Below are positions 1-64,000 of a stretch of DNA of 64,000 nucleotides, one piece after another (position 1 is the stretch's first letter; every line of letters begins with the position of its first letter). The translations under genes and the position numbers were made by a program. This stretch comes from an uncultured Clostridia bacterium (GTDB lineage Bacteria; Bacillota; Clostridia; UMGS1883): NCBI GenBank assembly GCA_947589005.1, contig CANPZO010000001.1, positions 124,001-188,000 of the forward strand, written 5' to 3'. The notes under the pieces are model-generated. The model saw only the letters and a program-made list of their open reading frames with translations, was not told the DNA's origin and made no database searches.

Positions 1-1373
1 GGCAGGTTTTTGCGCAGGACGGCAAAGCTGATAAAGAAGGCTATCCCCTGACAGAGGACGCTGCCCACGGGCGCGCCGTAAATGTTTATTTCCGGTATGG
101 GTATCAGCACCAGATTGGCGATAAGCTTCACCGCGCCGCCGCATAGTATGCTTATGGCCGGTACAAATATCTTGCCCATACCCTGAAGGCTGCCGTAAAT
201 GGTCTGGCTCATGGCCGAGAAGAACACCGTAGGGGTGAGCATGATGAACAGCAGGGCTCCGTCGGAAACGGCGGGGTATATCATCTTAAGTATGGGCTCG
301 GCCAGCACCGCATAACCGGCGGCACAGGGCATGGCAATGACAATCGAGGTCAGGAGGGAAAAAGTCACCCTCCGCGCGGCGGTGTCGTAATCCTTGACCG
401 CCAGCGCACCGGCAATAGTGGGCACGAGCACCGTGGCAAAGGCGATGTTTATCGCAAGCGGAAGATTTATCAGAACGTCGGTTTTGCTGAGTATTCCGCT
501 GAGAGTTACCGCGTTGTTCTCAAGAGCCTCCGCGCCGGATATCAAACCGGCAAAAGCCTTGTAAAGCCCGCGGTTCACCGTGGCAATGTCAAGCACCCTG
601 TTCAGGGAGGTGACGATGGAGCCCAAGGATATGGGTATGGACACCCAAAGTATGGTTTTGGCCACCGACAGGGCGCTCTGCTTCTCCTTAAGCTCGGGAG
701 CGGAGTTGTATTTCTCCTTTATCTCCCTGCCGTGAGCCTTGCAGAAGCCCAGGAGGTACATAAGGCTGAGCACGGTGGAAATCGTGGTGCCAAGGGTCGC
801 GCCGGCGGCCATGTACTCGGGGGCCTGGCCGGTCATGCACATAACGATGACTATAGTTGTCACGGATTTGAGGAGCTGCTCCAGCATCTGACTGGTGCTG
901 GTGGCCTTGGCGTTATGCTGGCCCATAAAGAAGCCCCGTATAACACTGGACACGGACACGAAGAAGATGGAGGGCGCCAGCACCCGCATGGAGTAAGCGG
1001 CCTTAGACGCGTTGAATATGTAGACGGAAATGAAGTCCGCCCCGAAGAACAGGGCAAAGGAGCAGGCCCCGCCGATTATGGCGAACAGAGCCAGACTTAT
1101 CTTGAATATCCTGAGCGCCCCGCGGTAGTTATTAAGCGCGCATTTTTCCGAAACCAGCTTGCTTATGGCGTTGGGTATGCCCACGGAGCTGAGAGCCAAA
1201 AGCAGGGTGTATATCTGAAAGCCGTAATTGTAATAGCCGTTGCCCGCGTTGCCGAAGCCGGGGACGTTGGTAATGACCATCCTGTATGCGAAGCCCAGGA
1301 GCTTTACGACCACCTGGGAAAAAATTATCGTGAGAACATTCGTCATAAACGAGGGCTTTTTCTTTTCGGGCAT
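1..1373 (-). CDS. MurJ/SpoVB-type polysaccharide flippase (3' end beyond window)
   Basis: Multi-pass membrane protein of the MATE/MOP superfamily, oligosaccharide-exporter branch, expected to flip lipid-linked cell-wall or spore-wall precursors. About 457 residues are visible and the gene continues past base 1. The N-terminus reads MPEKKKPSFMTNVLTIIFSQ, then the family-typical FAYRMVITN segment, a GNGYYNYGFQIYTLLL stretch and repeated hydrophobic helices. I chose the ATG at 1373 because AAGGAAGG lies 6 nt upstream; the in-frame ATG at 1379 abuts the SD. A sigma-A type promoter lies at 1399-1427, so it is the first gene of its transcript. A second homologue is at 46448-47932. MurJ, SpoVB or a generic exporter cannot be separated by eye. 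Confidence 0.85.
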   Translation of the reverse strand, partial: MPEKKKPSFMTNVLTIIFSQVVVKLLGFAYRMVITNVPGFGNAGNGYYNYGFQIYTLLLALSSVGIPNAISKLVSEKCALNNYRGALRIFKISLALFAIIGGACSFALFFGADFISVYIFNASKAAYSMRVLAPSIFFVSVSSVIRGFFMGQHNAKATSTSQMLEQLLKSVTTIVIVMCMTGQAPEYMAAGATLGTTISTVLSLMYLLGFCKAHGREIKEKYNSAPELKEKQSALSVAKTILWVSIPISLGSIVTSLNRVLDIATVNRGLYKAFAGLISGAEALENNAVTLSGILSKTDVLINLPLAINIAFATVLVPTIAGALAVKDYDTAARRVTFSLLTSIVIAMPCAAGYAVLAEPILKMIYPAVSDGALLFIMLTPTVFFSAMSQTIYGSLQGMGKIFVPAISILCGGAVKLIANLVLIPIPEINIYGAPVGSVLCQGIAFFISFAVLRKNL

Positions 1374-1398
1374 TGCCATCCTTCCTTTCATCTTTACT

Positions 1399-1427
1399 AT
1401 TATATATCATGCCGGCAAAAAATGCAA
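1399..1427 (-). promoter_or_regulatory. sigma-A promoter of the flippase gene
   Basis: On the minus strand TTGCAT (1422-1427), a 17-nt spacer and a perfect TATAAT (1399-1404), about 25 nt ahead of the start codon. Confidence 0.65.
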
Positions 1428-1495
1428 GGCATTTGAAAAATATTTAATTAATCCCAATTAAAGCGCCGGCCGAGCGGTCCGCCCTCGCAGGTTTT

Positions 1496-1534
1496 CCAAA
1501 AAACAAAGGAGGTCCGCTCAAAAGGCGGACCTCC
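1496..1534 (-). terminator. intrinsic terminator of the xerD-like gene
   Basis: A perfect 10-bp stem (GGAGGTCCGC / GCGGACCTCC) with a 7-nt loop at 1508-1534 is followed on the minus strand by a T-rich run. It lies about 20 nt after the recombinase stop codon. Confidence 0.85.
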
Positions 1535-1556
1535 ACGCCATCGATTTTATACCGCT

Positions 1557-2438
1557 TTACGCCCTGGGGTGGGAGCGGTTGTACACCTTCTTTATGCGCT
1601 CCTTGAGCATATTGCTGTAAACCTTGGTGGAAACGGTGTCGCTATACCCCAGCATCTGTGACACTGCCTCGGCGTCGGCTCCGTTCTGGAGCAGGTGCAT
1701 GGCAAAGGAATGACGCAGGGTCTGCGGAGTGACAGGCTTTTCGATGCCCGCCTCGGCTATGTAGCCCTTGATAAGCTTCCAGAAGCCCTGACGGGTCATG
1801 GGCTGACCGCCGCAGTTCACAAACAGGGTCTTGACGCGCTGGTTCTCCACCATCAGCTCACGGATATTGGCTATGTAATATCCCACCGCGTCCTCGGCAG
1901 CCGCGCCCATAGGTATCATCCTGGGCCGCGCACCGTTTTTGCAGCGGACTACGCCGCCCTCCAAGTCCACATCCTTGAGCTCGAGGGTTATGAGCTCGCT
2001 GACCTTCATGCCCGTGGCGTAGAGCAGCTCCAGCATGGCCTTGTCCCTCGCGCCCTTAAGCTCGGCGGTCTTTGGCTGGTTCAGCAGCCGGTTTATCTCG
2101 CCGGGAGTGAGCACTACCGGCGGCTTATGCTCCGGCGACGGCAGCTCCAGCCCCATTGCCGGATTTTCCTCCACAAGCTTTCTCTCCATGAGATAATTGT
2201 AAAAATTGCGGATAGAGCTGACGCTCCTGAGCACGGTGGAATTGGCCTTCCCCTCCCGCTCAAGACCGTTGACATAGTCCTGTATACGCTCACGGGTAAC
2301 GGCAAAGCACTCCTCCGGGCCGCCGATGCCCTCCTTGGTCAGAAAGAGCTCTACGTCCCTGCAATATGACAGAAGGGTGTTTTTGCTCGCCTTCTGTTTT
2401 TTTGATAAAAAAAACGCAAACTCTTCTACCAATTCCAT
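1557..2438 (-). CDS. XerD-like tyrosine recombinase with degenerate active site
   Basis: 293 residues, the usual length for Xer recombinases: an N-terminal SAM-like core-binding domain (about 1-85) and a C-terminal phage-integrase domain (about 105-290). The fold motifs are clear (LLYATGMKVSELI, TLRHSFAMHLL, LGYSD, KVYSNM). However, several catalytic positions differ from XerD: Arg I is Lys145, the box-II His is Gln239 and the second His is Tyr265; Arg242, Tyr274 and the beta-hairpin Lys (about 167) are present. A SpoIIM-like gene lies just upstream, echoing the spoIIM-fur-ripX order of Bacillus. So it descends from chromosomal XerD, but cleavage activity is doubtful. The start ATG at 2438 has GAGGAAG upstream. 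Confidence 0.85.
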   Translation of the reverse strand: MELVEEFAFFLSKKQKASKNTLLSYCRDVELFLTKEGIGGPEECFAVTRERIQDYVNGLEREGKANSTVLRSVSSIRNFYNYLMERKLVEENPAMGLELPSPEHKPPVVLTPGEINRLLNQPKTAELKGARDKAMLELLYATGMKVSELITLELKDVDLEGGVVRCKNGARPRMIPMGAAAEDAVGYYIANIRELMVENQRVKTLFVNCGGQPMTRQGFWKLIKGYIAEAGIEKPVTPQTLRHSFAMHLLQNGADAEAVSQMLGYSDTVSTKVYSNMLKERIKKVYNRSHPRA

Positions 2439-2528
2439 GAAATAACATCTTCCTCGTTTCCGATACTATAGACTTATTTTATAATAAACGGCGAGGAAAA
2501 TATATTGACTTAATGCACTAAAAAAATT

Positions 2529-3047
2529 TTAAATCTTTGTTATAAAAACACCTTGAATTGTATAAAAACAAAGAAAAATCAGGTATTGTACACAAGATGA
2601 GACAAAAGTGACCAAAAGAGACGCTACCAAAGACGCCAAAACCGACGAATATGTATAAGAACCGTCACCGCGTCCAAGACCGGCGGCTATGGCAAATATG
2701 TACAGGGGCACGGTAAAAAAAATCTGCGGAAGGATGTTTATGGCGTAAAAATACCAGCTCCGGCCCGGCGCGGACAGGATAAAGGCGCTGGCGCAGCCCA
2801 GCAGCCCTCCCTTAAACAACAGCGCCCCTCCCCCGCACACCAGCCGGTGGCGAAAGGTACGCGGCAGGAAAATGGCGCACCAAAAGGGCAGATTGGCCGC
2901 GACTGCCGCCGTCAGATATTTATCGAAGGTCACGTCGGCGCTGAGGCTAATTCCCGGTTCCGCTCCGACGCCGGCGGTGCTGCCCAAAGTCAGTCCCAGC
3001 AGAAACACCGCCGTCATTATGTAAATGTACTTTTTGTCCTTATCCAT
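2529..3047 (-). CDS. SpoIIM-like (DUF95) membrane protein
   Basis: 172 residues with about four or five membrane segments. The N-terminal helix (YIYIMTAVFLLGLTLGS) and the central ILPQIFFTVPLYIFAI segment resemble the SpoIIM/DUF95 pattern, in which a helix ending in G..G is followed by an LPQ..F..P motif. SpoIIM belongs to the SpoIID-SpoIIM-SpoIIP complex that drives engulfment in sporulation. Position also fits: the next gene downstream is xerD-like, as spoIIM precedes ripX in Bacillus. It is shorter than Bacillus SpoIIM (about 210 residues) and weakly conserved, so the call rests on motif plus synteny. The only SD-like run (GGGGG) lies in the arm of a hairpin just upstream. Confidence 0.55.
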   Translation of the reverse strand: MDKDKKYIYIMTAVFLLGLTLGSTAGVGAEPGISLSADVTFDKYLTAAVAANLPFWCAIFLPRTFRHRLVCGGGALLFKGGLLGCASAFILSAPGRSWYFYAINILPQIFFTVPLYIFAIAAGLGRGDGSYTYSSVLASLVASLLVTFVSSCVQYLIFLCFYTIQGVFITKI

Positions 3048-3052
3048 AAAAC

Positions 3053-3086
3053 GACCCCCGGTTCAGCCTATGCCGGTCCGGGGGTC
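3053..3086 (-). terminator. hairpin between proC and the SpoIIM-like gene
   Basis: A 9-bp GACCCCCGG / CCGGGGGTC stem with a 16-nt loop follows the proC stop codon and precedes the SpoIIM-like ATG by only 5 nt. The T-tract is short (GTTTTAT), so termination may be partial. The 3' arm holds the only SD-like G-run for the next gene. Confidence 0.6.
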
Positions 3087-3100
3087 ATTTATTCGCCGTA

Positions 3101-3901
3101 TTATTTTTTCCGTCCCAGTTCCGCCGACTTCTTGGCGCAGGCGGCCACGGCGTCTATCATCGTGGCGCGGAGACCCTTTTCCTCAAGGCGGTAAATGGCT
3201 TCTATCGTTGTGCCGCCGGGAGAGCATACCATGTCCTTCAGCTTGCCGGGGTGCTCCATGGTGGACAGGGCCAGCTTCGCGGAGCCCAAGATGGTCTGCT
3301 CCACAAGAAGATAGGCTACGTCGCGGGGTATGCCCTGAAGCACTGCGGCGTCGGCCATGGCTTCTATCATCACGAACACATAGGCCGGGCCGCTGCCGTT
3401 GGTGGCGGTGGCCGCGTCAAAAAGGCTCTCGTCCAGAACGGAGGTCTTGCCTATGGCGTCGAACATCCTTATGACGCTGTCAAAGTCGGCGTCGCTGACG
3501 TTTTCGGTGCGGCAGAGAACCGTCATGGCCTCGTTTACCAGAGCGGGCACGTTGGGCATGGTGCGCACGATGCGCACCGTATCGCCAACGATATCAGCGA
3601 TATCCTCCCGGGTGAAGCCCGCCACAACGCTGACCAGCAGCTTGCCCCTGATACAGGGAGCTATTTCCGCCAGCACCTTTTCGGCCACATTGGGCTTGAT
3701 GGCCAACAGCACTACCTCGCCGGCTTCGGCGGCCTCGGCGTTGTGCAGGGTGGTGTTGACGCCCAGCTCTCTGAGGGGAGCCAGCTTCCTGTCGTAAAGG
3801 TCGCTGACGGTAATGTCCCCGGCGGGGATAATTCCGGCGTGTACCACGCCGTTCACGATTGCGCCGGCGATGTTCCCGGCTCCGATAACTCCAAGCTTCA
3901 T
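3101..3901 (-). CDS. proC: pyrroline-5-carboxylate reductase
   Basis: 266 residues, standard length. Catalyses the NAD(P)H-dependent reduction of 1-pyrroline-5-carboxylate to L-proline, the last step of proline synthesis, in the cytosol. The N-terminal Rossmann fold is visible (MKLGVIGAGNIAGAIVNG), followed by the P5CR features LLAIKPN, VSVVAGF, RTMPNVPALV and, near the C-terminus, SPGGTTIEAIYRLEEKGLRATM, which is the dimerisation-domain signature. It follows the third of three tandem secreted paralogs by 20 bp, so it may be co-transcribed with them; I see no functional link. A hairpin at 3053-3086 follows the gene. Confidence 0.96.
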   Translation of the reverse strand: MKLGVIGAGNIAGAIVNGVVHAGIIPAGDITVSDLYDRKLAPLRELGVNTTLHNAEAAEAGEVVLLAIKPNVAEKVLAEIAPCIRGKLLVSVVAGFTREDIADIVGDTVRIVRTMPNVPALVNEAMTVLCRTENVSDADFDSVIRMFDAIGKTSVLDESLFDAATATNGSGPAYVFVMIEAMADAAVLQGIPRDVAYLLVEQTILGSAKLALSTMEHPGKLKDMVCSPGGTTIEAIYRLEEKGLRATMIDAVAACAKKSAELGRKK

Positions 3902-3921
3902 TTCAAATTTTCCTTTCTGTT

Positions 3922-5580
3922 TTAATCTGTGATTGTGACGTTTGTTCTGAAGTAGTACAAACTGTTATAACCGCCCGGCTCGTTATAACCGCCCGGATCA
4001 TTCATATTCACCCGAAACAGCTTTCCGTCGGCGCTGTAAAGCAGCACAGCGTTCAGCGGGTCGCGGAAATAATACGGGTTTTCGACCAAATCGGCGGTGA
4101 AGTACGGTCTCCCTTCGCCAAAGAGGGCAAAATTCACAATGGCGCCCGGAGCCTCACCCACGCGGCGGCCGTACACCGTCCCGTTCAGAATTCCGTAATC
4201 AAAGGGTTCGGAAGCGACAAACACATTCTGAGATAAGCTGCCCTGAAAATATCCGCTGTATTTGGTGACAACCGTCCCGCCGCCGTTGGTCTTGACCAAA
4301 ACCTCGTCCTCCATAGATGCCTCAATTATGCTTTCCGCGGCGCGCCTTTCCCTTATGTCGCCATCCACGGCCGCCATTATTTCTCTGCCGTCCTGACAGT
4401 AAAACGCATAGCCCTTCATTTCCGAGCCTATCAGTCCGTAGCCCACGTAGAAGTTGCCCTTAATATCCTCGGCAACGACCGTCTTTTCGCCCGTGGCGAT
4501 GTCGATTTGATAAAGGTCGGCGACCCCGTCCCTTTCACCCTTTATAAAGAGAGTGTAGCCCGAGGTTTTTGCGTCGCTGTAGCTTACGCCGTCGGCGGGG
4601 AATTCCCCCGCGCAGCCGTTGAGACTGTAGCTTACCTTCAAAAGCTCTCCCGTGACGGGGTCGCGGTGATAGTGAATAACAGCGTCGCCGGAATAGTCCT
4701 CGCTGTCGGGGGCCATGGCCCGCCGGTTTTGAACGGAGTCCCGCTTCTCCGTTTCAACCGGCGTCCCGTCGGGGCCAAATATAAAGCTGTATTCGTATCC
4801 GTCCTCCGTGCCGCCGAGGATATAGTCCATCCGGCATCGGCTGTTTTCACAGGCAAAGCTCACCCTTGCCGCCTCTCCGGTCAACGGGTCCACGGGCACG
4901 GTGTATACGAGCTGGGGCTCTCCGGGCGCCCAGCCCGCCTCCTTGCCTCCGTCGGCGGCCCGGTAGACATTGCCGTCCGTCGCCTGATAATAATAGTATT
5001 TTCCGTCATAGGCCGCCGCCCCGCCGCCATAATTCCAAAGCCTCATACTGATAAGCGAGGCGTGATAATTATCGCTCTTGATATACAGGTCGCCTTGGCC
5101 GTCGTCTTCATAGCTCAGACGGAGGCGGGAAAGATACGGCTCCGCCAACGGAATATAGGTTATGTCTCTGAAAACCAGCAGGGGCGGGTCCTGCTCGGAA
5201 TTTTTGATAACGGCGCCCTCGTCAGACGAATCCGTATAAAGGGCAACGTCATTTTTGAAAATATCCACCTCAACCTCCGGCGGATTTAGCTCCGGCCTGT
5301 AATACTGCCGCCAGCCGCAGCTCACGCCCAGCCGCCGCACCGTGACGAGGCCGGTTTCGCTGTCCCAGTCGGTAACGAGGCCCAGAAAGCGGCTGCCGTA
5401 ATAGGACAGGGGGATATAGTATGTACCGCCGTACTCCAGCGCCGGATATTCGGTTTTCCAGTTGTCGGCAGTCTCGCCGTTCACCGTCACGCCCGCAACC
5501 GTATGGGCCGTTTCGGCAAAGGCGGCGGACGCAGCAAAAACCGTCAAAACGGTCAGGATAGCAAATATTATTTTTTTCAT
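3922..5580 (-). CDS. secreted stalk/propeller-like protein, paralog 1
   Basis: 552 residues with a signal peptide (KKIIFAILTVLTVFAASAAFA). The N-terminal part (about 25-160) has two copies of a stalk-like (copper amine oxidase N-terminal-like) pattern: YPALEYGGTYYIPLSYYGSRF and, later, RDITYIPLAEPYL. The rest has short repeated beta motifs such as GNVYRAADGG and ADLYQIDIATGE, like the DUF5050-type beta-propeller. The closest relatives are the next two genes upstream. The start is ATG 5580, 7 nt after GGGAGGT; it overlaps the upstream stop by one base (TGATG), so translation is probably coupled. Function unknown; a cell-surface or envelope role is inferred from the signal peptide and promoter. 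Confidence 0.8.
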   Translation of the reverse strand: MKKIIFAILTVLTVFAASAAFAETAHTVAGVTVNGETADNWKTEYPALEYGGTYYIPLSYYGSRFLGLVTDWDSETGLVTVRRLGVSCGWRQYYRPELNPPEVEVDIFKNDVALYTDSSDEGAVIKNSEQDPPLLVFRDITYIPLAEPYLSRLRLSYEDDGQGDLYIKSDNYHASLISMRLWNYGGGAAAYDGKYYYYQATDGNVYRAADGGKEAGWAPGEPQLVYTVPVDPLTGEAARVSFACENSRCRMDYILGGTEDGYEYSFIFGPDGTPVETEKRDSVQNRRAMAPDSEDYSGDAVIHYHRDPVTGELLKVSYSLNGCAGEFPADGVSYSDAKTSGYTLFIKGERDGVADLYQIDIATGEKTVVAEDIKGNFYVGYGLIGSEMKGYAFYCQDGREIMAAVDGDIRERRAAESIIEASMEDEVLVKTNGGGTVVTKYSGYFQGSLSQNVFVASEPFDYGILNGTVYGRRVGEAPGAIVNFALFGEGRPYFTADLVENPYYFRDPLNAVLLYSADGKLFRVNMNDPGGYNEPGGYNSLYYFRTNVTITD

Positions 5581-7343
5581 CACTTATACCTCCCGTATGG
5601 GCCCCACTGGGCCACGTCCTTAGTCAGGTCCACCTCCACGAGCCAGCCGTCCACAACGTAAAGCAGCTTTTCAATGTCCTCGTACATGGTGGAGTTTCTG
5701 CGTATCCTGTTTCTGTAAATATAGGGCTTTTCCGCGTAGTCCGCGGTGTAGAACGGGTCGTCGGCAAAGACGGCGAAGTTCACGTCCGAGCCGGCGACGC
5801 TCCTGTCGAGGGAAAGGGACAGAACGCCGTCGGTCTTGCTCAGCTCAAAGTCCCTGTCTGCGGAAAACACGTTCCATATGTCGCCCTTAGTGTTCCATAT
5901 ATACTTTACGCTCACGCCGCCGCCGGCTTTCCCGAGGGCGGCGAAGCCAAGACAGAGATGCTCGTCCTTGGCGGCGTAATCCAGAAATTCATAGTCAGAG
6001 GCCGATTTTTGGGTATAAAATATCCTTTCCTCGGCCACGGTTTCGACCGGGCTGTTTTGGCGAGCTATACGCCCCACACGGAAGTTGCCCGCGATATCGG
6101 GAGCATACAGCGAAACCGCGCCGGTGGAGGGCTCCAACCGATAAATGGAGGCTATGCCCTCTTTTTCACCCTTGAAATACAGCCTGTCATCAAGCATCAG
6201 GGCCTCGCTGAACTCTATGCCCTCCGCGTTAAATTCACCGCTGACGTCCTCCGTATAATAATCTCCGTCATTGACGTCCCCGCCGGATTTTTTCACGGTG
6301 TAGCTGACCCTGTCGGTATGGGGGACGCCGTTTTCGTCAAGGACGCGGTGATAGCGGACGGTGAACCCGCCGCCCCGCTCATCGATGTCCGGCCACCTTT
6401 CCCGACGGTTTTGGAGGCTGTTCCAATAGTCTACCTCCTTCAAGCCGTCGTCCCAGCCGCAGACGTACCAATGCTCGACGCCCGTTTCCCCGTCGCCCAG
6501 CCGGTAGTACATATATGCGGCGCCGCCGTCCGGCGAGCAGAAGTTGGCCTCGGGAACCTTGCCGCTGTCACGGTCAAGGGGCATTTCCAGCAGGAGCCTG
6601 AGATTTTCACCGTCGAAGCAGTAGATATTTCCGTCGGCGCCCTGATAGTGATAATGGCCCAGACTGTCCACAGACGCCGCGCCGCCGTTATAGTTCGGCA
6701 GATACACCCTTTTTACGGCGAAGTTGTTACCGTTAAGGTAATAGGCCGAGCCGTCGGTCTCCGTTTTGAGTTCCCAGCACAGCAGATTAAGGTACGGGTC
6801 CGCCAGCGGAATATAGGTAATGTCCCTAAAGGTCAATAGAGGCGGGCTCTGCTTTTCATTCGTGACGGTGAGCCTGCTCATATCCACATCGTAGGTGCCC
6901 TCATACGGACGGGTAAGACTGTCCGAGGCGGCGTTTATAACAATGTCGCCGCCGAACGCCGAAGCCTCGAGGGTGTCCGGATTTCTTTCCTCTCTAAGGT
7001 AATCGCGGTACATACCGCTTACGCCCTTGTCATTTATGATGACGGTGCCGGTTCCCGCGTCGTAATCCGTGGTAACGCCCATAAAGCGGGTATCGTAGTA
7101 GGTCAGGGGGAAGTATATGTTCCCGCCGTAGACCAGCAGAGGATATTCCCGGCGGACGTTATTGATTTTTGTGCCGTTTAATGTAAAATCCGCCGTGAGC
7201 AGACGGACGTCCAACGTATCCCCGGCGCCGCCGCAGGCGAGCCCCCGCCCTTCGCAACCGGAGAGGCCCGCATCCTCCGCCGGCGCCGTAACCGCCGTCA
7301 GCAAAGCCGCCGCCAGTATTGAAACGAACAACATTCTTTTCAT
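5580..7343 (-). CDS. secreted stalk/propeller-like protein, paralog 2
   Basis: 587 residues, signal peptide MKRMLFVSILAAALLTAVT. Same plan as its neighbours: a stalk-like region with YPLLVYGGNIYFPLTYYDTRF and LTFRDITYIPLADPYL, then blades resembling a sequence of GNIYCFDGEN and ASIYRLEPSTGAV units. Compared with the other two paralogs it has an extra 20-30 residue segment after the signal peptide, with two Cys and many Gly, and a longer central region. It has its own promoter at 7380-7406 that matches the promoter of the gene upstream. AAGGAGG precedes the ATG at 7343. No enzyme motif is seen. Confidence 0.8.
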   Translation of the reverse strand: MKRMLFVSILAAALLTAVTAPAEDAGLSGCEGRGLACGGAGDTLDVRLLTADFTLNGTKINNVRREYPLLVYGGNIYFPLTYYDTRFMGVTTDYDAGTGTVIINDKGVSGMYRDYLREERNPDTLEASAFGGDIVINAASDSLTRPYEGTYDVDMSRLTVTNEKQSPPLLTFRDITYIPLADPYLNLLCWELKTETDGSAYYLNGNNFAVKRVYLPNYNGGAASVDSLGHYHYQGADGNIYCFDGENLRLLLEMPLDRDSGKVPEANFCSPDGGAAYMYYRLGDGETGVEHWYVCGWDDGLKEVDYWNSLQNRRERWPDIDERGGGFTVRYHRVLDENGVPHTDRVSYTVKKSGGDVNDGDYYTEDVSGEFNAEGIEFSEALMLDDRLYFKGEKEGIASIYRLEPSTGAVSLYAPDIAGNFRVGRIARQNSPVETVAEERIFYTQKSASDYEFLDYAAKDEHLCLGFAALGKAGGGVSVKYIWNTKGDIWNVFSADRDFELSKTDGVLSLSLDRSVAGSDVNFAVFADDPFYTADYAEKPYIYRNRIRRNSTMYEDIEKLLYVVDGWLVEVDLTKDVAQWGPYGRYK

Positions 7344-7379
7344 AACCTTTTCCTCCTTTTGACATTGTCTGATATAAAG

Positions 7380-7406
7380 GACGAAAAAAGCTTCAAAAAA
7401 GTCACA
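7380..7406 (-). promoter_or_regulatory. ECF-sigma-like promoter before paralog 2
   Basis: On the minus strand TGTGAC (7401-7406) is followed by a T-run, 17 nt of spacing and CGTC (7380-7383). The same layout occurs before paralog 3. A T-tract after the -35 and a CGTC -10 core are typical of ECF sigma factors; no sigma-A -10 is evident here. Confidence 0.5.
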
Positions 7407-7412
7407 GGTTTT

Positions 7413-8705
7413 TTATTCGGTATATCTGTTTTTCGGCTTGTCGCTCAAGTCCACCCTCACAAGGCTGCCCTCCGCGACGTACAGCAGGACGCTTTCCCCG
7501 CCGCCGTCGTAATAGAATGGGTCGTCGGCATAGTCGGCGGTAAAGTAGGGCCAGCCCTCGGTCAGGAGGGCGAAGTTCACGTTGGCGTCCGGGTCAAGAC
7601 GGTCTGAGGCCAAATAGGAGCTTAGACCTATCCTGCCGATGGACATTTTCCAGTCGTCGCCGGACATATTGATGTCCAGGCTGCCCGAAAAGCTCCCGGG
7701 CACCAGCACCGAGCGGGTGCCGCCGCTGTCCCTGTGCAGAGTGTAGAGGACGTTCCTCCCCCGCTCCGGATCAAAGGGCAGGTCGCTGTTCACTCCCAGC
7801 ATGGTCTTATCGCCCTTCTTCACCGAATAATACACAAGCCCGCTGACTATGTCGCTCAGGGAGTCGAGGCCGGTCTCACCCACAGCACCGCCGCGGGTCT
7901 CGCCGGCGTAGGGATAGACCTCTCCGTCCGAAACGGTAAAGATCCTTTCTCCCTCTTCCCCTGCGCTGTAGCGCATATAGGTCACGTCATTCTCACGGAA
8001 AAAGCTCACCCTCGGGAAGGCGCCGTCCAGCTCGGGGACGGAGTGGATAAGCTCCGCGCTTTCCCCGTCGGAGCGGTAAACTCCGCCGTCAGCGGCCTGA
8101 TAATAATAGCAGTCGCCGTCCACCGCCGCCGCACCGCCGCCGTAATTGTACAGCTTAACTTCCTCGGGGTGATAGTTGTTGCTGACAATGTCAAGTCTGT
8201 CCCCGTCGAACTCACACTTAAGCTCAAGCACGGCCGTATAGGGTTCGGTCAGCGGTATATATGTAATATTACGGAAGGTCAGAAGCGGCGGATTTTGGTC
8301 GCTGTTTTTAATGAGCCTGTCGGTGACGCTGTCGGAGGCAAACTTGTTCACAAGGCGGATATCGCCGTTATAGACCTTGGCGTCCACACTTGCCGGATTA
8401 GCCGTCTCACGGGAATATGGCCGGTACATACCGGCGACGTTGCTCTGGTAAACGGTCACAAGGCCGGCCTCCCTGTCCCAGTCGGTGACAAGGCCCATAA
8501 ATCTCGCGTCATAATAGGTCAAAGGCAGATATACCTTCCCCCTGTACTCAAGTATCGGATATTCGCGGTATTCGCTCTCCACCCTTACGCCATTGACGGT
8601 TATCTTAAGCTCCGACACCTTCGGCTCCTCCTCCACCGCCGCCGAAGCGGTGAGCAGGAACATGGCCAGCGCCGCGGTCATAATGACGACATACAATTTT
8701 TTCAT
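7413..8705 (-). CDS. secreted stalk/propeller-like protein, paralog 3
   Basis: 430 residues with a signal peptide (KKLYVVIMTAALAMFLLTASA). The stalk-like part is the clearest of the three: YPILEYRGKVYLPLTYYDARF, VTDWDREAGLVTV, NPPLLTFRNITYIPLTEPY. The C-terminal part is shorter than in paralogs 1 and 2, because part of the repeat region is missing; the end (NVNFALLTEGWPYFTADYADDPF) matches the others, so this is an internal length difference and not a truncation. It is the first gene of the tandem set, driven by an ECF-like promoter at 8749-8775, with AAAGGAGG before the ATG. Confidence 0.8.
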   Translation of the reverse strand: MKKLYVVIMTAALAMFLLTASAAVEEEPKVSELKITVNGVRVESEYREYPILEYRGKVYLPLTYYDARFMGLVTDWDREAGLVTVYQSNVAGMYRPYSRETANPASVDAKVYNGDIRLVNKFASDSVTDRLIKNSDQNPPLLTFRNITYIPLTEPYTAVLELKCEFDGDRLDIVSNNYHPEEVKLYNYGGGAAAVDGDCYYYQAADGGVYRSDGESAELIHSVPELDGAFPRVSFFRENDVTYMRYSAGEEGERIFTVSDGEVYPYAGETRGGAVGETGLDSLSDIVSGLVYYSVKKGDKTMLGVNSDLPFDPERGRNVLYTLHRDSGGTRSVLVPGSFSGSLDINMSGDDWKMSIGRIGLSSYLASDRLDPDANVNFALLTEGWPYFTADYADDPFYYDGGGESVLLYVAEGSLVRVDLSDKPKNRYTE

Positions 8706-8748
8706 GGGCTTTTCCTCCTTTGCGCAGTCCTGTGCGTCTATATATAAA

Positions 8749-8775
8749 GACGCGCAAAATCATGAAAAAGTCTCA
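8749..8775 (-). promoter_or_regulatory. ECF-sigma-like promoter before paralog 3
   Basis: Minus strand TGAGAC (8770-8775), TTTTT, total spacing 17 nt, CGTC (8749-8752). The surrounding sequence also aligns with the promoter before paralog 2, so the promoter was either duplicated with the gene or kept by selection. Confidence 0.5.
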
Positions 8776-8816
8776 CTTTTTTTAAAAAAATTTTAAAAAC
8801 AATACCTCGGCGGCGC

Positions 8817-10250
8817 TTAAACGCTCAGCTCGGCGGTAAGTCCGAGTAAATCCTTATTGGCCTCGACAATGGGTTTTATCACCCCATTGATATACTCCTC
8901 GGTCTGCTGTGGAGCGCGGCCCACATAGTTTTCGGGCTTAAGAATGGAACGGAGAGCGTCTATGTCAAGGTTGAAGCTGCCGTCGGCGGCGATGAGGTCG
9001 ATAAGGTTGTTGGGGCCGCCGTTGACCTTAACGTTCTTCCCCGCCTCCATGGACAGCTCACGTATCTTTTCGTGGAGCTCCTGACGGTCGCCGCCCTTCT
9101 TAACCGCCTGCATCATAATGTTTTCGGTGGCCATAAAGGGCAGCTCGCTCATGATGCGGCTTTCAATGACCTTGGGATAGACCACCATGCCGTCGGCGAT
9201 GTTCATGTATATCTCCAATATGGCGTCGGTGGCCAGGAAAGCCTCGGCAACGCTGATGCGCTTGTTGGCGCTGTCGTCCAAAGTCCTTTCGAACCACTGT
9301 GTCGAGGCGGTAATGGCGGGGTTGAGAGCGTCCACTATCACGTACCGCGCAAGAGAGCAGATGCGCTCGCTGCGCATGGGGTTGCGCTTATAGGCCATGG
9401 CCGAGGAACCTATCTGGCTCTTTTCAAAAGGCTCCTCCATCTCCTTGAGGTGCTGAAGCAGGCGAAGGTCGTTGCTGAACTTATAGGCGCTTTGAGCTAT
9501 GCCGGCCAGGACATTCAGCATTTGGGTATCCAGCTTGCGGGCGTAGGTCTGGCCCGAAACCGGAAACACCGCGTCATACCCCATCTTTTCGGCTATCCTC
9601 ATGTCAAGGGCCTTGACCTTTTCGTGGTCGCCCTCAAACAGCTCCAAAAAGCTGGCCTGAGTGCCGGTAGTACCCTTGCTGCCAAGGAGCTTGGCTTTGG
9701 AAAGCCTATGATCCACGTCCTCAAGGTCCATGACAAGGTCGTTGAGCCAGAGGGTGGCGCGTTTGCCAACGGTGGTGAGCTGGGCCGGCTGGAAGTGCGT
9801 AAAGCCAAGAGTGGGCATATCCTTATATTTCATGGCGAAATCACCCAGCTTGGCGATGACGTTGACGAGCTTTTTGCGGATAAGCCGCAGGGCCTCGGTC
9901 ATAACTATGATGTCGGTATTATCACCCACATAACAGCTCGTGGCGCCGAGATGTATTATGCCCTTCGCCTTTGGGCACTGGACGCCGTAGGCGTAAACGT
10001 GGCTCATAACGTCATGGCGCACCTGCTTTTCACGGGCCTCGGCCACCTCATAGTTGATGTCGTCGGCATGGGCCTTAAGCTCGTCCACCTGCTCCTGAGT
10101 TATGGGCAGGCCAAGCTCCATTTCGGTCTCGGCCAGGGCTATCCACAGCTTTCTCCAAGTCCTGAACTTCATGTCGTTGGAAAAAAGGTACTGCATTTCC
10201 TTGCTCGCATAGCGGGAATTAAGGGGGCTCTGATAAGTATTGTTCGACAT
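8817..10250 (-). CDS. purB: adenylosuccinate lyase
   Basis: 477 residues, matching the clostridial form. Cleaves SAICAR to AICAR and adenylosuccinate to AMP, releasing fumarate, in de novo purine synthesis. The fumarase/aspartase superfamily signature is present as GSSAMAYKRNPMRSE (about residues 285-300), with the other conserved blocks TSCYVGDNTD and LGFTHFQPAQ. The gene has its own promoter (10293-10321) and GGAGGT before the ATG. No other purine gene is in the window. Confidence 0.97.
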   Translation of the reverse strand: MSNNTYQSPLNSRYASKEMQYLFSNDMKFRTWRKLWIALAETEMELGLPITQEQVDELKAHADDINYEVAEAREKQVRHDVMSHVYAYGVQCPKAKGIIHLGATSCYVGDNTDIIVMTEALRLIRKKLVNVIAKLGDFAMKYKDMPTLGFTHFQPAQLTTVGKRATLWLNDLVMDLEDVDHRLSKAKLLGSKGTTGTQASFLELFEGDHEKVKALDMRIAEKMGYDAVFPVSGQTYARKLDTQMLNVLAGIAQSAYKFSNDLRLLQHLKEMEEPFEKSQIGSSAMAYKRNPMRSERICSLARYVIVDALNPAITASTQWFERTLDDSANKRISVAEAFLATDAILEIYMNIADGMVVYPKVIESRIMSELPFMATENIMMQAVKKGGDRQELHEKIRELSMEAGKNVKVNGGPNNLIDLIAADGSFNLDIDALRSILKPENYVGRAPQQTEEYINGVIKPIVEANKDLLGLTAELSV

Positions 10251-10292
10251 AGAATTACCTCCGTATATTATTATTTACAGCCATACGTTATA

Positions 10293-10321
10293 ATTTTACT
10301 ACATTTTCCTCAGCAATGCAA
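10293..10321 (-). promoter_or_regulatory. purB promoter
   Basis: Minus strand TTGCAT (10316-10321), 17-nt spacer, TAAAAT (10293-10298), about 43 nt ahead of the purB start. No purine riboswitch or PurR box was recognised in the short leader. Confidence 0.6.
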
Positions 10322-10371
10322 GGGAAAATTAAATATTTTCCCACAAAAAAGTTTTCGCATTTATAAAACGC

Positions 10372-10401
10372 AAAAAACTGCCGCCGGATATCCGGCGGCA
10401 G
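10372..10401 (-). terminator. terminator of the 6S-like RNA
   Basis: Perfect CTGCCGCCGGATATCCGGCGGCAG palindrome region at 10378-10401 (11-12 bp stem), followed on the minus strand by TTTTTTG. It is separated from purB by the purB promoter, so it ends the RNA gene upstream. Confidence 0.85.
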
Positions 10402-10606
10402 TCGGTTCCATACAGACCCCGCAATGCCGTTTTACGATGGAGAGTATTTAACCTGCTCATGCAGGTGGGTGAAATCAGGACTGCTCCTGGGCTTCCTACT
10501 ACTGCGAACGGTGCAGGCTTGCACGCCACAGCCCTATCAATCTCCCGTTAAATTTGTGTTGGTTAAATTAATTCCATCATTGCGCACACCGCAGGGGGAT
10601 CAAGCA
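10402..10606 (-). ncRNA. ssrS: probable 6S RNA
   Basis: A gene-free 230-nt stretch that is a good candidate for 6S RNA, which binds sigma-A RNA polymerase holoenzyme and represses transcription in stationary phase. The two ends pair: GATCCCC with GGGGTC, GCAATG with CATTGC, and GATGG with CCATC, leaving bulges. Inside are a GTGCA/TGCAC hairpin, a GGGCT/AGCCC stem, an AGGA/TCCT mini-hairpin and, near the 3' side, TTTCACCCACCTGCATGAGC followed by AGG, a hairpin loop reminiscent of Firmicutes 6S RNAs. A strong terminator follows. The alpha position after ruvX-DUF1292 is plausible. I place the 5' end near 10606 by structure only; a match to the Rfam 6S model would settle it. Confidence 0.7.
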
Positions 10607-10622
10607 AGCCTTTAAATCTCAC

Positions 10623-10889
10623 TCAATCCAAAAATTCAAACTCGTCCTTGTTGTTTTCTTTAAAAATAGCGTACACCGCATCGAATATATCGTCATCTTC
10701 CACGGCTTCAAGCATTTCCTCGCCGCTCTCATCGACGACCCGTTTCATAATAAATACCTCGCCGTCAACCTCGTCGCCCTCGGTGGCGGGCACGAGCATA
10801 AAATACAATTCGTCCTTATATTCAACGGTATCGAGGAGTTCAAAATCCTCCTCGACCTCTTCGATGAGGTCCTTAGGTTCTTCCTCCAT
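10623..10889 (-). CDS. DUF1292 acidic protein (YrzB family)
   Basis: 88 residues, very acidic, with the DUF1292 pattern: FELLDTVEYKDELYFMLVPA, then EVFIMKRVVDESGEEMLEAVED. Function is unknown; the family sits in the alaS/ireB-ruvX cluster of Firmicutes, as here where ruvX lies 75 bp upstream. The start at 10889 follows GGGAGGT. The 6S-like RNA lies directly downstream and its promoter probably lies inside the end of this gene. Confidence 0.85.
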   Translation of the reverse strand: MEEEPKDLIEEVEEDFELLDTVEYKDELYFMLVPATEGDEVDGEVFIMKRVVDESGEEMLEAVEDDDIFDAVYAIFKENNKDEFEFLD

Positions 10890-10964
10890 CGGAATTACCT
10901 CCCTTCAAATTCGGCACTTCGTAAAGACGCTATGTCCGGGTTTTTAGCCGGTGCGCTGCATGGC

Positions 10965-11378
10965 TCAGCCGGTGTGCAGGTCCAGATAACCCTGCAATAT
11001 AATGACCGCCGCTATCTTATCGACTTTTGTCTTACGCTTTTTGCCGCTGACGCCGCCCTCCTCCAGTATCCGATGTGCCTCGGTGCTGGAAAGGCGCTCG
11101 TCCCACAGCTCATAGGGCAGTCCTGTAAGTTCTGAAAGCTCTTTCGCGAAAGCCTCGGTATATTCGGCCCTGTGGCCGGCGGTACCGTCCATCCGCCTCG
11201 GATAACCGACGACCAGCTTTTCCGCGCCCGTGTCACGGGCCACGCCGACGACGGCGGAAAGTTGTTTTTCACGATCTTTTTCGGATACGGTCTCAAGGGG
11301 GGTGGCCACAATGCCCAGCGCGTCGCTGACCGCAAGCCCTATCCTCGCCTCGCCGTAATCCAGTCCAAGAATCCTCAT
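10965..11378 (-). CDS. ruvX: RuvX/YqgF Holliday-junction resolvase family (pre-16S rRNA nuclease)
   Basis: 137 residues, full family length. RNase H-like fold nuclease implicated in 16S rRNA 5'-end maturation. Conserved motifs: MRILGLDYGEARIGLAVSD at the N-terminus (catalytic Asp in GLDYG), KLVVGYPRRMDGTAG in the middle and WDERLSSTEA then KVDKIAAVIILQGYL (final acidic residue). I use the ATG at 11378, with GGAAAGGA upstream; the longer reading frame from 11435 adds a tail not found in the family. Followed 75 bp later by DUF1292. Confidence 0.93.
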   Translation of the reverse strand: MRILGLDYGEARIGLAVSDALGIVATPLETVSEKDREKQLSAVVGVARDTGAEKLVVGYPRRMDGTAGHRAEYTEAFAKELSELTGLPYELWDERLSSTEAHRILEEGGVSGKKRKTKVDKIAAVIILQGYLDLHTG

Positions 11379-11494
11379 GTGCTTATCCTTTCCTCCGTTC
11401 AATTTGATTATACCATATAACCGGCGGAAATGCAAGCTCTTTTTAACATTTTTATTATATATTTTTATTACATTTACGTTTCAAAAAATTTTCG

Positions 11495-13030
11495 CTACAT
11501 AAGGGGCGCAAACATTCTGAGCACGGCGCTCACAAGCCGCTTCCACAGGGGCCGCGCCTTGAGTATGTCCTCGGTCAGCATACGGCAGCTCTTCAGCGTT
11601 TCGGAAAAGTCCTCCTCCACGTCGGCCACCGCGCCCGAGCCGAGCATCCATGTTGCGCACTCGAAATGGAGGAACAGGCTGCGGTAATCCAGATTTATGC
11701 TGCCCACCACCGCCAGCTCGCCGTCGCTGACAAAGTTTTTGGCGTGGATAAAGCCGGGACTGTACTCATATACCTCTATCCCCTTTGATATCAGCTCTCT
11801 GGCGTAATCCAGCGCCACATAAAAGGCGTACCAGTGGTCGGCGCGGGAGGGTATGATTATCTTCACGTCAACCCCGCTGCGGGCGGCGTTGACGAGGGCG
11901 GTCATCATCTCGTTATCCAGTATAAGATACGGGGTCGTTATATGGATATAGCTGCGCGCCTTGTTGATAACGTCCAAATATATGAACTCGCCCACCTGAT
12001 AGTCGTCGTTGGGGGTGTCGGCATAGGGCATAACATAGCCGTCGCCGCATACTCCCGTATTCACTGGCGGCATCAGTCTGTAAAGATCGACGCGCCACCG
12101 CTCGGTGAGCTGCCAAAGCTGGAGAAAGATGAGAGTAAAGCTGTAGGCCGCGTCACCGGTAAGGCGCACCGCGGTATCCTTCCAATGGCCGAGAACATTT
12201 TTCTCGTTCACATACTCATCGGCCAGGTTTATGCCGCCGTTAAAGGCGACCTTGCCGTCGATGACCATTATCTTTCGGTGGTCGCGGTTGTTCTGCACCG
12301 TGGAAAGGAAGGGCACCAGCGGCAGAAACGCCTTGCATTTTATGCCGTATCGCTTAAGCTCACGTGGGTATCTGCGCGGCATCTGCACCAGACTGCCGAC
12401 TCCGTCGTACATGACGCGGATATCCACTCCCTGAGCGGCCTTGCGCTTGAGTATATCGAGTATGCTGTCCCACATGACGCCCCTTTCGATAATGAAATAC
12501 TCAAGGAAAATATATTTTTCCGCCTTTTCCAGCTCCTCAAGCATATCCTTCCAGCACAGCTCGCCCACGGGATAGTACTTTACGGCGGTGTTTTTAAAGA
12601 CCCTGTAGCCCACGCCGGGATTGCGGCTGCTGTAGCTGACCGTGCTGTAGCGGTAGGGGTAATCCCTGCGTATCTCCTCCATTATATCTGAGTTCTCGGG
12701 AATAGTCGATAGAAGGCTGCGGTCGATTTTTTTCGCCCGCTGGAAAAACCGGCGGGTCAGGCCCTGGCCCTGCACCACAAGATACAGCATACCGCCGAAC
12801 AGGGGGAACACCATCATCGGTATCAGCCACGACATTTTATAGGCGGGGTTTTTGTCGGTGTTTATCAAAAGCACCACCGCGACCACCGTAAGCAGGATAA
12901 AGAGGACGCCGATAAGCTTTGAGTATTCCTGTAGCTTCGCCATTATAAACAAAATCACGCCCACCTGTATGAGCAGCAACAATATCACTATTATCGTCTG
13001 GCTGAAAAAAACTTTTAACAGCTTCCTCAA
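11495..13030 (-). CDS. cls: cardiolipin synthase (phospholipase D family)
   Basis: 511 residues. Two N-terminal membrane helices (about 8-60), then two PLD domains with HKD motifs: HRKIMVIDGKVAFNGGINLADEY (first, about residue 236) and HAKNFVSDGELAVVGSINLD (second, about residue 420). Both His/Lys/Asp sets are intact. It condenses two phosphatidylglycerol molecules to cardiolipin plus glycerol at the inner membrane. Starts with TTG at 13030; GGAGG lies 8 nt upstream and overlaps the end of the LRR gene, so it is probably in the same transcript as that gene and rex. Confidence 0.94.
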   Translation of the reverse strand: MRKLLKVFFSQTIIVILLLLIQVGVILFIMAKLQEYSKLIGVLFILLTVVAVVLLINTDKNPAYKMSWLIPMMVFPLFGGMLYLVVQGQGLTRRFFQRAKKIDRSLLSTIPENSDIMEEIRRDYPYRYSTVSYSSRNPGVGYRVFKNTAVKYYPVGELCWKDMLEELEKAEKYIFLEYFIIERGVMWDSILDILKRKAAQGVDIRVMYDGVGSLVQMPRRYPRELKRYGIKCKAFLPLVPFLSTVQNNRDHRKIMVIDGKVAFNGGINLADEYVNEKNVLGHWKDTAVRLTGDAAYSFTLIFLQLWQLTERWRVDLYRLMPPVNTGVCGDGYVMPYADTPNDDYQVGEFIYLDVINKARSYIHITTPYLILDNEMMTALVNAARSGVDVKIIIPSRADHWYAFYVALDYARELISKGIEVYEYSPGFIHAKNFVSDGELAVVGSINLDYRSLFLHFECATWMLGSGAVADVEEDFSETLKSCRMLTEDILKARPLWKRLVSAVLRMFAPLM

Positions 13031-13043
13031 TTAGGGCGCCTCC

Positions 13044-14375
13044 TCAAATTTTTATGGTCACGGCACGGGCGTCTCCGTCCCAAAGCACCTCGGCATCCAG
13101 CAGCTCGGCGAAGGCCCGTACAGGCATCATCACTCTGCCGCCGAGGTTTATCACCGGGGAGGTGAGATCCCTTTCCTCGCCGTTCAGCACGGCCTTGGTC
13201 TCATTCACTCGGGCGGAAAGCTCAATGCCGTTTCCACTGGCGGTGACGGTGCCGTTTCGCCAGCCCACCGTCAGGCCCATGGCCTCAAGCACGGCCCTTG
13301 CCGGGGCATATGTAACGCCGCCTATCACGGCCGGAGGGACGTCAAATTCGATTTCCGTCCCGTTGACCTCCACGGTCACCGGACCGGAAAAGGTCATTCC
13401 GCTCATCTGAGCGTAGTATTCGGCATAAGAACCCTTCTCCCCCACCAAAACCACATTCTGTGAGCCGGAGAAGGCGTATTCGTCTATCCATTCCACCCCC
13501 GGCGAAAAAATCACCGTGCGCAGAGACCCTGCCTCGCCGAAGGCGGCCTCGTTGACCGTCTTTATGGTGTCCGGCAGATATACCGCCGTTATCCTGTCGT
13601 TGGACATGAAGGCCCCGCTGCCCAGAGAGGTTATGCCGCCGGGCACGCTCACGCAGCCGCCCTCGCCGTTATAGGCCACGAGGATATGGTTTACCTCCAC
13701 GAACTCCTCTCCGCTGTTCTTGAGCCAGGCGGTCCCGTCAAAGGCGCCTATGCCAACAAAGGAAAGTGTGGAGGGGAAATTGATGACGGAAAGGTTCGAG
13801 CAGTTGACAAAGGCGTTGTCGCCTATCTCGATAAGTCCCTCCGGCAAATCTACCATTTGGAGATTTTCGTTCCCTGAAAAGGCCCCGGGGGCTATTTTCT
13901 GAACGCCCGCGGGCACCCAGACCTTGTCGCCGGCGCCGCTGTATTTGAGGAGCAGCGTCCTGCCAGCTATGACAAAGCCCTCCCCCTGACCGCCGGCCCA
14001 GGGAGTGCCCTCAAAGGCGTTAAGCGGGATATTCTCCACGGTACCGAAAAAGTCCACCTCGCGGAGGCCGGTGCAGCCCCGGAAAGCCTCGCTGCCGATG
14101 TGATTGACGGTTTCGGGAATGTCCACCGACCGAAGGCTCACACAGCCGTAAAAGGCCCGGTCGCCTATGGAGGTGACCTTGTATCCGGCTATGGCGGACG
14201 GGATTGTCAGCCAGGCGGGGTCGCCGGCAAAGCCGGTTATCTCGCCGGTGCTTTTTTCAAAGAACAGCAGCGCCCCGTCCACTCTGTAAACCGGTATTCC
14301 TCCGGCGGAAAAGGCGGCCATTGATGCGGAGACCGCGGTGACAAGTGAAATGATAAAAATTAAAAGCTTTTTCAT
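13044..14375 (-). CDS. secreted leucine-rich repeat (BspA-type) protein with C-terminal stalk domain
   Basis: 443 residues. Signal peptide (KKLLIFIISLVTAVSASMAAFS), then BspA-type LRR_5 repeats (about 45-310) seen as recurring AFYGCVSLRSVDIPETVNHIG, AFSGNENLQMVDLPEGL and AFVNCSNLSVINFPSTL units, and a C-terminal stalk (copper amine oxidase N-terminal-like) domain from about 335, with FDVPPAVIGGVTYAPARAVLEAMGL and PVINLGGRVMMPVRAFAELL. Probably a surface or secreted binding protein. It follows rex by 22 bp and precedes cls by 13 bp, so the three look co-transcribed; the reason is not obvious. Confidence 0.85.
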   Translation of the reverse strand: MKKLLIFIISLVTAVSASMAAFSAGGIPVYRVDGALLFFEKSTGEITGFAGDPAWLTIPSAIAGYKVTSIGDRAFYGCVSLRSVDIPETVNHIGSEAFRGCTGLREVDFFGTVENIPLNAFEGTPWAGGQGEGFVIAGRTLLLKYSGAGDKVWVPAGVQKIAPGAFSGNENLQMVDLPEGLIEIGDNAFVNCSNLSVINFPSTLSFVGIGAFDGTAWLKNSGEEFVEVNHILVAYNGEGGCVSVPGGITSLGSGAFMSNDRITAVYLPDTIKTVNEAAFGEAGSLRTVIFSPGVEWIDEYAFSGSQNVVLVGEKGSYAEYYAQMSGMTFSGPVTVEVNGTEIEFDVPPAVIGGVTYAPARAVLEAMGLTVGWRNGTVTASGNGIELSARVNETKAVLNGEERDLTSPVINLGGRVMMPVRAFAELLDAEVLWDGDARAVTIKI

Positions 14376-14397
14376 AAGATTATTCCTTTGTTCCCTT

Positions 14398-15021
14398 TTA
14401 TTTATTCGGATTTGCCATGCGATAGCTCAGGGTCATGAGGCTGTCGGACATATGCACCGTCTCCACGGGCACGGAACAATCCAAGTCCACATGGGAAAAA
14501 TTCCATATGCCCTTAATGCCGTTTTCCTCCAAAGTCCTCGCCAGCTCCTCCGCCGCGCCGCGGGGCACGGCCATGGCGGCGATGTGGGGAGAATGTTCCC
14601 TGCAGTAAGCCCCAAGCTCCGCCGAGTCGAGAATGGGTATGCCGTTTATGCTCCCGCCTATCAGCTCGGGGCTGATATCGAATATGGCCTCTATCACAAA
14701 GCCCCTGAGCCTGAAGCCGGTGTAGTTAGCCACGGCTCTCCCGACGTTGCCCGCCCCGACAACTATCATGCGGTAGCGGTTGTTGAGACCCAATATCTCG
14801 CCTATGGCGCTGTACAGTTCATACACATTATAGCCGTAGCCCTGCTGACCAAAGCCGCCGAAGCAGTTAAGGTCCTGCCGTATCTGCGAGGCCGTCACTT
14901 TCATTTTTTCACTGAGGGAGCGCGAGGATATCCTGCTCACGCCCTGACCCACCAGCTCGCCCAGATAGCGGTAATACCGCGGCAGCCTTCTGGCCACCAC
15001 GTCGGGGACGGTTTTCGTCAT
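14398..15021 (-). CDS. rex: redox-sensing transcriptional repressor Rex
   Basis: 207 residues, full length. N-terminal winged helix (ARRLPRYYRYLGELVGQGVSRISS), then a Rossmann domain with the NADH-binding GAGNVGRAVANY motif and the C-terminal swapped helix. Rex senses the NADH/NAD+ ratio and represses fermentation and respiration genes. The start is the ATG at 15021 (MTKTVPDV); the upstream TTG extension lacks support. A sigma-A promoter at 15059-15087 is overlapped by a Rex-box-like sequence, suggesting autoregulation. The LRR protein and cls follow. Confidence 0.94.
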   Translation of the reverse strand: MTKTVPDVVARRLPRYYRYLGELVGQGVSRISSRSLSEKMKVTASQIRQDLNCFGGFGQQGYGYNVYELYSAIGEILGLNNRYRMIVVGAGNVGRAVANYTGFRLRGFVIEAIFDISPELIGGSINGIPILDSAELGAYCREHSPHIAAMAVPRGAAEELARTLEENGIKGIWNFSHVDLDCSVPVETVHMSDSLMTLSYRMANPNK

Positions 15022-15058
15022 ATTCTCACTTCTTTTCCACAAATTTTTCCACAGTGAT

Positions 15059-15099
15059 ATTTTAATATATTATTTACGACTTGTCAATGTTTTTAACAA
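15059..15099 (-). promoter_or_regulatory. rex promoter with overlapping Rex-box-like site
   Basis: Minus strand TTGACA (15082-15087), 17 nt, TAAAAT (15059-15064). The sequence TTGTTAAAAACATTGACAA (15081-15099) covers the -35 and resembles the Rex operator TTGTTAA-N4-TTAACAA with one extra spacer base and one mismatch. Confidence 0.55.
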
Positions 15100-15113
15100 T
15101 TTTTTAATGTTAA

Positions 15114-15163
15114 GCGCAGAAAAGCCGAACACCGCGGCGGCTTAAACAGCCGCGATGTTCGGC
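15114..15163 (-). terminator. terminator of the DUF6514-like gene
   Basis: A GCCGAACA / TGTTCGGC stem continuing into CGCGGC / GCCGCG (15124-15162), then TTTTC on the minus strand, about 35 nt past the stop at 15199. Confidence 0.75.
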
Positions 15164-15198
15164 TCAACCGCACCTATGCGGCGCCGCCCCTATAACGC

Positions 15199-15462
15199 TC
15201 AGCATGAAAGCTTGTCCACGATTACCTCCTCAAGATGGCACGGTTCCACACCGTTTTCGGCCAGCAGCATAATGAATGATTCCGCTTCGGGACGTGTGCA
15301 AAACGCGTCGTCTACTGACGCTCGGCCGGTCGGTTTTCCATCGACGTACATTTCCGCCTCTATCCCGTAGGTCCATTCCATGTCCGCCCCGAGGCCGCTC
15401 CTTGTCCTTGTGAGACCGTATTCTATGCTCACTCCACGCTTGATGTCACTGTATTTCCACAT
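15199..15462 (-). CDS. DUF6514-like small protein
   Basis: 87 residues from the ATG at 15462, which has GAGGAGC about 9 nt upstream; a longer frame to 15576 begins with GTG without an SD. The sequence has an EYGLTRTRSG beta strand, a WTYGIEAEMYVDG strand and an ending of RPEAESFIMLLAENGVEPCHLEEVIVD, which resembles the DUF6514 family of clostridial small proteins (YGI core, then a helix ending in P.HL.dVV.D). Function unknown. It is monocistronic, between rex and the pcp terminator. Confidence 0.6.
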   Translation of the reverse strand: MWKYSDIKRGVSIEYGLTRTRSGLGADMEWTYGIEAEMYVDGKPTGRASVDDAFCTRPEAESFIMLLAENGVEPCHLEEVIVDKLSC

Positions 15463-15833
15463 TTGCCGCTTGCTCCTCTCCGAATAATTTTCTCTTGTAA
15501 TCCACGCATCCCCCTCAAAATTTTCAAAAATATTATACCATTTGTTTTTCGTTAAATCAATAGTTATGTTTTCCACAAGTCGCTCACAGTTTAAAAAATG
15601 TCGGTGAAAATCTCAGAAAAAATATGTAAAAACGTCTTGGTGTTGTCCGATGTAAAATTATTTTTTATACATATTGATTGTTTTGGTTTAATATATCATA
15701 CATTTAGTATGTGCAAAAATATTTTTTCAACAGGGGTGTTCGGTGTACAATTCGGGCAATATACGTAATTTTGCTAATCGCTGTCAAAAAACAAGCCGCC
15801 CCCAAAGGGCGGCTTTATGAAATAGTGTCAATA
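15463..15833. other. AT-rich intergenic stretch upstream of the DUF6514-like gene
   Basis: 371 bases without a convincing gene. The right end carries the pcp terminator (15785-15815). The rest is AT-rich, with a small CATAC/GTATG inverted repeat at 15697-15711 (CATACATTTAGTATG) but no clear ORF or RNA. It must hold the promoter of the DUF6514-like gene; no perfect -10/-35 pair stands out. Confidence 0.5.
15785..15815 (-). terminator. terminator of the pcp gene cluster
   Basis: On the minus strand AAGCCGCCC / GGGCGGCTT with a 5-nt loop, followed by GTTTTTTG. It lies about 20 nt after the pcp stop codon. Confidence 0.85.
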
Positions 15834-16385
15834 TTATACATTATTTTCATCAAGACATTTTATCATCTTGACAAGCTCCTCCGCCCAACCTTCGGCGGAG
15901 CCGGAGGCGGGTATGTGAACAAAGCCGCAGGGTATGCCCGTCCCGTCCAGGAAATTAAGGGCCTTATACATCACGCAGTTGCAGGCGTAAGTGCCGGCGG
16001 AGTTGCTTACCGAGCAGTCGGCGGCGGCGCACATACGCTTTATCGGCAGGGTGGAAAAATAGGCCGCTGGGCCGTCGGGCACAAGCGTCCGGTCCGTATA
16101 AACTATGCCGTCGTTGTCGGCTATCGAGGCGTCGCCCACGTTCACCGCCACCCGCTCTACGGTTATGCCGGGGCGTCCGGCCTGACCGGTGAGCACCACG
16201 GCGTCAACCCTGTGTTCATTGAGATAGTGATGGAGCTCCTCAAACCCCCTGTCATAGGACGTGGGTATGAGCAGCTTGTGCAGACGTATGTCACCTATTT
16301 CATCCGGCAGACAGTTCATCACCGCCGAGGACATATTTTTCTCCATTCCCCCGAAAGGGGTAAACGCCGTTACAAGTATATCCAC
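15834..16385 (-). CDS. pcp: pyroglutamyl-peptidase I (pyrrolidone carboxyl peptidase)
   Basis: 183 residues from the GTG at 16385, slightly shorter than the usual 200-215. Cysteine peptidase (family C15) that removes N-terminal pyroglutamate. All three catalytic residues are visible: Glu in GQAGRPGITVERVAVN, Cys in NSAGTYACNCVMY and His in CGFVHIP. The N-terminal DILVTAFTPFGG motif fits a start at GTG 16385, which overlaps the end of the phosphopantetheinyl transferase gene by 16 nt; an ATG at 16427 is the alternative. Last gene of the prmA-rsmE-sfp-pcp cluster. Confidence 0.88.
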   Translation of the reverse strand: MDILVTAFTPFGGMEKNMSSAVMNCLPDEIGDIRLHKLLIPTSYDRGFEELHHYLNEHRVDAVVLTGQAGRPGITVERVAVNVGDASIADNDGIVYTDRTLVPDGPAAYFSTLPIKRMCAAADCSVSNSAGTYACNCVMYKALNFLDGTGIPCGFVHIPASGSAEGWAEELVKMIKCLDENNV

Positions 16386-16861
16386 TTTGTTTTCACTTCC
16401 GTTTCCGTTTCCGAGGCCGCGGCGCATATGAGGCCGCCCTCGGAAAACTTGATTATATTAACGCCGCCAACCTTGCCGCCAAGGGCCGAAAAGCGTTCCA
16501 TGCCGCTGAATATGCCCATTTCGGTGAACTTCACATAGGCTTCCTTGGCCGTATACAGCTCGAAGAAATTGTCCTCAGTCACCGCGGCGGCCTCGTCCGG
16601 AGCAAAAAACCGCTTTGCGACGCCCATATATTTTTTCGCGTCCCGCCGCAGCTCGAGGTCCGCGCCAACCTCGCCTCCGCTCACCGCGCACAGGACATAA
16701 CCCCCGCTGTCGGCGAAGGAGAAACATGGCCCGTCCACCGCGTAAGGCTTGCCGGTAGGCCGGGTTTTTATCTCGAACACCCGCTGCTCTCCGGTATAGT
16801 CACGGAGGGCCATCTGTATAAAAACGCCGCGGTCACAGGTCTTTCCCAGATAAGCCGTCAT
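16370..16861 (-). CDS. 4'-phosphopantetheinyl transferase (Sfp/AcpS superfamily)
   Basis: 163 residues, a short one-domain-looking member. Transfers 4'-phosphopantetheine from CoA to a serine of a carrier protein. The metal-binding motif is GADLELRRDAKKY (D and E), and the second conserved block is FFELYTAKEAYVKF. The N-terminal half (KPYAVDGPCFSFADSGGYVLCAVS) fits the Sfp-type arrangement in abbreviated form. The carrier target is unknown; no PKS/NRPS genes are in the window. The start codon overlaps the rsmE stop (ATGA), so translation is coupled. Confidence 0.8.
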   Translation of the reverse strand: MTAYLGKTCDRGVFIQMALRDYTGEQRVFEIKTRPTGKPYAVDGPCFSFADSGGYVLCAVSGGEVGADLELRRDAKKYMGVAKRFFAPDEAAAVTEDNFFELYTAKEAYVKFTEMGIFSGMERFSALGGKVGGVNIIKFSEGGLICAAASETETEVKTKWIYL

Positions 16862-17586
16862 TCCATCTCCCCCTGTTCGTAAAGGGTCAGCGCCGCGGCC
16901 ACAAGGCCGGCGGTCTCGGTGCGCAATATCCTCGGGCCAAGGGTCACCGGCGTCACGCCCGCGGACCTGGCCAATTCTATTTCGCCCTGCTCAAAGCCGC
17001 CCTCGGGCCCGATGAAAATCCCCACCTCGGCGGCGGTCTTCCCACGGAGGAAATCCCGTAGGGACAGGCTCTTTTCCTCCTCATAAGGAATTACTGAAAG
17101 CTCCAGCTCCGCCGACATTCGGACGGCCATTTCAAAGGTCACCGGGGCGCAGACCTCGGGGACGATGCCGCGCCGGCTTTGCTTGGCGGCCTCGGCGGCG
17201 ATTTTTTGCAGCCGCTGAAGCTTGTTTTCCTTTTCAAGGCGGGCCACTATACGGGCCGTGTTCACCGGCACTATCCGGCACACGCCTATTTCGGTGGCCT
17301 TTTGTATGATAAATTCCAATTTGGGATTTTTGGGTATGGCCTGAAACAGAGTTACCTTCACTCCCGGCTCGGTAGGCGCGGGATAGCCCTCGCTTATCTC
17401 CGCAATCACCTCTCCGCCCCGCACGTCGGTTATAACGGCGTCGTAAAACATTCCCCCGCCGTCGCAGAGAGTGAGCCCGTCTCCGGCTTTCATTCTCAGC
17501 ACCCGGGCTATGTGGGCGGCCTCCTCGCCGGTTATCCGGGCGACGGAGCCGTCGAGCATAGATTTGTCTACAAAAAAGTTAGCCAT
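16858..17586 (-). CDS. rsmE: 16S rRNA (uracil1498-N3)-methyltransferase
   Basis: 242 residues, full length. SPOUT-fold (alpha/beta knot) methyltransferase that modifies U1498 of 16S rRNA using SAM. Motifs: HIARVLRMKAGDGLTLCDG in the PUA-like N-domain, FQAIPKNPKLEFIIQKATEIGV, and the knot IGPEGGFEQGEIELARSAG followed by LGPRILRTETA. It directly follows prmA (gap about 5 bp), the common Firmicutes order prmA-rsmE. Confidence 0.96.
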   Translation of the reverse strand: MANFFVDKSMLDGSVARITGEEAAHIARVLRMKAGDGLTLCDGGGMFYDAVITDVRGGEVIAEISEGYPAPTEPGVKVTLFQAIPKNPKLEFIIQKATEIGVCRIVPVNTARIVARLEKENKLQRLQKIAAEAAKQSRRGIVPEVCAPVTFEMAVRMSAELELSVIPYEEEKSLSLRDFLRGKTAAEVGIFIGPEGGFEQGEIELARSAGVTPVTLGPRILRTETAGLVAAALTLYEQGEME

Positions 17587-17591
17587 GACCC

Positions 17592-18560
17592 TTACCCCGC
17601 TACTATACAGTACCAGTCATTTTCGTTTTTCTGTTCCAAAATTGTGAAGCCGTTTTCTCCGAGGGCCGCCATTACCTCGTCCAGCCGAGGCTCGATTATG
17701 CCGCAGCAAATAAAGACGCCGTCCTTTTTCATGTATCGGCGGGCATCTCCGCACAGGGGGATTATCACGTCGGCCACAATGTTGGCCACGACTATGTCAA
17801 AGCCGCCCATGGCCTCGACCTCGGACTTAAATCCCTCGTCGCTCAGGATGTTCCCGGCCCTGACCTCATACACATCTGGCCCTATGCCGTTCAGCGCGGC
17901 GTTGGAATACGCGATTTTTTTACAGTTGGGGTCGATGTCTATGGCGTAGGCGTATTCCGCCCCCAGCATAAGCGATATAATGGACAGGATACCGCTGCCG
18001 CAGCCCAAATCCAGCACCCGCATACCGGGCTTCACCCTCCGGTCAAGCTGCTCCACGCAGAGGCGGGTGGTCTCATGCTGACCGCTGCCGAAGGTCATGC
18101 CGGGGTCGATGTTGAAAACAATCTTCCCTTCGGCGTCCTTTATCTCCTCCCATTGGGGCTTGATTATGAGCCTGTCCCCCACGGGGATTGGGTGGAAATA
18201 CCGCTTCCAGTTATTTTCCCAGTCCTCCTCGCTAAGGCTGTCCGTCTCTATTTCCAGCCGGCCATAGCGGTTGCCCGCGTCAAGGCTTTTCAGCGCCGCC
18301 AGCTCCGAGCGCACCCGCGCCAGCTGCATGGCCCCGTTTTCGTTGTCGGAGAGGTAAATCTTAACCCTCGTCTCCCCCTGTTTACTGGCCATGAGCTCGT
18401 CGTCAACATAGTCCCAATACTGATGATTGTTTTCCAGAAAGTCGTTAAAATCGTCCTTATCCTCAATTTCAAAGCCGCCCACATTCAAATCCAGCAGCCG
18501 CCCGCACACCGGGTCTATACCCTCGGCCGTGGTAAAAATGCTCACCTGAAGCCAATTCAT
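17592..18560 (-). CDS. prmA: ribosomal protein L11 methyltransferase
   Basis: 322 residues. SAM-dependent trimethylation of ribosomal protein L11. The C-terminal class-I methyltransferase domain shows VLDLGCGSGILSI (motif I), AIDIDPNC, VVANIVADVI (motif IV, NPPY-equivalent) and the family signature DPGMTFGSGQHETTRLC. The N-terminal L11-recognition domain is present but acidic. First gene of the prmA-rsmE-sfp-pcp operon; GGTGAT precedes the ATG. Confidence 0.96.
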   Translation of the reverse strand: MNWLQVSIFTTAEGIDPVCGRLLDLNVGGFEIEDKDDFNDFLENNHQYWDYVDDELMASKQGETRVKIYLSDNENGAMQLARVRSELAALKSLDAGNRYGRLEIETDSLSEEDWENNWKRYFHPIPVGDRLIIKPQWEEIKDAEGKIVFNIDPGMTFGSGQHETTRLCVEQLDRRVKPGMRVLDLGCGSGILSIISLMLGAEYAYAIDIDPNCKKIAYSNAALNGIGPDVYEVRAGNILSDEGFKSEVEAMGGFDIVVANIVADVIIPLCGDARRYMKKDGVFICCGIIEPRLDEVMAALGENGFTILEQKNENDWYCIVAG

Positions 18561-18715
18561 ACTATCACCTTTTTTCTTTAGATGTTTTTAGTATACCACC
18601 AAGAGCGCGGCTTGTCAATTTATAAAAATAAAATTATTTTTATGCAACTTCTTGATTTTTGCAAATAAATGTGTTATAATATTTTAAAAATGATAAAAAC
18701 TGTGTGGTGATTTTT
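18561..18715. promoter_or_regulatory. divergent promoter region between prmA and the AraC regulator
   Basis: A plus-strand promoter is clear: TTGATT (18652-18657), 17 nt, TATAAT (18675-18680), about 35 nt before the regulator's ATG. A palindrome of A/T bases at 18622-18641 lies between the two genes. The promoter towards prmA was not resolved. Confidence 0.6.
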
Positions 18716-19627
18716 ATGGAAAATATGCCTAAGCTGTGGGAGGATTTGATAAATTCCGAAGGGGGCCTGCCCATAGTGGTACACTCTCTTCAAAGAATAA
18801 TGGACGGCCGTTATCAGGTGGAGACCAACAGCATCCACGACGAGTTTGAGCTGGTCTACGTTCAGCACGCGTCCAGGGCCCATTTTGAAATAAACGGCAA
18901 GATAGTTCCCATACACAACCACGATTTGCTGCTGATAAAGCCTCACATTCCCCACAAGCTCGATATGGACAGCGGCAATCCCTGTCAGTTCTGGATATTG
19001 AAGTTCTGCTTCGTGAAAAAGCACGAGAGCAAAATTTCCACCGTCAGCCTTGACGAATTTCTGAGCTTTATTTCCGACACCGACTCGGCGGGCTATTTTT
19101 CCCTGTCCAGCATTTACCGCAGCAACATTGTGGGCATCATGCAGCAGATAATGCAGGAGACAAAGGAGCCCGACGAGGCAAGCGAATTTTTGGAAAGTCT
19201 GCTCATAATGGAGCTGTTTGTGTGGCTGAGCCGCAGTCTGAAAGCCCAGTGGGAAAGTTCGCTTTCCACCAAAGGGGACAAGCTGCACGAGCTTTTGGAG
19301 GCCGCCAAGAACTACATACTGGAAAACTATTATACGGATATTTCTCTTGACGACATTTCAAATTACGTATATATATCCACAAGCCACTTTGCACGGGCCT
19401 TTAAAAAGCATTACGGCATCAGCCCAATCCAGTACCTTCTCAGCGTCCGCATACAGAAGGCCAAGACCCTCCTGGAGGAGACCAACAAAAAAATAGGCGA
19501 CATCGCCATCGACGTGGGCTTTAGCGCCCAGCAGAGGTTCAACGACATTTTCCGCAAGCAGATGGGTATGTCTCCCAGCGAGTACCGCCAGCAGTATAAG
19601 GAAAGCATAACGAATATACCATCGTAA
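18716..19627 (+). CDS. AraC family transcriptional regulator
   Basis: 303 residues. N-terminal cupin-like sensor domain (about 20-150; EFELVYVQHASRAHFEINGK, PHIPHKLD) and a C-terminal double helix-turn-helix of the AraC type (about 195-295; YTDISLDDISNYVYISTSHF, then IGDIAIDVGFSAQQRFNDIF and GMSPSEYRQQY). It is probably a sugar-responsive activator, which fits the polysaccharide genes downstream, but that is inference. ATG 18716 is preferred to the GTG at 18704 because GGTGAT lies 6 nt upstream. A bidirectional terminator follows the gene. Confidence 0.93.
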   Translation: MENMPKLWEDLINSEGGLPIVVHSLQRIMDGRYQVETNSIHDEFELVYVQHASRAHFEINGKIVPIHNHDLLLIKPHIPHKLDMDSGNPCQFWILKFCFVKKHESKISTVSLDEFLSFISDTDSAGYFSLSSIYRSNIVGIMQQIMQETKEPDEASEFLESLLIMELFVWLSRSLKAQWESSLSTKGDKLHELLEAAKNYILENYYTDISLDDISNYVYISTSHFARAFKKHYGISPIQYLLSVRIQKAKTLLEETNKKIGDIAIDVGFSAQQRFNDIFRKQMGMSPSEYRQQYKESITNIPS

Positions 19628-19628
19628 A

Positions 19629-19649
19629 AAGGGGCCGATTGGCCCCTTT
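19629..19649. terminator. bidirectional terminator between convergent genes
   Basis: AAGGGGCC / GGCCCCTT stem with a GATT loop, A-run on one side and TTTA on the other, exactly between the convergent araC-type gene and the caspase-like gene. Confidence 0.8.
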
Positions 19650-20181
19650 ATTGCGCCATAACAAACATTCCGGTCTCGGCGTCAATGCCTTGGGCGGTGT
19701 TGAAGGCATATTCAATTTCAGAGTTATTTTGCAGCAGCTCATAGAAAAACCGCGTTACAAACATCAAAGCGGAGTTGCCCTCCACATACCCGTCCGGCGC
19801 AATATAGGTGCAGCCGCCTTTTGAAAAGGCTTCCGCCATGGCTCCGCCGCCGGTAGTACAGCAAGTGGAGAGAACCACACCCTTTATTTTCAGGTATTCC
19901 TTTACGTTTTCGGGCGTGAAGTTACCCCGGGGCTCACCGGGCCCGTACACGCTCTCCCCCAATTCGGTCATAATAAAGCTGTTATCCTCCCCGTGGCCGG
20001 AAATTATAATATAATCCGGCGTGACGGGGAGCTCGCCGCCGAGCGCCTCTATAAAATCATTCGGACGGCCCACCCATTTCACGGCGACAAAGGCGCCGAA
20101 ATATTCCAGAACCGACCGCAGCGCCGCGGCCTCCATGCCGCTTCCGTCCAACGCGACTATCGCTATGACAGGATTTTTCAT
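19648..20181 (-). CDS. small stand-alone caspase-like (clan CD) protein
   Basis: 177 residues from the ATG at 20181, which has GGGGGAAGGA upstream. No signal peptide. The core has a hydrophobic strand ending in IIISGHGEDN (His63) and another ending in GVVLSTCCTTGGG (Cys107/Cys108), 44-45 residues later. This is the His-Cys dyad spacing and strand context of caspase-like and CHAT peptidases; the following AEAF..GC.TYIAPDGYV..NSALMFVTRFFYELL also resembles CHAT proteins. There is no partner domain and no obvious effector gene. It follows yifB by 17 bp, so it is probably co-transcribed. Substrate unknown; pseudo-peptidase not excluded. Confidence 0.55.
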   Translation of the reverse strand: MKNPVIAIVALDGSGMEAAALRSVLEYFGAFVAVKWVGRPNDFIEALGGELPVTPDYIIISGHGEDNSFIMTELGESVYGPGEPRGNFTPENVKEYLKIKGVVLSTCCTTGGGAMAEAFSKGGCTYIAPDGYVEGNSALMFVTRFFYELLQNNSEIEYAFNTAQGIDAETGMFVMAQ

Positions 20182-20198
20182 AATCCGTCCTTCCCCCT

Positions 20199-21725
20199 CT
20201 AATTCCAATACTTCCTGTCCAGGCTCCTGTATCCCACCGCCTCGGTTATATCCATGGCCTCGATTTTTTCACGCCCGGCCAGGTCGGCGATGGTGCGGGC
20301 CACCTTAAGTATCCTCGAATAAGCTCTGGCGGACAGGCCCATGACGTCAAACACGTTCTTTAAAAGGTCGTTTTCCTCCTTGCCGAGGGGACAGTATTTC
20401 TCGATATGTCCGGCGTTCATCTGGGCGTTGCAGCCGATGCCGTCGTCCTTGAAGCGTTCCTGCTGGACCTTGCGGGCGGCGTTGACCCGCTTTTTTATCT
20501 CCGCCGAGCTCTCGCCCTTTTCCGCCGTCAGGTCGCTGTATTTGAGGGACGGGGCCTCAAGCTGGATGTCGATACGGTCCAGCATTGGGCCGCTGACCTT
20601 GCCGAGATAGCTCTTTATGTCCCTCTCCGTGCAGCGGCACCGGCCGGATCCGTCGCCGTAATAACCGCAGCGGCAGGGGTTCATGGCGGCGACGAGCATT
20701 ACGTTGCAGGGATATGTACAGGTGGCCGCCGCCCTCGAAACGGTGACGGTCTTATCCTCAAGGGGCTGGCGCATGGCCTCCATCACAGACTTGCTGTACT
20801 CCGGAAATTCGTCAAGGAACAATACTCCGTTGTGGGCCAGAGACAGTTCTCCGGGACGGGCCTTCGCTCCGCCGCCCACTATGCTAACCGCGCTGGCGCT
20901 GTGGTGCGGCGCGCGGAAGGGGCGGGAGGCTATTATGGACGTGCCGCCCTTGAGCTCGCCGGCTACGGAATATATACGGGTGACCTCAAGAGCCTCCTCG
21001 AGGGTCATATCGGGCAAAATGGTGGGTATGCGCTGGGCTATCATGGACTTGCCGCTGCCGGGGCTGCCGATGAGGAGCACGTTATGCCCTCCCGCCGTGG
21101 CAACCTCCACTCCCCGGCGGAGGGCAAGCTGGCCCCGCACCTGGGAAAAGTCCACGTCAAATTTCTGATTTTCAATAAATATCTCTCTCGCCGTACACTT
21201 AACCCTTTGCAGGGGGCCGTATCCCGAGAGGTGGAGCACCGTCTCCGCGAGGCTCGCGGCCCCGTAGACCTCTATCCCGTCCACGAGAGCGGCCTCGCCG
21301 GAGTTTTCCTTTGGCACTATGACCGATTTAAATCCGTTCGCCTTGGCGCAGAGCACGCTGGATAAAACTCCGTCCACGGCCCGAAGTTCGCCGGAAAGTC
21401 CCAGCTCGCCCATCATCATTACGCCGTCAAGACTGACCTTCAACTGCTCGGTGGCGGCCAGTACCGATACGGCGATGGGCAGGTCGTACTGGGAGCCTTC
21501 CTTTTTCAAATCCGCCGGGGCAAGATTTATGACCAGCTTTCTGGGCGGAAAATCAAAGCCGCTGTTTAACACGGCCGAACGCACCCTTTCCCTCGACTCC
21601 CGAACGGAGGCGTCGGGCAGTCCCACGATGTCCAGCTGGGGTATGCCGCCGGAGGCGTCGGTCTCTATGGTGACTATATTTCCGTCAAGGCCGCTCAGAG
21701 CGGCGCAATATGTCTTAACTATCAT
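20199..21725 (-). CDS. YifB/ComM family Mg-chelatase-like AAA ATPase
   Basis: 508 residues. N-terminal Lon-protease-like (ChlI) domain (about 1-190), AAA+ Mg-chelatase domain with Walker A GSPGSGKSMIAQRIP and Walker B GVLFLDEFPEY, and the C-terminal Mg_chelatase_C domain (SARAYSRILKVARTIADLAG). In Gram-negatives ComM is a branch-migration helicase in natural transformation; in Clostridia the role is less clear. A Cys-rich loop (CRCGYYGDGSGRCRC) typical of the family is present. It has its own promoter at 21745-21773. Confidence 0.93.
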   Translation of the reverse strand: MIVKTYCAALSGLDGNIVTIETDASGGIPQLDIVGLPDASVRESRERVRSAVLNSGFDFPPRKLVINLAPADLKKEGSQYDLPIAVSVLAATEQLKVSLDGVMMMGELGLSGELRAVDGVLSSVLCAKANGFKSVIVPKENSGEAALVDGIEVYGAASLAETVLHLSGYGPLQRVKCTAREIFIENQKFDVDFSQVRGQLALRRGVEVATAGGHNVLLIGSPGSGKSMIAQRIPTILPDMTLEEALEVTRIYSVAGELKGGTSIIASRPFRAPHHSASAVSIVGGGAKARPGELSLAHNGVLFLDEFPEYSKSVMEAMRQPLEDKTVTVSRAAATCTYPCNVMLVAAMNPCRCGYYGDGSGRCRCTERDIKSYLGKVSGPMLDRIDIQLEAPSLKYSDLTAEKGESSAEIKKRVNAARKVQQERFKDDGIGCNAQMNAGHIEKYCPLGKEENDLLKNVFDVMGLSARAYSRILKVARTIADLAGREKIEAMDITEAVGYRSLDRKYWN

Positions 21726-21744
21726 GCTTTTTCACTCCCTCTAT

Positions 21745-21773
21745 AATGTACCATATTTTTCATTTTTTGTCAA
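21745..21773 (-). promoter_or_regulatory. promoter of the yifB-type gene
   Basis: Minus strand TTGACA (21768-21773), 17-nt spacer, TACATT (21745-21750). Confidence 0.55.
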
Positions 21774-21799
21774 TCATCAAAAAATCACTAATCCATACA

Positions 21800-21828
21800 T
21801 TTATTTTTGCGAAATATGGTGTTATAAT
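21800..21828 (+). promoter_or_regulatory. candidate promoter of the GH105 gene, upstream of the MITE-like element
   Basis: TATAAT at 21823-21828 with a weak -35 (TTTATT, 21800-21805) at 17 nt. If used, the 176-bp repeat lies entirely in the transcript leader. Confidence 0.4.
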
Positions 21829-21832
21829 AAAA

Positions 21833-22008
21833 TTAAGGCAATACCGCACAAAGACCGCTTAGGGCTTTGTACCCATCTTGCTTGCATCTTTTCCGCCGGA
21901 ATTACGAAAACTCCTTGAAATACGACAGTATTCCTGCGTCGTTTTCGTAATTCCGTCAAAAAATCTGCGGCGCAATATGGGCACAATCTCTGTGCGGTAT
22001 TGCCTTAA
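21833..22008. mobile_element. MITE-like palindromic element
   Basis: 176 bp with 22-bp terminal inverted repeats (TTAAGGCAATACCGCACA then AAGA on the left, AGAGA on the right), one mismatch. The centre has a second inverted pair, CGGAATTACGAAAAC and GTTTTCGTAATTCCG, separated by about 30 bp. No ORF. The ends begin TTAA, so the target duplication could be TTAA or TA. Structure is that of a non-autonomous transposable element moved by a transposase not encoded here. It sits between a candidate promoter and the ribosome binding site of the GH105 gene. Confidence 0.75.
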
Positions 22009-22035
22009 CATCATAAAACAGGAGGTAAAAATGAA

Positions 22036-24270
22036 ATGAAAAAGTTACTGTCAGCTCTGCTGGCGGCGGCCATGCTCACGGGACTTATACCCGCGGTGGC
22101 CGGCGCGGCGGAGCTCCCGGTGATGAGCCGGAACGAGGTAGTCCAGTATATCGAAAAGGTTAACGATTACTGGATAAACAATCACAAAAACGACGTTGGC
22201 TCATCCTTCTGGGAGAGAGGCGCGTACAACGCGGGCAATATGGAGGCTTATATGCTCACCGGCATTGAGTCCTACCGTCAGTACAGCCAAAAATGGGCCA
22301 TCGCAAACCAATGGATGGGCAACCGAAACACCGGCTCCAAGGACAATTGGACCTGGGGCTACACCGGTGACGTCAATTCCACCGGCGCGCTCTTCGGCGA
22401 CTGGCAGACCTGCTTCCAGACCTATGTGGATCTGTACAATTTTGACGTGGTGAAGGACCCCGACAAGATTGCCCGCGCCCGCGAGGTAATGGAATATGAA
22501 ATGAGCAAGGACGAGGACGGCTTTTGGTGGTGGGCGGACGGCCTGTTTATGGTAATGCCCGTCATGGCCAAGCTCTATCTTGTGACCGACAACGAGCAGT
22601 ATCTCGACAAGCTGTACGAGTATTTCAACTATGCCGTCGAGCTTATGTACGACGGCGAGGAGGGCATACCCACCGAGGGCGAGACCTACACCAGCTCCGC
22701 CAAGCTTTCCGACGGGGCGAAGCCCGCCACGGCCGACGATTTCAAGCACATATTCTATCGTGACGCCGGCTATGTGTTCCCCCGCAATCCCCTGCCCGGC
22801 GACCTTGCCGGCACCAAAAATTTCTGGGCCAGAGGCAACGGCTGGGTATTCGCGGCCCTGGCAAAGATACTTCAGGACACTCCCGACAACTGGGAGCACC
22901 GTCCCCTCTTCCTCAAGATTTACACCGACTTCGCGGCGGCCATACGCGACTGTCAGAAAGTAGACGACCAGGGCCGCGGCTTCTGGACCCAGTCGATGCT
23001 GGCCCACAGCTACTCTTGCTCCGACGACAATCCGCAGGGCTATGAGACCAGCGGCACCGCCTTCTTTACCTACGGCTTCCTTTGGGGCATAAACAGCGGT
23101 ATTCTCCCCGAGGACGAGTACATCGACTGCGCTCTCCGCGGCTGGAAGTACCTGACCGAGGTGGCTATCCAGCCCGACGGCAAGGTTGGCTATGTTCAGT
23201 GGGTAGGCGGCGAGGCAGGAAGGGCCGCCGTTTACGACAACACTCAAGACTTCGCCGTCGGCGCAACTCTCCTTGCGGGCTGTGAAATGGCCCGCTACAG
23301 CGGAGGCATGGTGGGCAACTTCTACCCCTATCTCCAGAAGCGCACCGTCGCCACGGTTTCGCTTAAAATAGGCTCTCCCTACACCTTCGCCAACAATAAG
23401 GTCACCGAGATAGAGGCGGCTCCTTACATTCAAGACGGCAGGACCTATGTTCCCGTTCGGGTAATTTCCGAGGGTCTGGGCGCTGAGGTAGGCTGGGACG
23501 GCGCCGCTCAGCAGGTCACCATATCCAAGCCCGGCCGCACCGTTGTAATGACCATCGGCAGCGCCGACTACACCGTGAACGGCGAGGCCAAAACCATGGA
23601 CGCCGCACCCGTCGTAACTAACGGACGCACCCTCGTTCCCCTCCGCGCCGTCAGCGAGGCTCTGGGCAAGGTTGTATATTGGAACGGAGACAAGCAGATA
23701 GTTTCCGTGGGACAAAAGGAAAAGCTGTTCTACGACTGCGAGGCCGGCATGGTGGATATGCTGGACGGCATCCTGACCGCAGGTCAGATACCCACCTGGA
23801 CCTCCGTTAACAAGGGCTTTGTGGACTATGTGGCCGAGCTGCATGACCCCGCCGCTTTCAGTCCCGTTGCCGCCCAGTCCGCATGTGAGCCGGAGGCTTT
23901 CAACAGCCTTCAAATGGCCTATGACGGCGACCCCGGCACCCGCTACGCCAATGACACCGTGGGCACAAACGTTACCTTTGACTTCGGCGAGGTAAAGACC
24001 TTCTCCAAGCTGGGCCTGTATTTCTGGATGTATGAGGAGCGTTCCACCTCCTTTACCGTGGAGATATCCTCCGACGGGTCGAGCTTCACTCAGGTTTACG
24101 ACGGCGCTACCACCAAGGGCGTCCAGGTAAATGTCCTCGACATAAACGCCGACGCCCGGTATATACGCCTGACCAACAAGGGCAACGACAGCGACCGTGC
24201 CAACTGGTTCAATCTGCTTGAGATTGTGGGCTACGGCCCCGGCGCGGCGGTCGCAGCAACGCTGAATTAA
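22036..24270 (+). CDS. secreted GH105 unsaturated rhamnogalacturonyl hydrolase with stalk and F5/8C modules
   Basis: 744 residues. Signal peptide (KKLLSALLAAAMLTGLIPAVAG), GH105 domain (about 35-425), stalk domain pair (about 430-550) and a C-terminal F5/8 type C (CBM32-like) module (about 595-740). The GH105 part has the family landmarks WWWADGLFMVMPVMAKLY (with the catalytic Asp), FYRDAGYVFPRNP, FWARGNGWVFAALAKIL and YETSGTAFFTYGFLWGIN. It should remove the unsaturated galacturonyl unit from RG-I oligosaccharides made by PL11-type lyases. Secreted GH105s are less common than cytosolic ones. An AGGAGGT precedes the ATG at 22036; ATG 22030 stops at once. Confidence 0.9.
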   Translation: MKKLLSALLAAAMLTGLIPAVAGAAELPVMSRNEVVQYIEKVNDYWINNHKNDVGSSFWERGAYNAGNMEAYMLTGIESYRQYSQKWAIANQWMGNRNTGSKDNWTWGYTGDVNSTGALFGDWQTCFQTYVDLYNFDVVKDPDKIARAREVMEYEMSKDEDGFWWWADGLFMVMPVMAKLYLVTDNEQYLDKLYEYFNYAVELMYDGEEGIPTEGETYTSSAKLSDGAKPATADDFKHIFYRDAGYVFPRNPLPGDLAGTKNFWARGNGWVFAALAKILQDTPDNWEHRPLFLKIYTDFAAAIRDCQKVDDQGRGFWTQSMLAHSYSCSDDNPQGYETSGTAFFTYGFLWGINSGILPEDEYIDCALRGWKYLTEVAIQPDGKVGYVQWVGGEAGRAAVYDNTQDFAVGATLLAGCEMARYSGGMVGNFYPYLQKRTVATVSLKIGSPYTFANNKVTEIEAAPYIQDGRTYVPVRVISEGLGAEVGWDGAAQQVTISKPGRTVVMTIGSADYTVNGEAKTMDAAPVVTNGRTLVPLRAVSEALGKVVYWNGDKQIVSVGQKEKLFYDCEAGMVDMLDGILTAGQIPTWTSVNKGFVDYVAELHDPAAFSPVAAQSACEPEAFNSLQMAYDGDPGTRYANDTVGTNVTFDFGEVKTFSKLGLYFWMYEERSTSFTVEISSDGSSFTQVYDGATTKGVQVNVLDINADARYIRLTNKGNDSDRANWFNLLEIVGYGPGAAVAATLN

Positions 24271-24616
24271 AATTTGCCCTCCGGACGGCGCAAAAGACCG
24301 CGAGGACCTGCGCCGCCGCAAGATTATGAATTAATGTGGAAAAACCGTTTTTTTTCAAAGAAAAGACGATTTTTCGGACTACTGACAAACCCTATGTGTT
24401 AGGGGGAAAGCTCGAAAGGGAACCCCCTTTCGATAGAAAACGTAAAATCCCGGGGCGTGTACCCGGGATTTTACACCTTAATCGAGGTAGAAATATCATT
24501 TTTATCACGATAAAAATGATATTTCGTAAGCGCAAGCGCCCGATGCGGAAGGGGCGACCGATGGGGAAACCGTTAGGGTTGCCCCATCGAGATCGCTGAC
24601 CTTTGTCAGCGATCTG

Positions 24617-24658
24617 AAAAACCGCCTTTTTTCAAAGAAAAGACGGTTTTTCTTTTTT
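24617..24658 (+). terminator. intrinsic terminator in the GH105-GH1 gap
   Basis: AAAAACCGCCTTTT / AAAAGACGGTTTTT hairpin followed by CTTTTTT. A similar hairpin at 24340-24374 lies closer to the GH105 stop and may also terminate. Confidence 0.65.
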
Positions 24659-24737
24659 GGCCCTTGAACAGTCCGAACGATTTTTGGCGGCGGCGGTGCC
24701 TCCGATTGTACGGTGAGTTTTTTGCAATCCTTTTCTA

Positions 24738-24766
24738 TTGACATATTATAAAAAATATTGTAAAAT
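24738..24766 (+). promoter_or_regulatory. promoter of the GH1 gene
   Basis: TTGACA (24738-24743), 17 nt, TAAAAT (24761-24766), about 35 nt before the ATG. An ATATTGTAAAATTACAATAT palindrome (24755-24774) covers the -10 and could be an operator. Confidence 0.65.
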
Positions 24767-24801
24767 TACAATATAAGTACAAATGTAAGGAAGTGACCGA
24801 T

Positions 24802-26130
24802 ATGTTCAAAAAGGACTTCATATGGGGCACCGCGACGGCGGCATACCAAATCGAGGGCGGCTGTGCCGACGGCGGACGCACGCCCTCCACCTGGGATATT
24901 TTTTCCCACCAAAAGGGCAAGACCCACGAAGGCGCCAACGGCGACGTTGCCTGCGACAGCTATCACCGCTGGCGCGAGGACGTGGAGTTGATGAAGGGGC
25001 TGGGGGTCAACGCCTACCGCTTTTCCATTTCATGGAACCGCATTTTACCGGAAGGCACGGGCAAAATAAACGAGGACGGAATTGACTATTACCGCCAACT
25101 GGCCGAGGAGCTGTTAAAGAACGGCATAACGCCTTACGCCACGCTTTTCCACTGGGACTACCCCTATTGCCTTTACCGCAGGGGCGGGTGGATGAATCCG
25201 GACAGCTCAAAGTGGTTCGGCGAGTACGCCGCCGCCGTGGGCCGGCGGATGGGCGGCCTTATCAAGCACTTCATTCCCTTCAACGAGCCGCAGTGCTTTA
25301 TCGGGCTGGGCCATCAGAGCGGCACCCACGCCCCCGGGCTCAGGCTTGACGAGCCGGACCTTTCTCACTGCATACACAACGTCCTCCTCTCTAACGGACG
25401 CGCAATTCAGGCGCTGCGGGCGGAAGTGGACGGCGCGGTCTGCGGCTTTGCCAACTGCGGCGGCGCGGCCATGCCAAAGACCAATTCCGAGGCCGACATT
25501 AAGGCGGCCTACGACTGGATGTTTGGCGGCTGCGGAATGTGGGACGATCGTCTGTGGATGGACCCCATGTACCTCGGCATATATCCCGAGACCCTCGTCC
25601 ACACCCTTGGCGAACCGTCGATTGGGGATATGAGGATAATTTCCGAGCGTCCCGACTTTGTGGGAATAAACATCTACCAGTCCGACGAGATAGCCGCCGG
25701 TCCCGACGGCAGACCATATAACGCCGGTCACTGTCAGGGCCACCCCCGTACCTCCATGGACTGGGCCGTAACTCCCGACTGTCTGTACTGGGCGGCTAAA
25801 TTCCTGTACGAAAGGTACAAGCTCCCGATAATCGTCACCGAAAACGGAATGTCCAACAACGACGTTATCACTCCCGACGGAAAATGCCACGACCCACAGC
25901 GCGTTGAGTATCTGCGCGGCCACCTGGCCGGACTTAAAAGGGCCGCCGCCGAGGGCGTGGATGTGGCGGGCTACTTCCAGTGGTCGCTTTTGGACAACTT
26001 TGAGTGGGCCGACGGATACAATCAGCGTTTCGGTCTGGTGTACGTGGACTACGCCACCTGCGGCCGAACGCCCAAGGATTCGGCGGAGTTTTTCGCAAGT
26101 GTTGTCAAATCGAACGGGGAAATTTTGTGA
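24802..26130 (+). CDS. GH1 beta-glucosidase
   Basis: 442 residues, standard GH1 length and no signal peptide, so cytosolic. Hydrolyses aryl- or alkyl-beta-glucosides and cello-oligosaccharides or related beta-galactosides; no 6-phospho-specific residues were assessed. N-terminal FIWGTATAAYQIEGG signature, acid/base Glu in FIPFNEPQCF, nucleophile Glu in PIIVTENGMS, and the C-terminal WSLLDNFEWADGYNQRFGLVYVDY block. The ATG at 24802 lies 8 nt after AAGGAAG; the GTG at 24793 is too close to the SD. Monocistronic. Confidence 0.96.
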   Translation: MFKKDFIWGTATAAYQIEGGCADGGRTPSTWDIFSHQKGKTHEGANGDVACDSYHRWREDVELMKGLGVNAYRFSISWNRILPEGTGKINEDGIDYYRQLAEELLKNGITPYATLFHWDYPYCLYRRGGWMNPDSSKWFGEYAAAVGRRMGGLIKHFIPFNEPQCFIGLGHQSGTHAPGLRLDEPDLSHCIHNVLLSNGRAIQALRAEVDGAVCGFANCGGAAMPKTNSEADIKAAYDWMFGGCGMWDDRLWMDPMYLGIYPETLVHTLGEPSIGDMRIISERPDFVGINIYQSDEIAAGPDGRPYNAGHCQGHPRTSMDWAVTPDCLYWAAKFLYERYKLPIIVTENGMSNNDVITPDGKCHDPQRVEYLRGHLAGLKRAAAEGVDVAGYFQWSLLDNFEWADGYNQRFGLVYVDYATCGRTPKDSAEFFASVVKSNGEIL

Positions 26131-26156
26131 GCCGTGAGGACGCCATGGCCCGTTCA

Positions 26157-26191
26157 ATTGTAAACCTTGGTTGTAGTATTTGGTTCACAAT
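26157..26191 (+). promoter_or_regulatory. BirA-like operator upstream of bioY
   Basis: ATTGTAAACC (26157-26166), 15-nt spacer, GGTTCACAAT (26182-26191). This is the known biotin-repressor box arrangement (TTGTNAACC-N14-16-GGTTNACAA). It lies about 55 nt before the -35 of bioY. A second half-site-like GGTTAACAAT (26221-26230) lies nearer the promoter, in a 7-bp palindrome. Confidence 0.7.
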
Positions 26192-26246
26192 CTGTTTTAT
26201 ATACTGTTTTTAAATTGTTCGGTTAACAATTTTTCGCTGAACTATA

Positions 26247-26275
26247 TTGACATGACCTCCGAATTAACTTATAAT
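26247..26275 (+). promoter_or_regulatory. bioY promoter
   Basis: TTGACA (26247-26252), 17 nt, TATAAT (26270-26275): consensus on both boxes. Confidence 0.85.
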
Positions 26276-26306
26276 ATTAACAAATGTTTTTTTGGAGGAC
26301 ATAATC

Positions 26307-26840
26307 ATGAAAAAATTCACGACTAAGGACCTTGCTGTATGCGGCCTGATGGCCGCGGTAATGTGCGTATGCTCGATGTTCACTATCCCCGCGGGGCCGG
26401 TTTCCATCACGCTAAGCGTGTTCGGGGTGCTGCTTTCGGCGGTCATGCTCGGCCGTAACCGCGCCGTCATTGCCACGGCGGTATTTATCCTGCTGGGCGC
26501 GATGGGTCTGCCGGTGTTCAGCGGTATGCGCGGCGGCTTCGGTATGCTGACCGGGCCGACCGGCGGCTACATCTGGGCATACATACCCATGGCCTTAATT
26601 GTCGGTTTGACCGGCGACAAAGTAACCGGTAAATTCCGTTTCCCTGCTGTGATAGGCGCATGCTTCGCGGGGGCGGCCATATGCGACCTCCTCGGCACCG
26701 CGCAGTATGCGCTGGTCACGGACACGGGCTTCGGCGCGGCACTGGCCGTATGCTTCGCGCCGTTTATCGCCCTCGACTGCGCAAAGGGAACCGTGGCGGC
26801 GCTGCTCGGACTTAAGATAAGAAAAATACTTCGGCTTTAA
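26307..26840 (+). CDS. bioY: BioY biotin transporter S component
   Basis: 177 residues, six predicted membrane helices, full BioY length. Substrate-binding unit of an ECF-type vitamin transporter. Typical motifs: an AALMAV-type first helix (DLAVCGLMAAVMCVCSMFTIP), PVSITLSVFGVLLSAVML, GAMGLPVFSGMRGG and LTGPTGGYIWAY. No biotin synthesis genes are in the window, consistent with scavenging. The upstream BirA box and consensus promoter indicate repression by biotin. ATG 26307 follows TTGGAGGA. exoA starts 18 bp downstream and could be read through. Confidence 0.95.
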   Translation: MKKFTTKDLAVCGLMAAVMCVCSMFTIPAGPVSITLSVFGVLLSAVMLGRNRAVIATAVFILLGAMGLPVFSGMRGGFGMLTGPTGGYIWAYIPMALIVGLTGDKVTGKFRFPAVIGACFAGAAICDLLGTAQYALVTDTGFGAALAVCFAPFIALDCAKGTVAALLGLKIRKILRL

Positions 26841-26858
26841 GCCGGAAAGGATACACTT

Positions 26859-27629
26859 ATGAAATTCATATCGTGGAACGTCAACGGCCTGCGGGCCTGC
26901 ATGAACAAAGGCTTCGCCGAGTTTTTCGCTCAGGCGGACGCGGACTTTTTCTGCGTTCAGGAGACCAAGCTTCAGGAGGGACAGATAGACTTCGCCCCCG
27001 AGGGCTACCACAGCTACTGGAACTACGCCGAAAAAAAGGGCTACAGCGGCACGGCCGTGTTTACCAGGCATGAGCCGAAAAGCGTTACTTACGGCATCGG
27101 CATCGATGAGCATGACCACGAGGGCAGAGTGATAACCCTCGAATACGAGAACTTCTACGTTGTCACCGTCTACACCCCCAACGCCCAGGACGAGTTGAAA
27201 AGGCTCAACTACCGCATGAGGTGGGAGGACGATTTTCTGGCCTACCTCAAGGGCCTTAACGCGAAAAAGCAGGTGCTGTTCGCCGGCGACCTGAATGTTG
27301 CCCACAAGGAAATCGACCTGAAAAACCCCAAGACCAACCGCCGCAATCCGGGCTTCACCGACGAGGAGAGGGGAAAATTCACCGCCGTTGTGGAAAACGG
27401 CTTCAAGGACACCTTCCGCTCCCTCTATCCCGACACGGAAAACGTCTATTCCTGGTGGTCATACCGCTTTAAGGCCAGAGAAAAGAACGTCGGCTGGCGC
27501 ATCGACTACTGGTGCGTGTCCGAAAATATGCCCATCGTTGACGCGCTGATTTACACCGACGTATACGGCAGCGACCACTGCCCCGTGGGTTTGATTGTGG
27601 ACGAAAAGGAGGCCGGGCTCATTGTATGA
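26859..27629 (+). CDS. exoA: exodeoxyribonuclease III (AP endonuclease)
   Basis: 256 residues. Endonuclease/exonuclease/phosphatase-fold enzyme acting on abasic sites in base excision repair. Motifs: [26 protein letters not shown] (metal-binding Glu), [19 protein letters not shown] (catalytic Asp/Asn), [10 protein letters not shown] and the C-terminal GSDHCPVGL (catalytic Asp-His). All key residues present. It overlaps the downstream rsmA start by 8 nt. Confidence 0.97.
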
Positions 27630-28494
27630 CCTCACCGACCCCAAAATAATTAAGAGCCTGTGCGCGCGGTTCGGCTTCACCTTTTCCAAAGGCATGGGAC
27701 AGAACTTCATCACCGACCCGTCGGTGCTCATGAATATTGCCGCCAGAGCAACGGACGGCGCGGACGGAGTCATCGAGATAGGCCCCGGCTTCGGCAGCCT
27801 TACGGCGGCGCTGGCCTCCAAGGCCGAAAAGGTCACTGCCATCGAGCTGGACCGCCGCCTGGAGCCGGTACTAAAGGAGACCCTTGCCGGCTTCAACAAT
27901 ATAGATATCATCTGGCGGGACTGCCTTAAGGTAGATTTCAACGAGCTGCTCAACACCCGCTTTGCCGGAATGAGCGTCAGCGTGGCCGCCAATCTCCCCT
28001 ACTACATCACCACTCCGATTTTGATGAATTTGATTGAAAGCCGCTGCCCCTTCAGGCGCATCATAGTCATGGTCCAGAAGGAAGTGGCCCAAAGGCTCTG
28101 CGCCGCTCCCGGCGGCAAGGATTACGGCGCGGTGACGGTCACAACGCAGTATTATACAAAGCCCGAAATTTTGGAGATTGTCCCCGCCTCAAGCTTTATC
28201 CCCGCCCCCAAGGTGGACAGCGCCGTCGTCTCTCTGGAGCTGCGCGGCGAGCCCGCAGTAAAGATAAAAAACGAGAAAATTTTCTTCGCCCTTGTCAAGG
28301 CGGCCTTTTCTCAAAGGCGCAAGACCCTCGTCAACTGCCTTATGAGCAGTGGAAAATTCGGCGGCAAAGAAACGATAGAACGTGCGATATCCTCTCTCGG
28401 CAAAGACCTTCGTCTTCGGGGTGAGACACTAAGTATAGAAGAATTCGCTTTTTTGAGCGACTTTTTTGTACAAAATGTAGAATTTGAAAACTAA
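27622..28494 (+). CDS. rsmA: 16S rRNA (adenine1518/1519-N6)-dimethyltransferase
   Basis: 290 residues. KsgA/RsmA dimethylates two adjacent adenines in the 16S 3'-terminal hairpin. Class-I SAM motifs: [45 protein letters not shown] (NLPY catalytic loop) and [15 protein letters not shown] choose the TTG at 27622 because AAGGAGG lies 9 nt upstream and the length then matches the family; another TTG at 27595 precedes the SD. It overlaps the exoA stop, so coupled translation is likely. Confidence 0.95.
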
Positions 28495-28517
28495 CTGTGA
28501 ATTTACAAAAAAAGTGA

Positions 28518-28546
28518 TAGACAAATTTCCGATTTTGATGTATAAT
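28518..28546 (+). promoter_or_regulatory. pckG promoter
   Basis: TAGACA (28518-28523), 17 nt, TATAAT (28541-28546) with TG one base before it (extended -10). Confidence 0.65.
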
Positions 28547-28598
28547 GTTAAGCGGTAAAAGTTGGAGTAAAATTCACTACCATGAAAGGAGATTTGTC

Positions 28599-30350
28599 AT
28601 GACAACAAATCAGAAAGTATTGACTTGGCTTGAAGAAATGAAAGCCCTCACTCAGCCGGACAATGTGGTCTGGATAGACGGCAGCGAGGCTCAGCTCGAT
28701 GCCCTTCGTGAGGAAGGCGTTTCTACAGGCGAACTTATTAAGCTCAACGAGGAAAAGCTCCCCGGCTGCTACCTTCACCGCACCGCTGAAAACGACGTGG
28801 CCCGCGTGGAGGACCGCACCTTTATATGCACAACCAAGCGCGAGGACGCCGGCCCCACCAACAACTGGATGGCCCCCGCCGAAATGTACGCCATGCTCAG
28901 AAAGATATACGACGGCTCCATGAAAGGCCGCACAATGTATGTTGTGCCCTATATCATGGGTCCCGCGGGCTCTCCCTTCAGCAAGGTGGGCATTGAGCTT
29001 ACGGACAGCATTTATGTTGTGCTCAACATGAACATCATGACCCGCATGGGCCAGATAGCTCTTGACGAGCTTGGCGACGGGGACTTTGTAAAGTGCCTGC
29101 ACGCCAAGTGCGACGTCGACCCCGAGAAGAGATACATCGTTCAGTTCCCCGAGGACAACACCATCTGGAGCTGCAACAGCGCTTACGGCGGCAACGTGCT
29201 TCTGGGCAAGAAGTGCTTCGCCCTGCGCATAGCCTCCTACATGGGCTATAAGGAGGGCTGGATGGCCGAGCATATGCTCATCCTCGGCCTTACCAATCCC
29301 GCCGGAGAGAAGAAGTACGTTGCGGCGGCTTTCCCCTCCGCCTGCGGCAAGACCAACCTCGCCATGCTCATTCCTCCCGAGGTTCTGGGCGATTACAAAA
29401 TCGAGACAGTCGGCGACGACATCGCCTGGATACGCATCGGCGAGGACGGCCGTCTCTGGGCCATCAATCCCGAGGCGGGCTTCTTCGGCGTAGCTCCCGG
29501 CACCAGCGAAAAGACCAACTACAACGCCCTTGAGGCCACAAAGAAGAACACCATATTCACCAACGTCGCCCTCTGCGACGACGGCACCGTTTGGTGGGAG
29601 GGTCTCACCAAGGAGGCTCCCACCCACTGCATCGACTGGCTGGGCAAGGAATGGACTCCCGAAAGCGGCACCAAGGCCGCTCATCCCAATAGCCGCTTCA
29701 CGGCTCCCGCGGTCAACTGCCCCTGCATCAGCCCCGAGTTTGAGGCTCCGAAGGGCGTTCCGCTGAGCGCCATAATCTTTGGCGGCCGCCGCGCCAAGTC
29801 CGCCCCCCTGGTATATCAGTCCTTCGACTGGAACCACGGCGTGTTTGTAGGCGCGACCATGGCCTCCGAGACTACCGCCGCCGCGACCGGCGCAACCGGC
29901 GTTGTTCGCCGCGACCCCATGGCCATGCGTCCCTTCTGCGGCTACAACATGGGAGACTATTTCCAGCACTGGATTGACATGGGTCACAAGCCCGAGCTCA
30001 CCAATCCTCCCAAAATTTTCCACGTAAACTGGTTCCGCCGGGACGACGAGGGCAACTTTATGTGGCCCGGCTTCGGCGACAACATGAGGGTGCTCAACTG
30101 GATACTTGACCGCTGCGACGGCAAGGTAGACGCCACCGAAACGCCCATCGGTTACGTGCCCAAGAAGGAGGACCTTAACCTCACCGGCCTTGACATCGAC
30201 GACAAAACTCTCACCGAGCTTCTCAGCGTTGACAAGGACGTATGGAGGGCCGAGCTTCCCGGCATCAAGGAGTATTTCTCCCAGTTCGGCGACAAGCTCC
30301 CCGCCGGTATTCAGGAGCAGCTTGACGCTCTCGAGGAGAGACTTAAATAA
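28599..30350 (+). CDS. pckG: phosphoenolpyruvate carboxykinase (GTP)
   Basis: 583 residues; GTP-dependent class (ATP class is about 540 and has a different P-loop). Interconverts oxaloacetate + GTP and PEP + CO2 + GDP in the cytosol. The P-loop/active-site signature [13 protein letters not shown] is clear, with [20 protein letters not shown]-like ([13 protein letters not shown]), [13 protein letters not shown] and [16 protein letters not shown]. In anaerobes it often works in the carboxylating direction for succinate or propionate formation. ATG 28599 follows GAAAGGAG; upstream in-frame codons lack an SD. Own promoter. Confidence 0.97.
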
Positions 30351-30845
30351 TTCATAGACGGGGCTGTAAAAAAATGGCGCAGACCGTTCAAGGGCGTAAT
30401 GCTTTGAATTTATAATTTATATTGAAAATTCAAGTAACCAAAGTAAGGCAACTAAATTTATGTGGAAACCCCGCCTTTTTGCAAAAGGCGGGGTTTCTCA
30501 AATTTATGCCCTTGAACTACGAACGAAAATCACCCTCGGCGTACCTATGTACGCCGTCGGGAGAGCCTGCTCGGCGGCTTGGCCGCCTGCGCGGGCTGAT
30601 TTTCGTCCGTTCTGCGCGATTTTTTCGGCCAGCCCCTGTGCCTCCAGATTACATAACGAGTTTTTTACAGCCCTTTTACTATGCCGAGACGCTTATTTGT
30701 CATTTTGACTTATCGGCGCGCAATAATATCACAAAATCAAATATATAGGTCAAAAATCATAATGTAAAGCAAAGCGCATATATGTTACAATTAAAATAAG
30801 ATAAGTATATCAAAAAGGAGAATTAATCAAAAAAGGGGAGTTAAA
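30351..30845. other. intergenic region holding repeat copy A, between pckG and PL11
   Basis: 495 bases without a gene. It contains one full copy (30360-30673) of an intergenic repeat bounded by GGGGCTGTAAAAAA and TTTTTTACAGCCC, an embedded perfect hairpin (GAAACCCCGCCTTTT / AAAAGGCGGGGTTTC, 30466-30498) and the structured core at 30520-30609. 30674-30845 is AT-rich and should carry the PL11 promoter; only a weak TACAAT near 30787 was noticed. Short reading frames here are not believable genes. Confidence 0.7.
30360..30673. repeat. intergenic repeat, copy A
   Basis: Left end GGGGCTGTAAAAAAATGGCGC, right end TTTTTTACAGCCC in inverted orientation. The section 30504-30655 is about 90% identical to 35124-35275. 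It includes a core with nested stems (outer CGAACGAAAATCA paired with TGATTTTCGTCCG). The left 21-mer recurs at 34870 and, inverted, at 57872. I do not recognise the family. Confidence 0.7.
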
Positions 30846-33800
30846 ATGAAAAGAAAATTTATGAGCCTGATGACAGCCATGGCTATGACGGCGGCCTTTT
30901 TACCGGCGGTATCAATGGGCGCCGAAGCGAAGGCGCCGCGATATCAGACCACCGCCCGACAGATGGAAAAGCTCAACCGCGGCCTCATAGCCGTCCGAAC
31001 CTACGACGCCCCGCGCAACGGAATATCGAACGGAGTTTACCTGTCGTGGCGGCTTTTGGGTGACGAAAGCCTCGAGAACCAGGCCTTTGACATTTACAAA
31101 AACGGCACAAAAATCTATACCACCGGTCCCCACGACGCGACAAACTATACCGACCGAACCGGCACGGAAAACGATGTTTACAATGTGGTAAAGGCCGGGG
31201 CTTCGGCCTCGGAGGAACCGGGAGTAAAAGCCTTACCCGAGGGCAACCACACCGCCCGCGGCAGTCTTGTGGGCAACGGCAGCGAGGCCAACTCCTTCAC
31301 CTGGGTGGACATTCCTCTCGTCCGGCCCGCCGACGTTAAAAATCATGGCGGAAAAACCAGCGTATATTACGGCGACAACTGCGGCCCCAACGACGCCTCA
31401 GTGGGAGACCTGGACGGCGACGGGGATTACGAGCTTGTCCTAAAGTGGGACCCCAGCGACTCTAAGGACAGCGCAGGCAGCGGCTATACCGGCAACGTCT
31501 ATATCGACGCTTATGAAATAAGCCCTGACAACGGCGGATATATGTGGCGCATCGACCTGGGCAAGAATATACGCGCCGGCGCACACTATACCCAGTTCAT
31601 GGTCTATGATTTGGACGGCGACGGCAAAAGCGAGGTGGCCATGAAAACCGCCCCCGGTTCCCTTGACGGCAAGGGACTGTACGTCAATCGGGTGCTTGAC
31701 AGGCCACTTGTCGCCGGCGTTGACAACAACGACAAGGTCTACCTCAGCGGCAAGGGCGTTCCCACCGGCGGCGGCGAATACCTGACAGTCTTTGACGGCG
31801 AGACCGGCGAGGCCCTGTACACCACCGACTATATCTCCCGTGACGCGGGGGATTGGGGCGACAGTAAGTTCAACCGCAGCGAGCGTTATCTGGCCGCGGT
31901 GGCCTACCTGAACGGCGAAACCCCCTCCCTCATCATGTGTCGCGGCTACTATAACCGGGCTATGGTCCGGGCCTATGATTGGGACGGCGGCAGCCTTAAT
32001 CTCATTTGGGAGCACAACGGCGACTCCAAGCGCGACGACTCCCTCTACGGTCAGGGCAACCACAACCTTTCCGTCGCCGACGTGGACAACGACGGCAAAG
32101 ATGAGATAGTGTACGGCAGCGCCGTGCTCGATGACGACGGCAGGGCCATCGGCAACACAAAAATGGGCCACGGCGACGCCATGCACGTCAGCGACTTCAA
32201 CAACGACGGCGTGCAGGAGGTATTTTCCGTAAAGGAGGATTCCGGCGGCTACAGCAGGTCGGAGGATTTCCGAGTGGCGGCCACGGGACAGGCCATATAT
32301 TCCAAAAAATACAACGCCGACAATGGCCGCGGTTTAATGGTAAACGCGGACGACGGCTACGCCGCCTCCCATCCCAACGCCCTATCCATCGGCTGGAGCG
32401 CCTCGGGCGGCGAGGCCCATGACCTGACCGGCGGAAACATCGGCGCAAAGCCGGGCACCAACTCCCGCATGATGACCAATTTTGCCGTTTACTGGGACGG
32501 CGATTTGGGACGGGAGCTTTTGGACGACAACCAGCTTGCAAAGTACCACGCCGACGGGGGCTGGACGGGACGGTTCTATAACGACGGCCAGGGCTATATC
32601 CCCGGCTCCTCAAACAACAGCTCGAAGCAGACTCCCTGCCTGTCCGCCGACCTTTGGGGCGATTGGCGGGAGGAAATAATAATGAGGGTAGGCAACGGCG
32701 AGAACGAAGTTCCCTGTCTGCGCATCTTCACCTCTACCCTGCCGACCGCGTACCGGCTCACGACCCTGATGCACGACTGTCAGTACCGCCTTGGCGTGGC
32801 GTGGCAGAACGTGGCCTACAATCAGCCGCCCCACACCAGCTACTACATCGGCTCAGCTGCGCTGGCAAAGGATGCTAACGGCGCCACGCTGAACTATCTT
32901 GCTCCGGAGGTACCCTTTACGACTGTGCGTTATGCCGAGCAGGTGCCGGTCAGCGGCATTGAAATGGCGGAGGACAGTATAAGCGTGAAGGCCGGCGGCA
33001 CTTACCGGCTGACGGCGAAGGTCCTGCCCGAAAACGCCACCAGCCGCGGCGTGACCTGGACCTCCGACAACGAAAGCGTGGCCACCGTCAGCGCCGGAAC
33101 GGTAACAGGCATATCTCCCGGCACCTGTACGGTTACCGCCGAAACGGTAGACGGGGGCTATACCGCGGAATGTTCCGTAACGGTCCTTCCGGTGCGCGTA
33201 ATCGACGCCATGGACAACTCCATATTCGAAAGCCCGAACACCGACGCGGAAACCTCCTTCACCGGCACCGCCAATTCCGCCGCTTTAAATCAGGCGGACG
33301 CCGTCACCGGCGGCGAGTTTTACCGTGACCTGACACCCGTTTACGGCGGCAGGGCAACGGTGTCCTTCACCTTCAACACCGGCGGCAAAAAGGATAAAAA
33401 CGACGCCTGGAACTGGGAGGGCCGGGAATACACCCTGGGGCTTGAGTTCCTGGACACGTCGTATAAAAACATCCTGACCCTGTCGCAGAGCTACGGCCCC
33501 ACCGCGCAAAAGACAATGAGTAAAATCGGGACGGACGCCGACGAGACGGTGGAAAACGGCTGGACCTCCTTCGGCACAGGAAGCGAAAATCCGCTGAACC
33601 GCAGCTCCACCACCTGGCACGTAACGCTGACGCTGGATTACGACGAGGGTAAGGCTACGGCGGAAATTTTGGGCAGCAACCGTGACATCGGCTACACGAG
33701 GACCTTCGGCATCGACGGTCAGAGCCTCCGCCGCATCCGCTGCCGCACTTCCGTTGACGGCGGCGGTGGAATTACGGCAGGGCCCTATCTGACCGATTTA

Positions 33801-34865
33801 AGCTACAATATTGTTACGGAATACGAAAATCCATCGGTCACCCTTGACGGGGTAACCGGCGGTACGGCCGACTACACTCTCGTTGGCGAGGGCACGGTTT
33901 ACGGGGCGCTGTACGACGGCGGCAAGCTGGCGGAGGCCGTCACGGGCAGCGACGGCAGGCTTAGCTTCGGTCAGGACATCGACGGCCGCAGTCTCAAGCT
34001 CTTCCTTTGGGACGGTATGAGGCCCCTTGCGCCCGACGTTGAAACAGCCGCCCCCCTGCACAGGTTGACCGTTACCTCGGCGGAAGCCTCGGACGAGCCG
34101 GAGGCTCAAAATCCCGCGAAAAACGCCTTTGACGGCGACCTTAATACCGTCTGGACCTCGCAGGGCACGCAAAATATCGTATTTGATTTGGGCGAACCCC
34201 ATCGGCTGACCTGTGCGGAGCTGGCCTTCAAGCTGTATGAGGACGACCGTACCATTCCCTACCGGCTGTACCTTTCTCCCGACGGTCAGAGCTGGTCGCG
34301 GATATACGGCGGCAACAGCCTGCCGTTCTACGACGGATATATAAGCGTGCCCATAAATTCGTCAATGAAGGCACGGTATGTTAAGGCTGAGTTCGACGGC
34401 AACACCGTAAGCAACTGGACCTCGCTGGCCGAGGCGGAGTTTTACGGCGCCGACATAGAGGAGACTGAAATAAAGGCGGTATCCGTCGCCGCCACCGACG
34501 AGCCGGAAGCCCAAAATCCCGCCGCAAACGCCGTGGACGGAAATCCGAACACCGTTTGGACCTCGCAGGGAACTCAGAGCATCACCCTTGATTTGGGCGA
34601 AATACGGCGGCTCACCGCCGTTGAAACGGTCTTCAAGCTCTATGAGGACGAGCGCACCATCCCGTTCCGCCTGTACATTTCCAAGGACAACAGCAGCTGG
34701 ACCTCTATCTACAGCGGCGGCAGTATTCCCTTATACGGCGGCAGCATTTCCGTTCGGCTCCTAACAGCCGCGGAAGCCCGCTATGTAAAGGCGGAATTTG
34801 ACGGCAACACCGTAAGCCGGTGGACCTCGCTGGCGGAAATAAGGGCGCTGGGATTGGAAAGGTAA
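30846..34865 (+). CDS. secreted PL11 rhamnogalacturonan lyase with Big2 and two F5/8C modules
   Basis: 1339 residues. Signal peptide, then the PL11 catalytic region (about 35-690): MEKLNRGLIAVRTYDAPRNG is the family entry motif, followed by propeller blades with Ca-binding repeats of the form DLDGDGDYELV and DVDNDGKDEIVYG. A Big2 Ig-like domain follows (about 700-782), then a beta-rich region (about 790-1000) and two F5/8 type C modules (about 1080-1205 and 1215-1338) that are close duplicates. It cleaves the RG-I backbone by beta-elimination outside the cell; GH105 products fit downstream. No anchoring signal at the C-terminus. Copies of the intergenic repeat flank the gene on both sides. 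Confidence 0.93.
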   Translation: MKRKFMSLMTAMAMTAAFLPAVSMGAEAKAPRYQTTARQMEKLNRGLIAVRTYDAPRNGISNGVYLSWRLLGDESLENQAFDIYKNGTKIYTTGPHDATNYTDRTGTENDVYNVVKAGASASEEPGVKALPEGNHTARGSLVGNGSEANSFTWVDIPLVRPADVKNHGGKTSVYYGDNCGPNDASVGDLDGDGDYELVLKWDPSDSKDSAGSGYTGNVYIDAYEISPDNGGYMWRIDLGKNIRAGAHYTQFMVYDLDGDGKSEVAMKTAPGSLDGKGLYVNRVLDRPLVAGVDNNDKVYLSGKGVPTGGGEYLTVFDGETGEALYTTDYISRDAGDWGDSKFNRSERYLAAVAYLNGETPSLIMCRGYYNRAMVRAYDWDGGSLNLIWEHNGDSKRDDSLYGQGNHNLSVADVDNDGKDEIVYGSAVLDDDGRAIGNTKMGHGDAMHVSDFNNDGVQEVFSVKEDSGGYSRSEDFRVAATGQAIYSKKYNADNGRGLMVNADDGYAASHPNALSIGWSASGGEAHDLTGGNIGAKPGTNSRMMTNFAVYWDGDLGRELLDDNQLAKYHADGGWTGRFYNDGQGYIPGSSNNSSKQTPCLSADLWGDWREEIIMRVGNGENEVPCLRIFTSTLPTAYRLTTLMHDCQYRLGVAWQNVAYNQPPHTSYYIGSAALAKDANGATLNYLAPEVPFTTVRYAEQVPVSGIEMAEDSISVKAGGTYRLTAKVLPENATSRGVTWTSDNESVATVSAGTVTGISPGTCTVTAETVDGGYTAECSVTVLPVRVIDAMDNSIFESPNTDAETSFTGTANSAALNQADAVTGGEFYRDLTPVYGGRATVSFTFNTGGKKDKNDAWNWEGREYTLGLEFLDTSYKNILTLSQSYGPTAQKTMSKIGTDADETVENGWTSFGTGSENPLNRSSTTWHVTLTLDYDEGKATAEILGSNRDIGYTRTFGIDGQSLRRIRCRTSVDGGGGITAGPYLTDLSYNIVTEYENPSVTLDGVTGGTADYTLVGEGTVYGALYDGGKLAEAVTGSDGRLSFGQDIDGRSLKLFLWDGMRPLAPDVETAAPLHRLTVTSAEASDEPEAQNPAKNAFDGDLNTVWTSQGTQNIVFDLGEPHRLTCAELAFKLYEDDRTIPYRLYLSPDGQSWSRIYGGNSLPFYDGYISVPINSSMKARYVKAEFDGNTVSNWTSLAEAEFYGADIEETEIKAVSVAATDEPEAQNPAANAVDGNPNTVWTSQGTQSITLDLGEIRRLTAVETVFKLYEDERTIPFRLYISKDNSSWTSIYSGGSIPLYGGSISVRLLTAAEARYVKAEFDGNTVSRWTSLAEIRALGLER

Positions 34866-35313
34866 AAATGGGGCTGTAAAAAAATGGCGCAGATCTGCGT
34901 CGTCACAAGCTCGGTATCGCGTATTTCGATTGAGAAATCGAAACACGGCTTACCTCGCTGCGACTCCTTTTCCCCACAAAATCGGCTTCGCCGTTTTGCG
35001 GGGGCCCCATTTTAGCTGAATGACTTAATTTAAGGCAAGTTCGATTGGTTTATAATCAACCAATAAAAATAAAATAGTGTATTAATGAAGAAAATTCGCC
35101 CTTACGAGCGAATTTTCTCATTTTTATGTCCTTGAACTACGAACGAAAATCACCCTCGGCGTACCTGTGTACGCCGTCGGGAGGGCTTGCTCGGCGGCAG
35201 GGCCGCCTGCGCGAGCTGATTTTCGTTCGTTCTGCACGATTTTTTTGGACAGCCCCAGTGCCTCCAGATTACATAGTGAATCTTTCCGCGGCCCGATATT
35301 TTTATGAAATTAT
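34866..35313. other. intergenic region holding repeat copy B, between convergent PL11 and GH43-like genes
   Basis: 448 bases without a gene: the copy B repeat (34870-35275), with local hairpins TTTCGATT / AAATCGAAA (34936-34955), AAAATCGGC / GCCGTTTT (34978-34998) and GAAAATTCGC / GCGAATTTTC (35091-35116), and the structured core at 35140-35229. No conventional T-tract terminator for either gene was found, so these hairpins may serve that role. Confidence 0.65.
34870..35275. repeat. intergenic repeat, copy B
   Basis: Same left end as copy A (GGGGCTGTAAAAAAATGGCGC) and the same 150-bp right part; the middle differs and is longer. The right end is degraded (the TTTTTTACAGCCC of copy A appears as ATCTTTCCGCGGCCC). 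The core stem is perfect here (CGAACGAAAATCA with TGATTTTCGTTCG). Confidence 0.7.
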
Positions 35314-38300
35314 TTATTCGGCTTCCTCAATATATACACGTCTTGCCTCGTCGTTCCAGTTTACCTCGCAGCCGAAGCTCTCGGCAATGGCCCGAACGGG
35401 TACCATGGTGTTGTTATTGATTATCTGCGCGGGCACGTCCAGAGTCTTGGCCTCGCCGTTCACATAGAGCTGGTCGGAGCCAATAGCCAGGCTGATGGTC
35501 GTGTCGCCTCTGGAGGCGGTAACGGTGCGGGTGGCGTCGTCCCAGTTGACGTTCGCGCCCATAGCTTCAAAGATGGCGCGGAGAGGAACGAGGGTCCTGC
35601 CGTTTACGATAACGGGCTTCTGTCCGTAGGAGTCAAATTCAATGTTTTTGCGGTCGTAGCCCACAAGTATCTCCTGTCCCAGCGGAACATTTTCGTCCAC
35701 ATGGCCCACGGGCTTGCCGTAGATGGCTACCTCCTGAGGCTTGCCGCCCCAAAGAGCGGAGGCGTTGCCGCCCTGGATATTCTTGACGTCCTCGACGGTT
35801 ACCTTTACATATCTGTAAGGAGTTGTGTCGGTAACCCAGCCCACATGGAAGCCGCCGTCGTCATAGTCGTTATCGGTAACATTGGCTATCTCGGTCCATG
35901 TGTTCATGTCGTTGCTGCCGTAAGCCCTATAATAGGAGGCGCAAACGCTGCCCATATAGATGTCGTTGGTGAGGTTGACCTCGGTGATGACCGTGGGTAC
36001 CTCAAGGTCTACCACGATATCGAAGGGAACGCTGTCCACCTCGGCCACAGGCGAGGATTGAAGCTGAAGGTTGTCAGTGAGCTCGGGAGCCTCGCGGCCA
36101 TTGATGGTGGCCTTCTTGCCGAGGGATACGTACTCGCCGGACTGAACGGCGATGGCGCCCCAGTAGGGGTCATATTCCATACGGTAGCACCAGCTTCCGG
36201 TGGCTACACCGTTGTTGATGGCCAAATCAAAGAAACGCTGGTAGTTATTCTTTCTCCATCCGCCGCTCTGACCCCAGTTGTAGCCGTGTCCGCGCTGAAC
36301 CACACGTCCGGACTCGCTGCCGTAGCCCCATACGCCGTTGGCCTGAGTGCCGAAGGTAGAGGTGTTGGCCACCTCGCGCAGGGGACTCCAGGGCTGGTTG
36401 AGGGCGGGGCTGCTGGAATAGCGGGCCTGGCTCTGGAACCATCCGTTGGTGGTGGAGGTGTACACGTAGTAGGCGTTGCCGTCATGGAATACGGAGGGCG
36501 ACTCCTGATGCTGACCCTTAAGAATTATGTTGGTGACCTCTTCGGGAACTACCCAGTTGTCCTGAAGCTTGAGTATCATCATATCCTGATTGTTGTTGGT
36601 GGCGCTGAAGGTATAGAGATCGTGACCGTCAACAAAGCGTACCATATCACGGGAATCGTGACCGAAAGGACGGCCCACGTACCAGCCGGAAAGCTGGTTG
36701 GTGCCGGCGTTGTCATACAGCTCGTACTGCTCAAGCTGGTCCATATGGTTGATGATATTGCCGGTGGCGGGGATAACGTAGAAGGGTTCCACCTCATGGT
36801 CGCCCTTGCCGGGCTGGAAGGTGGCAAAGAACAGCTTGGAGCAGGCAAAGCCGGGGCCCTCCGCATGGGAGGAGAAGGAAATGGTTTCGCCGTCGTACTT
36901 AAGGCCGTTCTGTTTGCCCTCCATACGGATATCCACAAAGATGGGATAAGCGTAGGTCCACTCCTCGGGCCAGTTGAAGCCGTCGTCGCTTTCCTTGTAG
37001 CGGATAGCCATTACGGAGCAAGCCTTGTCGAAGTTGGCCAGATCCTCGGCGCTGGTGAAGCCCAGGGACATGAAGGTCTCCTTGTTGATACCGTCAAGGC
37101 CGACGCTGTAATACTTGTCGCCTATGTGGTAACCGCTGGGAGAAGGCTCAACTATGCGGTTGGGGTCCTCGTTGGGCTTCCATCCGCCGTTTACGTTGTC
37201 GTCATAGCCGTTTGAGTTGGCGACGTTGATGGCAAAGGTGAGGGTGGTGTTGGTTGTGCCGGTGACAAGCTCCTTCCCGTCCGCGTCGTAAGCCTTTACG
37301 GTGTAGGATATGTTCTTGTTGATGGGCAGGTCATACTCGTCATAGCAGTCGCCGATGGCCGTGCCGATGAGAGCGCCGTCCCTGTATATCTCGTACTTCT
37401 TGGCGCCCGGATACATGGGCCAGCCTATCTTGATATTGTTGACGGTGTTCTCGCCCTCTATGCGGTAAGCCGAGGCGGTGGCGGCCCAGGGCTTGTTGTA
37501 TACCCAAGCCTCGACCATTCCGCTCATAATACCGCTGGAGGAAATGCTCCTGGCCTTTACATGAGCGGTGCCGTCGGCATAGAAGGGGCCGGTATACCTT
37601 GCGCTCGCGGTCGTGGGATCGGTGCCGTCAAGCGTGTAGTAAACATGACCCTCGGAATAGTGAGCGATGGTGATGGGCTCGAAGGTGTCAACGAGATAGC
37701 TCTCGCTGCCGCCGCTTACGTTCATCACGGGAGCGGTGTAGCCCGCCATGTACTCGTCGATGTCCTGAGCGGTCAGCGCCCGCCCGAACACATAAACATT
37801 GTCTATAAGGCCGGAGCCGGAAACGCTGAGGCCGGTAAAGCCCGCAAGGGCGCCGGCGGCGTCATATTCGCCGGGGCCGGAAACAAGCTCTCCGTTCACA
37901 TAAACGTCTATCTTGCCGGGCGCATAGGCCACAACCACCTTTTTCCACTCGTGAGCGGTCACCGGAGCGGCAACACTGCCCTCGGGGGCGGAAGCGGTGA
38001 CGGCGGCGCCGTCGTCGGCGATGGTGAAGTGACCGCCGGCGTCCTTAACCGTGAGCTGGCTGTCGGGGGCGGTCTTGCTGTCGAAGGATATCGTGAAGGA
38101 GCCGATAGCCACGGCGTTGATGAAATTCAAATTCATTCCGCCGCCGGGATTTACGGCGTTGCCGTAGCACTCCTTGGATTCCTCCGCCGCTCCGCCGGAA
38201 ATCGAGGCCCCCACGGGGTCCTTGTCAAAATCCGCGGAAGCCAGCATACAGTCGCCGGCGTCAAGAGGCAGCACCGAAACGGTATAGGTCTTGCTGTTGC

Positions 38301-39246
38301 CGTTAAAGCTCATCGTGAGCTGTACGTCCTTGGGAGGCTGGCCGTAGTCGGGACGGTTGGTAAGCCCGCTGACGGGGTCAAGGGCCGTTATGTCCGCGGA
38401 CTCCCACGTAAGGCCGGCGAAACTGGGAAGGTCGATGCCGTTCCTTATCTTCATGCCGTCAAGAGAGGCGGTTTGCTTCAGAAGGTTGTCCCAGATGGCG
38501 GGAGCGTTGGCCTCAACGTCGATGTCCACGGTTATCTTTAGGTTCTGAAGGCCCATGGCGGCGTACTGGTTGTTCCACTGGCCAAGATTGGCCTTAATGC
38601 TGCCGATACCATTGACGGAGGCAACACTGTCGGTGGCCACGACTTTGCCGTTGCTTGTATATGTAACGGTCCAGCCCGAGCCGCTCTTAACCGCGGTAAT
38701 ATTCATGCTCGTGCCGCGGAGGGCGTATACCGCGTCCTTGCCGTCCGCATAGGCGGCGGCGCTGCTTCCGCCGCTGCCGGCGCAGGCTTTGACGCCCTGG
38801 TCGTAGTATACGGTGGCAAAGGGATTGCCGTCCAAATCGTTAAAGGTCCAGGTCTGGTAGTTATTGTCCTCGTCCTGCATGGCGAAGGTGTAGTCAATAA
38901 CTATTTTTTCCGCACCGGCGCTTATCTCGCTGCCGGAAACATTGGCGGTAAGGTTTTCGTCATTACCGTTCTGACGCTGTCCCACACGCCAAAACATAAG
39001 AGCGCCCGGGCCCCAGGGGTCGGTGTTCCAGGTGCCGTTTTCGCTCCACTGAGAGCTGAACACAGCGCCCTGATCCCCGCTCCATCCGTACTCGTCAAGG
39101 GGGATGTCGCCGTGAACGCTCGTGTCAATGAGCGAAGCGTCGAACAGTACATAGCTCCCCAACGCCGCGCTGGCCGTAATGGCGAGCATCGGCACGCAGG
39201 AAACTATCATAGCCAGAACAATGGCCATTGACAAAAATTTTTTCAT
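35314..39246 (-). CDS. secreted multidomain GH43-like glycoside hydrolase with stalk anchor
   Basis: 1310 residues. Signal peptide (KKFLSMAIVLAMIVSCVPML), galactose-binding-like region (about 30-240), a linker, a LamG/concanavalin-like module (about 330-500), a chitobiase C-terminal-like module with VYYTLDGTDPTTASARYTGP (about 530-580), a fibronectin-III-like stretch (about 590-670), a beta-propeller catalytic region (about 675-1060; HQESPSVFHDGNAYYVYTST is a GH43-style blade), an F5/8C-like module (about 1065-1200) and two stalk repeats (1210-1310; VNGRTLVPLRAIFEAMGANV, NNNTMVPVRAIAESFG). I infer arabinan or galactan side-chain cleavage from the fold and neighbours; catalytic residues were not assigned. 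Promoter at 39282-39310. Confidence 0.7.
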   Translation of the reverse strand: MKKFLSMAIVLAMIVSCVPMLAITASAALGSYVLFDASLIDTSVHGDIPLDEYGWSGDQGAVFSSQWSENGTWNTDPWGPGALMFWRVGQRQNGNDENLTANVSGSEISAGAEKIVIDYTFAMQDEDNNYQTWTFNDLDGNPFATVYYDQGVKACAGSGGSSAAAYADGKDAVYALRGTSMNITAVKSGSGWTVTYTSNGKVVATDSVASVNGIGSIKANLGQWNNQYAAMGLQNLKITVDIDVEANAPAIWDNLLKQTASLDGMKIRNGIDLPSFAGLTWESADITALDPVSGLTNRPDYGQPPKDVQLTMSFNGNSKTYTVSVLPLDAGDCMLASADFDKDPVGASISGGAAEESKECYGNAVNPGGGMNLNFINAVAIGSFTISFDSKTAPDSQLTVKDAGGHFTIADDGAAVTASAPEGSVAAPVTAHEWKKVVVAYAPGKIDVYVNGELVSGPGEYDAAGALAGFTGLSVSGSGLIDNVYVFGRALTAQDIDEYMAGYTAPVMNVSGGSESYLVDTFEPITIAHYSEGHVYYTLDGTDPTTASARYTGPFYADGTAHVKARSISSSGIMSGMVEAWVYNKPWAATASAYRIEGENTVNNIKIGWPMYPGAKKYEIYRDGALIGTAIGDCYDEYDLPINKNISYTVKAYDADGKELVTGTTNTTLTFAINVANSNGYDDNVNGGWKPNEDPNRIVEPSPSGYHIGDKYYSVGLDGINKETFMSLGFTSAEDLANFDKACSVMAIRYKESDDGFNWPEEWTYAYPIFVDIRMEGKQNGLKYDGETISFSSHAEGPGFACSKLFFATFQPGKGDHEVEPFYVIPATGNIINHMDQLEQYELYDNAGTNQLSGWYVGRPFGHDSRDMVRFVDGHDLYTFSATNNNQDMMILKLQDNWVVPEEVTNIILKGQHQESPSVFHDGNAYYVYTSTTNGWFQSQARYSSSPALNQPWSPLREVANTSTFGTQANGVWGYGSESGRVVQRGHGYNWGQSGGWRKNNYQRFFDLAINNGVATGSWCYRMEYDPYWGAIAVQSGEYVSLGKKATINGREAPELTDNLQLQSSPVAEVDSVPFDIVVDLEVPTVITEVNLTNDIYMGSVCASYYRAYGSNDMNTWTEIANVTDNDYDDGGFHVGWVTDTTPYRYVKVTVEDVKNIQGGNASALWGGKPQEVAIYGKPVGHVDENVPLGQEILVGYDRKNIEFDSYGQKPVIVNGRTLVPLRAIFEAMGANVNWDDATRTVTASRGDTTISLAIGSDQLYVNGEAKTLDVPAQIINNNTMVPVRAIAESFGCEVNWNDEARRVYIEEAE

Positions 39247-39281
39247 GCTGTTTCTCTCCTTTTCAGTTATATTATGATGTA

Positions 39282-39314
39282 ATTATACCACAGAAACTTT
39301 GGTATGTCCATACC
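39282..39314 (-). promoter_or_regulatory. promoter of the GH43-like gene with overlapping palindrome
   Basis: Minus strand TGGACA (39305-39310), 17 nt, TATAAT (39282-39287). GGTATGTCCATACC (39301-39314) is an inverted repeat over the -35 and may be an operator. Confidence 0.55.
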
Positions 39315-39371
39315 CAATTTAATAAAATTTAATTTTTATTGCAAATTTGTAAAATCTTGAAAGATAGTCCT

Positions 39372-39400
39372 TGACTAAACTCAAATTTCATAGTATAATA
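39372..39400 (+). promoter_or_regulatory. galT-galK promoter
   Basis: TTGACT (39372-39377), 17 nt, TATAAT (39395-39400), 37 nt before the galT start; divergent from the GH43-like promoter about 60 bp away. Confidence 0.75.
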
Positions 39401-39436
39401 TTTACATAAATCAATTTACTATATGAGGTGATTTTT

Positions 39437-40420
39437 ATGGCAGAATTACGTTGGCATCCTCTCACAAAGGATTGGATCATGATTGCGTCTCACAGGCAGA
39501 ACAGGCCCCAGATGCCCAAGGATTGGTGTCCCTTCTGTCCCGGCCCGGACAACGACAAGGTGCCCAAGTCCTTCGACGTCTATGAATATGACAACGATTT
39601 CCCCGCGCTGATGCAAAATCCTCCCGTTCCGGACGACGTGGAAACAAATATTTATAAGGTAAGACCGGCCTACGGCAAGTGCGAGGTAATACTTTACTCT
39701 CCCGAGCACACCGTGACCCTGCCCGAGCTGCCGGTAGACCATGTCCGCAAGCTGGTGGATTTGTGGGTGGAGAGGTTCGAGGCCCTTCGCGCCGACAAAA
39801 ATATCAAGTACGTATTCATTTTTGAGAACCGCGGCGCGGTGGTGGGCGTTACCATGCCCCATCCCCACGGCCAGATATACGGCTACAGCGTTGTGCCCAA
39901 GAAGCTGGAGCTTGAGCTTCAGTCCTGCAAGGAGCACCACGACGAGACAGGCCGCTGCCTTATCTGCGACATGATACACGACGAGGTCGAGGACGGCCGC
40001 CGAGTTATCTTCGAAAACGAGGACTTCATCGTCTTTCTCCCCTTCTTCAGCGAGTATCCCTACGGCATTTACATCGCCGCCAAGAGCCACAAGCAGTATA
40101 TCAGCGAGTTCAACGACCGTGAAAAGGACAATCTGGCCAAGGCCGTAAGAGAGGCCGCCGGTACGCTGGACAGTCTTTTCGGCTACACCTTCCCCTACAT
40201 GATGTGTATGTACAACGGCCCCGTCAATTACGGCGAGGACACCAGTGAAAACTATCACTTCCACATAGCTTTCTATCCTCCCATGCGCAGCGCCGACAAG
40301 CAGAAGTTCAACGCCTCCAGCGAGACCGGCGCATGGGCCCACTGCAATCCCACCGCTCCCGAGGCTACCAGCGTCGAGCTGAGAGAAGCGTACAAAAGAT
40401 TTAAGGAGAGTGACAAGTAA
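39437..40420 (+). CDS. galT: galactose-1-phosphate uridylyltransferase
   Basis: 327 residues, class I GalT of the HIT superfamily. Transfers UMP between UDP-glucose and galactose-1-phosphate in the Leloir pathway. The nucleophile motif is VGVTMPHPHGQIYGYS (HPHGQ). Zinc-site cysteines occur as WCPFCPG and CLICD. ATG 39437 follows GAGGTGAT. It ends in TAA immediately before the galK ATG, so the two are in one operon. No galE or galM is present nearby. Confidence 0.96.
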   Translation: MAELRWHPLTKDWIMIASHRQNRPQMPKDWCPFCPGPDNDKVPKSFDVYEYDNDFPALMQNPPVPDDVETNIYKVRPAYGKCEVILYSPEHTVTLPELPVDHVRKLVDLWVERFEALRADKNIKYVFIFENRGAVVGVTMPHPHGQIYGYSVVPKKLELELQSCKEHHDETGRCLICDMIHDEVEDGRRVIFENEDFIVFLPFFSEYPYGIYIAAKSHKQYISEFNDREKDNLAKAVREAAGTLDSLFGYTFPYMMCMYNGPVNYGEDTSENYHFHIAFYPPMRSADKQKFNASSETGAWAHCNPTAPEATSVELREAYKRFKESDK

Positions 40421-41605
40421 ATGACCATAGCCGAGCTTAAGAAGGAATTTGTGAAACACTACGGCGGAGACGAGAGCGACGTGCGCATATTCATGAGTCC
40501 CGGCCGCGTCAACCTCATCGGCGAACACACCGATTATAACGGGGGCTATGTGTTCCCCGCGGCCCTGACCATGGGCACCACCATAGCCGTAAGGCGGATA
40601 CCCGAAAATGTAATCCGCCTTCGCGCCACCGACCTCCCCGACTTTGTGGAGGCCGACATAAACAACCTTGACGCCTACCGCGACCTCAAATGGGGCAACT
40701 ATCAGATAGGCTGCGCCGTCGAGCTTCAGAAGCGGGGCTACGAGATACTGGGCTGCGAGATGCTCTTCCACGGCAACCTGCCCTACGGCGGCGGCCTCAG
40801 CTCCTCGGCCTCCATCGAGGTTTCCACCGCCCTTGCGCTGGCCACCTTTTCCAATGAGAAAAAGGGCATAACCGAGCCCGTGAACATGATTGAGATGGCC
40901 CAGGTGGGCCAAGGCTCGGAGTGCAACTACTGCGGCGTAAACTGCGGCATCATGGATCAGTTTGCCTCGGCCATGGGTCAGAAGAACCACGTTATCTTCC
41001 TCAACTGCAAGGATTTGAGCTATGAGATAGTTCCCCTTGAGATGGACGGCTATAAGATAGTCATCGCCAACACCAACAAAAAGCGTTCTCTCGCGGACAG
41101 CAAGTACAACGAGCGCCGGGCTCAGTGCGAGGCCGGTCTCGCCGCCCTCCAAAAGGCCATTCCCGAGGCCACCTGCCTTGGCGACATATCCATGGAGCAG
41201 TTTATCCAGTACAAGCACCTCATCGAGGACGAGGTTATCCGCAACCGGGTTGAGCACGTCATTTCCGAGGACAACCGTGTGCTGCTCAGCATCGAGGCAC
41301 TCAACAGCGGCAACGTCATCGAGTTCGGACGCCTGATGAACGGCAGCGGCGACAGCCTCCGCGACCTTTACGAGGTTACCGGCAAGGAGCTGGACACCCT
41401 CGTTGAGGAGGCGCGGAAGATAGACGGCACTATCGGAAGCCGCATGACCGGCGCCGGCTTCGGCGGATGCACGGTTTCCATCGTCCGTGAGGACGCCGTG
41501 AACGAGTTCATCGAAAAGGTGGGCAAGGCATACGAGGAAAAGATAGGCTACGCCGCGTCTTTCTACGTTGACAACGTGGGCGACGGCGGACACGAAATAA
41601 AATAA
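40421..41605 (+). CDS. galK: galactokinase
   Basis: 394 residues, GHMP kinase. Phosphorylates galactose with ATP. Signature motifs: SPGRVNLIGEHTDYNGGYVFPAAL (galactokinase signature), LPYGGGLSSSASIEVSTAL (ATP-binding) and GSRMTGAGFGGCTVSIV (GHMP C-terminal). Starts at the base after the galT stop; SD (AAGGAGAGTGAC) lies inside the end of galT. Its stop codon is inside a (ATAAA)5 run, and a terminator follows at 41630-41655. Confidence 0.97.
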   Translation: MTIAELKKEFVKHYGGDESDVRIFMSPGRVNLIGEHTDYNGGYVFPAALTMGTTIAVRRIPENVIRLRATDLPDFVEADINNLDAYRDLKWGNYQIGCAVELQKRGYEILGCEMLFHGNLPYGGGLSSSASIEVSTALALATFSNEKKGITEPVNMIEMAQVGQGSECNYCGVNCGIMDQFASAMGQKNHVIFLNCKDLSYEIVPLEMDGYKIVIANTNKKRSLADSKYNERRAQCEAGLAALQKAIPEATCLGDISMEQFIQYKHLIEDEVIRNRVEHVISEDNRVLLSIEALNSGNVIEFGRLMNGSGDSLRDLYEVTGKELDTLVEEARKIDGTIGSRMTGAGFGGCTVSIVREDAVNEFIEKVGKAYEEKIGYAASFYVDNVGDGGHEIK

Positions 41606-41621
41606 AATAAAATAAAATAAA
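41595..41621 (+). repeat. (ATAAA)5 microsatellite across the galK stop codon
   Basis: Five tandem ATAAA units; the T positions are 41598, 41603, 41608, 41613 and 41618. The galK TAA is the second. Contraction or expansion by one unit changes only the 3' end and would leave a stop codon in the same frame or nearby. Confidence 0.9.
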
Positions 41622-41629
41622 CAAGCGAA

Positions 41630-41655
41630 GCGGGGCCGCCATGGCCCCGTTTCTT
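41630..41655 (+). terminator. galT-galK terminator
   Basis: GCGGGGCC / GGCCCCGT stem with a 5-nt loop, followed by TTCTT. Confidence 0.7.
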
Positions 41656-41692
41656 AAAATAAGTGAAAAAAATAAGTAAAAAACAGAGTTGA

Positions 41693-41899
41693 ATGAAAAT
41701 GAAAAAAATCTTATGCGTTATCCTATCGCTTTCAATGCTTTTGTCCGCCGTTCCCGCCTTGGCGTCAGATTACGCTGACATCTCCCTGCTCCCCGCCCAC
41801 GTCCGGCAGCTGGTGAAGGAGTTCGAGGCCAGGGACTACGGCGACGAGGTGTACCAGGCTTTTATTCACGACCCCGTTGACTTTAGGGGTTGCGTGTAG
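41693..41899 (+). pseudogene. truncated secreted-protein ORF
   Basis: 68 codons: a signal peptide (KKILCVILSLSMLLSAVPALAS) and about 40 residues (YADISLLPAHVRQLVKEFEAR) ending at two stops in a row. It looks like the 5' fragment of a longer extracellular enzyme gene. The in-frame sequence after the stops (WENDKSAFAEAMKRCVFI) has no similarity I recognise. No good SD is seen. Lower confidence: it could be a short secreted peptide. Confidence 0.4.
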
Positions 41900-42118
41900 T
41901 AGAATTGGGAGAACGACAAATCGGCATTTGCAGAGGCAATGAAGCGTTGCGTTTTTATCACGTCAACAAGAATTGCCATCGCGTAAAAAAGCGTGGAATT
42001 TATCAAATGTTTCTTGCGGGCGACAAATTTCCAATAAAAGTTGGTTGAAAGAAATCCCAGAATATGCTATAACTTTATTGTGATCACAAAACCAAATTAC
42101 ATATTGGAGGAATAGCTT

Positions 42119-42484
42119 ATGAATTTTAATGAGAAATTGATTAACTTGCGAAAAAAAAAGGGCCTTTCGCAAGAAGAACTGGGTGCGGAGATAAAGGTTT
42201 CCCGCCAGACAATTTCAAAATGGGAGTCCTGTCAATCTTACCCTGATTTTCAGCGTCTCGTCCTTTTGAGCGATTACTTTGGTTTAACTCTCGACGAGTT
42301 GGTAAAGGATATTGATGTAGAGGAGGTCAGAGACAAAAACATAAACAGCGAAAAGCTCAATTCAATATACAATGACGTAAATACTGCGAAAAATATCTTT
42401 AAGTGGTATTTGATAATTGGTGGAAGTATCGCTGCTATTGTCATCTTGATTATCGCTTATTTTTTTATCATCACAATATTTTAG
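42119..42484 (+). CDS. XRE-family regulator with C-terminal membrane anchor
   Basis: 121 residues. N-terminal helix-turn-helix of the Cro/CI type (about 3-60: EKLINLRKKKGLSQEELGAE, then VSRQTISKWE), a linker rich in Asp/Glu/Lys, and a C-terminal membrane helix (about 97-120, IIGGSIAAIVILIIAYFFII). Such membrane-tethered XREs are frequent in Firmicutes, usually beside small exporters. GGAGGA precedes the ATG. Base use is AT-richer than neighbours, suggesting more recent arrival. A terminator-like hairpin follows at 42657. Confidence 0.88.
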   Translation: MNFNEKLINLRKKKGLSQEELGAEIKVSRQTISKWESCQSYPDFQRLVLLSDYFGLTLDELVKDIDVEEVRDKNINSEKLNSIYNDVNTAKNIFKWYLIIGGSIAAIVILIIAYFFIITIF

Positions 42485-43063
42485 GTAGCAGCACTTGTGG
42501 GTGAAAAGCATTTTTTGATAGATAGAGTGATTTAATTCAGTACCACCATATTAACAACTTACTGTTTGGTGGGATAATGTCAAGGAACAGCGGGAAGATT
42601 TTTACGCAGTAAAAACACTCTGCCCTTGACATTATGATAAGTGAATATAATATTTTGAGGGGCAAGCCAAAACGCTGGCTTGCCCCTCCTTTTTCACAAA
42701 AGGCCACGTTCGCGTCGCCTGCTTCGGGCCTAAAGCGGCCCTCGCTGCGGTTTTGGCTCACTACCAACCTTTTGCGAGGTTTTTGTCCGTCATGAGGGAC
42801 GGCGATCATGGGCCCCCCGCAAAGCCGACAGACTTTGTGGGGAAAAGGAGGAGCAGCCGAACGAGCCAAACGGCGACTTTTTTGCAAAGCATAAAAAGTC
42901 GCCGCAAGCGAAGTCAGGCTTGCGACGACGTAAGGCGGCTTGCCCGGGGGCCGCCGAAAAAATTTAAAAGAAATCTGAACAAGCGATGTTACACCTGTTC
43001 AGATATTGTTCTGCACGATTTTTTTGTACAGCCCCCGTGCCTCCAAATTACATAGTAAGTTTT
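42485..43063. other. intergenic region with nested inverted repeats and repeat-family remnant
   Basis: 579 bases without a gene. From left: a 12-bp inverted pair, ATAATGTCAAGG / CCTTGACATTAT (42573-42635), enclosing a TTTTTAC / GTAAAAA hairpin; a terminator at 42657-42695; hairpin GTCGCCGCAAGC / GCTTGCGACGAC (42898-42928); and at 43008-43063 a third copy of the right-hand part of the intergenic repeat family (CTGCACGATTTTTTTGTACA then GCCCCCGTGCCTCC). Confidence 0.6.
42657..42695 (+). terminator. terminator after the XRE gene
   Basis: GAGGGGCAAGCC / GGCTTGCCCCTC, 12-bp perfect stem with an 8-nt loop, then CTTTTTC. Confidence 0.8.
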
Positions 43064-44416
43064 TTACATCCCCCGCTCATGCAGGCGTATTCTGTCCCTA
43101 AATTCCTTCATATACTCAGTGAGGGCGGCGCGCTCGTTTTCCACACGGCCGTTCATCACGCCGTTAAGACAGTGACGCAGGGCCGCTCCTATCCGGCGGC
43201 CCTCAAGACCGACGGCGGCGGCGTCCCTCCCGTCCACGGCCAGAGCGCCAAGCTCGTGGCACAACCCTTCTCCCGTTATACGGCGGAAATTTTTGCGCCC
43301 GCCCTCAATCAGGTCCAGCTTTTCCTCCCGACGGTACATGGACTGCGCCAAAGTGTCGGCCCTCATTACCTCGAATAAATCCGGCATCAGCTCTTCCCCT
43401 ATAAGGGAGGTGAGCTTCAGCGTCTGGGAAAGGCCGCCGGTGAGCCGTACATCGTGGAAGCGTACCAGCTTTTCGGCTTTTTCTATCGAGGCGTTGTCCC
43501 ACTTGAGCCGGCGGAGTATATCTCCCGCCATCCTCGCCCCGACAGCGGCGTGGCCTTTGAAGTGGCCCGTCCCGTTTTTAAGCTTAAATCTCAGCGGCTT
43601 GGCGGCGTCATGGAGCAGCAGGGCGGCCTTCACCGCCGCGTCACCGCCCTCATAGCCGTCCACGGCGGCGAGTATATGGGTGTAAACGTCGTAACAGTGG
43701 TGGACGGTCCTCTGCTCAAAGTCAAAGCAGGGTCTAAGCTCCGGCACCACCTCGGCAATCACCTCCCGAAAGCGCGTAAAGGCCGGACGGACGCGGCCGT
43801 TTTGGAGGGCCTTGAAAAGCTCGTCCCTCCGGCGCTCGGCGGAAATATTTCGAAGCAGCGCCCTCTCCTCCAGCATGGCGGCGGCGGTGCGTTCCTCCAC
43901 TTCAAAGCCCAAAGAGGCGCTGAACCTAACTCCGCGAAGTATGCGGAGGGCGTCCTCGCCAAAGCGCAGCCGAGGCTCCCCCACCGCCCTTATCAGGCGT
44001 CGGTCGATGTCCACGCGCCCGCCGAAGGGGTCGCAAAGCCCACGCTTGGGCGAATAGGCCATGGCGTTGACGGTGAAATCCCGACGGGACAAATCGAGGG
44101 TCAGGTCGCCGGTAAACTCCACCCTTTCGGGCCTACGGTTGCCGGCGTAGGGACCGTCCACACGGAAGGTGGTTATCTCATAGGCCCCGCCGCCCTCGAT
44201 GACGGTTACGGTGCCGTGCTTTATGCCCGTTTCAATAATACGGCGGCCCGTCAGGGCGGCTTTTACCTCGTCGGGCCGGGCGGAGGTGCAGATGTCCCAG
44301 TCCTTTGGCTCGCGTCCCATGAGGCTGTCGCGGACGCAGCCGCCCACCGCATATGCCTCGAAGCCCGCCTCCTCAAGCCGGGAGAGCAGGCCGAGCACGC
44401 TTTCGGGAATAATCAT
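43064..44416 (-). CDS. cca: CCA tRNA nucleotidyltransferase with HD domain
   Basis: 450 residues. Adds CCA to tRNA 3' ends. The class-II nucleotidyltransferase motif is YAVGGCVRDSLMGREPKDWD (catalytic DxD in DWD), then RRDFTVNAMAY and the RNA-binding region (GEDALRILRGVRF). A C-terminal HD domain (about 255-400) has LLLHDAAKP and HAAVGARMA. Such HD forms are common in Clostridia. ATG 44416 follows AAGGAGG at 7 nt; the longer frame to 44437 is not supported. It is divergent from the lipid kinase gene. Confidence 0.93.
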   Translation of the reverse strand: MIIPESVLGLLSRLEEAGFEAYAVGGCVRDSLMGREPKDWDICTSARPDEVKAALTGRRIIETGIKHGTVTVIEGGGAYEITTFRVDGPYAGNRRPERVEFTGDLTLDLSRRDFTVNAMAYSPKRGLCDPFGGRVDIDRRLIRAVGEPRLRFGEDALRILRGVRFSASLGFEVEERTAAAMLEERALLRNISAERRRDELFKALQNGRVRPAFTRFREVIAEVVPELRPCFDFEQRTVHHCYDVYTHILAAVDGYEGGDAAVKAALLLHDAAKPLRFKLKNGTGHFKGHAAVGARMAGDILRRLKWDNASIEKAEKLVRFHDVRLTGGLSQTLKLTSLIGEELMPDLFEVMRADTLAQSMYRREEKLDLIEGGRKNFRRITGEGLCHELGALAVDGRDAAAVGLEGRRIGAALRHCLNGVMNGRVENERAALTEYMKEFRDRIRLHERGM

Positions 44417-44427
44417 AAAACGCCTCC

Positions 44428-44456
44428 TTGACAACACTGAAAAAATGGTGTAAAAT
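44428..44456 (+). promoter_or_regulatory. promoter of the lipid kinase gene
   Basis: TTGACA (44428-44433), 17 nt, TAAAAT (44451-44456). Confidence 0.75.
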
Positions 44457-44481
44457 ATACATTAAAAGAGAGGTCATAAAG

Positions 44482-45369
44482 ATGAAGAAAATGCTTTTTG
44501 TATATAACCCCCACGCGGGCAAGGCTCAGATAACCGGCAGCCTTTCGGCGATAATAGACATATTCACCAAGGGCGGCTACCTTGTCACGGCGAGACCCAC
44601 TCAAGCCTCGGGCGACGGCATGGAAGTCATAAAGGAGCTGGGCGAAAAATATGACATTGTGGTTTGCAGCGGCGGCGACGGCACCCTTTGCGAGGCGGTG
44701 GGCGGCCTTATGTCCCTGCCGAGGGAAAAACGCCCGCCCTTGGGCTATATCCCCGCCGGCAGCACCAACGACTTCGCGTCCTCGCTGGGCATACCCAAGG
44801 ACATGAAGGACGCGGCGGAAATGATAATCCACGGCATACCCTTCCGCTGTGACATCGGCGCTTTCAACGAGAAATACTTCACCTACGTGGCGGCGTTCGG
44901 GGCCTTCACCTCCGTATCCTACGGCACCCCTCAGCAAATAAAAAACGTCCTCGGTCACACGGCCTACATATTGGAGGGGGCCAAGCAGGTGGGCAGCATA
45001 AAGCCCTACCACATAAAGCTTGAGGTGGGCGAAAAGGTCATAGAGGACGACTTCCTCTTCGGAATGGTCAGCAACGCCACCCAGGTGGGCGGCATGAAAA
45101 CTCCGTCCGAGCTGGCCATCTCACTCAACGACGGTATGTTCGAGGTGCTTCTGGTACGTTCGCCAAAGAGCCTCGCCGACATTCCGGATATGCTTTCCGA
45201 GGTAATACGTCTGGACATGAACGCCAAGAGCTACCTCAACTTCAAGTGCAGCAGCATCACTTTCTCCAGTGAAACGCCCATACCGTGGACCATCGACGGA
45301 GAGTTCGGCGGCGACCGCGAAAGGGTGGACATACGGAACATCAGCAACGCCATAGGCATTATCGTATGA
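44482..45369 (+). CDS. diacylglycerol kinase-like lipid kinase (YegS/DgkB family)
   Basis: 295 residues. DAGK_cat domain with the nucleotide-binding loop VVCSGGDGTLCEAVGG (GGDGT) and the FVYNPHAGKAQ first strand, a central IPAGSTNDFASSLG motif and a C-terminal beta-sandwich with DGEFGGDRERV. Probably phosphorylates a membrane lipid such as diacylglycerol to feed phosphatidate recycling (DgkB-like). Monocistronic, own promoter, bidirectional terminator downstream. Confidence 0.93.
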   Translation: MKKMLFVYNPHAGKAQITGSLSAIIDIFTKGGYLVTARPTQASGDGMEVIKELGEKYDIVVCSGGDGTLCEAVGGLMSLPREKRPPLGYIPAGSTNDFASSLGIPKDMKDAAEMIIHGIPFRCDIGAFNEKYFTYVAAFGAFTSVSYGTPQQIKNVLGHTAYILEGAKQVGSIKPYHIKLEVGEKVIEDDFLFGMVSNATQVGGMKTPSELAISLNDGMFEVLLVRSPKSLADIPDMLSEVIRLDMNAKSYLNFKCSSITFSSETPIPWTIDGEFGGDRERVDIRNISNAIGIIV

Positions 45370-45392
45370 CCCTTTTTGTTCGATAACGATGT

Positions 45393-45432
45393 AAAAGAGA
45401 CCGCTCGGAGTTGAGCCGACGCGGTCTCTTTT
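45393..45432. terminator. bidirectional terminator between the lipid kinase gene and hup
   Basis: AAAAGAGACCGC / GCGGTCTCTTTT, 12-bp stem, T-run on both strands, between convergent genes. Confidence 0.9.
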
Positions 45433-45444
45433 TATCGGAAGATA

Positions 45445-45717
45445 CTACTTTAAGCTGTCTTTCAATGCCTGGCCTGCCTTAAACGCAGGAACCTTCGTGG
45501 CGGGAATTTGAATGGTCTTACCCGTGGCAGGGTTCTTACCTTCACGAGCGGCCCTGTCCCGTACCTCAAAAGTACCGAAACCAACAAGCTGAACCTTTTC
45601 GCCCTTCTTCAAAGCGCCTTCAACCGTAGCTGTAAACGCAGCCAGCGCCTTTTCGGTGTCCTTCTTGGAAAGTCCTGCTTTTTCAGCCATTTCCGCAATC
45701 AATCCGGCCTTATTCAT
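45445..45717 (-). CDS. hup: HU DNA-binding protein
   Basis: 90 residues, canonical HU. Histone-like DNA-bending dimer that organises the nucleoid. N-terminal [20 protein letters not shown], core [20 protein letters not shown] and the DNA-binding arm [18 protein letters not shown] are all clear. Strong GGGAGG SD. It lies downstream of mazG, as in many Clostridia, but has its own promoter inside the end of mazG. Confidence 0.97.
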
Positions 45718-45780
45718 TTTGATAACCTCCCTTTTTTTATAAAAAATATAGGTTTAAAGTTTTAAAAACCTTAATCACGC

Positions 45781-46446
45781 TTATTTTAACACATTTTGTG
45801 AGCAATTGCAAGTGTTTTCTTCAAATTTTTTTACAAATTTTATATATTTTTTTAAAAATATGCCAAATTCTTCTTCGGGGTCCCTTCCCGCGTCCACCGC
45901 TTTCTTCATCGCAAGGAACATTTCATACCCGAAATCACCGGTGTTTGGTATTTCGGAAAACCCTCTTTTGACCGCCTTTTTGTAGAGCTTTTCGCCTCTG
46001 GTCAGGGCGGGCAGGGCCTTGCTTACGCCTTCCATCTCCTGGGACAGAGTCTCCTGTCCCCGCTCGCGGCGTTTTATCTCGTCCCAGCGGTCCAGCACCT
46101 CTTCGGCGGTGTCGGCCTTTGCCTCGCCGAAAATATGAGGGTGGCGGGCTATCATTTTTTCGCAGACGGCGTCGGTCACATCGTCGATGGTGAACTCGCC
46201 CGCCTCGGCCCCTATCTGCGCGTGGAGAACCACCTGAAGCAGCACGTCGCCCAGCTCGTCGGCCATCTTCGCCCCGTCGGAGCCGTCAAAGGTCTCCGCC
46301 GCCTCATAAGCCTCCTCTATCATATGCTTTTTCAGCGATTGGTGGGTCTGCTCCCTGTCCCAGGGGCAGCCGTCCGGCGCCCGAAGCCGCGCGATTATGC
46401 CGCACAGGTCGGCGAAGCTTTTTTTAGTTTCTCCACTTTTTTCCAT
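45781..46446 (-). CDS. mazG: MazG nucleoside triphosphate pyrophosphohydrolase
   Basis: 221 residues. House-cleaning NTPase converting (d)NTPs to NMPs. The all-alpha catalytic motif is EEAYEAAETFDGSDGAKMAD then ELGDVLLQVVLHAQIG (EExxE...ExxD), preceded by LRAPDGCPWDREQTHQSLKK, the family signature. The second half has a degenerate second domain, as usual (LPALTRGEKLYKKAVKRGF). ATG 46446 follows CGGAG and lies one base after the stop of the upstream spoVB-like gene. Confidence 0.96.
   Translation of the reverse strand: MEKSGETKKSFADLCGIIARLRAPDGCPWDREQTHQSLKKHMIEEAYEAAETFDGSDGAKMADELGDVLLQVVLHAQIGAEAGEFTIDDVTDAVCEKMIARHPHIFGEAKADTAEEVLDRWDEIKRRERGQETLSQEMEGVSKALPALTRGEKLYKKAVKRGFSEIPNTGDFGYEMFLAMKKAVDAGRDPEEEFGIFLKKYIKFVKKFEENTCNCSQNVLK
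45783..45811 (-). promoter_or_regulatory. hup promoter
   Basis: Minus strand TTGCAA (45806-45811), 17 nt, TAAAAT (45783-45788), overlapping the 3' end of mazG. Confidence 0.6.
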
Positions 46447-46447
46447 G

Positions 46448-47932
46448 TTATACACTCCGTTTTTTCTTAAATTCCGACAGGTCCACGGCCTTCAATGCCA
46501 CCGCGAGGACAAGATAGACCGCCCCCGTCACGGCCACGGCCGTTAAAAATCCGAGACTGCCGCGCATGAGAGCGTACACTCCCCTGCCGACCAGCACGGC
46601 TATGCCCGCGGCGGCCAACGGCCTGAAAATCACGCCCGCCGGCAGGCTGAAGCCAAGGTGTCTGTAGAACAGCAGCACAAAGGCCGCGCAGGACACCGCG
46701 TAGGCTATCACCGTCGCCAGCGGCGCCCCGGACACTCCGACGGCGGGCACAAGCAGAAAGTTAAGCCCCGTTTTTACACCCACCGTGAGACCCAGCAACG
46801 CTATGGGCTTCCAGACGCAGCCCGTGGCCTGGAGTATGCCGGAAATCACCTGAGTAAAGGGTATCAGCAGCATGAGCACGCCTGTGAACATAAGGGGCTC
46901 GCTGTGGGCGCCGCCCTTATACAGCAGCTCCATTATCTCGCTGTGGAAGCTGACGGCCCCCAGCATACACGGCATGGAAATAAACATTACCATCCTTACG
47001 GCGGATACGGCGTTGCCCCGAAGCAGCCCCCCGTCGCCGTCGCGGTGAGCCTCGGCGCTGGCCGGAGCCACGCTCATGGTAACGGCGGATATGACGGTAG
47101 CCGGCAGGTTATATATCGTAAAGGCCCGTGTCAGGTAGCCGAACTGGGCCTTCGCCTCACCTGCGGCCATGCCGGCCCCGGTCAGTATCTTCTGAACGGT
47201 CAGGGTGTCGGCCAGCATAACACAGGCGAACCCCGCCGCCCCGAGGGTCACCGGCACGGACATCATCACAATGCGGCCCATGAAGCCCAGCGTCGGAGCC
47301 CTGCGAACGCTGATATATTTTTTGCCAGCGATTAGCAGCGCGGCCGCCCCGCAGACAGTGCCCGCCGTCACGCCTGCCATCGCCCCGGCCGCGGCGGTAC
47401 CGATGCCCCTGGGTACCAGCAGAGCGCAGACGCCAAGGCCGACGCCAACCTTGCACAGGCTGTCCAGCATCTGACTGACGGCCGAGGGCAGCATATTGCC
47501 CCGGCCCTGAAAATATCCCTTATAAGCACTGACAACGCCCAAAAATACTATCGCCGGAGCCATAACTCTTATGGCGAGGAACTCCGCCCCGTCGCCGCTT
47601 ATAAAGCGGGCAACGGGCCTCGCGAAAACGAACAGCGCCCCCGCAACCGCTATCCCCACCCCGGTCACAAGGACCAGCGCCGAGGAGCGTATCCTCGCCG
47701 CGTCCTCCTCGCCGCTGTCGGCGACAAGATTGCTGACCGCCATGGGTATGCCCGTGCCCCCCACCGCCAGCATCCAGTTAAATATCGAATAGGCGCTCTG
47801 ATATATGGCTATACCCTCGGCGCCTATGAAAAACTTATCCAGCGGTATCTTAAAGACCGCGCTCAAAGCCTTGCACAAAAGAGACGCCGCCGAAAGCAGC
47901 AACGCTCCCTTTACGAAGCTGCGGCGGCTCAT
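46448..47932 (-). CDS. SpoVB/MurJ-type polysaccharide flippase
   Basis: 494 residues with about 14 membrane helices. MOP-superfamily flippase; SpoVB acts in spore cortex synthesis and MurJ in lipid II flipping. N-terminus SRRSFVKGALLLSAASLLC, then IPLDKFFIGAEGIAIYQSAY, typical of the family, and FQGRGNMLPSAVSQMLDSL. The order spoVB-mazG-hup matches the Bacillus yabM-yabN region and Clostridia. The start overlaps the stop of the DUF624 gene by 4 nt. A second member is at the left edge of the window; the roles could be split between vegetative growth and sporulation. Confidence 0.9.
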   Translation of the reverse strand: MSRRSFVKGALLLSAASLLCKALSAVFKIPLDKFFIGAEGIAIYQSAYSIFNWMLAVGGTGIPMAVSNLVADSGEEDAARIRSSALVLVTGVGIAVAGALFVFARPVARFISGDGAEFLAIRVMAPAIVFLGVVSAYKGYFQGRGNMLPSAVSQMLDSLCKVGVGLGVCALLVPRGIGTAAAGAMAGVTAGTVCGAAALLIAGKKYISVRRAPTLGFMGRIVMMSVPVTLGAAGFACVMLADTLTVQKILTGAGMAAGEAKAQFGYLTRAFTIYNLPATVISAVTMSVAPASAEAHRDGDGGLLRGNAVSAVRMVMFISMPCMLGAVSFHSEIMELLYKGGAHSEPLMFTGVLMLLIPFTQVISGILQATGCVWKPIALLGLTVGVKTGLNFLLVPAVGVSGAPLATVIAYAVSCAAFVLLFYRHLGFSLPAGVIFRPLAAAGIAVLVGRGVYALMRGSLGFLTAVAVTGAVYLVLAVALKAVDLSEFKKKRSV

Positions 47933-48882
47933 TTGTTCTTCACCTGTTTGTCGGAAAACACCTTGTCGTCGGCTTCGATATCCCTGCGGAGAGAGTTGAG
48001 CCTTTCCTCACGCTTGGCCTCCTCGGGGTCGCGCATATACTTTTTAATGAGAGGATAGGTTATGAAGAGCTTCGTATAATCCACCATGGCAAAAAGTATT
48101 ATGCCGATGAGCAGGCCGAAAAGCGGCATAATCACCGTAAGCGCGGCAACTATAAGGGCTATCAGTATCCCCAGTACAAAGGCCGCCGCCGTCTGGGGGA
48201 GCTTGCCCAGCACCATTATAAAGGAATTTTTGTATACATCTCGCAGCTTGAATTTGAAGCTGGTGATAACGGGATATATGTATATGTGCATCATTCCCCA
48301 CATCAGCGCCACAAACAGCAGCAGGGTCTGTATCAGCTTGAGCAAAATGCCGCTCCCAATTATACTTTGAACAAATTTATTGGGGAAGTAATATATGCCG
48401 AAGCTGAAGGTCAGCACCGCGACGGCGAGGCAGTCGATGGCAAAGGCGACGGTGCCCTGCAAAAAATTGCTTTTGAAAGCGCCCCAGAAGTCCTGCCACA
48501 CCCAGGCATGGGTATCGTCGATATATTTGCGTATAACATTGTCGAGACCACACGAGGCCGCTCCGCCGCCGTTCAGGGTATACATGACCAATACGCCCAG
48601 TATGGTCAGCAGAGTTCCGTACTCGTCCATTATCGCCTTAATGCCGGAGGTATCGACACCGCAAATCATCATGACGACTATCATGATGTTGTTGCAGATG
48701 AACCACATTATGAGGTAAGGTATAATTGAGAACAGAAGATACAGAAAGTTGACGGTCACCAGCTTCCATATCCGCCGCCCCAGAATGTCGAAATATTTGG
48801 CCGCGCCCTTCTTTTCCGCCTCGTCCTTGCGGACGCCGGGGCCGGGCTTGTTATAGTCAAAAAGTCCAAAAAAACCTGCCAA
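47929..48882 (-). CDS. DUF624 (YesL-like) membrane protein
   Basis: 317 residues, about six membrane helices. N-terminal FFGLFDYNKPGPGVRKDEAE is the DUF624 hallmark, followed by a KYFDILGRRIWKLVTVNFLY segment. YesL-like proteins often accompany sugar-uptake loci, including those for rhamnogalacturonan, though the function is unknown; here it sits upstream of spoVB. It starts with TTG 48882, 7 nt after GGAGGG; the TTG at 48897 is part of that SD. The charged C-terminal tail (KREERLNSLRRDIEADDKVF) is probably cytosolic. Confidence 0.85.
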   Translation of the reverse strand: MAGFFGLFDYNKPGPGVRKDEAEKKGAAKYFDILGRRIWKLVTVNFLYLLFSIIPYLIMWFICNNIMIVVMMICGVDTSGIKAIMDEYGTLLTILGVLVMYTLNGGGAASCGLDNVIRKYIDDTHAWVWQDFWGAFKSNFLQGTVAFAIDCLAVAVLTFSFGIYYFPNKFVQSIIGSGILLKLIQTLLLFVALMWGMMHIYIYPVITSFKFKLRDVYKNSFIMVLGKLPQTAAAFVLGILIALIVAALTVIMPLFGLLIGIILFAMVDYTKLFITYPLIKKYMRDPEEAKREERLNSLRRDIEADDKVFSDKQVKNK

Positions 48883-48950
48883 GGTCAGTCCCTCCAATTT
48901 ACGTTTTGTCTATATTATAACACCGTTTAGGCAAATTTACAAGCCCTTTT

Positions 48951-50141
48951 TTACTCTATAACGCCCTGCTCAAGCAGTTCGATAAACTGCTTGGCGGTAC
49001 GGGGGCTGCGTCCGCCGTGGCGGATGGCGTGGGCCTCGGCCTTCACAAGGAGGCGGTCGGTGTCCATGGTTATGCCGTGCTCGCGGGCGAGGCTTTCAAC
49101 GATTTCACAGTACAGCTCCTTTTCCGGTTTCAAAAAGGTCACGGTCAGGCCGAAGCGGGCCGCGAGACTGAGCTGCTCCTGCCGGGTGTCCGAGGCGTGT
49201 ATCTCGTCCCCCTCCCTGTCGCCCATGGTTTCTCTGACCAGATGGCGGCGGTTGCTGGTGGCGTAAATGGCGGTATTGCGTCCCCGGCTGCCGACGCTGC
49301 CCTCAAGTATGGCTTTAAGGGCGGCAAAATCCGCGTCGCCCGAGCCGAAGCTGAGGTCGTCGATAAAAATTATGAACTTGAGAGGGCTGCCCTCGAGACT
49401 GTCCATGAGCCCGGGCAGCATATAGAGCTGGTCCTTTCGCACCTCGATAAGACGCAGGCCCCTGTCCTTCATGGCATTGGCAATGGCCTTCACGGTGCTG
49501 CTCTTGCCGGTGCCGGCGTCCCCATATAGAAGGACGTTGTTGGCCCCGCGGCCCTCGATAAGAGCCAGAGTGTTTTTTAGCACGGTCTCCCTCTCCCGCT
49601 CGTAGCCGTACAGCCCCTCCAGCGTCTGCGGGTCGGGGTGACGGACGGGCACGGGTGAGCCGCCGCCGTCGAGGGTGAACATATGATACTCCACAAAAAT
49701 ACCATAGCCCTTGGTTGGTATCTCGGCGACGCGGCGGCGAAAGACCTCGGCGGCATCGACCTCGCGGCCGTCAAACTCGGGCAGAGGCATACCGGCGCCT
49801 ATACCCTCGGTCAGCTCGCCGCAGTCAAGGGACGCCAGCTCGTCCAGTATCTCAAGCTCCGCCTCAAGCCTTTCCTCAAGAAAGGGGCCGGGCCGCCTGC
49901 CGGAAATAACGCGCTCCACATAGGGATTTTCGTCCCCGGCAATATAGTCGAGGATCCAGTCGGCGAGACTGTCGCCCTTTTTGTACAGCTCGTATACAAA
50001 GGCGCAGTAAAGCTCCGCGGCGCCGGCGGTCCCTCTGCCCCGCAAAAACTCCCGAAGGCCACGGATAAGTGGTTCGTCCAAAATTTTTCTGAATATGACA
50101 AGCGTCCCAAGCTTGTCGTTAAGCCGCTCAAATTTGTCCAT
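48951..50141 (-). CDS. DUF815 family AAA+ ATPase
   Basis: 396 residues. The C-terminal 230 residues match DUF815: GYERERETVLKNTLALIEGR, Walker A YGDAGTGKSSTVKAI, Walker B FIIFIDDLSF, sensor TSNRRHLVRE and the GRSPRTAKQFIELLE ending. The N-terminal 170 residues are alpha-helical without a recognised domain. Substrate unknown. The 5' leader has a terminator-like hairpin right before the SD (50163-50185), and a TTGCGG-N18-TATAAT promoter (50226-50255). The gene is monocistronic and divergent from the PBP1A operon. Confidence 0.88.
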   Translation of the reverse strand: MDKFERLNDKLGTLVIFRKILDEPLIRGLREFLRGRGTAGAAELYCAFVYELYKKGDSLADWILDYIAGDENPYVERVISGRRPGPFLEERLEAELEILDELASLDCGELTEGIGAGMPLPEFDGREVDAAEVFRRRVAEIPTKGYGIFVEYHMFTLDGGGSPVPVRHPDPQTLEGLYGYERERETVLKNTLALIEGRGANNVLLYGDAGTGKSSTVKAIANAMKDRGLRLIEVRKDQLYMLPGLMDSLEGSPLKFIIFIDDLSFGSGDADFAALKAILEGSVGSRGRNTAIYATSNRRHLVRETMGDREGDEIHASDTRQEQLSLAARFGLTVTFLKPEKELYCEIVESLAREHGITMDTDRLLVKAEAHAIRHGGRSPRTAKQFIELLEQGVIE

Positions 50142-50225
50142 ATTATCTCCTCACTTAAAAAATGACAGACACTCCGTATCTGCCACAAAACACAGGTCGT
50201 TAGCCCGATAAAACGCTTCATTTAC

Positions 50226-50255
50226 ATTATAACAGCTTGTTCTTCACCGCCGCAA
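50226..50255 (-). promoter_or_regulatory. promoter of the DUF815 gene
   Basis: Minus strand TTGCGG (50250-50255), 18 nt, TATAAT (50226-50231); leader of about 75 nt. Confidence 0.55.
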
Positions 50256-50307
50256 GGGTAATTTTACAAAAAATCCCCGGGGCATGGCCGGTATTTTTGT
50301 ACAAATC

Positions 50308-50343
50308 AACAAAAAAAATGACAGAGCGCGTCAGCGTCTGCCA
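50308..50343 (-). terminator. minus-strand terminator in the divergent region
   Basis: Minus strand TGGCAGACGC, TGAC loop, GCGCTCTGTCA (one bulged base), then eight Ts. A transcript it would end is not evident. Confidence 0.55.
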
Positions 50344-50606
50344 CTAAAAAGGAGGGAAAATGAAAAAAGTTTTCGTACCCTCATCGAGTACACATATATA
50401 TTAGCATATTATTTTCCCCGTCACAAGGGGCATTTTATTACAATTCTACAATATTTATCGAGGATTTTTGTGCAATACTTACAAAGGGACAAAAATCCGT
50501 AAAATTAAGGCGTATTTACGGCCTTTTGTAATACTTTTTTAATTATTTTGATTTAGAATATAATAGATAGTATATGTATACGCTTACTTTTATCGGAGGT
50601 GCGATC

Positions 50607-53378
50607 ATGCCAAAGGATATAGATAAATCCGCCGTAGGCACAGGTTCCAAAAAAACCGCCGCCGGCAAAGACCCGTCGGCGTCCGCCAGGCCGGGCAGTT
50701 CCCTTAAGGACTCCACCCGCACGAGGGGGGCGTCAGTTGACGCAAGGACGGAGAAATCCCCTTCGTCAAGGACATCTGACGGCTCATCGTCCCCGAGGTC
50801 CTCAAGGGGCGGACGCCCGTCGAAGAAAACGAGGAAAAAGCGCAGCGTGGGCATGGTGATACTGCTGTCCCTGCGGAATGTTCTCATAGCTCTTCTGCTG
50901 ATAGCACTGTTGATAGGGCTTATTGTCGCGGGCATAGTCGCGGGCGCTCTTTTCGGCTACGTCGAGACCATCGACCCCATCGACATAAATCAGATAAAGC
51001 TGAACATGACGTCCATGGTTTACGTCACCGACCCCGACGGCAACACCGTTGAGGTGGAGCGGCTCTACGACAATGAAAACCGGATTTGGGTAGATTTGGA
51101 CGACATACCGGAGGACCTGCAAAACGCTTTCATCGCCATTGAGGACGAACGCTTCTGGAGTCACAAGGGCGTGGATATAAAGCGCACCCTCGGCGCGGCG
51201 GTGACCTACGTGTACAACAAGGTCAGAGGCACCGACAACCACACCTTCGGCGGTAGCACCCTGACCCAGCAGCTTATAAAGAACCTGACCGGTGAAAAGG
51301 ATTACAGGCCCGAGCGTAAAATTCAGGAGATATACCGGGCTTTCAAGCTGGAAAATGAACTTTCCAAGGAAGAAATTCTCGAATACTATCTGAACACCAT
51401 ATATCTAAGCCAGCAGTGCAACGGCGTTTCGTCGGCGGCCAACACCTATTTCGGCAAGTCGGTGTCACAGCTGACCTTGGCCGAGTGCGCCTGCATAGCG
51501 GGCATAACGCAGTCTCCCACCAAATACGACCCCTACCAGAACCCCAAGAACAATAAGGCCCGTCAGGAGGTCGTGCTCGGCAAGATGCTCGAGCTCGGCA
51601 AGATAACTCAGTCCGAGTACGACGCGGCCGTAAAGGAAGAGCTCAGCTTTGTTCCCCTCAAAACCGAGGAGGAAATAACTTACAACAGCTATTATGTGGA
51701 CGCGGCCATAAATCAGATAATAGCCGACCTTATGACCCAGTACGGCTACACCAAGGACATTGCCAGCCGCGTTCTCTTCAACGCCGGTCTGAAGATATAT
51801 CTGGCGCAGGACACCGAAATTCAGAAGATTATGGACGACGTATACGCCGACCCAAGCTCCTTCCAAAAGGGACGCGGCGAGGTACAGCCTCAGTCCGCCA
51901 TGGTAATTATGGATCCCTACACCGGCCAGGTGAAGGCTCTTTGCGGCGGCCGCGGAGATAAGGAGGGCAATCTTACCCTCAACCGCGCCACCCAGTCCAC
52001 CCGTCAGCCCGGCTCTACCATCAAGCCCGTGGCGGTTTACGGACCGGCCATCGAGTACGGGCTCATAACGCCCAGCACGGTTATAAACGACGCGCCCGTG
52101 ACCTACAACGGCTGGTCGCCCAAGAACGTGGACGGCCGTTTCAAGGGCAACGTGTCGGCACGCAACGCCCTGGCCAACTCCAGGAACGTGCCGGCGGTAA
52201 AGGTCTGCCGTTATTTGGGCGTTGAAAATTCCTTCAAGTACTTAAGCGAAAGACTTCACGTCTCTACTCTTGACCCCGTAAACGACATGGACCTTGCGCC
52301 CATGGCCCTCGGCGGCCTTACCAACGGCGTGAGCGTCCTTGAGCTCACCGCCGCTTACTGCGCCTTTGTGAACGACGGCTTCTACAACAAGCCCCTGCTC
52401 TATACAAAGGTGGAGGACGCCAGCGGGAACATAATTCTGGACGGCAAGCCCACCAATGAGATAGCCATGAGCGAAAACACCGCCGCGGACGTAATCTCCA
52501 TGATGAAGGACGTTGTCAGCTACGGAAGCGGCACCATGGCCAACTTCAGCGGCATGGAAATCGCCGGCAAAACCGGTACTACCGGCACATCCACCAGTAA
52601 CGACCGGTGGTTTGTGGGCGCCACTCCTTACTATGTCGGCGCCGTATGGTTCGGCTATGACCAGCCCAAGGACCTCACGGGCTTCTCCTCCAATCCGGCG
52701 GCCCTCGCCTGGAAGAAGGTCATGCAGCCCGTACACAAGGATTTGGCTTACCGTGACTTTGAAAAGCCCGGCAGCGAGGTTTCGGTCATGATATGCAGGG
52801 AAAGCGGCCAGAGGGCCAATCCCGACTGCGAGCACGTTACGAGCGAAATGTACAGTAAGAATAAAATACCCAAAACTCGCTGCGAGCTTCATCCCTTAAA
52901 GGCCGGCAGCAAGAACACTCTGTCCGAGGGACGGAAGGTCAGCTCCGGCAGCAGCGGTAATAAGAGTTCCGACGACGATGACGACGACGATAAGGACGAT
53001 AAGAAAGAGGGCTCCGGCGAGGGTACAGGCTCCGATACCGGAACAGGCTCCGGCGAGGGTTCCGGCACCGGTACGGGCACAGGCGAAGGGACCGGAAATT
53101 CCGGTTCGGGAGAAGGCTCCGGCGAGGGCTCGGGTACGGGTACGTCCGGCGCCGGCACAGGGACCGAAACGGGCAATTCCGGTTCGGGCTCAGGCACGGG
53201 CGGCTCCGAGACCGGCTCCGGCTCGACGGGCAGCTCCGACAGCGGCTCTAACGGCGGAGGCAGCACCGGAGGCGGCAGTACCGGCGGCAATTCCGGCGGA
53301 GGCTCCGACGTTCCCGTAGTAACCATCCCGCCTTCGGGCGGTGATTCCGGCGCGGGCGGCGGCGACGGAGGGATATGA
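50607..53378 (+). CDS. penicillin-binding protein 1A (bifunctional transglycosylase/transpeptidase)
   Basis: 923 residues. Cytosolic basic, Ser/Pro-rich N-terminus (about 1-85), one membrane helix (about 95-125), GT51 transglycosylase (about 150-330; EDERFWSHKGVDIKR, GGSTLTQQLIKNLTGE) and transpeptidase (about 440-710) with SxxK in QPGSTIKPV, SxN in NSRNVPA and KTGT in GKTGTTGT. It polymerises and cross-links peptidoglycan outside the membrane. The last 130 residues are low-complexity: an Asp run, then Gly/Ser/Thr/Glu repeats. ATG 50607 follows GGAGGT. First gene of a run towards alr. Confidence 0.95.
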   Translation: MPKDIDKSAVGTGSKKTAAGKDPSASARPGSSLKDSTRTRGASVDARTEKSPSSRTSDGSSSPRSSRGGRPSKKTRKKRSVGMVILLSLRNVLIALLLIALLIGLIVAGIVAGALFGYVETIDPIDINQIKLNMTSMVYVTDPDGNTVEVERLYDNENRIWVDLDDIPEDLQNAFIAIEDERFWSHKGVDIKRTLGAAVTYVYNKVRGTDNHTFGGSTLTQQLIKNLTGEKDYRPERKIQEIYRAFKLENELSKEEILEYYLNTIYLSQQCNGVSSAANTYFGKSVSQLTLAECACIAGITQSPTKYDPYQNPKNNKARQEVVLGKMLELGKITQSEYDAAVKEELSFVPLKTEEEITYNSYYVDAAINQIIADLMTQYGYTKDIASRVLFNAGLKIYLAQDTEIQKIMDDVYADPSSFQKGRGEVQPQSAMVIMDPYTGQVKALCGGRGDKEGNLTLNRATQSTRQPGSTIKPVAVYGPAIEYGLITPSTVINDAPVTYNGWSPKNVDGRFKGNVSARNALANSRNVPAVKVCRYLGVENSFKYLSERLHVSTLDPVNDMDLAPMALGGLTNGVSVLELTAAYCAFVNDGFYNKPLLYTKVEDASGNIILDGKPTNEIAMSENTAADVISMMKDVVSYGSGTMANFSGMEIAGKTGTTGTSTSNDRWFVGATPYYVGAVWFGYDQPKDLTGFSSNPAALAWKKVMQPVHKDLAYRDFEKPGSEVSVMICRESGQRANPDCEHVTSEMYSKNKIPKTRCELHPLKAGSKNTLSEGRKVSSGSSGNKSSDDDDDDDKDDKKEGSGEGTGSDTGTGSGEGSGTGTGTGEGTGNSGSGEGSGEGSGTGTSGAGTGTETGNSGSGSGTGGSETGSGSTGSSDSGSNGGGSTGGGSTGGNSGGGSDVPVVTIPPSGGDSGAGGGDGGI

Positions 53379-53884
53379 TGGAAAACTATATCGAATATCT
53401 CATAAAAAAGAAATTCGGCCCAAAGGACATGGCAAAATACGTCCTTATACTGGTAGTGCTGTTTGGAGTCGTGGGGGCTATCTCCATCTCTCCCCTGGGC
53501 TGGCCCAGCGGTCTTGTGGTGCTGGCCTTCGGCGGCTACGGCTCATGGTGGCTGGCGTCCGGTTTGAGGAAGGAATTTGAATATATAATGACCAACGACC
53601 ATCTGGACGTGGACATGATAACCGCCGGACGCAGCCGCAAGCGCGTGGCCTCGTTTGACATGGAGGCCGTCGAGCTCTGCGCCCGGATCGACGACCCGGA
53701 CCGCAAGGGCGAAATGAACCGCGATTTTTCAAGGACCGTCCAGGCCGCTTCCTCACCCGACGCGAAAAACGCGCGTTTCGTCGTGTATTCCGGCGAGAAA
53801 GGGCTTGAGCTGCTGATTTTTGAGCCAAACGACAAAATCGTGGACGCCATGTCCATGTACGCCAAAAGCAAAGTTTTTAAATAA
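53378..53884 (+). CDS. DUF6106-like membrane protein
   Basis: 168 residues, two membrane helices near the N-terminus (about 20-58), then a soluble domain with EFEYIMTNDHLDVDMITAGR then KRVASFDME, which fits the DUF6106-like pattern in Clostridia. Function unknown. The second of two ATGs (53378) has better SD spacing; it overlaps the PBP1A stop by one base, so it is coupled to PBP1A and followed 15 bp later by nnrDE. Confidence 0.65.
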   Translation: MENYIEYLIKKKFGPKDMAKYVLILVVLFGVVGAISISPLGWPSGLVVLAFGGYGSWWLASGLRKEFEYIMTNDHLDVDMITAGRSRKRVASFDMEAVELCARIDDPDRKGEMNRDFSRTVQAASSPDAKNARFVVYSGEKGLELLIFEPNDKIVDAMSMYAKSKVFK

Positions 53885-53899
53885 AATCAAGGTGTTATT

Positions 53900-55402
53900 A
53901 TGCGTTTTTTGACCACTCAGCAAATCAGGGATTTTGAGGGCCGAGTTATTACGGAGCCCGACGCTTCCCTCAAACTCATTGATAACGCCGCAAGGACTTG
54001 CGTCAAGGAGCTTACGCCCTTTGACGCAAGCTGTGTTTTTTGCGGCAAAGGCAACAACGGCGCCGACGGATACCGCACGGCGGAGCTGCTCAAAAAGCTC
54101 GGCAGACAGGTCAGCATAGTCAGCGTCTTTGAGCCGGCGACTCCCGAATGTCGTCTGCTGGCCGACAACTGCCGCAGGGCCGGCATAGAAATAACCCCAT
54201 TTGCGGACCTGCGCGAACGTCCGCGCTGCGACGCCGTGGTTGACGCGATTTTCGGCATCGGCATAAAGGGCGAGGTAACCGGCCCGGCAAGGGCCGCCAT
54301 CGAGTATATCAATTCGATGGACGCTTTCATACTGTCGGCGGACGTGCCCAGCGGCCTTGACGCCGACACCGGCGAGCCCTGCGGCTGCTGCGTCCGCGCG
54401 GATAAAACGGTGACCTTTACCGCGCCTAAGGTCGGCATGATAAACAATGCGAGCGTTGAGCCCTGCGGCGAGATAATTATTCGGGACGCCGGCATACCGG
54501 TAAACTGGGACGGGATACCGGCCTCTCAGCCGCTCACGCTGACGCCGGAATACGCCGCGTCCCTTCTCCCCCGCCGCCCACGGCTGTCCCACAAGGGGAC
54601 CTTCGGCCGGCTGCTGACCTTCGTTGGCAGTCCCGGCATGATGGGCGCGGCCTCCATGGCATTGCGGGGCGCTCTCCGAGGCGGCTGCGGGCTGGTCACG
54701 GCGGTGTGCAGAAGCGGTTCGGAGCCGCTGCTCAACCTTATGGTTCCCCAGGCGGTGGCCCTGCCCACGGAACGCCTAAGCTTACGGGGCCGTGGGCTTG
54801 CCTCGGCCGTGACAACCGCCTCGTCCATACTGATGGGCTGCGGCAGCGGCCGTGACCTGACGCCGGAATTCATAGACGCCGTTGCGGGCCGCGCAAAATG
54901 CCCCATAACCATGGACGCCGACGCCCTGAATGTGCTGGCGGAGCGCGGGCGGCTGCCGAAGAAAGGCGACCTGCTCATCACTCCGCACCCCATGGAGTTT
55001 TCCCGGTTAACGGGACTGAGCGTGAGCGAGCTTGAGGCCGACCGTCTCGGCGCCGCGAGAAGCTTTGCGGCGGAGAGCGGAGCGACCGTCCTGCTGAAAG
55101 GGGCAAGGACGGTCATAGCCCGTCCCGACGGCGAGGCGGCGGTATCGCTCATCTCCACCTCGGCCCTTGCGAAGGGCGGCAGCGGAGACATTCTGGCGGG
55201 GCTCATCGCCTCCCTCTGCGCCCAGGGTCTGAAAACCCACGAGGCGGCGGAGCTGGGAGTGTGGCTCCACGGCAGGAGCGGCGTTATAAGCGGAGAAAAA
55301 TGCGGAGAATATTCCGTCACCGCCGACGATATTATCGAAAATTTGAAATATTCCTTCACGGAGGCGATAGGCCATGGAAAATCACGGCAGGGTCTGGGCT
55401 GA
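53900..55402 (+). CDS. nnrDE: bifunctional NAD(P)H-hydrate epimerase/dehydratase
   Basis: 500 residues. Repairs hydrated NAD(P)H. N-terminal YjeF_N epimerase domain (about 1-205: FCGKGNNGADGYRTAELL, DAIFGIGIKGEV) and C-terminal ADP-dependent dehydratase of the ribokinase-like fold (about 225-495: LTFVGSPGMMGAASMALRGA, MDADALNVLAERG, TPHPMEFSRLTG, LAKGGSGDILAGLIASL). Both domain signatures are complete. The stop lies 29 nt into alr, in another frame, so the two are tightly coupled. Confidence 0.95.
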   Translation: MRFLTTQQIRDFEGRVITEPDASLKLIDNAARTCVKELTPFDASCVFCGKGNNGADGYRTAELLKKLGRQVSIVSVFEPATPECRLLADNCRRAGIEITPFADLRERPRCDAVVDAIFGIGIKGEVTGPARAAIEYINSMDAFILSADVPSGLDADTGEPCGCCVRADKTVTFTAPKVGMINNASVEPCGEIIIRDAGIPVNWDGIPASQPLTLTPEYAASLLPRRPRLSHKGTFGRLLTFVGSPGMMGAASMALRGALRGGCGLVTAVCRSGSEPLLNLMVPQAVALPTERLSLRGRGLASAVTTASSILMGCGSGRDLTPEFIDAVAGRAKCPITMDADALNVLAERGRLPKKGDLLITPHPMEFSRLTGLSVSELEADRLGAARSFAAESGATVLLKGARTVIARPDGEAAVSLISTSALAKGGSGDILAGLIASLCAQGLKTHEAAELGVWLHGRSGVISGEKCGEYSVTADDIIENLKYSFTEAIGHGKSRQGLG

Positions 55403-56504
55403 GATAGACCTGGACGCCATCAGGTACAACATTGAAAATATTCGGCGCATAACCTCCCCTAACGCCATGGTAATGGCGGTGGTCAAGGCCGACGGCTACG
55501 GCCACGGCGCGGCGGAGACGGCAAAGGTGCTGCTCGGCCACGGGGCCGACCGGCTGGCGGTGGCGACGGTCGAGGAGGCAAAGGAGCTGCGGGCGCTGTT
55601 CCCCGACACGCCCGTAATGATGCTGAGCGGCGCGGACGAATTCAACGCCGCCGAAATAGTCCGGCACGGCATTATACCCACGGTCTTTGATTTGGACTTG
55701 GCAAAGGTTCTGAGCGGTGAGGCCGTAAAGCAAAACCGGACCGTAAAGGTACACATAAAGTTTGACACCGGCATGAACCGCATCGGTATTTACTGGTCCG
55801 ACCCCGATTTGGCGGAGCTGGCGAAGGCAATCGCCGCCCTGCCCGGTATCGAGGTCGAGGGGGCCTTCACCCATTTTTCCAAGGCCGACGAGGAGGACCT
55901 GAGCTATGCCCGACTTCAGTTCGAGAGGTTCATGTCCTGCATTAAAAGGGTTGAGGAGGCCGGCGTACCGATAAAAATAAAGCACTGCTGCAACAGCGCC
56001 GGCATCATGAACTTTCCCGAAATGCACCTGGACATGGTCAGGGCCGGCATCGTGCTCTACGGTCTCTACCCCTCCGATGAGGTGGACAAGAGCCTTCTGC
56101 CCCTTCGTCCGGCAATGAGCCTCAGAGCCAGAATATCCGCTGTCAAAACCGTGCCCGAGGGCAGTCTCATAAGCTACGGCGGACGCTACCGCGCGCCGGA
56201 GGCTATGCCGGTGGGCACCGCCAGCATCGGCTACGCCGACGGCTACTCCCGCGTGCTCAGCGGGAAGGCCCGCGTGCTGGTGAACGGACAAAAAAAAGAC
56301 GTTCTGGGAAGAATTTGCATGGATCAATGTATGTTTGACATGAGAAATGTCCAAAATACTTCTGTAGGCGACAGCGTGACCCTATTCGGAAGCGACGGAG
56401 GACAGAGCATCCCGGTCGAAGAGATCGCGGAAAAAATGGGCACGATAAACTACGAAATCGTGTGCAATATCGGAAAGCGCGTTCCCCGAATCTACATAAA
56501 GTGA
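55374..56504 (+). CDS. alr: alanine racemase
   Basis: 376 residues. PLP-dependent L-/D-alanine interconversion for peptidoglycan. The PLP lysine is in AVVKADGYGHGA and the opposite catalytic Tyr in SIGYADGYSR; VDLDAI-type start AEIDLDAIRYNIENI and C-terminal GRICMDQCMFDM are also typical. Followed by the ndoAI-ndoA pair, the alr-mazEF order seen in Bacillus. Confidence 0.97.
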   Translation: MENHGRVWAEIDLDAIRYNIENIRRITSPNAMVMAVVKADGYGHGAAETAKVLLGHGADRLAVATVEEAKELRALFPDTPVMMLSGADEFNAAEIVRHGIIPTVFDLDLAKVLSGEAVKQNRTVKVHIKFDTGMNRIGIYWSDPDLAELAKAIAALPGIEVEGAFTHFSKADEEDLSYARLQFERFMSCIKRVEEAGVPIKIKHCCNSAGIMNFPEMHLDMVRAGIVLYGLYPSDEVDKSLLPLRPAMSLRARISAVKTVPEGSLISYGGRYRAPEAMPVGTASIGYADGYSRVLSGKARVLVNGQKKDVLGRICMDQCMFDMRNVQNTSVGDSVTLFGSDGGQSIPVEEIAEKMGTINYEIVCNIGKRVPRIYIK

Positions 56505-56526
56505 CACGTTTTCCAACCATTGAGGC

Positions 56527-56555
56527 TTGAAGCCGGGGCATATTTGTTGTATAAT
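56527..56555 (+). promoter_or_regulatory. promoter of the ndoAI-ndoA pair
   Basis: TTGAAG (56527-56532), 17 nt, TATAAT (56550-56555), 48 nt before the antitoxin ATG. Confidence 0.65.
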
Positions 56556-56603
56556 ATTCATATATAATTAGGGATAATTCCCGGGTATGAAGGAGGAACA
56601 AAT

Positions 56604-56879
56604 ATGCCGCACCGCTGTGAAAAAGAAATCTCCCTGAGTATGCCCGACACCATGCTCTCGGAAATTGATTTTCTCGCCAAGCTTGAGAACAACAGCCGCA
56701 ACGACCTCATCGTTCAGATAGTCCGCTCCTACCTTAAGGAGAAGCGGAGGCTGGAGATGAAATCCATGATGCGAGCGGGTTACCTTGAGATGGCGGAGCT
56801 CAATCTCAAAATCGCCAATGAGTCCCTTTTCACTGATGAAATTGCGTTAAGCGCCTACGAAAATTTTATCGGAGAGTGA
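56604..56879 (+). CDS. ndoAI: EndoAI/MazE-like ribbon-helix-helix antitoxin
   Basis: 91 residues. N-terminal strand ([20 protein letters not shown]) and a helix ([20 protein letters not shown]) with the ribbon-helix-helix pattern, then an acidic/amphipathic C-terminus that should bind the toxin. Neutralises the downstream NdoA and likely represses its own promoter. SD AAGGAGG precedes the ATG. The toxin GTG follows the stop after 7 nt. Confidence 0.87.
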
Positions 56880-56886
56880 AAATCAA

Positions 56887-57237
56887 GTGATTGTAAAACG
56901 GGGCGATATTTTTTACGCGGACCTGAGCCCGGTGGTTGGCTCGGAGCAGGGCGGCATCAGGCCGGTGCTGGTGGTGCAGAACGACGTGGGGAACAAGTAC
57001 AGCCCCACCGTAATTGCCGCCGCCATAACCAGCCGGATAAACAAGGCCAAGCTCCCCACCCACATCGAGATAGAGGCCGCGCAGTACGGACTGCAAAAGG
57101 ACAGCGTTGTGCTGCTGGAGCAGATACGAACCATAGATAAAAAGCGCCTTCGGGAAAAAATAGGACGTTTGGACGAAATACAAATGGTCAAGGTAAACGA
57201 CGCCATTTCCGTAAGCTTTGGATTGGGCGTGAGATAA
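56887..57237 (+). CDS. ndoA: NdoA/MazF-type mRNA interferase (PemK family)
   Basis: 116 residues, standard length. Sequence-specific ribosome-independent RNase, chromosomal EndoA type. Conserved features: [39 protein letters not shown], and [18 protein letters not shown] then [12 protein letters not shown]. These include the Arg and Thr/Ser of the RNA-binding site. The start is GTG at 56887 with GGAGAG about 10 nt upstream. Follows ndoAI; the Bacillus-like synteny with alr points to a chromosomally stable pair and not to a mobile one. Confidence 0.96.
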
Positions 57238-57261
57238 ATATCTGAAAGGACGGAAGAAAAT

Positions 57262-57690
57262 ATGAAAAAGCGGCTCATTGCGGGCCTTGCGGCCGGTATA
57301 TTGTTTTTTGCGCTGGCCGCCACCGCCGCCGGTCCCGGTACCGACAGCGACCCGCTGATATCCAAGAGTTATATCGACACGGTGGTATATCCCTACATCG
57401 ACAAAAGCGTTGCCGCCGCGGGTGGCTCGGCCCTCGAGGTGGTCAACGTCAGCGCGGGCGACTCCATCATTTGCGGAGCGGGCGCCGAGCTCATACTCCG
57501 CTCCGGCAGCGCCGAGGCCATTACCTCCCGCAGCGGCGGTCTCTGTGACACAACGGCGGGTCTCGACATAAAGGAGGGCAGCCCCGTCGCCGCCAACCAT
57601 CTGCTCATAATCCCAAGGGACGACGGGCGCGGGGCCAGGGCCGTCACCGACTGCGTGTTTATGGTACGCGGGTACAGCTATATCGACTGA
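57262..57690 (+). CDS. small secreted or membrane-attached protein
   Basis: 142 residues. N-terminal hydrophobic segment (KKRLIAGLAAGILFFALAAT), a DPLISKSYIDTVVYPYIDKS segment, then a beta-rich domain with ELILRSGSAEAITSRSGG and AANHLLIIPRDDGRGARAVT, ending in FMVRGYSYID. I recognise a recurring clostridial family of unknown function but no named domain. It follows ndoA by 24 bp, and a strong terminator follows, so it may be the last gene of the transcript. Confidence 0.7.
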   Translation: MKKRLIAGLAAGILFFALAATAAGPGTDSDPLISKSYIDTVVYPYIDKSVAAAGGSALEVVNVSAGDSIICGAGAELILRSGSAEAITSRSGGLCDTTAGLDIKEGSPVAANHLLIIPRDDGRGARAVTDCVFMVRGYSYID

Positions 57691-57744
57691 CATAAAATGG
57701 CCCGCCCTGTAGGGGCCGGTAAGAAAACCGTGAAGAACGACGTC

Positions 57745-57778
57745 GGAACAAGCGATGCATCGCTTGTTCCGTTTTTTT
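57745..57778 (+). terminator. strong terminator after the alr-ndoA run
   Basis: A perfect 26-bp palindrome, GGAACAAGCGATG and its reverse complement, followed by GTTTTTTT. A second hairpin (GTCGG-GCAAAG / CTTTGC-CCGAC) lies at 57827-57856. Confidence 0.9.
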
Positions 57779-57871
57779 CGCTTGAGGGCAAGCCGCCCTG
57801 CGGCGGCGTTTTTTCACCAGGAAAAAGCGTCGGAGCAAAGACAAACTTTGCCCCGACGCCGGTATGCGCCA

Positions 57872-57892
57872 TTTTTTTACAGCCCCACTTTT
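57872..57892 (-). repeat. inverted copy of the repeat-family end motif
   Basis: GCGCCATTTTTTTACAGCCCC is the reverse complement of the left end of copies A and B (30360 and 34870). No other part of the family is recognisable next to it. Confidence 0.75.
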
Positions 57893-57896
57893 CGTA

Positions 57897-60839
57897 TTAG
57901 ACGGGCGTCCCGCAGTTGCCGCAAATTCTGTCGTTTTCGCCCAGCTTTTCACCGCAGTGCTTACAGAACTTAGCCTTTGACGGGTCGTCCGGCCTGGGCG
58001 GTGTTTTCCCGGGAGCGGTCTTGCGGGTGTACACCGTGGGGCGGGTGGGCAGCTGCGCCTTTTTGGGGGCAACCTTATAGCTCTTTTTGAGCTTCTTGAA
58101 AAACCTCCTGCCCATAAGTATGAGTATAAGAAGGATTATCGCCGCTGCTATGCCCGCTATCAGATAGATAATCCAGGTGTAATCGACCAGCTCGCCGTCC
58201 TCGTTGGGGCCGGCCTTATAGGTCTCGTCTGTTTTGCCGTCGCCGTCGGTATCGACCTTGAGCACTATGTCGGACTTCGGATTAGCCTTGGCCACGGTGG
58301 TTATTTCGGTCCGCTTTGTTATGTCTATATCCTCAAAGCTGCGCAAATCGCTGTACTCGCCGTTCTCGTCCATATAACCGATGGTATAGGTCATGCTGCC
58401 CTTGCCGTTGCCCTTTATTTCTATGTCATAATCGGCGCCGTCGTCCTTGAGCCGCAGTATCTTTATCCTGTTGTCCCGGCCCTCCTCCGGCTCCTCCTCC
58501 TGTTCGAAGGTAAGGGTGCCGAAACCGGTCCTTGTACTGAGATGGTCCTCATCGGAATTGAGCCTTTCGCCGTCATGCTTCACCGAAACGTCCACCGGAC
58601 AGGCGATGCGTATGTAAATATATTTCTGTCCGCTGACCTGGGCGGCAATGTCCTCGAAGAAGAACACCAGATCGTCGGCGTCGGCCACCTCGTAGTGACA
58701 GCCCTCGCTGGCTATGCTCTCCATGAGCGACTGGGCGGCGGTCTTGTCGGTGCCGTTCAGCGACTCAAAAAAGCCGAGAGTGTATATGTATATTCCGTTG
58801 TCCTTTATCTCGTCGGCAAAGGATATCAGCTCGCTGCCCTGACGTCCCTCGTTTGGCATGCCGTCGCTCATCAGAACGATTATCTTTTTCTTTGCCTTAC
58901 CCTCGTTAAGCATTTCATAAGCCTTTGTGAGGCCCGCGTCGATGCTGGTGCCCCCGCCGGTACCGATACGGTCTATGGCGTCCGTCAGCTTCTTTTTGCT
59001 CTGGGTCGGGTCAGCTTCCTCATACGCCCTGTCATCGTAAGTGACTACGGCGATGCCCGAGTCCTCGTCAAGGGCCGTTTCCACAAACTTACGGGCGGCA
59101 TTGCGGGTTTCCTCGATAGGAGTACCGGACATACTGCCGGAAACATCCAACGTAAGAATTATTTCACGCTCCGCTTCAAAGCCGATAGCGGCCTCAAGAG
59201 CCATATTCGCGTTCACCAATCTGTAGGAATTGTTAAGCGGATGCTGAGACGACGTATTATCGGACACGTCATACAGCGTGTTTTCGCAGACGATACGTTT
59301 TACTTCCGCCCCCGACAGGGCGCTATTGGCGGCCCAAACCATAGCCGCTACGCCCGTCACGATCGGAGCCGCCATAGACGTGCCGGACATATACGCACAC
59401 TTGCCGCTAACGCCGCCCGGGACCGTGCTGTACACGTCCGTACCGGGAGCGCATATATCCACCCTCGATCCGGCATTCGAGTCCGCTCTTTGCGTATAGC
59501 CGTTATTGCCGTCCCGTTCGGCGGCGCCGACCACTATCACCCTATCCAAAACATCCTGAGCGGTCACGTTTGCGTATGTAACGCAGTTTCTCTCGTTTAT
59601 CGAAGAGAACAGCCCATTATATGAGGCGTCGACCGACGTGTGAGAGGCGTTTCCGTTTCCGGCGCTTTGTACCACAACAAAGTCATACCCCTTGCTTATC
59701 AGGCGCGCAAGGTATGTCGAGGCTACGCTTCCCTCACGGTCCACATCGGCGCCGCTCCTGTACGTGCCCGATATGCTGCCTGTCTGCCCCGCGGAAAGGT
59801 TGACCACCTTGGCCCCGCTTTCAACCAAAATAACGGTACCCGCGAGTATCTGATTTGTGGTGCTCCACCCGCCGCTTAAAAGCTCTTGTAAAGCGGTCAG
59901 CTTCCAATCCCACGTCACAAGATTGCACTTGTGGACAAGACCGGAAATCCCCTTTCCGTTGCCGTCCTCGGCGGCAATAATGCCGGAAACATGAGTCCCG
60001 TGATCATCCTTGTTATTTACCGGAGACACATATGTGACAACTTTTTTCAAATCATAATGCCCGTTGTCAACGCCCGCGTCCACTACGCCGACGGTAATGT
60101 GCTTAAGCTTGTCGTCACGGTCCCACGCGCTTATGGCGTCTATCGCTTCCACCCACCAGTTGGAGCCGTCCGGAGAGTCCTCGGACCAGGTTTCCTTTTT
60201 TCCTTTCTCCCACGGGTCGTTCGGAACCATATCCTCAGACAGCTCAAAAGCCTCGTCATAGTACGCCTCAAACACACAGCTGTTTTCCTTGAGCTTGTCA
60301 CAAATGGCCGTAAGCTCCTCCAGTGTGCTCTCCTTTACCTTGACCTGATATTGATTGATGATTGGCAGGCTCCCCACAACTATGCCGTCTATGGAGTCAA
60401 TAACCCTGTCTATCTCTCTTTCCGAAGTCCCATCGTTAAAGAAAATGAGCACAATGTTATTTATATAGGCTATCCCGGACTCTTCATCATAGCTTACCGA
60501 ATTGTCGTCAGGGACATATGCGCTTCCCGTAGGCTGTATGATTTCGGGAATTTCATCCTCGGCCGCCACGCCTCCCCCGTCGGAGTCGCCGTCGGCCTTC
60601 TCCGTTTTTTTATCGGCAAAAAGGCCGTCCAGCAGCGGAAGCTTGAAAGACGCGAGCTTTGCCGCCGCAACCACGGCTATACCTATGACGAGCAGCACGG
60701 CCAGAGTTATAAGCGTTATTCTTAATCCCCACCGCTTCTTCTTCGGCGGTTTGCCGCCGCCGGTCACATAACCGCATTGTGGGCACACGCCCTTATCCTC
60801 GTCCATTCGAAAGCCGCATTTTTTACAGAATTTAGCCAT
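57897..60839 (-). CDS. double zinc-ribbon membrane protein with subtilase and VWA domains
   Basis: 980 residues. N-terminal zinc ribbon (Cys5, 8, 19, 22), membrane helix (about 38-62), an N-terminal propeptide-like region, a peptidase S8 domain with Asp in VGVVDAGVDNG (about 254), His in DHGTHVSGI (about 281) and Ser in SGTSMAAPIVTG (about 487), a VWA domain with MIDAS motif LDVSGSMSG (about 568-750), a beta-rich stretch, a second helix (about 890-912) and a C-terminal zinc ribbon (Cys959, 962, 973, 976). The implied topology puts protease and VWA outside and both ribbons inside. I know of no named family with this full set. Role unknown; adjacent to the multi-stalk gene. Confidence 0.9.
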   Translation of the reverse strand: MAKFCKKCGFRMDEDKGVCPQCGYVTGGGKPPKKKRWGLRITLITLAVLLVIGIAVVAAAKLASFKLPLLDGLFADKKTEKADGDSDGGGVAAEDEIPEIIQPTGSAYVPDDNSVSYDEESGIAYINNIVLIFFNDGTSEREIDRVIDSIDGIVVGSLPIINQYQVKVKESTLEELTAICDKLKENSCVFEAYYDEAFELSEDMVPNDPWEKGKKETWSEDSPDGSNWWVEAIDAISAWDRDDKLKHITVGVVDAGVDNGHYDLKKVVTYVSPVNNKDDHGTHVSGIIAAEDGNGKGISGLVHKCNLVTWDWKLTALQELLSGGWSTTNQILAGTVILVESGAKVVNLSAGQTGSISGTYRSGADVDREGSVASTYLARLISKGYDFVVVQSAGNGNASHTSVDASYNGLFSSINERNCVTYANVTAQDVLDRVIVVGAAERDGNNGYTQRADSNAGSRVDICAPGTDVYSTVPGGVSGKCAYMSGTSMAAPIVTGVAAMVWAANSALSGAEVKRIVCENTLYDVSDNTSSQHPLNNSYRLVNANMALEAAIGFEAEREIILTLDVSGSMSGTPIEETRNAARKFVETALDEDSGIAVVTYDDRAYEEADPTQSKKKLTDAIDRIGTGGGTSIDAGLTKAYEMLNEGKAKKKIIVLMSDGMPNEGRQGSELISFADEIKDNGIYIYTLGFFESLNGTDKTAAQSLMESIASEGCHYEVADADDLVFFFEDIAAQVSGQKYIYIRIACPVDVSVKHDGERLNSDEDHLSTRTGFGTLTFEQEEEPEEGRDNRIKILRLKDDGADYDIEIKGNGKGSMTYTIGYMDENGEYSDLRSFEDIDITKRTEITTVAKANPKSDIVLKVDTDGDGKTDETYKAGPNEDGELVDYTWIIYLIAGIAAAIILLILILMGRRFFKKLKKSYKVAPKKAQLPTRPTVYTRKTAPGKTPPRPDDPSKAKFCKHCGEKLGENDRICGNCGTPV

Positions 60840-60882
60840 TTATACACCCTCCCTCGGCGGACAGGCCCGCCGCATTTTACTC

Positions 60883-63279
60883 TTATTCCGAAACCTCGTA
60901 ACAAATCAGTCCGCACTCTCCGCAGACCTGCTTAAACTCCTGAAACGAAAGGTCGCCGTCGCCTGAATAGAGCATGAACTCCGCGCGGCCGACATTCCAG
61001 CTTCCGAGCAGAGAGCCGTCGGACATACGGCGCACGGAGGCGGTGCTGCCGCCGGCGATGGCCGTGTCCTCGTCTACCGTCACGCCGCCGACGGGGAAAA
61101 GCGCCCCACCGTTTACGGCGCCTCTGAGCACATAGCTGCGCCCGTTCAGGACAAAATCCACCTCCGCTATCCTGCCGTCCCAAATCAAATAGCTCACTTC
61201 GGCGCTGCCGTAAGGAGCGGAGGCGTTTACGCCCGCGGCCTCCAAATCAATGTACAGTTCAGCTTCGGCGGCCGTCATGCCGGCATCAAAATCTATCTTT
61301 TCCTCGGGCTCAGGCTCGGTTTCACGGACCATGACAAAGGTGCCGGCCGCCGACAGAGCCTCGTTGTACAAATCGGCCGAGTCAACGGGGGTATCGGCGC
61401 TCAGGCTGAATTTATAGGCCCCTATCTCCCAGCGGGCCGCCGGGCCGCCTGATACCGTGCCGGTAACTATCGACGTGGGGACTCCGTTGACGGTGCTTCT
61501 GTGGCTCAGCCTCGGGCCGACAAAGTCCCTATCCTCCAAAACCGCGCTTTCCGCCTCGACGGACGCGCTGAAGCTGTATACGGTATTCCCCGTCCTGTAC
61601 CGTACCATGGCGGTATTGCGGTTGGCAACGCCGTATTCCACATCCGCCGCGCCAATGGGCGCGTCTATCGTAAATCCCAGCGGGATAACAAATTCTTCCT
61701 TATTTTTTACCGGCACGGTCGTAATGACCTTCGGCTTTACCGGAGAGGTTATTTTTACCGTCCGGCTTTCCGCGTCCCAATCAACCGCCGCGCCGAAAAA
61801 TTCCATTACCGCCCTTATGGGCACACAGGTGCGGTTGTCTATTATGGCCGCCGGCACGTCGAGCTTGGAGCTTACGGCCTCGCCGCCCCTGGTTCCGGTC
61901 AGAACGTCGCTGCCTATGGTCAGCAGCAGACTGTCGCCGCCGCTTTCGATGGACGCGGCGTCGCCCAGCCAGGTGACCTTCATATTCATTTCCTCTGCCA
62001 CGGCGCGGACGGGTATAAGGGTGCGTCCCTCTATCACCACCGGCTCTGCGTCGGGAAAGACTATTGTCCGGCCGTCCAGCTCTACCGTTATGGGCTTTTC
62101 CGGAGTTACGGGCACAAACGGCTCCGCCGCGGGGTCGGTGAGCTCGATAAGTCCGGCTTCGGAGCTGAAATCCAGCCCCAACGCCTCGGCTATCAGCCGG
62201 AGTCCGTCCTCGGTGACCGTCAGCCGTTCATCGGCGACCGCGGGCGGCGTGTCGAGGGCGCCGGATGTGTGGCGGCCACCAGAAACCACCTCGAACCTGT
62301 CCTCACCGGCGGTCAGCGTGACTGACGCACCGTCAGCCGAGGTAATAACGGCGGTATCCTCACCGGCGTCAAAATCCATTCCGGCCGCCTCCATGGGGAA
62401 CCTCAGCGGTATGGCCTCCGCCGAGGGCTGTACGTCCGGGAACACCGTAAGCACGCCGTTGACCTTTACGGCCAGAGGTCTGTCCCAGGAAATGAGCAGA
62501 TTGTTTTTATACCTGCTGTAGCTGGCAGCGCCGCCAAAATACTCCACCATGCCCAGCACCGAGTCGCTGTCCATATAAAGCCGTTCCCTGTCATACAGTA
62601 TCTTGGCCGCCTCGTCGTTGTGGGAAAAGTTTGGCCCCTCGGTCTGCTCTCCGCCATAGCTGAGCGTCGCCCCGCGCCCGCTGCCGCTTTGGTCTATGAT
62701 AAAGCTTCTGTTTTCAACGTCTATGTAATATTCCAGTCCAAGGCCCTTTGTAAGCGTCATGAGAGGTATATACCACACATCTCTGACATAGGACCTCTCC
62801 CCCATATCAAGTCTGTCGCCGTTCACCACGAGCGACGGGAAGTCCTTTGTATCCACCGTCAGCTTTCCGCCGTCAAGGGCGGCGTTATAGCCAAAGCCCT
62901 CGGCCAGGCGCAGCATGGCCGCGCCGCTGATGCAAAGCTCCCCATCCGTCACAGAGATATCTCTGTCGGCGATAAAGACGGAACTGCCGAACTCTATAAC
63001 TCGCTGGCCGGCCACAAGCTCCACACTGGCGGCGCCGTCCGAAAGGACAGCCGTCCCCCTCTGGGGGTACCAGGAATACTTAAGCCCCAGCGCCTCGGCC
63101 GCATAGCGCACCGGCAGCATGGTCGCCCCGTTGTCAAGGGTCGGCCCATGGCCGTCAAAGGACACATAAAAGCCGTCCACAAGCATATCGAGGGCGGCGG
63201 CCTCCTCTCCGCAGGCCACGGGGCCCCCGCCAAGTACAAATATCATAGATGCAAGCAGCAACGCGGTCAATTTTTTCAC
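60883..63279 (-). CDS. secreted multi-stalk protein
   Basis: 798 residues from a GTG at 63279, with GGAAGG upstream. Signal peptide, then at least four stalk (copper amine oxidase N-terminal-like) modules, e.g. ATMLPVRYAAEALGLKYSWY, VWYIPLMTLTKGLGLEYYID, RTLIPVRAVAEEMNMKVTWL and NRTCVPIRAVMEFFGAAVDW. The last 220 residues (about 575-798) are a beta-rich region without a known domain. Probably a surface-exposed scaffold or binding protein. The zinc-ribbon protease gene follows by 43 bp, so the two are likely co-transcribed. Promoter TTGACA-N18-TATAAT at 63339-63368. Confidence 0.85.
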   Translation of the reverse strand: MKKLTALLLASMIFVLGGGPVACGEEAAALDMLVDGFYVSFDGHGPTLDNGATMLPVRYAAEALGLKYSWYPQRGTAVLSDGAASVELVAGQRVIEFGSSVFIADRDISVTDGELCISGAAMLRLAEGFGYNAALDGGKLTVDTKDFPSLVVNGDRLDMGERSYVRDVWYIPLMTLTKGLGLEYYIDVENRSFIIDQSGSGRGATLSYGGEQTEGPNFSHNDEAAKILYDRERLYMDSDSVLGMVEYFGGAASYSRYKNNLLISWDRPLAVKVNGVLTVFPDVQPSAEAIPLRFPMEAAGMDFDAGEDTAVITSADGASVTLTAGEDRFEVVSGGRHTSGALDTPPAVADERLTVTEDGLRLIAEALGLDFSSEAGLIELTDPAAEPFVPVTPEKPITVELDGRTIVFPDAEPVVIEGRTLIPVRAVAEEMNMKVTWLGDAASIESGGDSLLLTIGSDVLTGTRGGEAVSSKLDVPAAIIDNRTCVPIRAVMEFFGAAVDWDAESRTVKITSPVKPKVITTVPVKNKEEFVIPLGFTIDAPIGAADVEYGVANRNTAMVRYRTGNTVYSFSASVEAESAVLEDRDFVGPRLSHRSTVNGVPTSIVTGTVSGGPAARWEIGAYKFSLSADTPVDSADLYNEALSAAGTFVMVRETEPEPEEKIDFDAGMTAAEAELYIDLEAAGVNASAPYGSAEVSYLIWDGRIAEVDFVLNGRSYVLRGAVNGGALFPVGGVTVDEDTAIAGGSTASVRRMSDGSLLGSWNVGRAEFMLYSGDGDLSFQEFKQVCGECGLICYEVSE

Positions 63280-63338
63280 AACAAGCACCTTCCGAGTAAA
63301 AAATATAAAATCAAATGTATAATAAAGCTTATGGTTTT

Positions 63339-63368
63339 ATTATACCACATATGGCCGCGCTGTGTCAA
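63339..63368 (-). promoter_or_regulatory. promoter of the multi-stalk gene
   Basis: Minus strand TTGACA (63363-63368), 18 nt, TATAAT (63339-63344). Confidence 0.75.
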
Positions 63369-63430
63369 CATGATTTTATCGCGCCAAAGCGGGAATGGAG
63401 CGAGGCGGACTTAAAATTTTCATCGCGCTA

Positions 63431-63459
63431 TTGCATTTTTTTGAAATCTGTGGTAAAAT
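63431..63459 (+). promoter_or_regulatory. promoter of the carbonic anhydrase gene
   Basis: TTGCAT (63431-63436), 17 nt, TAAAAT (63454-63459). Confidence 0.6.
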
Positions 63460-63510
63460 AAAGAATGTAAGCCATAATTTTGCGGTATGATAAAACTGAA
63501 GGTGAACGGT

Positions 63511-64000
63511 ATGAACACAGATATCCTCAGCGCCGGCGAGGCTCTCGAGCGTCTCAGGGCCGGCAATATCCGTTATCTTAACGCCGAAAGGAGCGGCGGC
63601 GACATATCCCCCGCCGTCCGTCTGCGCACCTGCGGCGAGGGGCAGCGGCCCTACGCCATCGTCATCACCTGTTCGGACTCCCGCGTTATACCGGAAAGTA
63701 TTTTTGACGCCGGTATCGGGGAGCTGTTTGTGATACGAGTGGCCGGCAACGTCATCGACAATCACCAGCTTGGGAGCATCGAGTACGCGGCCGAGCACCT
63801 TGGGTGCAGGCTCGTCCTCGTCATGGGGCACGACCACTGCGGCGCGGTGGACGCGGCGATAAATCATGACCCGACCGACTTTATAAAGTTCATCACCGAC
63901 GAGATACGCGAGGCCATAGGCGATGAAACGGACGAATACGAAGCCTGCCGCCTGAACGTCAGGCACAGCATGGCCGTCATTGAAGAAAGTCTCGAAATAC
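63511..64000 (+). CDS. beta-class carbonic anhydrase (3' end beyond window)
   Basis: 163 residues visible from ATG 63511 (AAGGTG 7 nt upstream); the frame is still open at base 64000. Converts CO2 and bicarbonate. Zinc-ligand motifs are CSDSRVIP (Cys, Asp-Arg dyad) and GHDHCGAVDAA (His, Cys), with ELFVIRVAGNVI and GSIEYAAEHLG in between. All expected residues present. Divergent from the multi-stalk gene. Confidence 0.95.
   Translation, partial: MNTDILSAGEALERLRAGNIRYLNAERSGGDISPAVRLRTCGEGQRPYAIVITCSDSRVIPESIFDAGIGELFVIRVAGNVIDNHQLGSIEYAAEHLGCRLVLVMGHDHCGAVDAAINHDPTDFIKFITDEIREAIGDETDEYEACRLNVRHSMAVIEESLEI

Follow-up and report, generated by a model that had tools for sequence, protein, structure and literature searches.

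Two sites of the form TGWGAC-N17-CGTC precede a cluster of genes for exported-type proteins in the genome of an uncultured Clostridia bacterium (G000, 2.107 Mb), and the question they raise is which sigma factor reads them. Within the window, i.e. the whole 64,000-nt stretch of DNA that was analysed, they are the only exact matches to this motif on either strand. Located by sequence match, the first site, P1 (8775–8749, minus strand), consists of a −35 element TGAGAC (8770–8775) followed by TTTTTC, a 17-nt spacer (8769–8753) and a −10 element CGTC (8749–8752) followed by TTTATATATAG. The second, P2 (7406–7380, minus strand), carries TGTGAC (7401–7406) followed by TTTTTT, a spacer of the same length (7400–7384) and CGTC (7380–7383) followed by CTTTATATC. 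Both sites therefore display a T-tract 3′ of the −35 and T/A-rich DNA 3′ of the CGTC. An earlier, sequence-only reading of this DNA had paired the two, and both are indeed present, but the first begins at 8775 and not at 8770. With a CGT-containing −10 and a 17-nt spacer, within the expected 16–17 nt, P1 and P2 look like promoters of ECF sigma factors, whose −35 is expected to contain AAC; here it is TGWGAC. As a promoter type, they are ordinary.

P1 is followed by the gene of paralog 1 (7413–8705, minus strand), a 430-residue protein that starts with MKK and a hydrophobic stretch like an exported protein, and P2 by the gene of paralog 2 (5580–7343, minus strand; 587 residues). The cluster had been described as two tandem paralogs, but it contains a third (3922–5583, minus strand; 553 residues). 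Paralog 3 has no site of its own and its start lies inside the end of the paralog 2 gene, so it is probably co-transcribed with paralog 2, from P2 as well as P1. The upstream neighbour of the cluster is a purB-like adenylosuccinate lyase gene (8817–10250, minus strand; Pfam ADSL_C and Lyase_1, tblastn). A proC-like pyrroline-5-carboxylate reductase gene (3101–3901, minus strand) lies just downstream and is possibly reached by read-through.

The N-termini of the paralogs are of the export type, and the proteins have no match in Pfam or NCBIfam. In particular, the stalk domain Cu_amine_oxidN1 (PF07833) gives no match to them at E ≤ 1, and a profile comparison with a true member of that family yields an E-value of 0.014 at a probability of 3%. 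The PDB sequences, searched with paralog 1 only, returned a single match (E 0.62). For the same protein, an AlphaFold model built from three sequences is beta-rich and poor (mean pLDDT 51.5), and all of its Foldseek matches have E > 0.001 and TM < 0.25. Elsewhere in the window, a gene at 13044–14375 (minus strand) encodes a BspA LRR protein of the exported type whose C-terminus carries a Cu_amine_oxidN1 domain; neither of the promoter patterns called class A and class B below matches in front of it.

The sequence-only reading had linked the two sites to a regulon whose motif should be enriched upstream of genes across the genome. For the bare motif no such enrichment is found: TGWGAC-N17-CGTC occurs 10 times, compared to 9.2 expected from base composition (one match for the reversed control; 0.28 expected within the window), so this count is uninformative as an enrichment test. 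The same applies to the window when one mismatch is allowed (7 matches, 5.1 expected). The motif becomes enriched only when extended by the T-tract or by the T/A-rich DNA that follows the −10. With TTTT required after the −35, the expectation for the genome falls to 0.02 matches, and P1 and P2 are the only two present. The pattern GACTTT-N12..14-CGTC has 19 matches in the genome (12 for the reversed control), and those that lie outside long genes and just 5′ of a start are P1, P2 and the sites of two ECF genes. In all, 31 near or strict matches were inspected in their context, and only P1, P2 and two sites on contigs C13 and C5 are intergenic, close to a gene start and equipped with a fitting −10. 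Among rejected candidates, C6:19824 precedes a gene, yet its −10 is broken (CGGC), and C9:20174 and C23:4725 are not within long ORFs, and no nearby gene start was found for either.

The chance-level frequency of the bare motif would also suit a fortuitous resemblance, with housekeeping promoters, or transcripts running on from purB, serving the paralogs. We regard this as highly improbable. The two T-tract matches stand 70 nt (P1) and 63 nt (P2) before the ATG, each with a ribosome site, of a paralog; an ECF-type promoter occupies the orthologous position in all six relatives compared; and a search around P1 and P2 found no sigma-70-like promoter.

A candidate sigma factor is encoded outside the window. 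The genome contains 12 matches to Sigma70_r4_2, and the upstream DNA of all 12 was inspected. The ECF gene at C13:24354–24887 carries TGTGAC-N16-CGTC-CTTATTATT at C13:24286, 68 nt before its start, which bears out the suggestion that some ECF gene should carry the motif in its own promoter. Its product scores 61.2 bits against the ECF family model TIGR02937 (cut-off 42.9) and exceeds the cut-off of Sigma70_r4_2; its match to Sigma70_r2 is weak (E 0.0028) and below cut-off. At E ≤ 1e-20, homologs are found at 11 loci in 9 of the 21 genomes of the family. The three closest orthologs (66–69% identity; in G002, G003 and G007) are preceded by TGTGAC-N17-NGTC, located 243 nt away in G007, so that a −35 ending in GAC is common to these promoters and that of the C13 gene. 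Furthermore, the stretch GTCTTTATATATAG at the −10 of P1 recurs 5′ of the G003 ortholog.

We call this promoter type class B. It is a loose class because the ortholog promoters have GGTC or TGTC instead of CGTC and CG instead of TT after the −35. These differences, together with the 16-nt rather than 17-nt spacer of the ECF gene's own promoter, count against the assignment of P1 and P2 to the C13 factor, as do the TGCAAC or TGAAAC types found upstream of more distant homologs (G004, G010, G011, G012 and G020). A second class B ECF copy in G003 (C19:4428–4958, locus L120; 58%) has no TGTGAC site, and a class A site lies 165 nt upstream of it, which would place one ECF factor under another.

The end of the C13 ECF gene is overlapped by the next gene, whose product has a single hydrophobic segment as judged by eye. 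This anti-sigma-like protein has no match in Pfam and is 34% identical to its G002 counterpart. The ECF genes of G002, G003 and G007 likewise overlap or abut a gene for a TM-containing protein. Four neighbour proteins of relatives were tested; DUF4179 matches three and Cu_amine_oxidN1 two, all below cut-offs. The Cu_amine_oxidN1-like part forms the C-terminus of the 436-residue G002 and 437-residue G003 proteins and is missing from the 312-residue G000 protein (L048:8888–9826).

An autoregulated operon, a membrane anti-sigma factor and a −35 with AAC are named as ECF hallmarks in PMC8103513. With the ECF operons described there class B shares the sigma2 and sigma4 regions, a neighbouring gene for a TM anti-sigma-like protein, a promoter of its own, a CGT-containing −10 and a small predicted envelope regulon, but its −35 has GAC in place of AAC. 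DUF4179 occurs in anti-sigma factors such as RsiV (PMC6066255), and the weak DUF4179 matches of the class B relatives are a likeness to the SigV–RsiV (ECF30) system; however, the best 25 models listed for the class B ECF include none for SigV. The proposed SigV/SigW typing of the two sites is not a close fit: the −35 ends in GAC, not AAC, and the C13 protein reaches 24.3 bits of the 243.1 required by the NCBIfam SigW equivalog model TIGR02948.

Class B sites were sought in eight genomes of the genus with the pattern TGWGAC-N16/17-NGTCYWTW, which has 20 matches (14 + 6) compared to 3 (2 + 1) for the reversed controls. Sixteen of the matches fall in those four genomes where a close class B ECF is encoded; the remaining four genomes share four, all within ORFs. 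Ten of the 20 stand before a gene start and not within a long gene, namely P1, P2, the sites of four ECF genes and four others (G002, G007 and two in G003). The genomes with a close class B ECF account for the full set of ten and the other four genomes for none; these are not ten independent tests because the pattern is partly drawn from the ECF sites. The four others, which were not used in finding the class, stand in front of genes whose products are of the exported type. Two of these products are a GH88 enzyme and a laminin-G/Big_2 protein; a third has the Cu_amine_oxidN1 domain, and the fourth has no match. The G002 site (C54) overlaps a 102-codon frame and one in G007 (C3) a 114-codon frame on the opposite strand, both taken as spurious. 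As far as the genome sequences go, class B sites precede exported-protein genes only where the ECF is present.

At least two other ECF promoter classes are used in the genus, and class B is separate from both. Class A, GGGAAC-T6...CGTCTAA, goes with a SigW/SigM-like ECF (C20 in G000) and a zf-HC2-like anti-sigma factor. Its pattern, GAACTTTT-N11..14-CGTCTA, has 77 matches in the eight genomes and 2 in the reversed control. Thirty of these loci were inspected and 28 have a gene start behind the site; by eye, 24 of the targets are of the exported type, three are anti-sigma-like and one is neither. The targets tested include serpin, BspA-type LRR, S-layer and stalk-domain proteins. In all seven genomes in which the ECF was seen, a class A site lies across or directly next to the 3′ end of its gene and precedes the gene for the zf-HC2-like protein (in one tested, zf-HC2 is below cut-off). 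Class A sites number five in G000, 7–16 in six relatives and one in G006, with genome completeness varying. Serpin-like genes lie behind class A sites at C8:32018 in G000 (L083), where the protein matches Pfam Serpin at E 4e-83, and at C2:305751 in G003 (L107), where it is similar by eye. The SigW and SigM regulons of B. subtilis have AAC...CGTC promoters. Class A shares this promoter type and the anti-sigma type, and its ECF has strong matches to the SigM and SigW models that stay below their cut-offs; P1 and P2, in contrast, are outside class A by score.

Class C, TTGAC-T6...CGTCTAATAA, belongs to an ECF30-like ECF (C5:84468–84923 in G000) with a membrane anti-sigma-like neighbour, and TTG[AGT]C-TTTTT...CGTCTAATAA is found upstream of the gene in six of six orthologs. 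This ECF looks closer to the SigV–RsiV kind. A fourth ECF type, present in G001, G005 and G004 (L175, L176 and L178, respectively), has a conserved upstream site TTTTTGAACCTTTTT...CATCTAATTATTG.

Weight matrices were made from 24 class A, 7 class B and 6 class C sites, with the window sites left out. In leave-one-out trials all 37 training sites are classed correctly, a result aided for class A by the partial ascertainment of its set by motif and obtained for class B with a small set. P1 scores 28.7 bits for class B, −1.1 for A and 1.7 for C. P2 scores 19.9, 6.6 and 13.7 bits, respectively, a lead of only 6 bits over class C. Both sites fall in class B.

The class C score of P2, and the likeness of P2 to the class C ECF's own promoter, TTTGACTTTTTT...CGTC, would be accounted for if P1 and P2 were read by the C5 factor, alone or jointly with the class B factor. 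This is quite unlikely given that in all six class C orthologs the second base of the −35 is T instead of G and CGTCTAATAA follows, features that P1 and P2 lack, and that P1 scores only 1.7 bits for class C.

We consider it likely that P1 and P2 serve a single sigma factor, the class B ECF of C13, held by its anti-sigma-like neighbour and released by a signal. The membrane protein whose gene overlaps the end of the ECF gene would hold the sigma factor until an outside signal, presumably one of envelope stress, frees it. The freed factor would then use TGTGAC-N16-CGTC to transcribe its own operon, and P1 and P2 to transcribe the three-paralog cluster of envelope proteins.

The same gene position in related genomes has a different promoter. 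Homologs of paralog 1 are found in seven of the eight genomes. Twenty-six loci were inspected in relatives. In 17 of them the gene is preceded by a class A site, which the pattern picked up in 16 cases; the other, where GGGAAC is followed by ATTTTT, was recognised by eye. Of the nine loci without such a site, two begin at a contig end and at least two lie inside gene clusters. purB is the upstream neighbour in G000 and in six relatives (G001, G002, G003, G004, G005 and G007), and in all six the purB-linked promoter is class A, with GGGAAC or TGGAAC. The aligned −35 elements, TGGAAC and the TGAGAC of P1, differ at two bases; the TA-rich sequence 3′ of CGTC is also different.

These class A promoters at the orthologous genes, the identical spacing, T-tract and CGTC, and the intact class A ECF and GGGAAC site of G000 are what one would expect if P1 and P2 were class A promoters that had drifted in sequence but were still recognised by the SigW/SigM-like factor of C20. 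Such an arrangement is unlikely: both sites score far higher for class B than for class A, GAAC is replaced in them and the TAA after CGTC is lost, whereas the five class A sites of G000 retain both (the search pattern itself required GAAC and CGTCTA).

With recognition by the class B factor as the preferred reading, class A in six relatives and class B here mean that the cluster appears to have swapped its ECF regulon. In a purB tree of six genomes, G000 stands beside G002 and G003 with weak support (0.59) and all other branches are class A, the simplest reading of which is that class A gave way to class B on the branch leading to G000. We lean towards the view that the purB-linked promoter left a large SigW/SigM-like regulon (TGGAAC...CGTCTA) for a small, separate ECF regulon through a change of the −35 core from GGAAC to GAGAC and a change after CGTC, taking the three paralogs along. 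The change may have taken place a single time, before the gene was duplicated, or separately at P1 and P2.

A literature search, with subscription journals mostly outside its coverage, found no paper that combines this motif with clostridia, ECF factors with a stalk domain, or orthologs with different sigma factors; broader searches returned reviews and papers on single factors. For a genus that had not been studied, the analysis yields three pairs of ECF sigma and anti-sigma factors whose promoter classes can be told apart and whose predicted targets are mostly exported proteins. P1 and P2 are a clear candidate for one gene position served by two ECF classes in sister species, and the exchange of genes between regulons becomes testable here by short promoter–reporter swaps.

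Follow-up and report, generated by a model that had tools for sequence, protein, structure and literature searches.

Zinc-ribbon membrane proteins of Bacillota such as TcaA have an N-terminal cytosolic ribbon, one membrane helix and a domain outside the cell. A protease and a VWA domain are found in the same protein in the animal CLCA family, whose members contain a metalloprotease-like domain and cleave themselves (PMC6851300, PMC10669480). The mycosin MycP of type VII secretion is an S8 protease, and it has a role independent of its own protease activity (PMC5082899). The RsgI anti-sigma sensors of Clostridium thermocellum are outside-in membrane proteins that sense extracellular substrates and have a cytosolic signalling part (PMC12203970). 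VWA domains combined with exchangeable enzyme domains are known among the effectors of the MoxR-vWA ternary systems, which are defined by a MoxR ATPase (PMC7159879). Here, a Clostridia protein is described in which an S8 protease, a VWA domain and two zinc ribbons are combined in one polypeptide, and this protein is compared with its relatives and with the systems above.

Gene and Domain Organization

The window, i.e., the whole stretch of 64 kb that was analysed, carries on its minus strand an open reading frame (57897-60839) that starts with ATG, is preceded by the RBS-like sequence AGGGAGGG and encodes 980 amino acids. All features of the protein are given below with their minus-strand coordinates. 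At the N-terminus there is a zinc ribbon (residues 5-22, CKKC-N10-CPQC; 60774-60827) followed by a first membrane helix (residues 41-59; 60663-60719), a region resembling an S8 prodomain (about residues 116-200; 60240-60494) and an S8 subtilase domain (residues 246-527; 59259-60104). Next come a VWA domain (residues 560-724; 58668-59162), an all-beta domain (residues 730-885; 58185-58652) and a second membrane helix (about residues 888-908; 58116-58178), which leads into a strongly basic cytosolic stretch and finally a C-terminal zinc ribbon (residues 957-976, CKHC-N10-CGNC; 57912-57971).

The Pfam matches are clear for Peptidase_S8 (E 3e-32, 112 bits against a cut-off of 21.8) and VWA (E 1.5e-21, 77.8 bits against a cut-off of 23.8), and Zn_Ribbon_1 matches two stretches with E 7e-9. 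The prodomain-like region gives a weak match to Fervidolysin_NPro (E 0.007); in L061, a relative with S8 and VWA domains, the match to this family lies above the Pfam cut-off (4e-5). None of the subtilase residues D254, H280, N395 (the oxyanion Asn) and S488 are missing, and the MIDAS is complete with D565, S567, S569, T631 and D659; the VWA assignment is also borne out by a structure model. The cysteines C5/C8/C19/C22 and C959/C962/C973/C976 form a CxxC-N10-CxxC motif at each end of the protein. This is the sole reading frame in the window with a CxxC-x(7-16)-CxxC motif, one copy being found at each end.

Both membrane helices were located by hydrophobicity (segments 41-59 and 890-908), and the flanking charges give their orientation. 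The first helix has six positive and no negative residues on the inner side and five of each on the outer side, while the second has one positive and five negative residues outside and nine positive and no negative residues inside. Both zinc ribbons are therefore predicted to be cytosolic, and the part containing the protease and the VWA domain to be outside. The original prediction had proposed the order ribbon-helix-S8-VWA-helix-ribbon, an intact D/H/S triad and MIDAS, and paired CxxC motifs spaced by ten residues at both ends. These proposals agree with the Pfam domains and hydrophobic segments, the residue check and the cysteine positions, respectively, and the proposed topology holds as a prediction from the flanking charges.

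A Conserved Chassis

Judged from sequence comparisons, residues ~555-910, i.e., the VWA domain, the all-beta domain and the membrane helix, are a conserved chassis that is new here. Clostridia proteins that carry other heads share it at 42-63% identity and do not match the rest of the window protein. A whole-protein search of 60 related genomes, including seven of the same genus, gave no full-length relative; in these genomes residues 556-928 were found at 54-63% identity in proteins with different N-terminal halves. In a second collection a Roseburia protein matches residues 555-896 at 48%, and identity is 42% in L034, the most divergent of the clear members.

A conserved Dx(D/N)GDGxxD loop, located at residues 863-871 in the window protein, closes the region that follows the VWA domain, and no Pfam family matches this region. 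Membership of the family was judged by three features in succession, namely this beta domain, a membrane helix and a basic tail, all of which are present in the window protein. It matches the post-VWA profile A2 with E 2.9e-77, the window sequence itself being one row of that profile. Across ten chassis members 27 columns are invariant. L035 matches the profile only weakly, has no discernible MIDAS and was not counted as a member. The post-VWA profile found matches in 9 of the 391 class genomes (a count that includes the source genome and one doubtful match), 3/28 of the order, 3/70 of another family and 2/398 of a phylum sample, and the chassis is thus rare and patchy. The profile had no match in viral contigs, where an SGNH member (see below) gave two short matches, both outside the chassis. 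A whole-protein search of plasmids recovered the S8 part only, in generic proteases, and the search of phages S8 proteases only, mostly of Bacillus phages.

A model of the chassis made from two sequences (pLDDT 67.6) displays a VWA domain, then beta strands and then a helix. Its VWA domain aligned best with that of the pilus-tip protein Mfa5 (Z 21.6, rmsd 2.3 over 172 residues), followed by anthrax toxin receptor 2, integrin I domains and SpaC, all with Z about 18. Since the modelled domain is closest to extracellular adhesive VWA domains, ligand capture is the favoured role, although VWA structures are much alike and the fold alone shows no function. The VWA domain dominated the structure search, and for this reason no new fold is claimed for the domain that follows. 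A model from the S8 domain to the membrane helix, made from three sequences, was too poor to use (pLDDT 46).

Exchangeable Heads and Cytosolic Ends

Of the members recovered with the post-VWA profile, those at seven loci (L028, L029, L030, L031, L032, L037, and L040) carry an SGNH esterase head on the chassis. These heads match the Pfam GDSL lipase family with E 1.7e-7 to 2e-6 and a lipase/phospholipase in PDB with 2.8e-6. Another five (L009, L033, L034, L036, and L039) have a predicted His/Cys caspase-like head with an invariant HG / C dyad; L039 is partial, being cut at the N-terminus, and its head was labelled by eye. Searches of PDB and Pfam gave nothing credible for these heads, and the caspase-like label is thus a prediction from the invariant dyad only. 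L038, on a short contig, is a divergent chassis copy with a putative papain-like head. Among the members found, only the window protein has an S8 head, and neither the 391 genomes of the class nor the 28 of the order yielded an ortholog that joins such a head to this chassis.

As more than two types of head occur on one chassis, repeated head exchange is required. In the chassis tree the window chassis is placed beside that of the caspase-like L033 (support 87/93). Neither forcing all SGNH members together (AU p 0.37) nor forcing all caspase-like members together (AU p 0.13) was rejected, so repeated swaps within a head type are not proved by the tree.

The cytosolic parts also vary. A C-terminal zinc ribbon is present in the window protein, L030, L031, L033, L034, and L037. 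Like the window protein, the caspase-like L034 bears a ribbon and a helix at each terminus; of the other caspase-like members, L036 has the N-terminal and L033 the C-terminal pair. In L009 a cytosolic FHA domain replaces the C-terminal ribbon, and in the SGNH members L028, L029, L032, and L040 the cytosolic part is a short basic tail only. Not every member has zinc ribbons: they are missing from L029 and from the protein encoded next to it (see below).

The surroundings of two members deserve description. L009 comes from a Roseburia MAG and lies in a cluster (L009:9437-17016) whose products, next to the caspase-like VWA-FHA protein, are PP2C phosphatases, FHA proteins, Ser/Thr kinases with a zinc ribbon in front, and a VWA-FHA membrane protein. 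At L031:4748-13650 there are, besides the SGNH-VWA gene, seven genes for proteins with CxxC-CxxC motifs, membrane helices and differing outside parts.

The Partner Gene of the SGNH Loci

Each of the seven SGNH genes is immediately preceded by a gene for a single-helix membrane protein whose ectodomain is conserved; the genes of a pair overlap by 1-4 bp or are 15 bp apart. No Pfam family matched the ectodomain in the two partners scanned. The partner has an N-terminal zinc ribbon in L028, L031, L032, and L040, and none in L029 and L030. At L037:980-1874 the partner frame is broken by an in-frame stop after the ribbon-coding stretch, which may be real or an assembly error.

When a profile of the helix and juxtamembrane part of the partner was run against 1604 ORFs, the first non-partners were the N-termini of L036 (2e-10) and L034 (5e-6), with a weak match in L033. 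After these three had been added to the profile, the window protein was found as a weak match (domain E 0.0022, whole-protein E 0.16). These profile matches support the view that L036 and L034 carry the membrane part of the partner fused at their N-terminus; for the window protein they are no more than suggestive.

Relatives of the Subtilase Head

Related S8 heads are found elsewhere in a secreted protein (L010) and together with SLH domains (L008, L054, and L055). Except in L008, where Asp is replaced by Glu, the related heads retain both the triad and the oxyanion Asn. L057 and L061 encode proteins with a helix, a prodomain, an S8 domain, a VWA domain of another subfamily, a second helix and four zinc ribbons. 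The overall TM-S8-VWA-TM-ribbon architecture has thus either originated or persisted in a second lineage. At L062:6636-13201 there are tandem genes, each encoding an N-terminal zinc ribbon, a proline-rich linker, a helix, an S8 protease and CarboxypepD_reg repeats. The anti-phage S8 protease IetS / IteS was considered and rejected, as the score was 24.8 bits against an NCBIfam cut-off of 900, and the IetS model of PADLOC gave a partial match of 28.6 bits.

The original prediction had called for a search for other proteins with the same domain order. This search yielded the same arrangement at both ends around another head in L034 and the related order with four ribbons in L057/L061, and no S8 ortholog on the chassis. 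The protein fits better into a head-swapping family, as one of its members, than as a unique sensor-protease.

The Operon and Its Surroundings

The gene upstream of the protease gene (60883-63288, minus strand; the ribosome-binding site is better for a GTG at 63279) encodes an exported protein in which Pfam recognises three Cu_amine_oxidN1 (stalk) domains. It is transcribed in the same direction as the protease gene, from which it is separated by 43 bp. A promoter-like TTGACA-18-TATAAT sequence with 12 of 12 consensus positions (63339-63368, minus strand) is located upstream of the stalk gene, and a hairpin resembling an intrinsic terminator, with 15 pairs and a T tail (57826-57860, minus strand), downstream of the protease gene. 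Because of these flanking signals, the two genes are probably one two-gene operon.

The 2.1-Mb genome has 30 matches to stalk domains in about 27 ORFs, which makes a stalk neighbour weak evidence of partnership, and conserved adjacency of a stalk gene was not seen at the loci of other chassis members. The stalk protein had been named as a possible partner or substrate of the protease: a shared operon is likely, and the idea of a dedicated partner is weakened by the abundance of stalk ORFs and the missing linkage. The co-occurrence with multi-stalk proteins that had been suggested as a check did not appear at the other loci.

The flanks of the locus are ordinary, with genes for a penicillin-binding protein, YjeF/NAD(P)HX repair, alanine racemase and carbonic anhydrase. 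A ribbon-helix-helix and PemK/MazF-like toxin pair (56604-57237) adjoins the operon. Further away in the window (30846-39246), a large rhamnogalacturonan lyase (PF21348, with F5/8C domains and Big_2) is encoded opposite a 1310-aa protein with LamG, chitobiase-C and stalk domains on the other strand; these are probably pectin-related surface proteins.

Proposed Function and Alternatives

The architecture, the intact active sites, the conserved chassis, the exchangeable heads and the operon signals can all be read from the DNA; proteolytic activity, prodomain cleavage, ligand capture and a docking role for the ribbons are what we infer. With moderate confidence, the protein is taken to be a two-pass surface protease of a modular chassis family, where the VWA domain captures a target, the S8 head acts on it and the ribbons dock inside. 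The VWA domain would grip the target outside the cell by its MIDAS, a metal ion helping, and the attached head, here the subtilase, would then cleave what has been captured. The cytosolic ribbons might serve for docking to a partner inside the cell, or keep a complex assembled. Maturation would probably involve a cut between the prodomain and the catalytic domain, giving a ribbon-helix-prodomain piece and a protease-VWA-helix-ribbon piece, both anchored in the membrane. Such a pair would resemble the SGNH loci, where separate adjacent genes encode the TM-ectodomain partner and the SGNH-VWA-TM protein.

Signalling across the membrane, as originally suggested, would mean that binding, cleavage or self-cleavage on the outside alters the ribbons and thereby signals to kinases or regulators inside, following a logic like that of RsgI. 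That both ends of the protein are predicted to be inside fits such an outside-in sensor, as does the location of L031, L036, L037, and L039 among other zinc-ribbon membrane proteins. The best hint is the FHA domain of L009, whose neighbouring genes encode a Ser/Thr kinase prefixed by a zinc ribbon as well as PP2C phosphatases and FHA proteins. However, the window gene has no linked gene for a kinase, sigma factor or regulator, and the four SGNH members ending in a short basic tail have no further cytosolic domain, which leaves a sensor role possible but doubtful. The operon structure, with its full promoter match, short gap and terminator after the protease gene, would also suit a protease that assembles or processes surface proteins, with the stalk protein as substrate or client. 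As for mycosin, the protease activity might then be secondary to a structural role, and the S8 domain does score 96.2 bits on the mycosin model TIGR03921. This is, however, far below the NCBIfam cut-off of 278.75, and stalk domains are too abundant in the genome, and too inconstant as neighbours of the other members, for this reading to be other than improbable. The combination of a VWA domain with exchangeable enzyme domains brings to mind the effectors of MoxR-vWA ternary conflict systems of the VMAP type (PMC7159879). Yet ORF lists and a Walker A scan revealed no gene for a MoxR AAA+ ATPase beside the window gene or any other member, and the family is therefore not regarded as such a system. 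The VWA domain is moreover predicted to be extracellular, lying between signal/TM segments, and PADLOC gave no match beyond subtilase models, so that this reading is hardly credible.

For the surface protease with a capturing VWA domain, the consequences would be that some Clostridia, including those of gut and rumen, own a head-swapping surface platform with ligand binding, a hydrolase and cytosolic docking in one protein. Adhesion would then be linked to proteolysis or ester cleavage, and possibly to signalling, in Gram-positive commensals. The occurrence of several enzyme heads on the same chassis lets the roles of capture, catalysis and docking be separated. A wider suggestion, put forward tentatively, is that the family constitutes a new class of bacterial transmembrane hydrolase-receptors. 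These would have one chassis with interchangeable heads (subtilase, SGNH esterase, and caspase-like) and docks (zinc ribbon and FHA), and would be outside-in receptors coupling capture and cleavage of a target to a response inside the cell.

Comparison with Known Systems

The original prediction stated that no described system had this form, and none was found in Pfam, NCBIfam or the open-access literature searched; the chassis family is apparently undescribed so far. The VWA adhesins Mfa5, SpaC, anthrax toxin receptor 2 and the integrin I domains share with the window protein an extracellular VWA domain with a MIDAS. To our knowledge, they have neither an S8 or SGNH enzyme nor cytosolic ribbons. 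TcaA of Staphylococcus aureus, a zinc ribbon domain-containing protein (PMC10611510), is similar in the ribbon-helix layout only, as it is without protease, VWA domain, second helix and C-terminal ribbon. The likeness to RsgI (PMC12203970) is one of logic only; RsgI has a sigma-factor-binding part inside and no VWA domain. Exchangeable enzyme domains are common to the chassis family and the MoxR-vWA systems, whereas the VWA domain is here predicted to be extracellular.

Mycosin MycP (PMC5082899), like the window protein, is a membrane-anchored S8 protease facing outward, but it has no VWA domain and no ribbons. No type VII secretion genes were recognised among the ORFs inspected around the protease gene. 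The CLCA model TIGR00868 has a weak, VWA-level similarity to L009 and L034. CLCA proteins differ from the window protein in being of animal origin, in having a metalloprotease rather than an S8 domain, and in their lack of zinc ribbons, but in both a protease is joined to a VWA domain outside the cell, and some CLCA proteins are membrane-anchored and self-processing.
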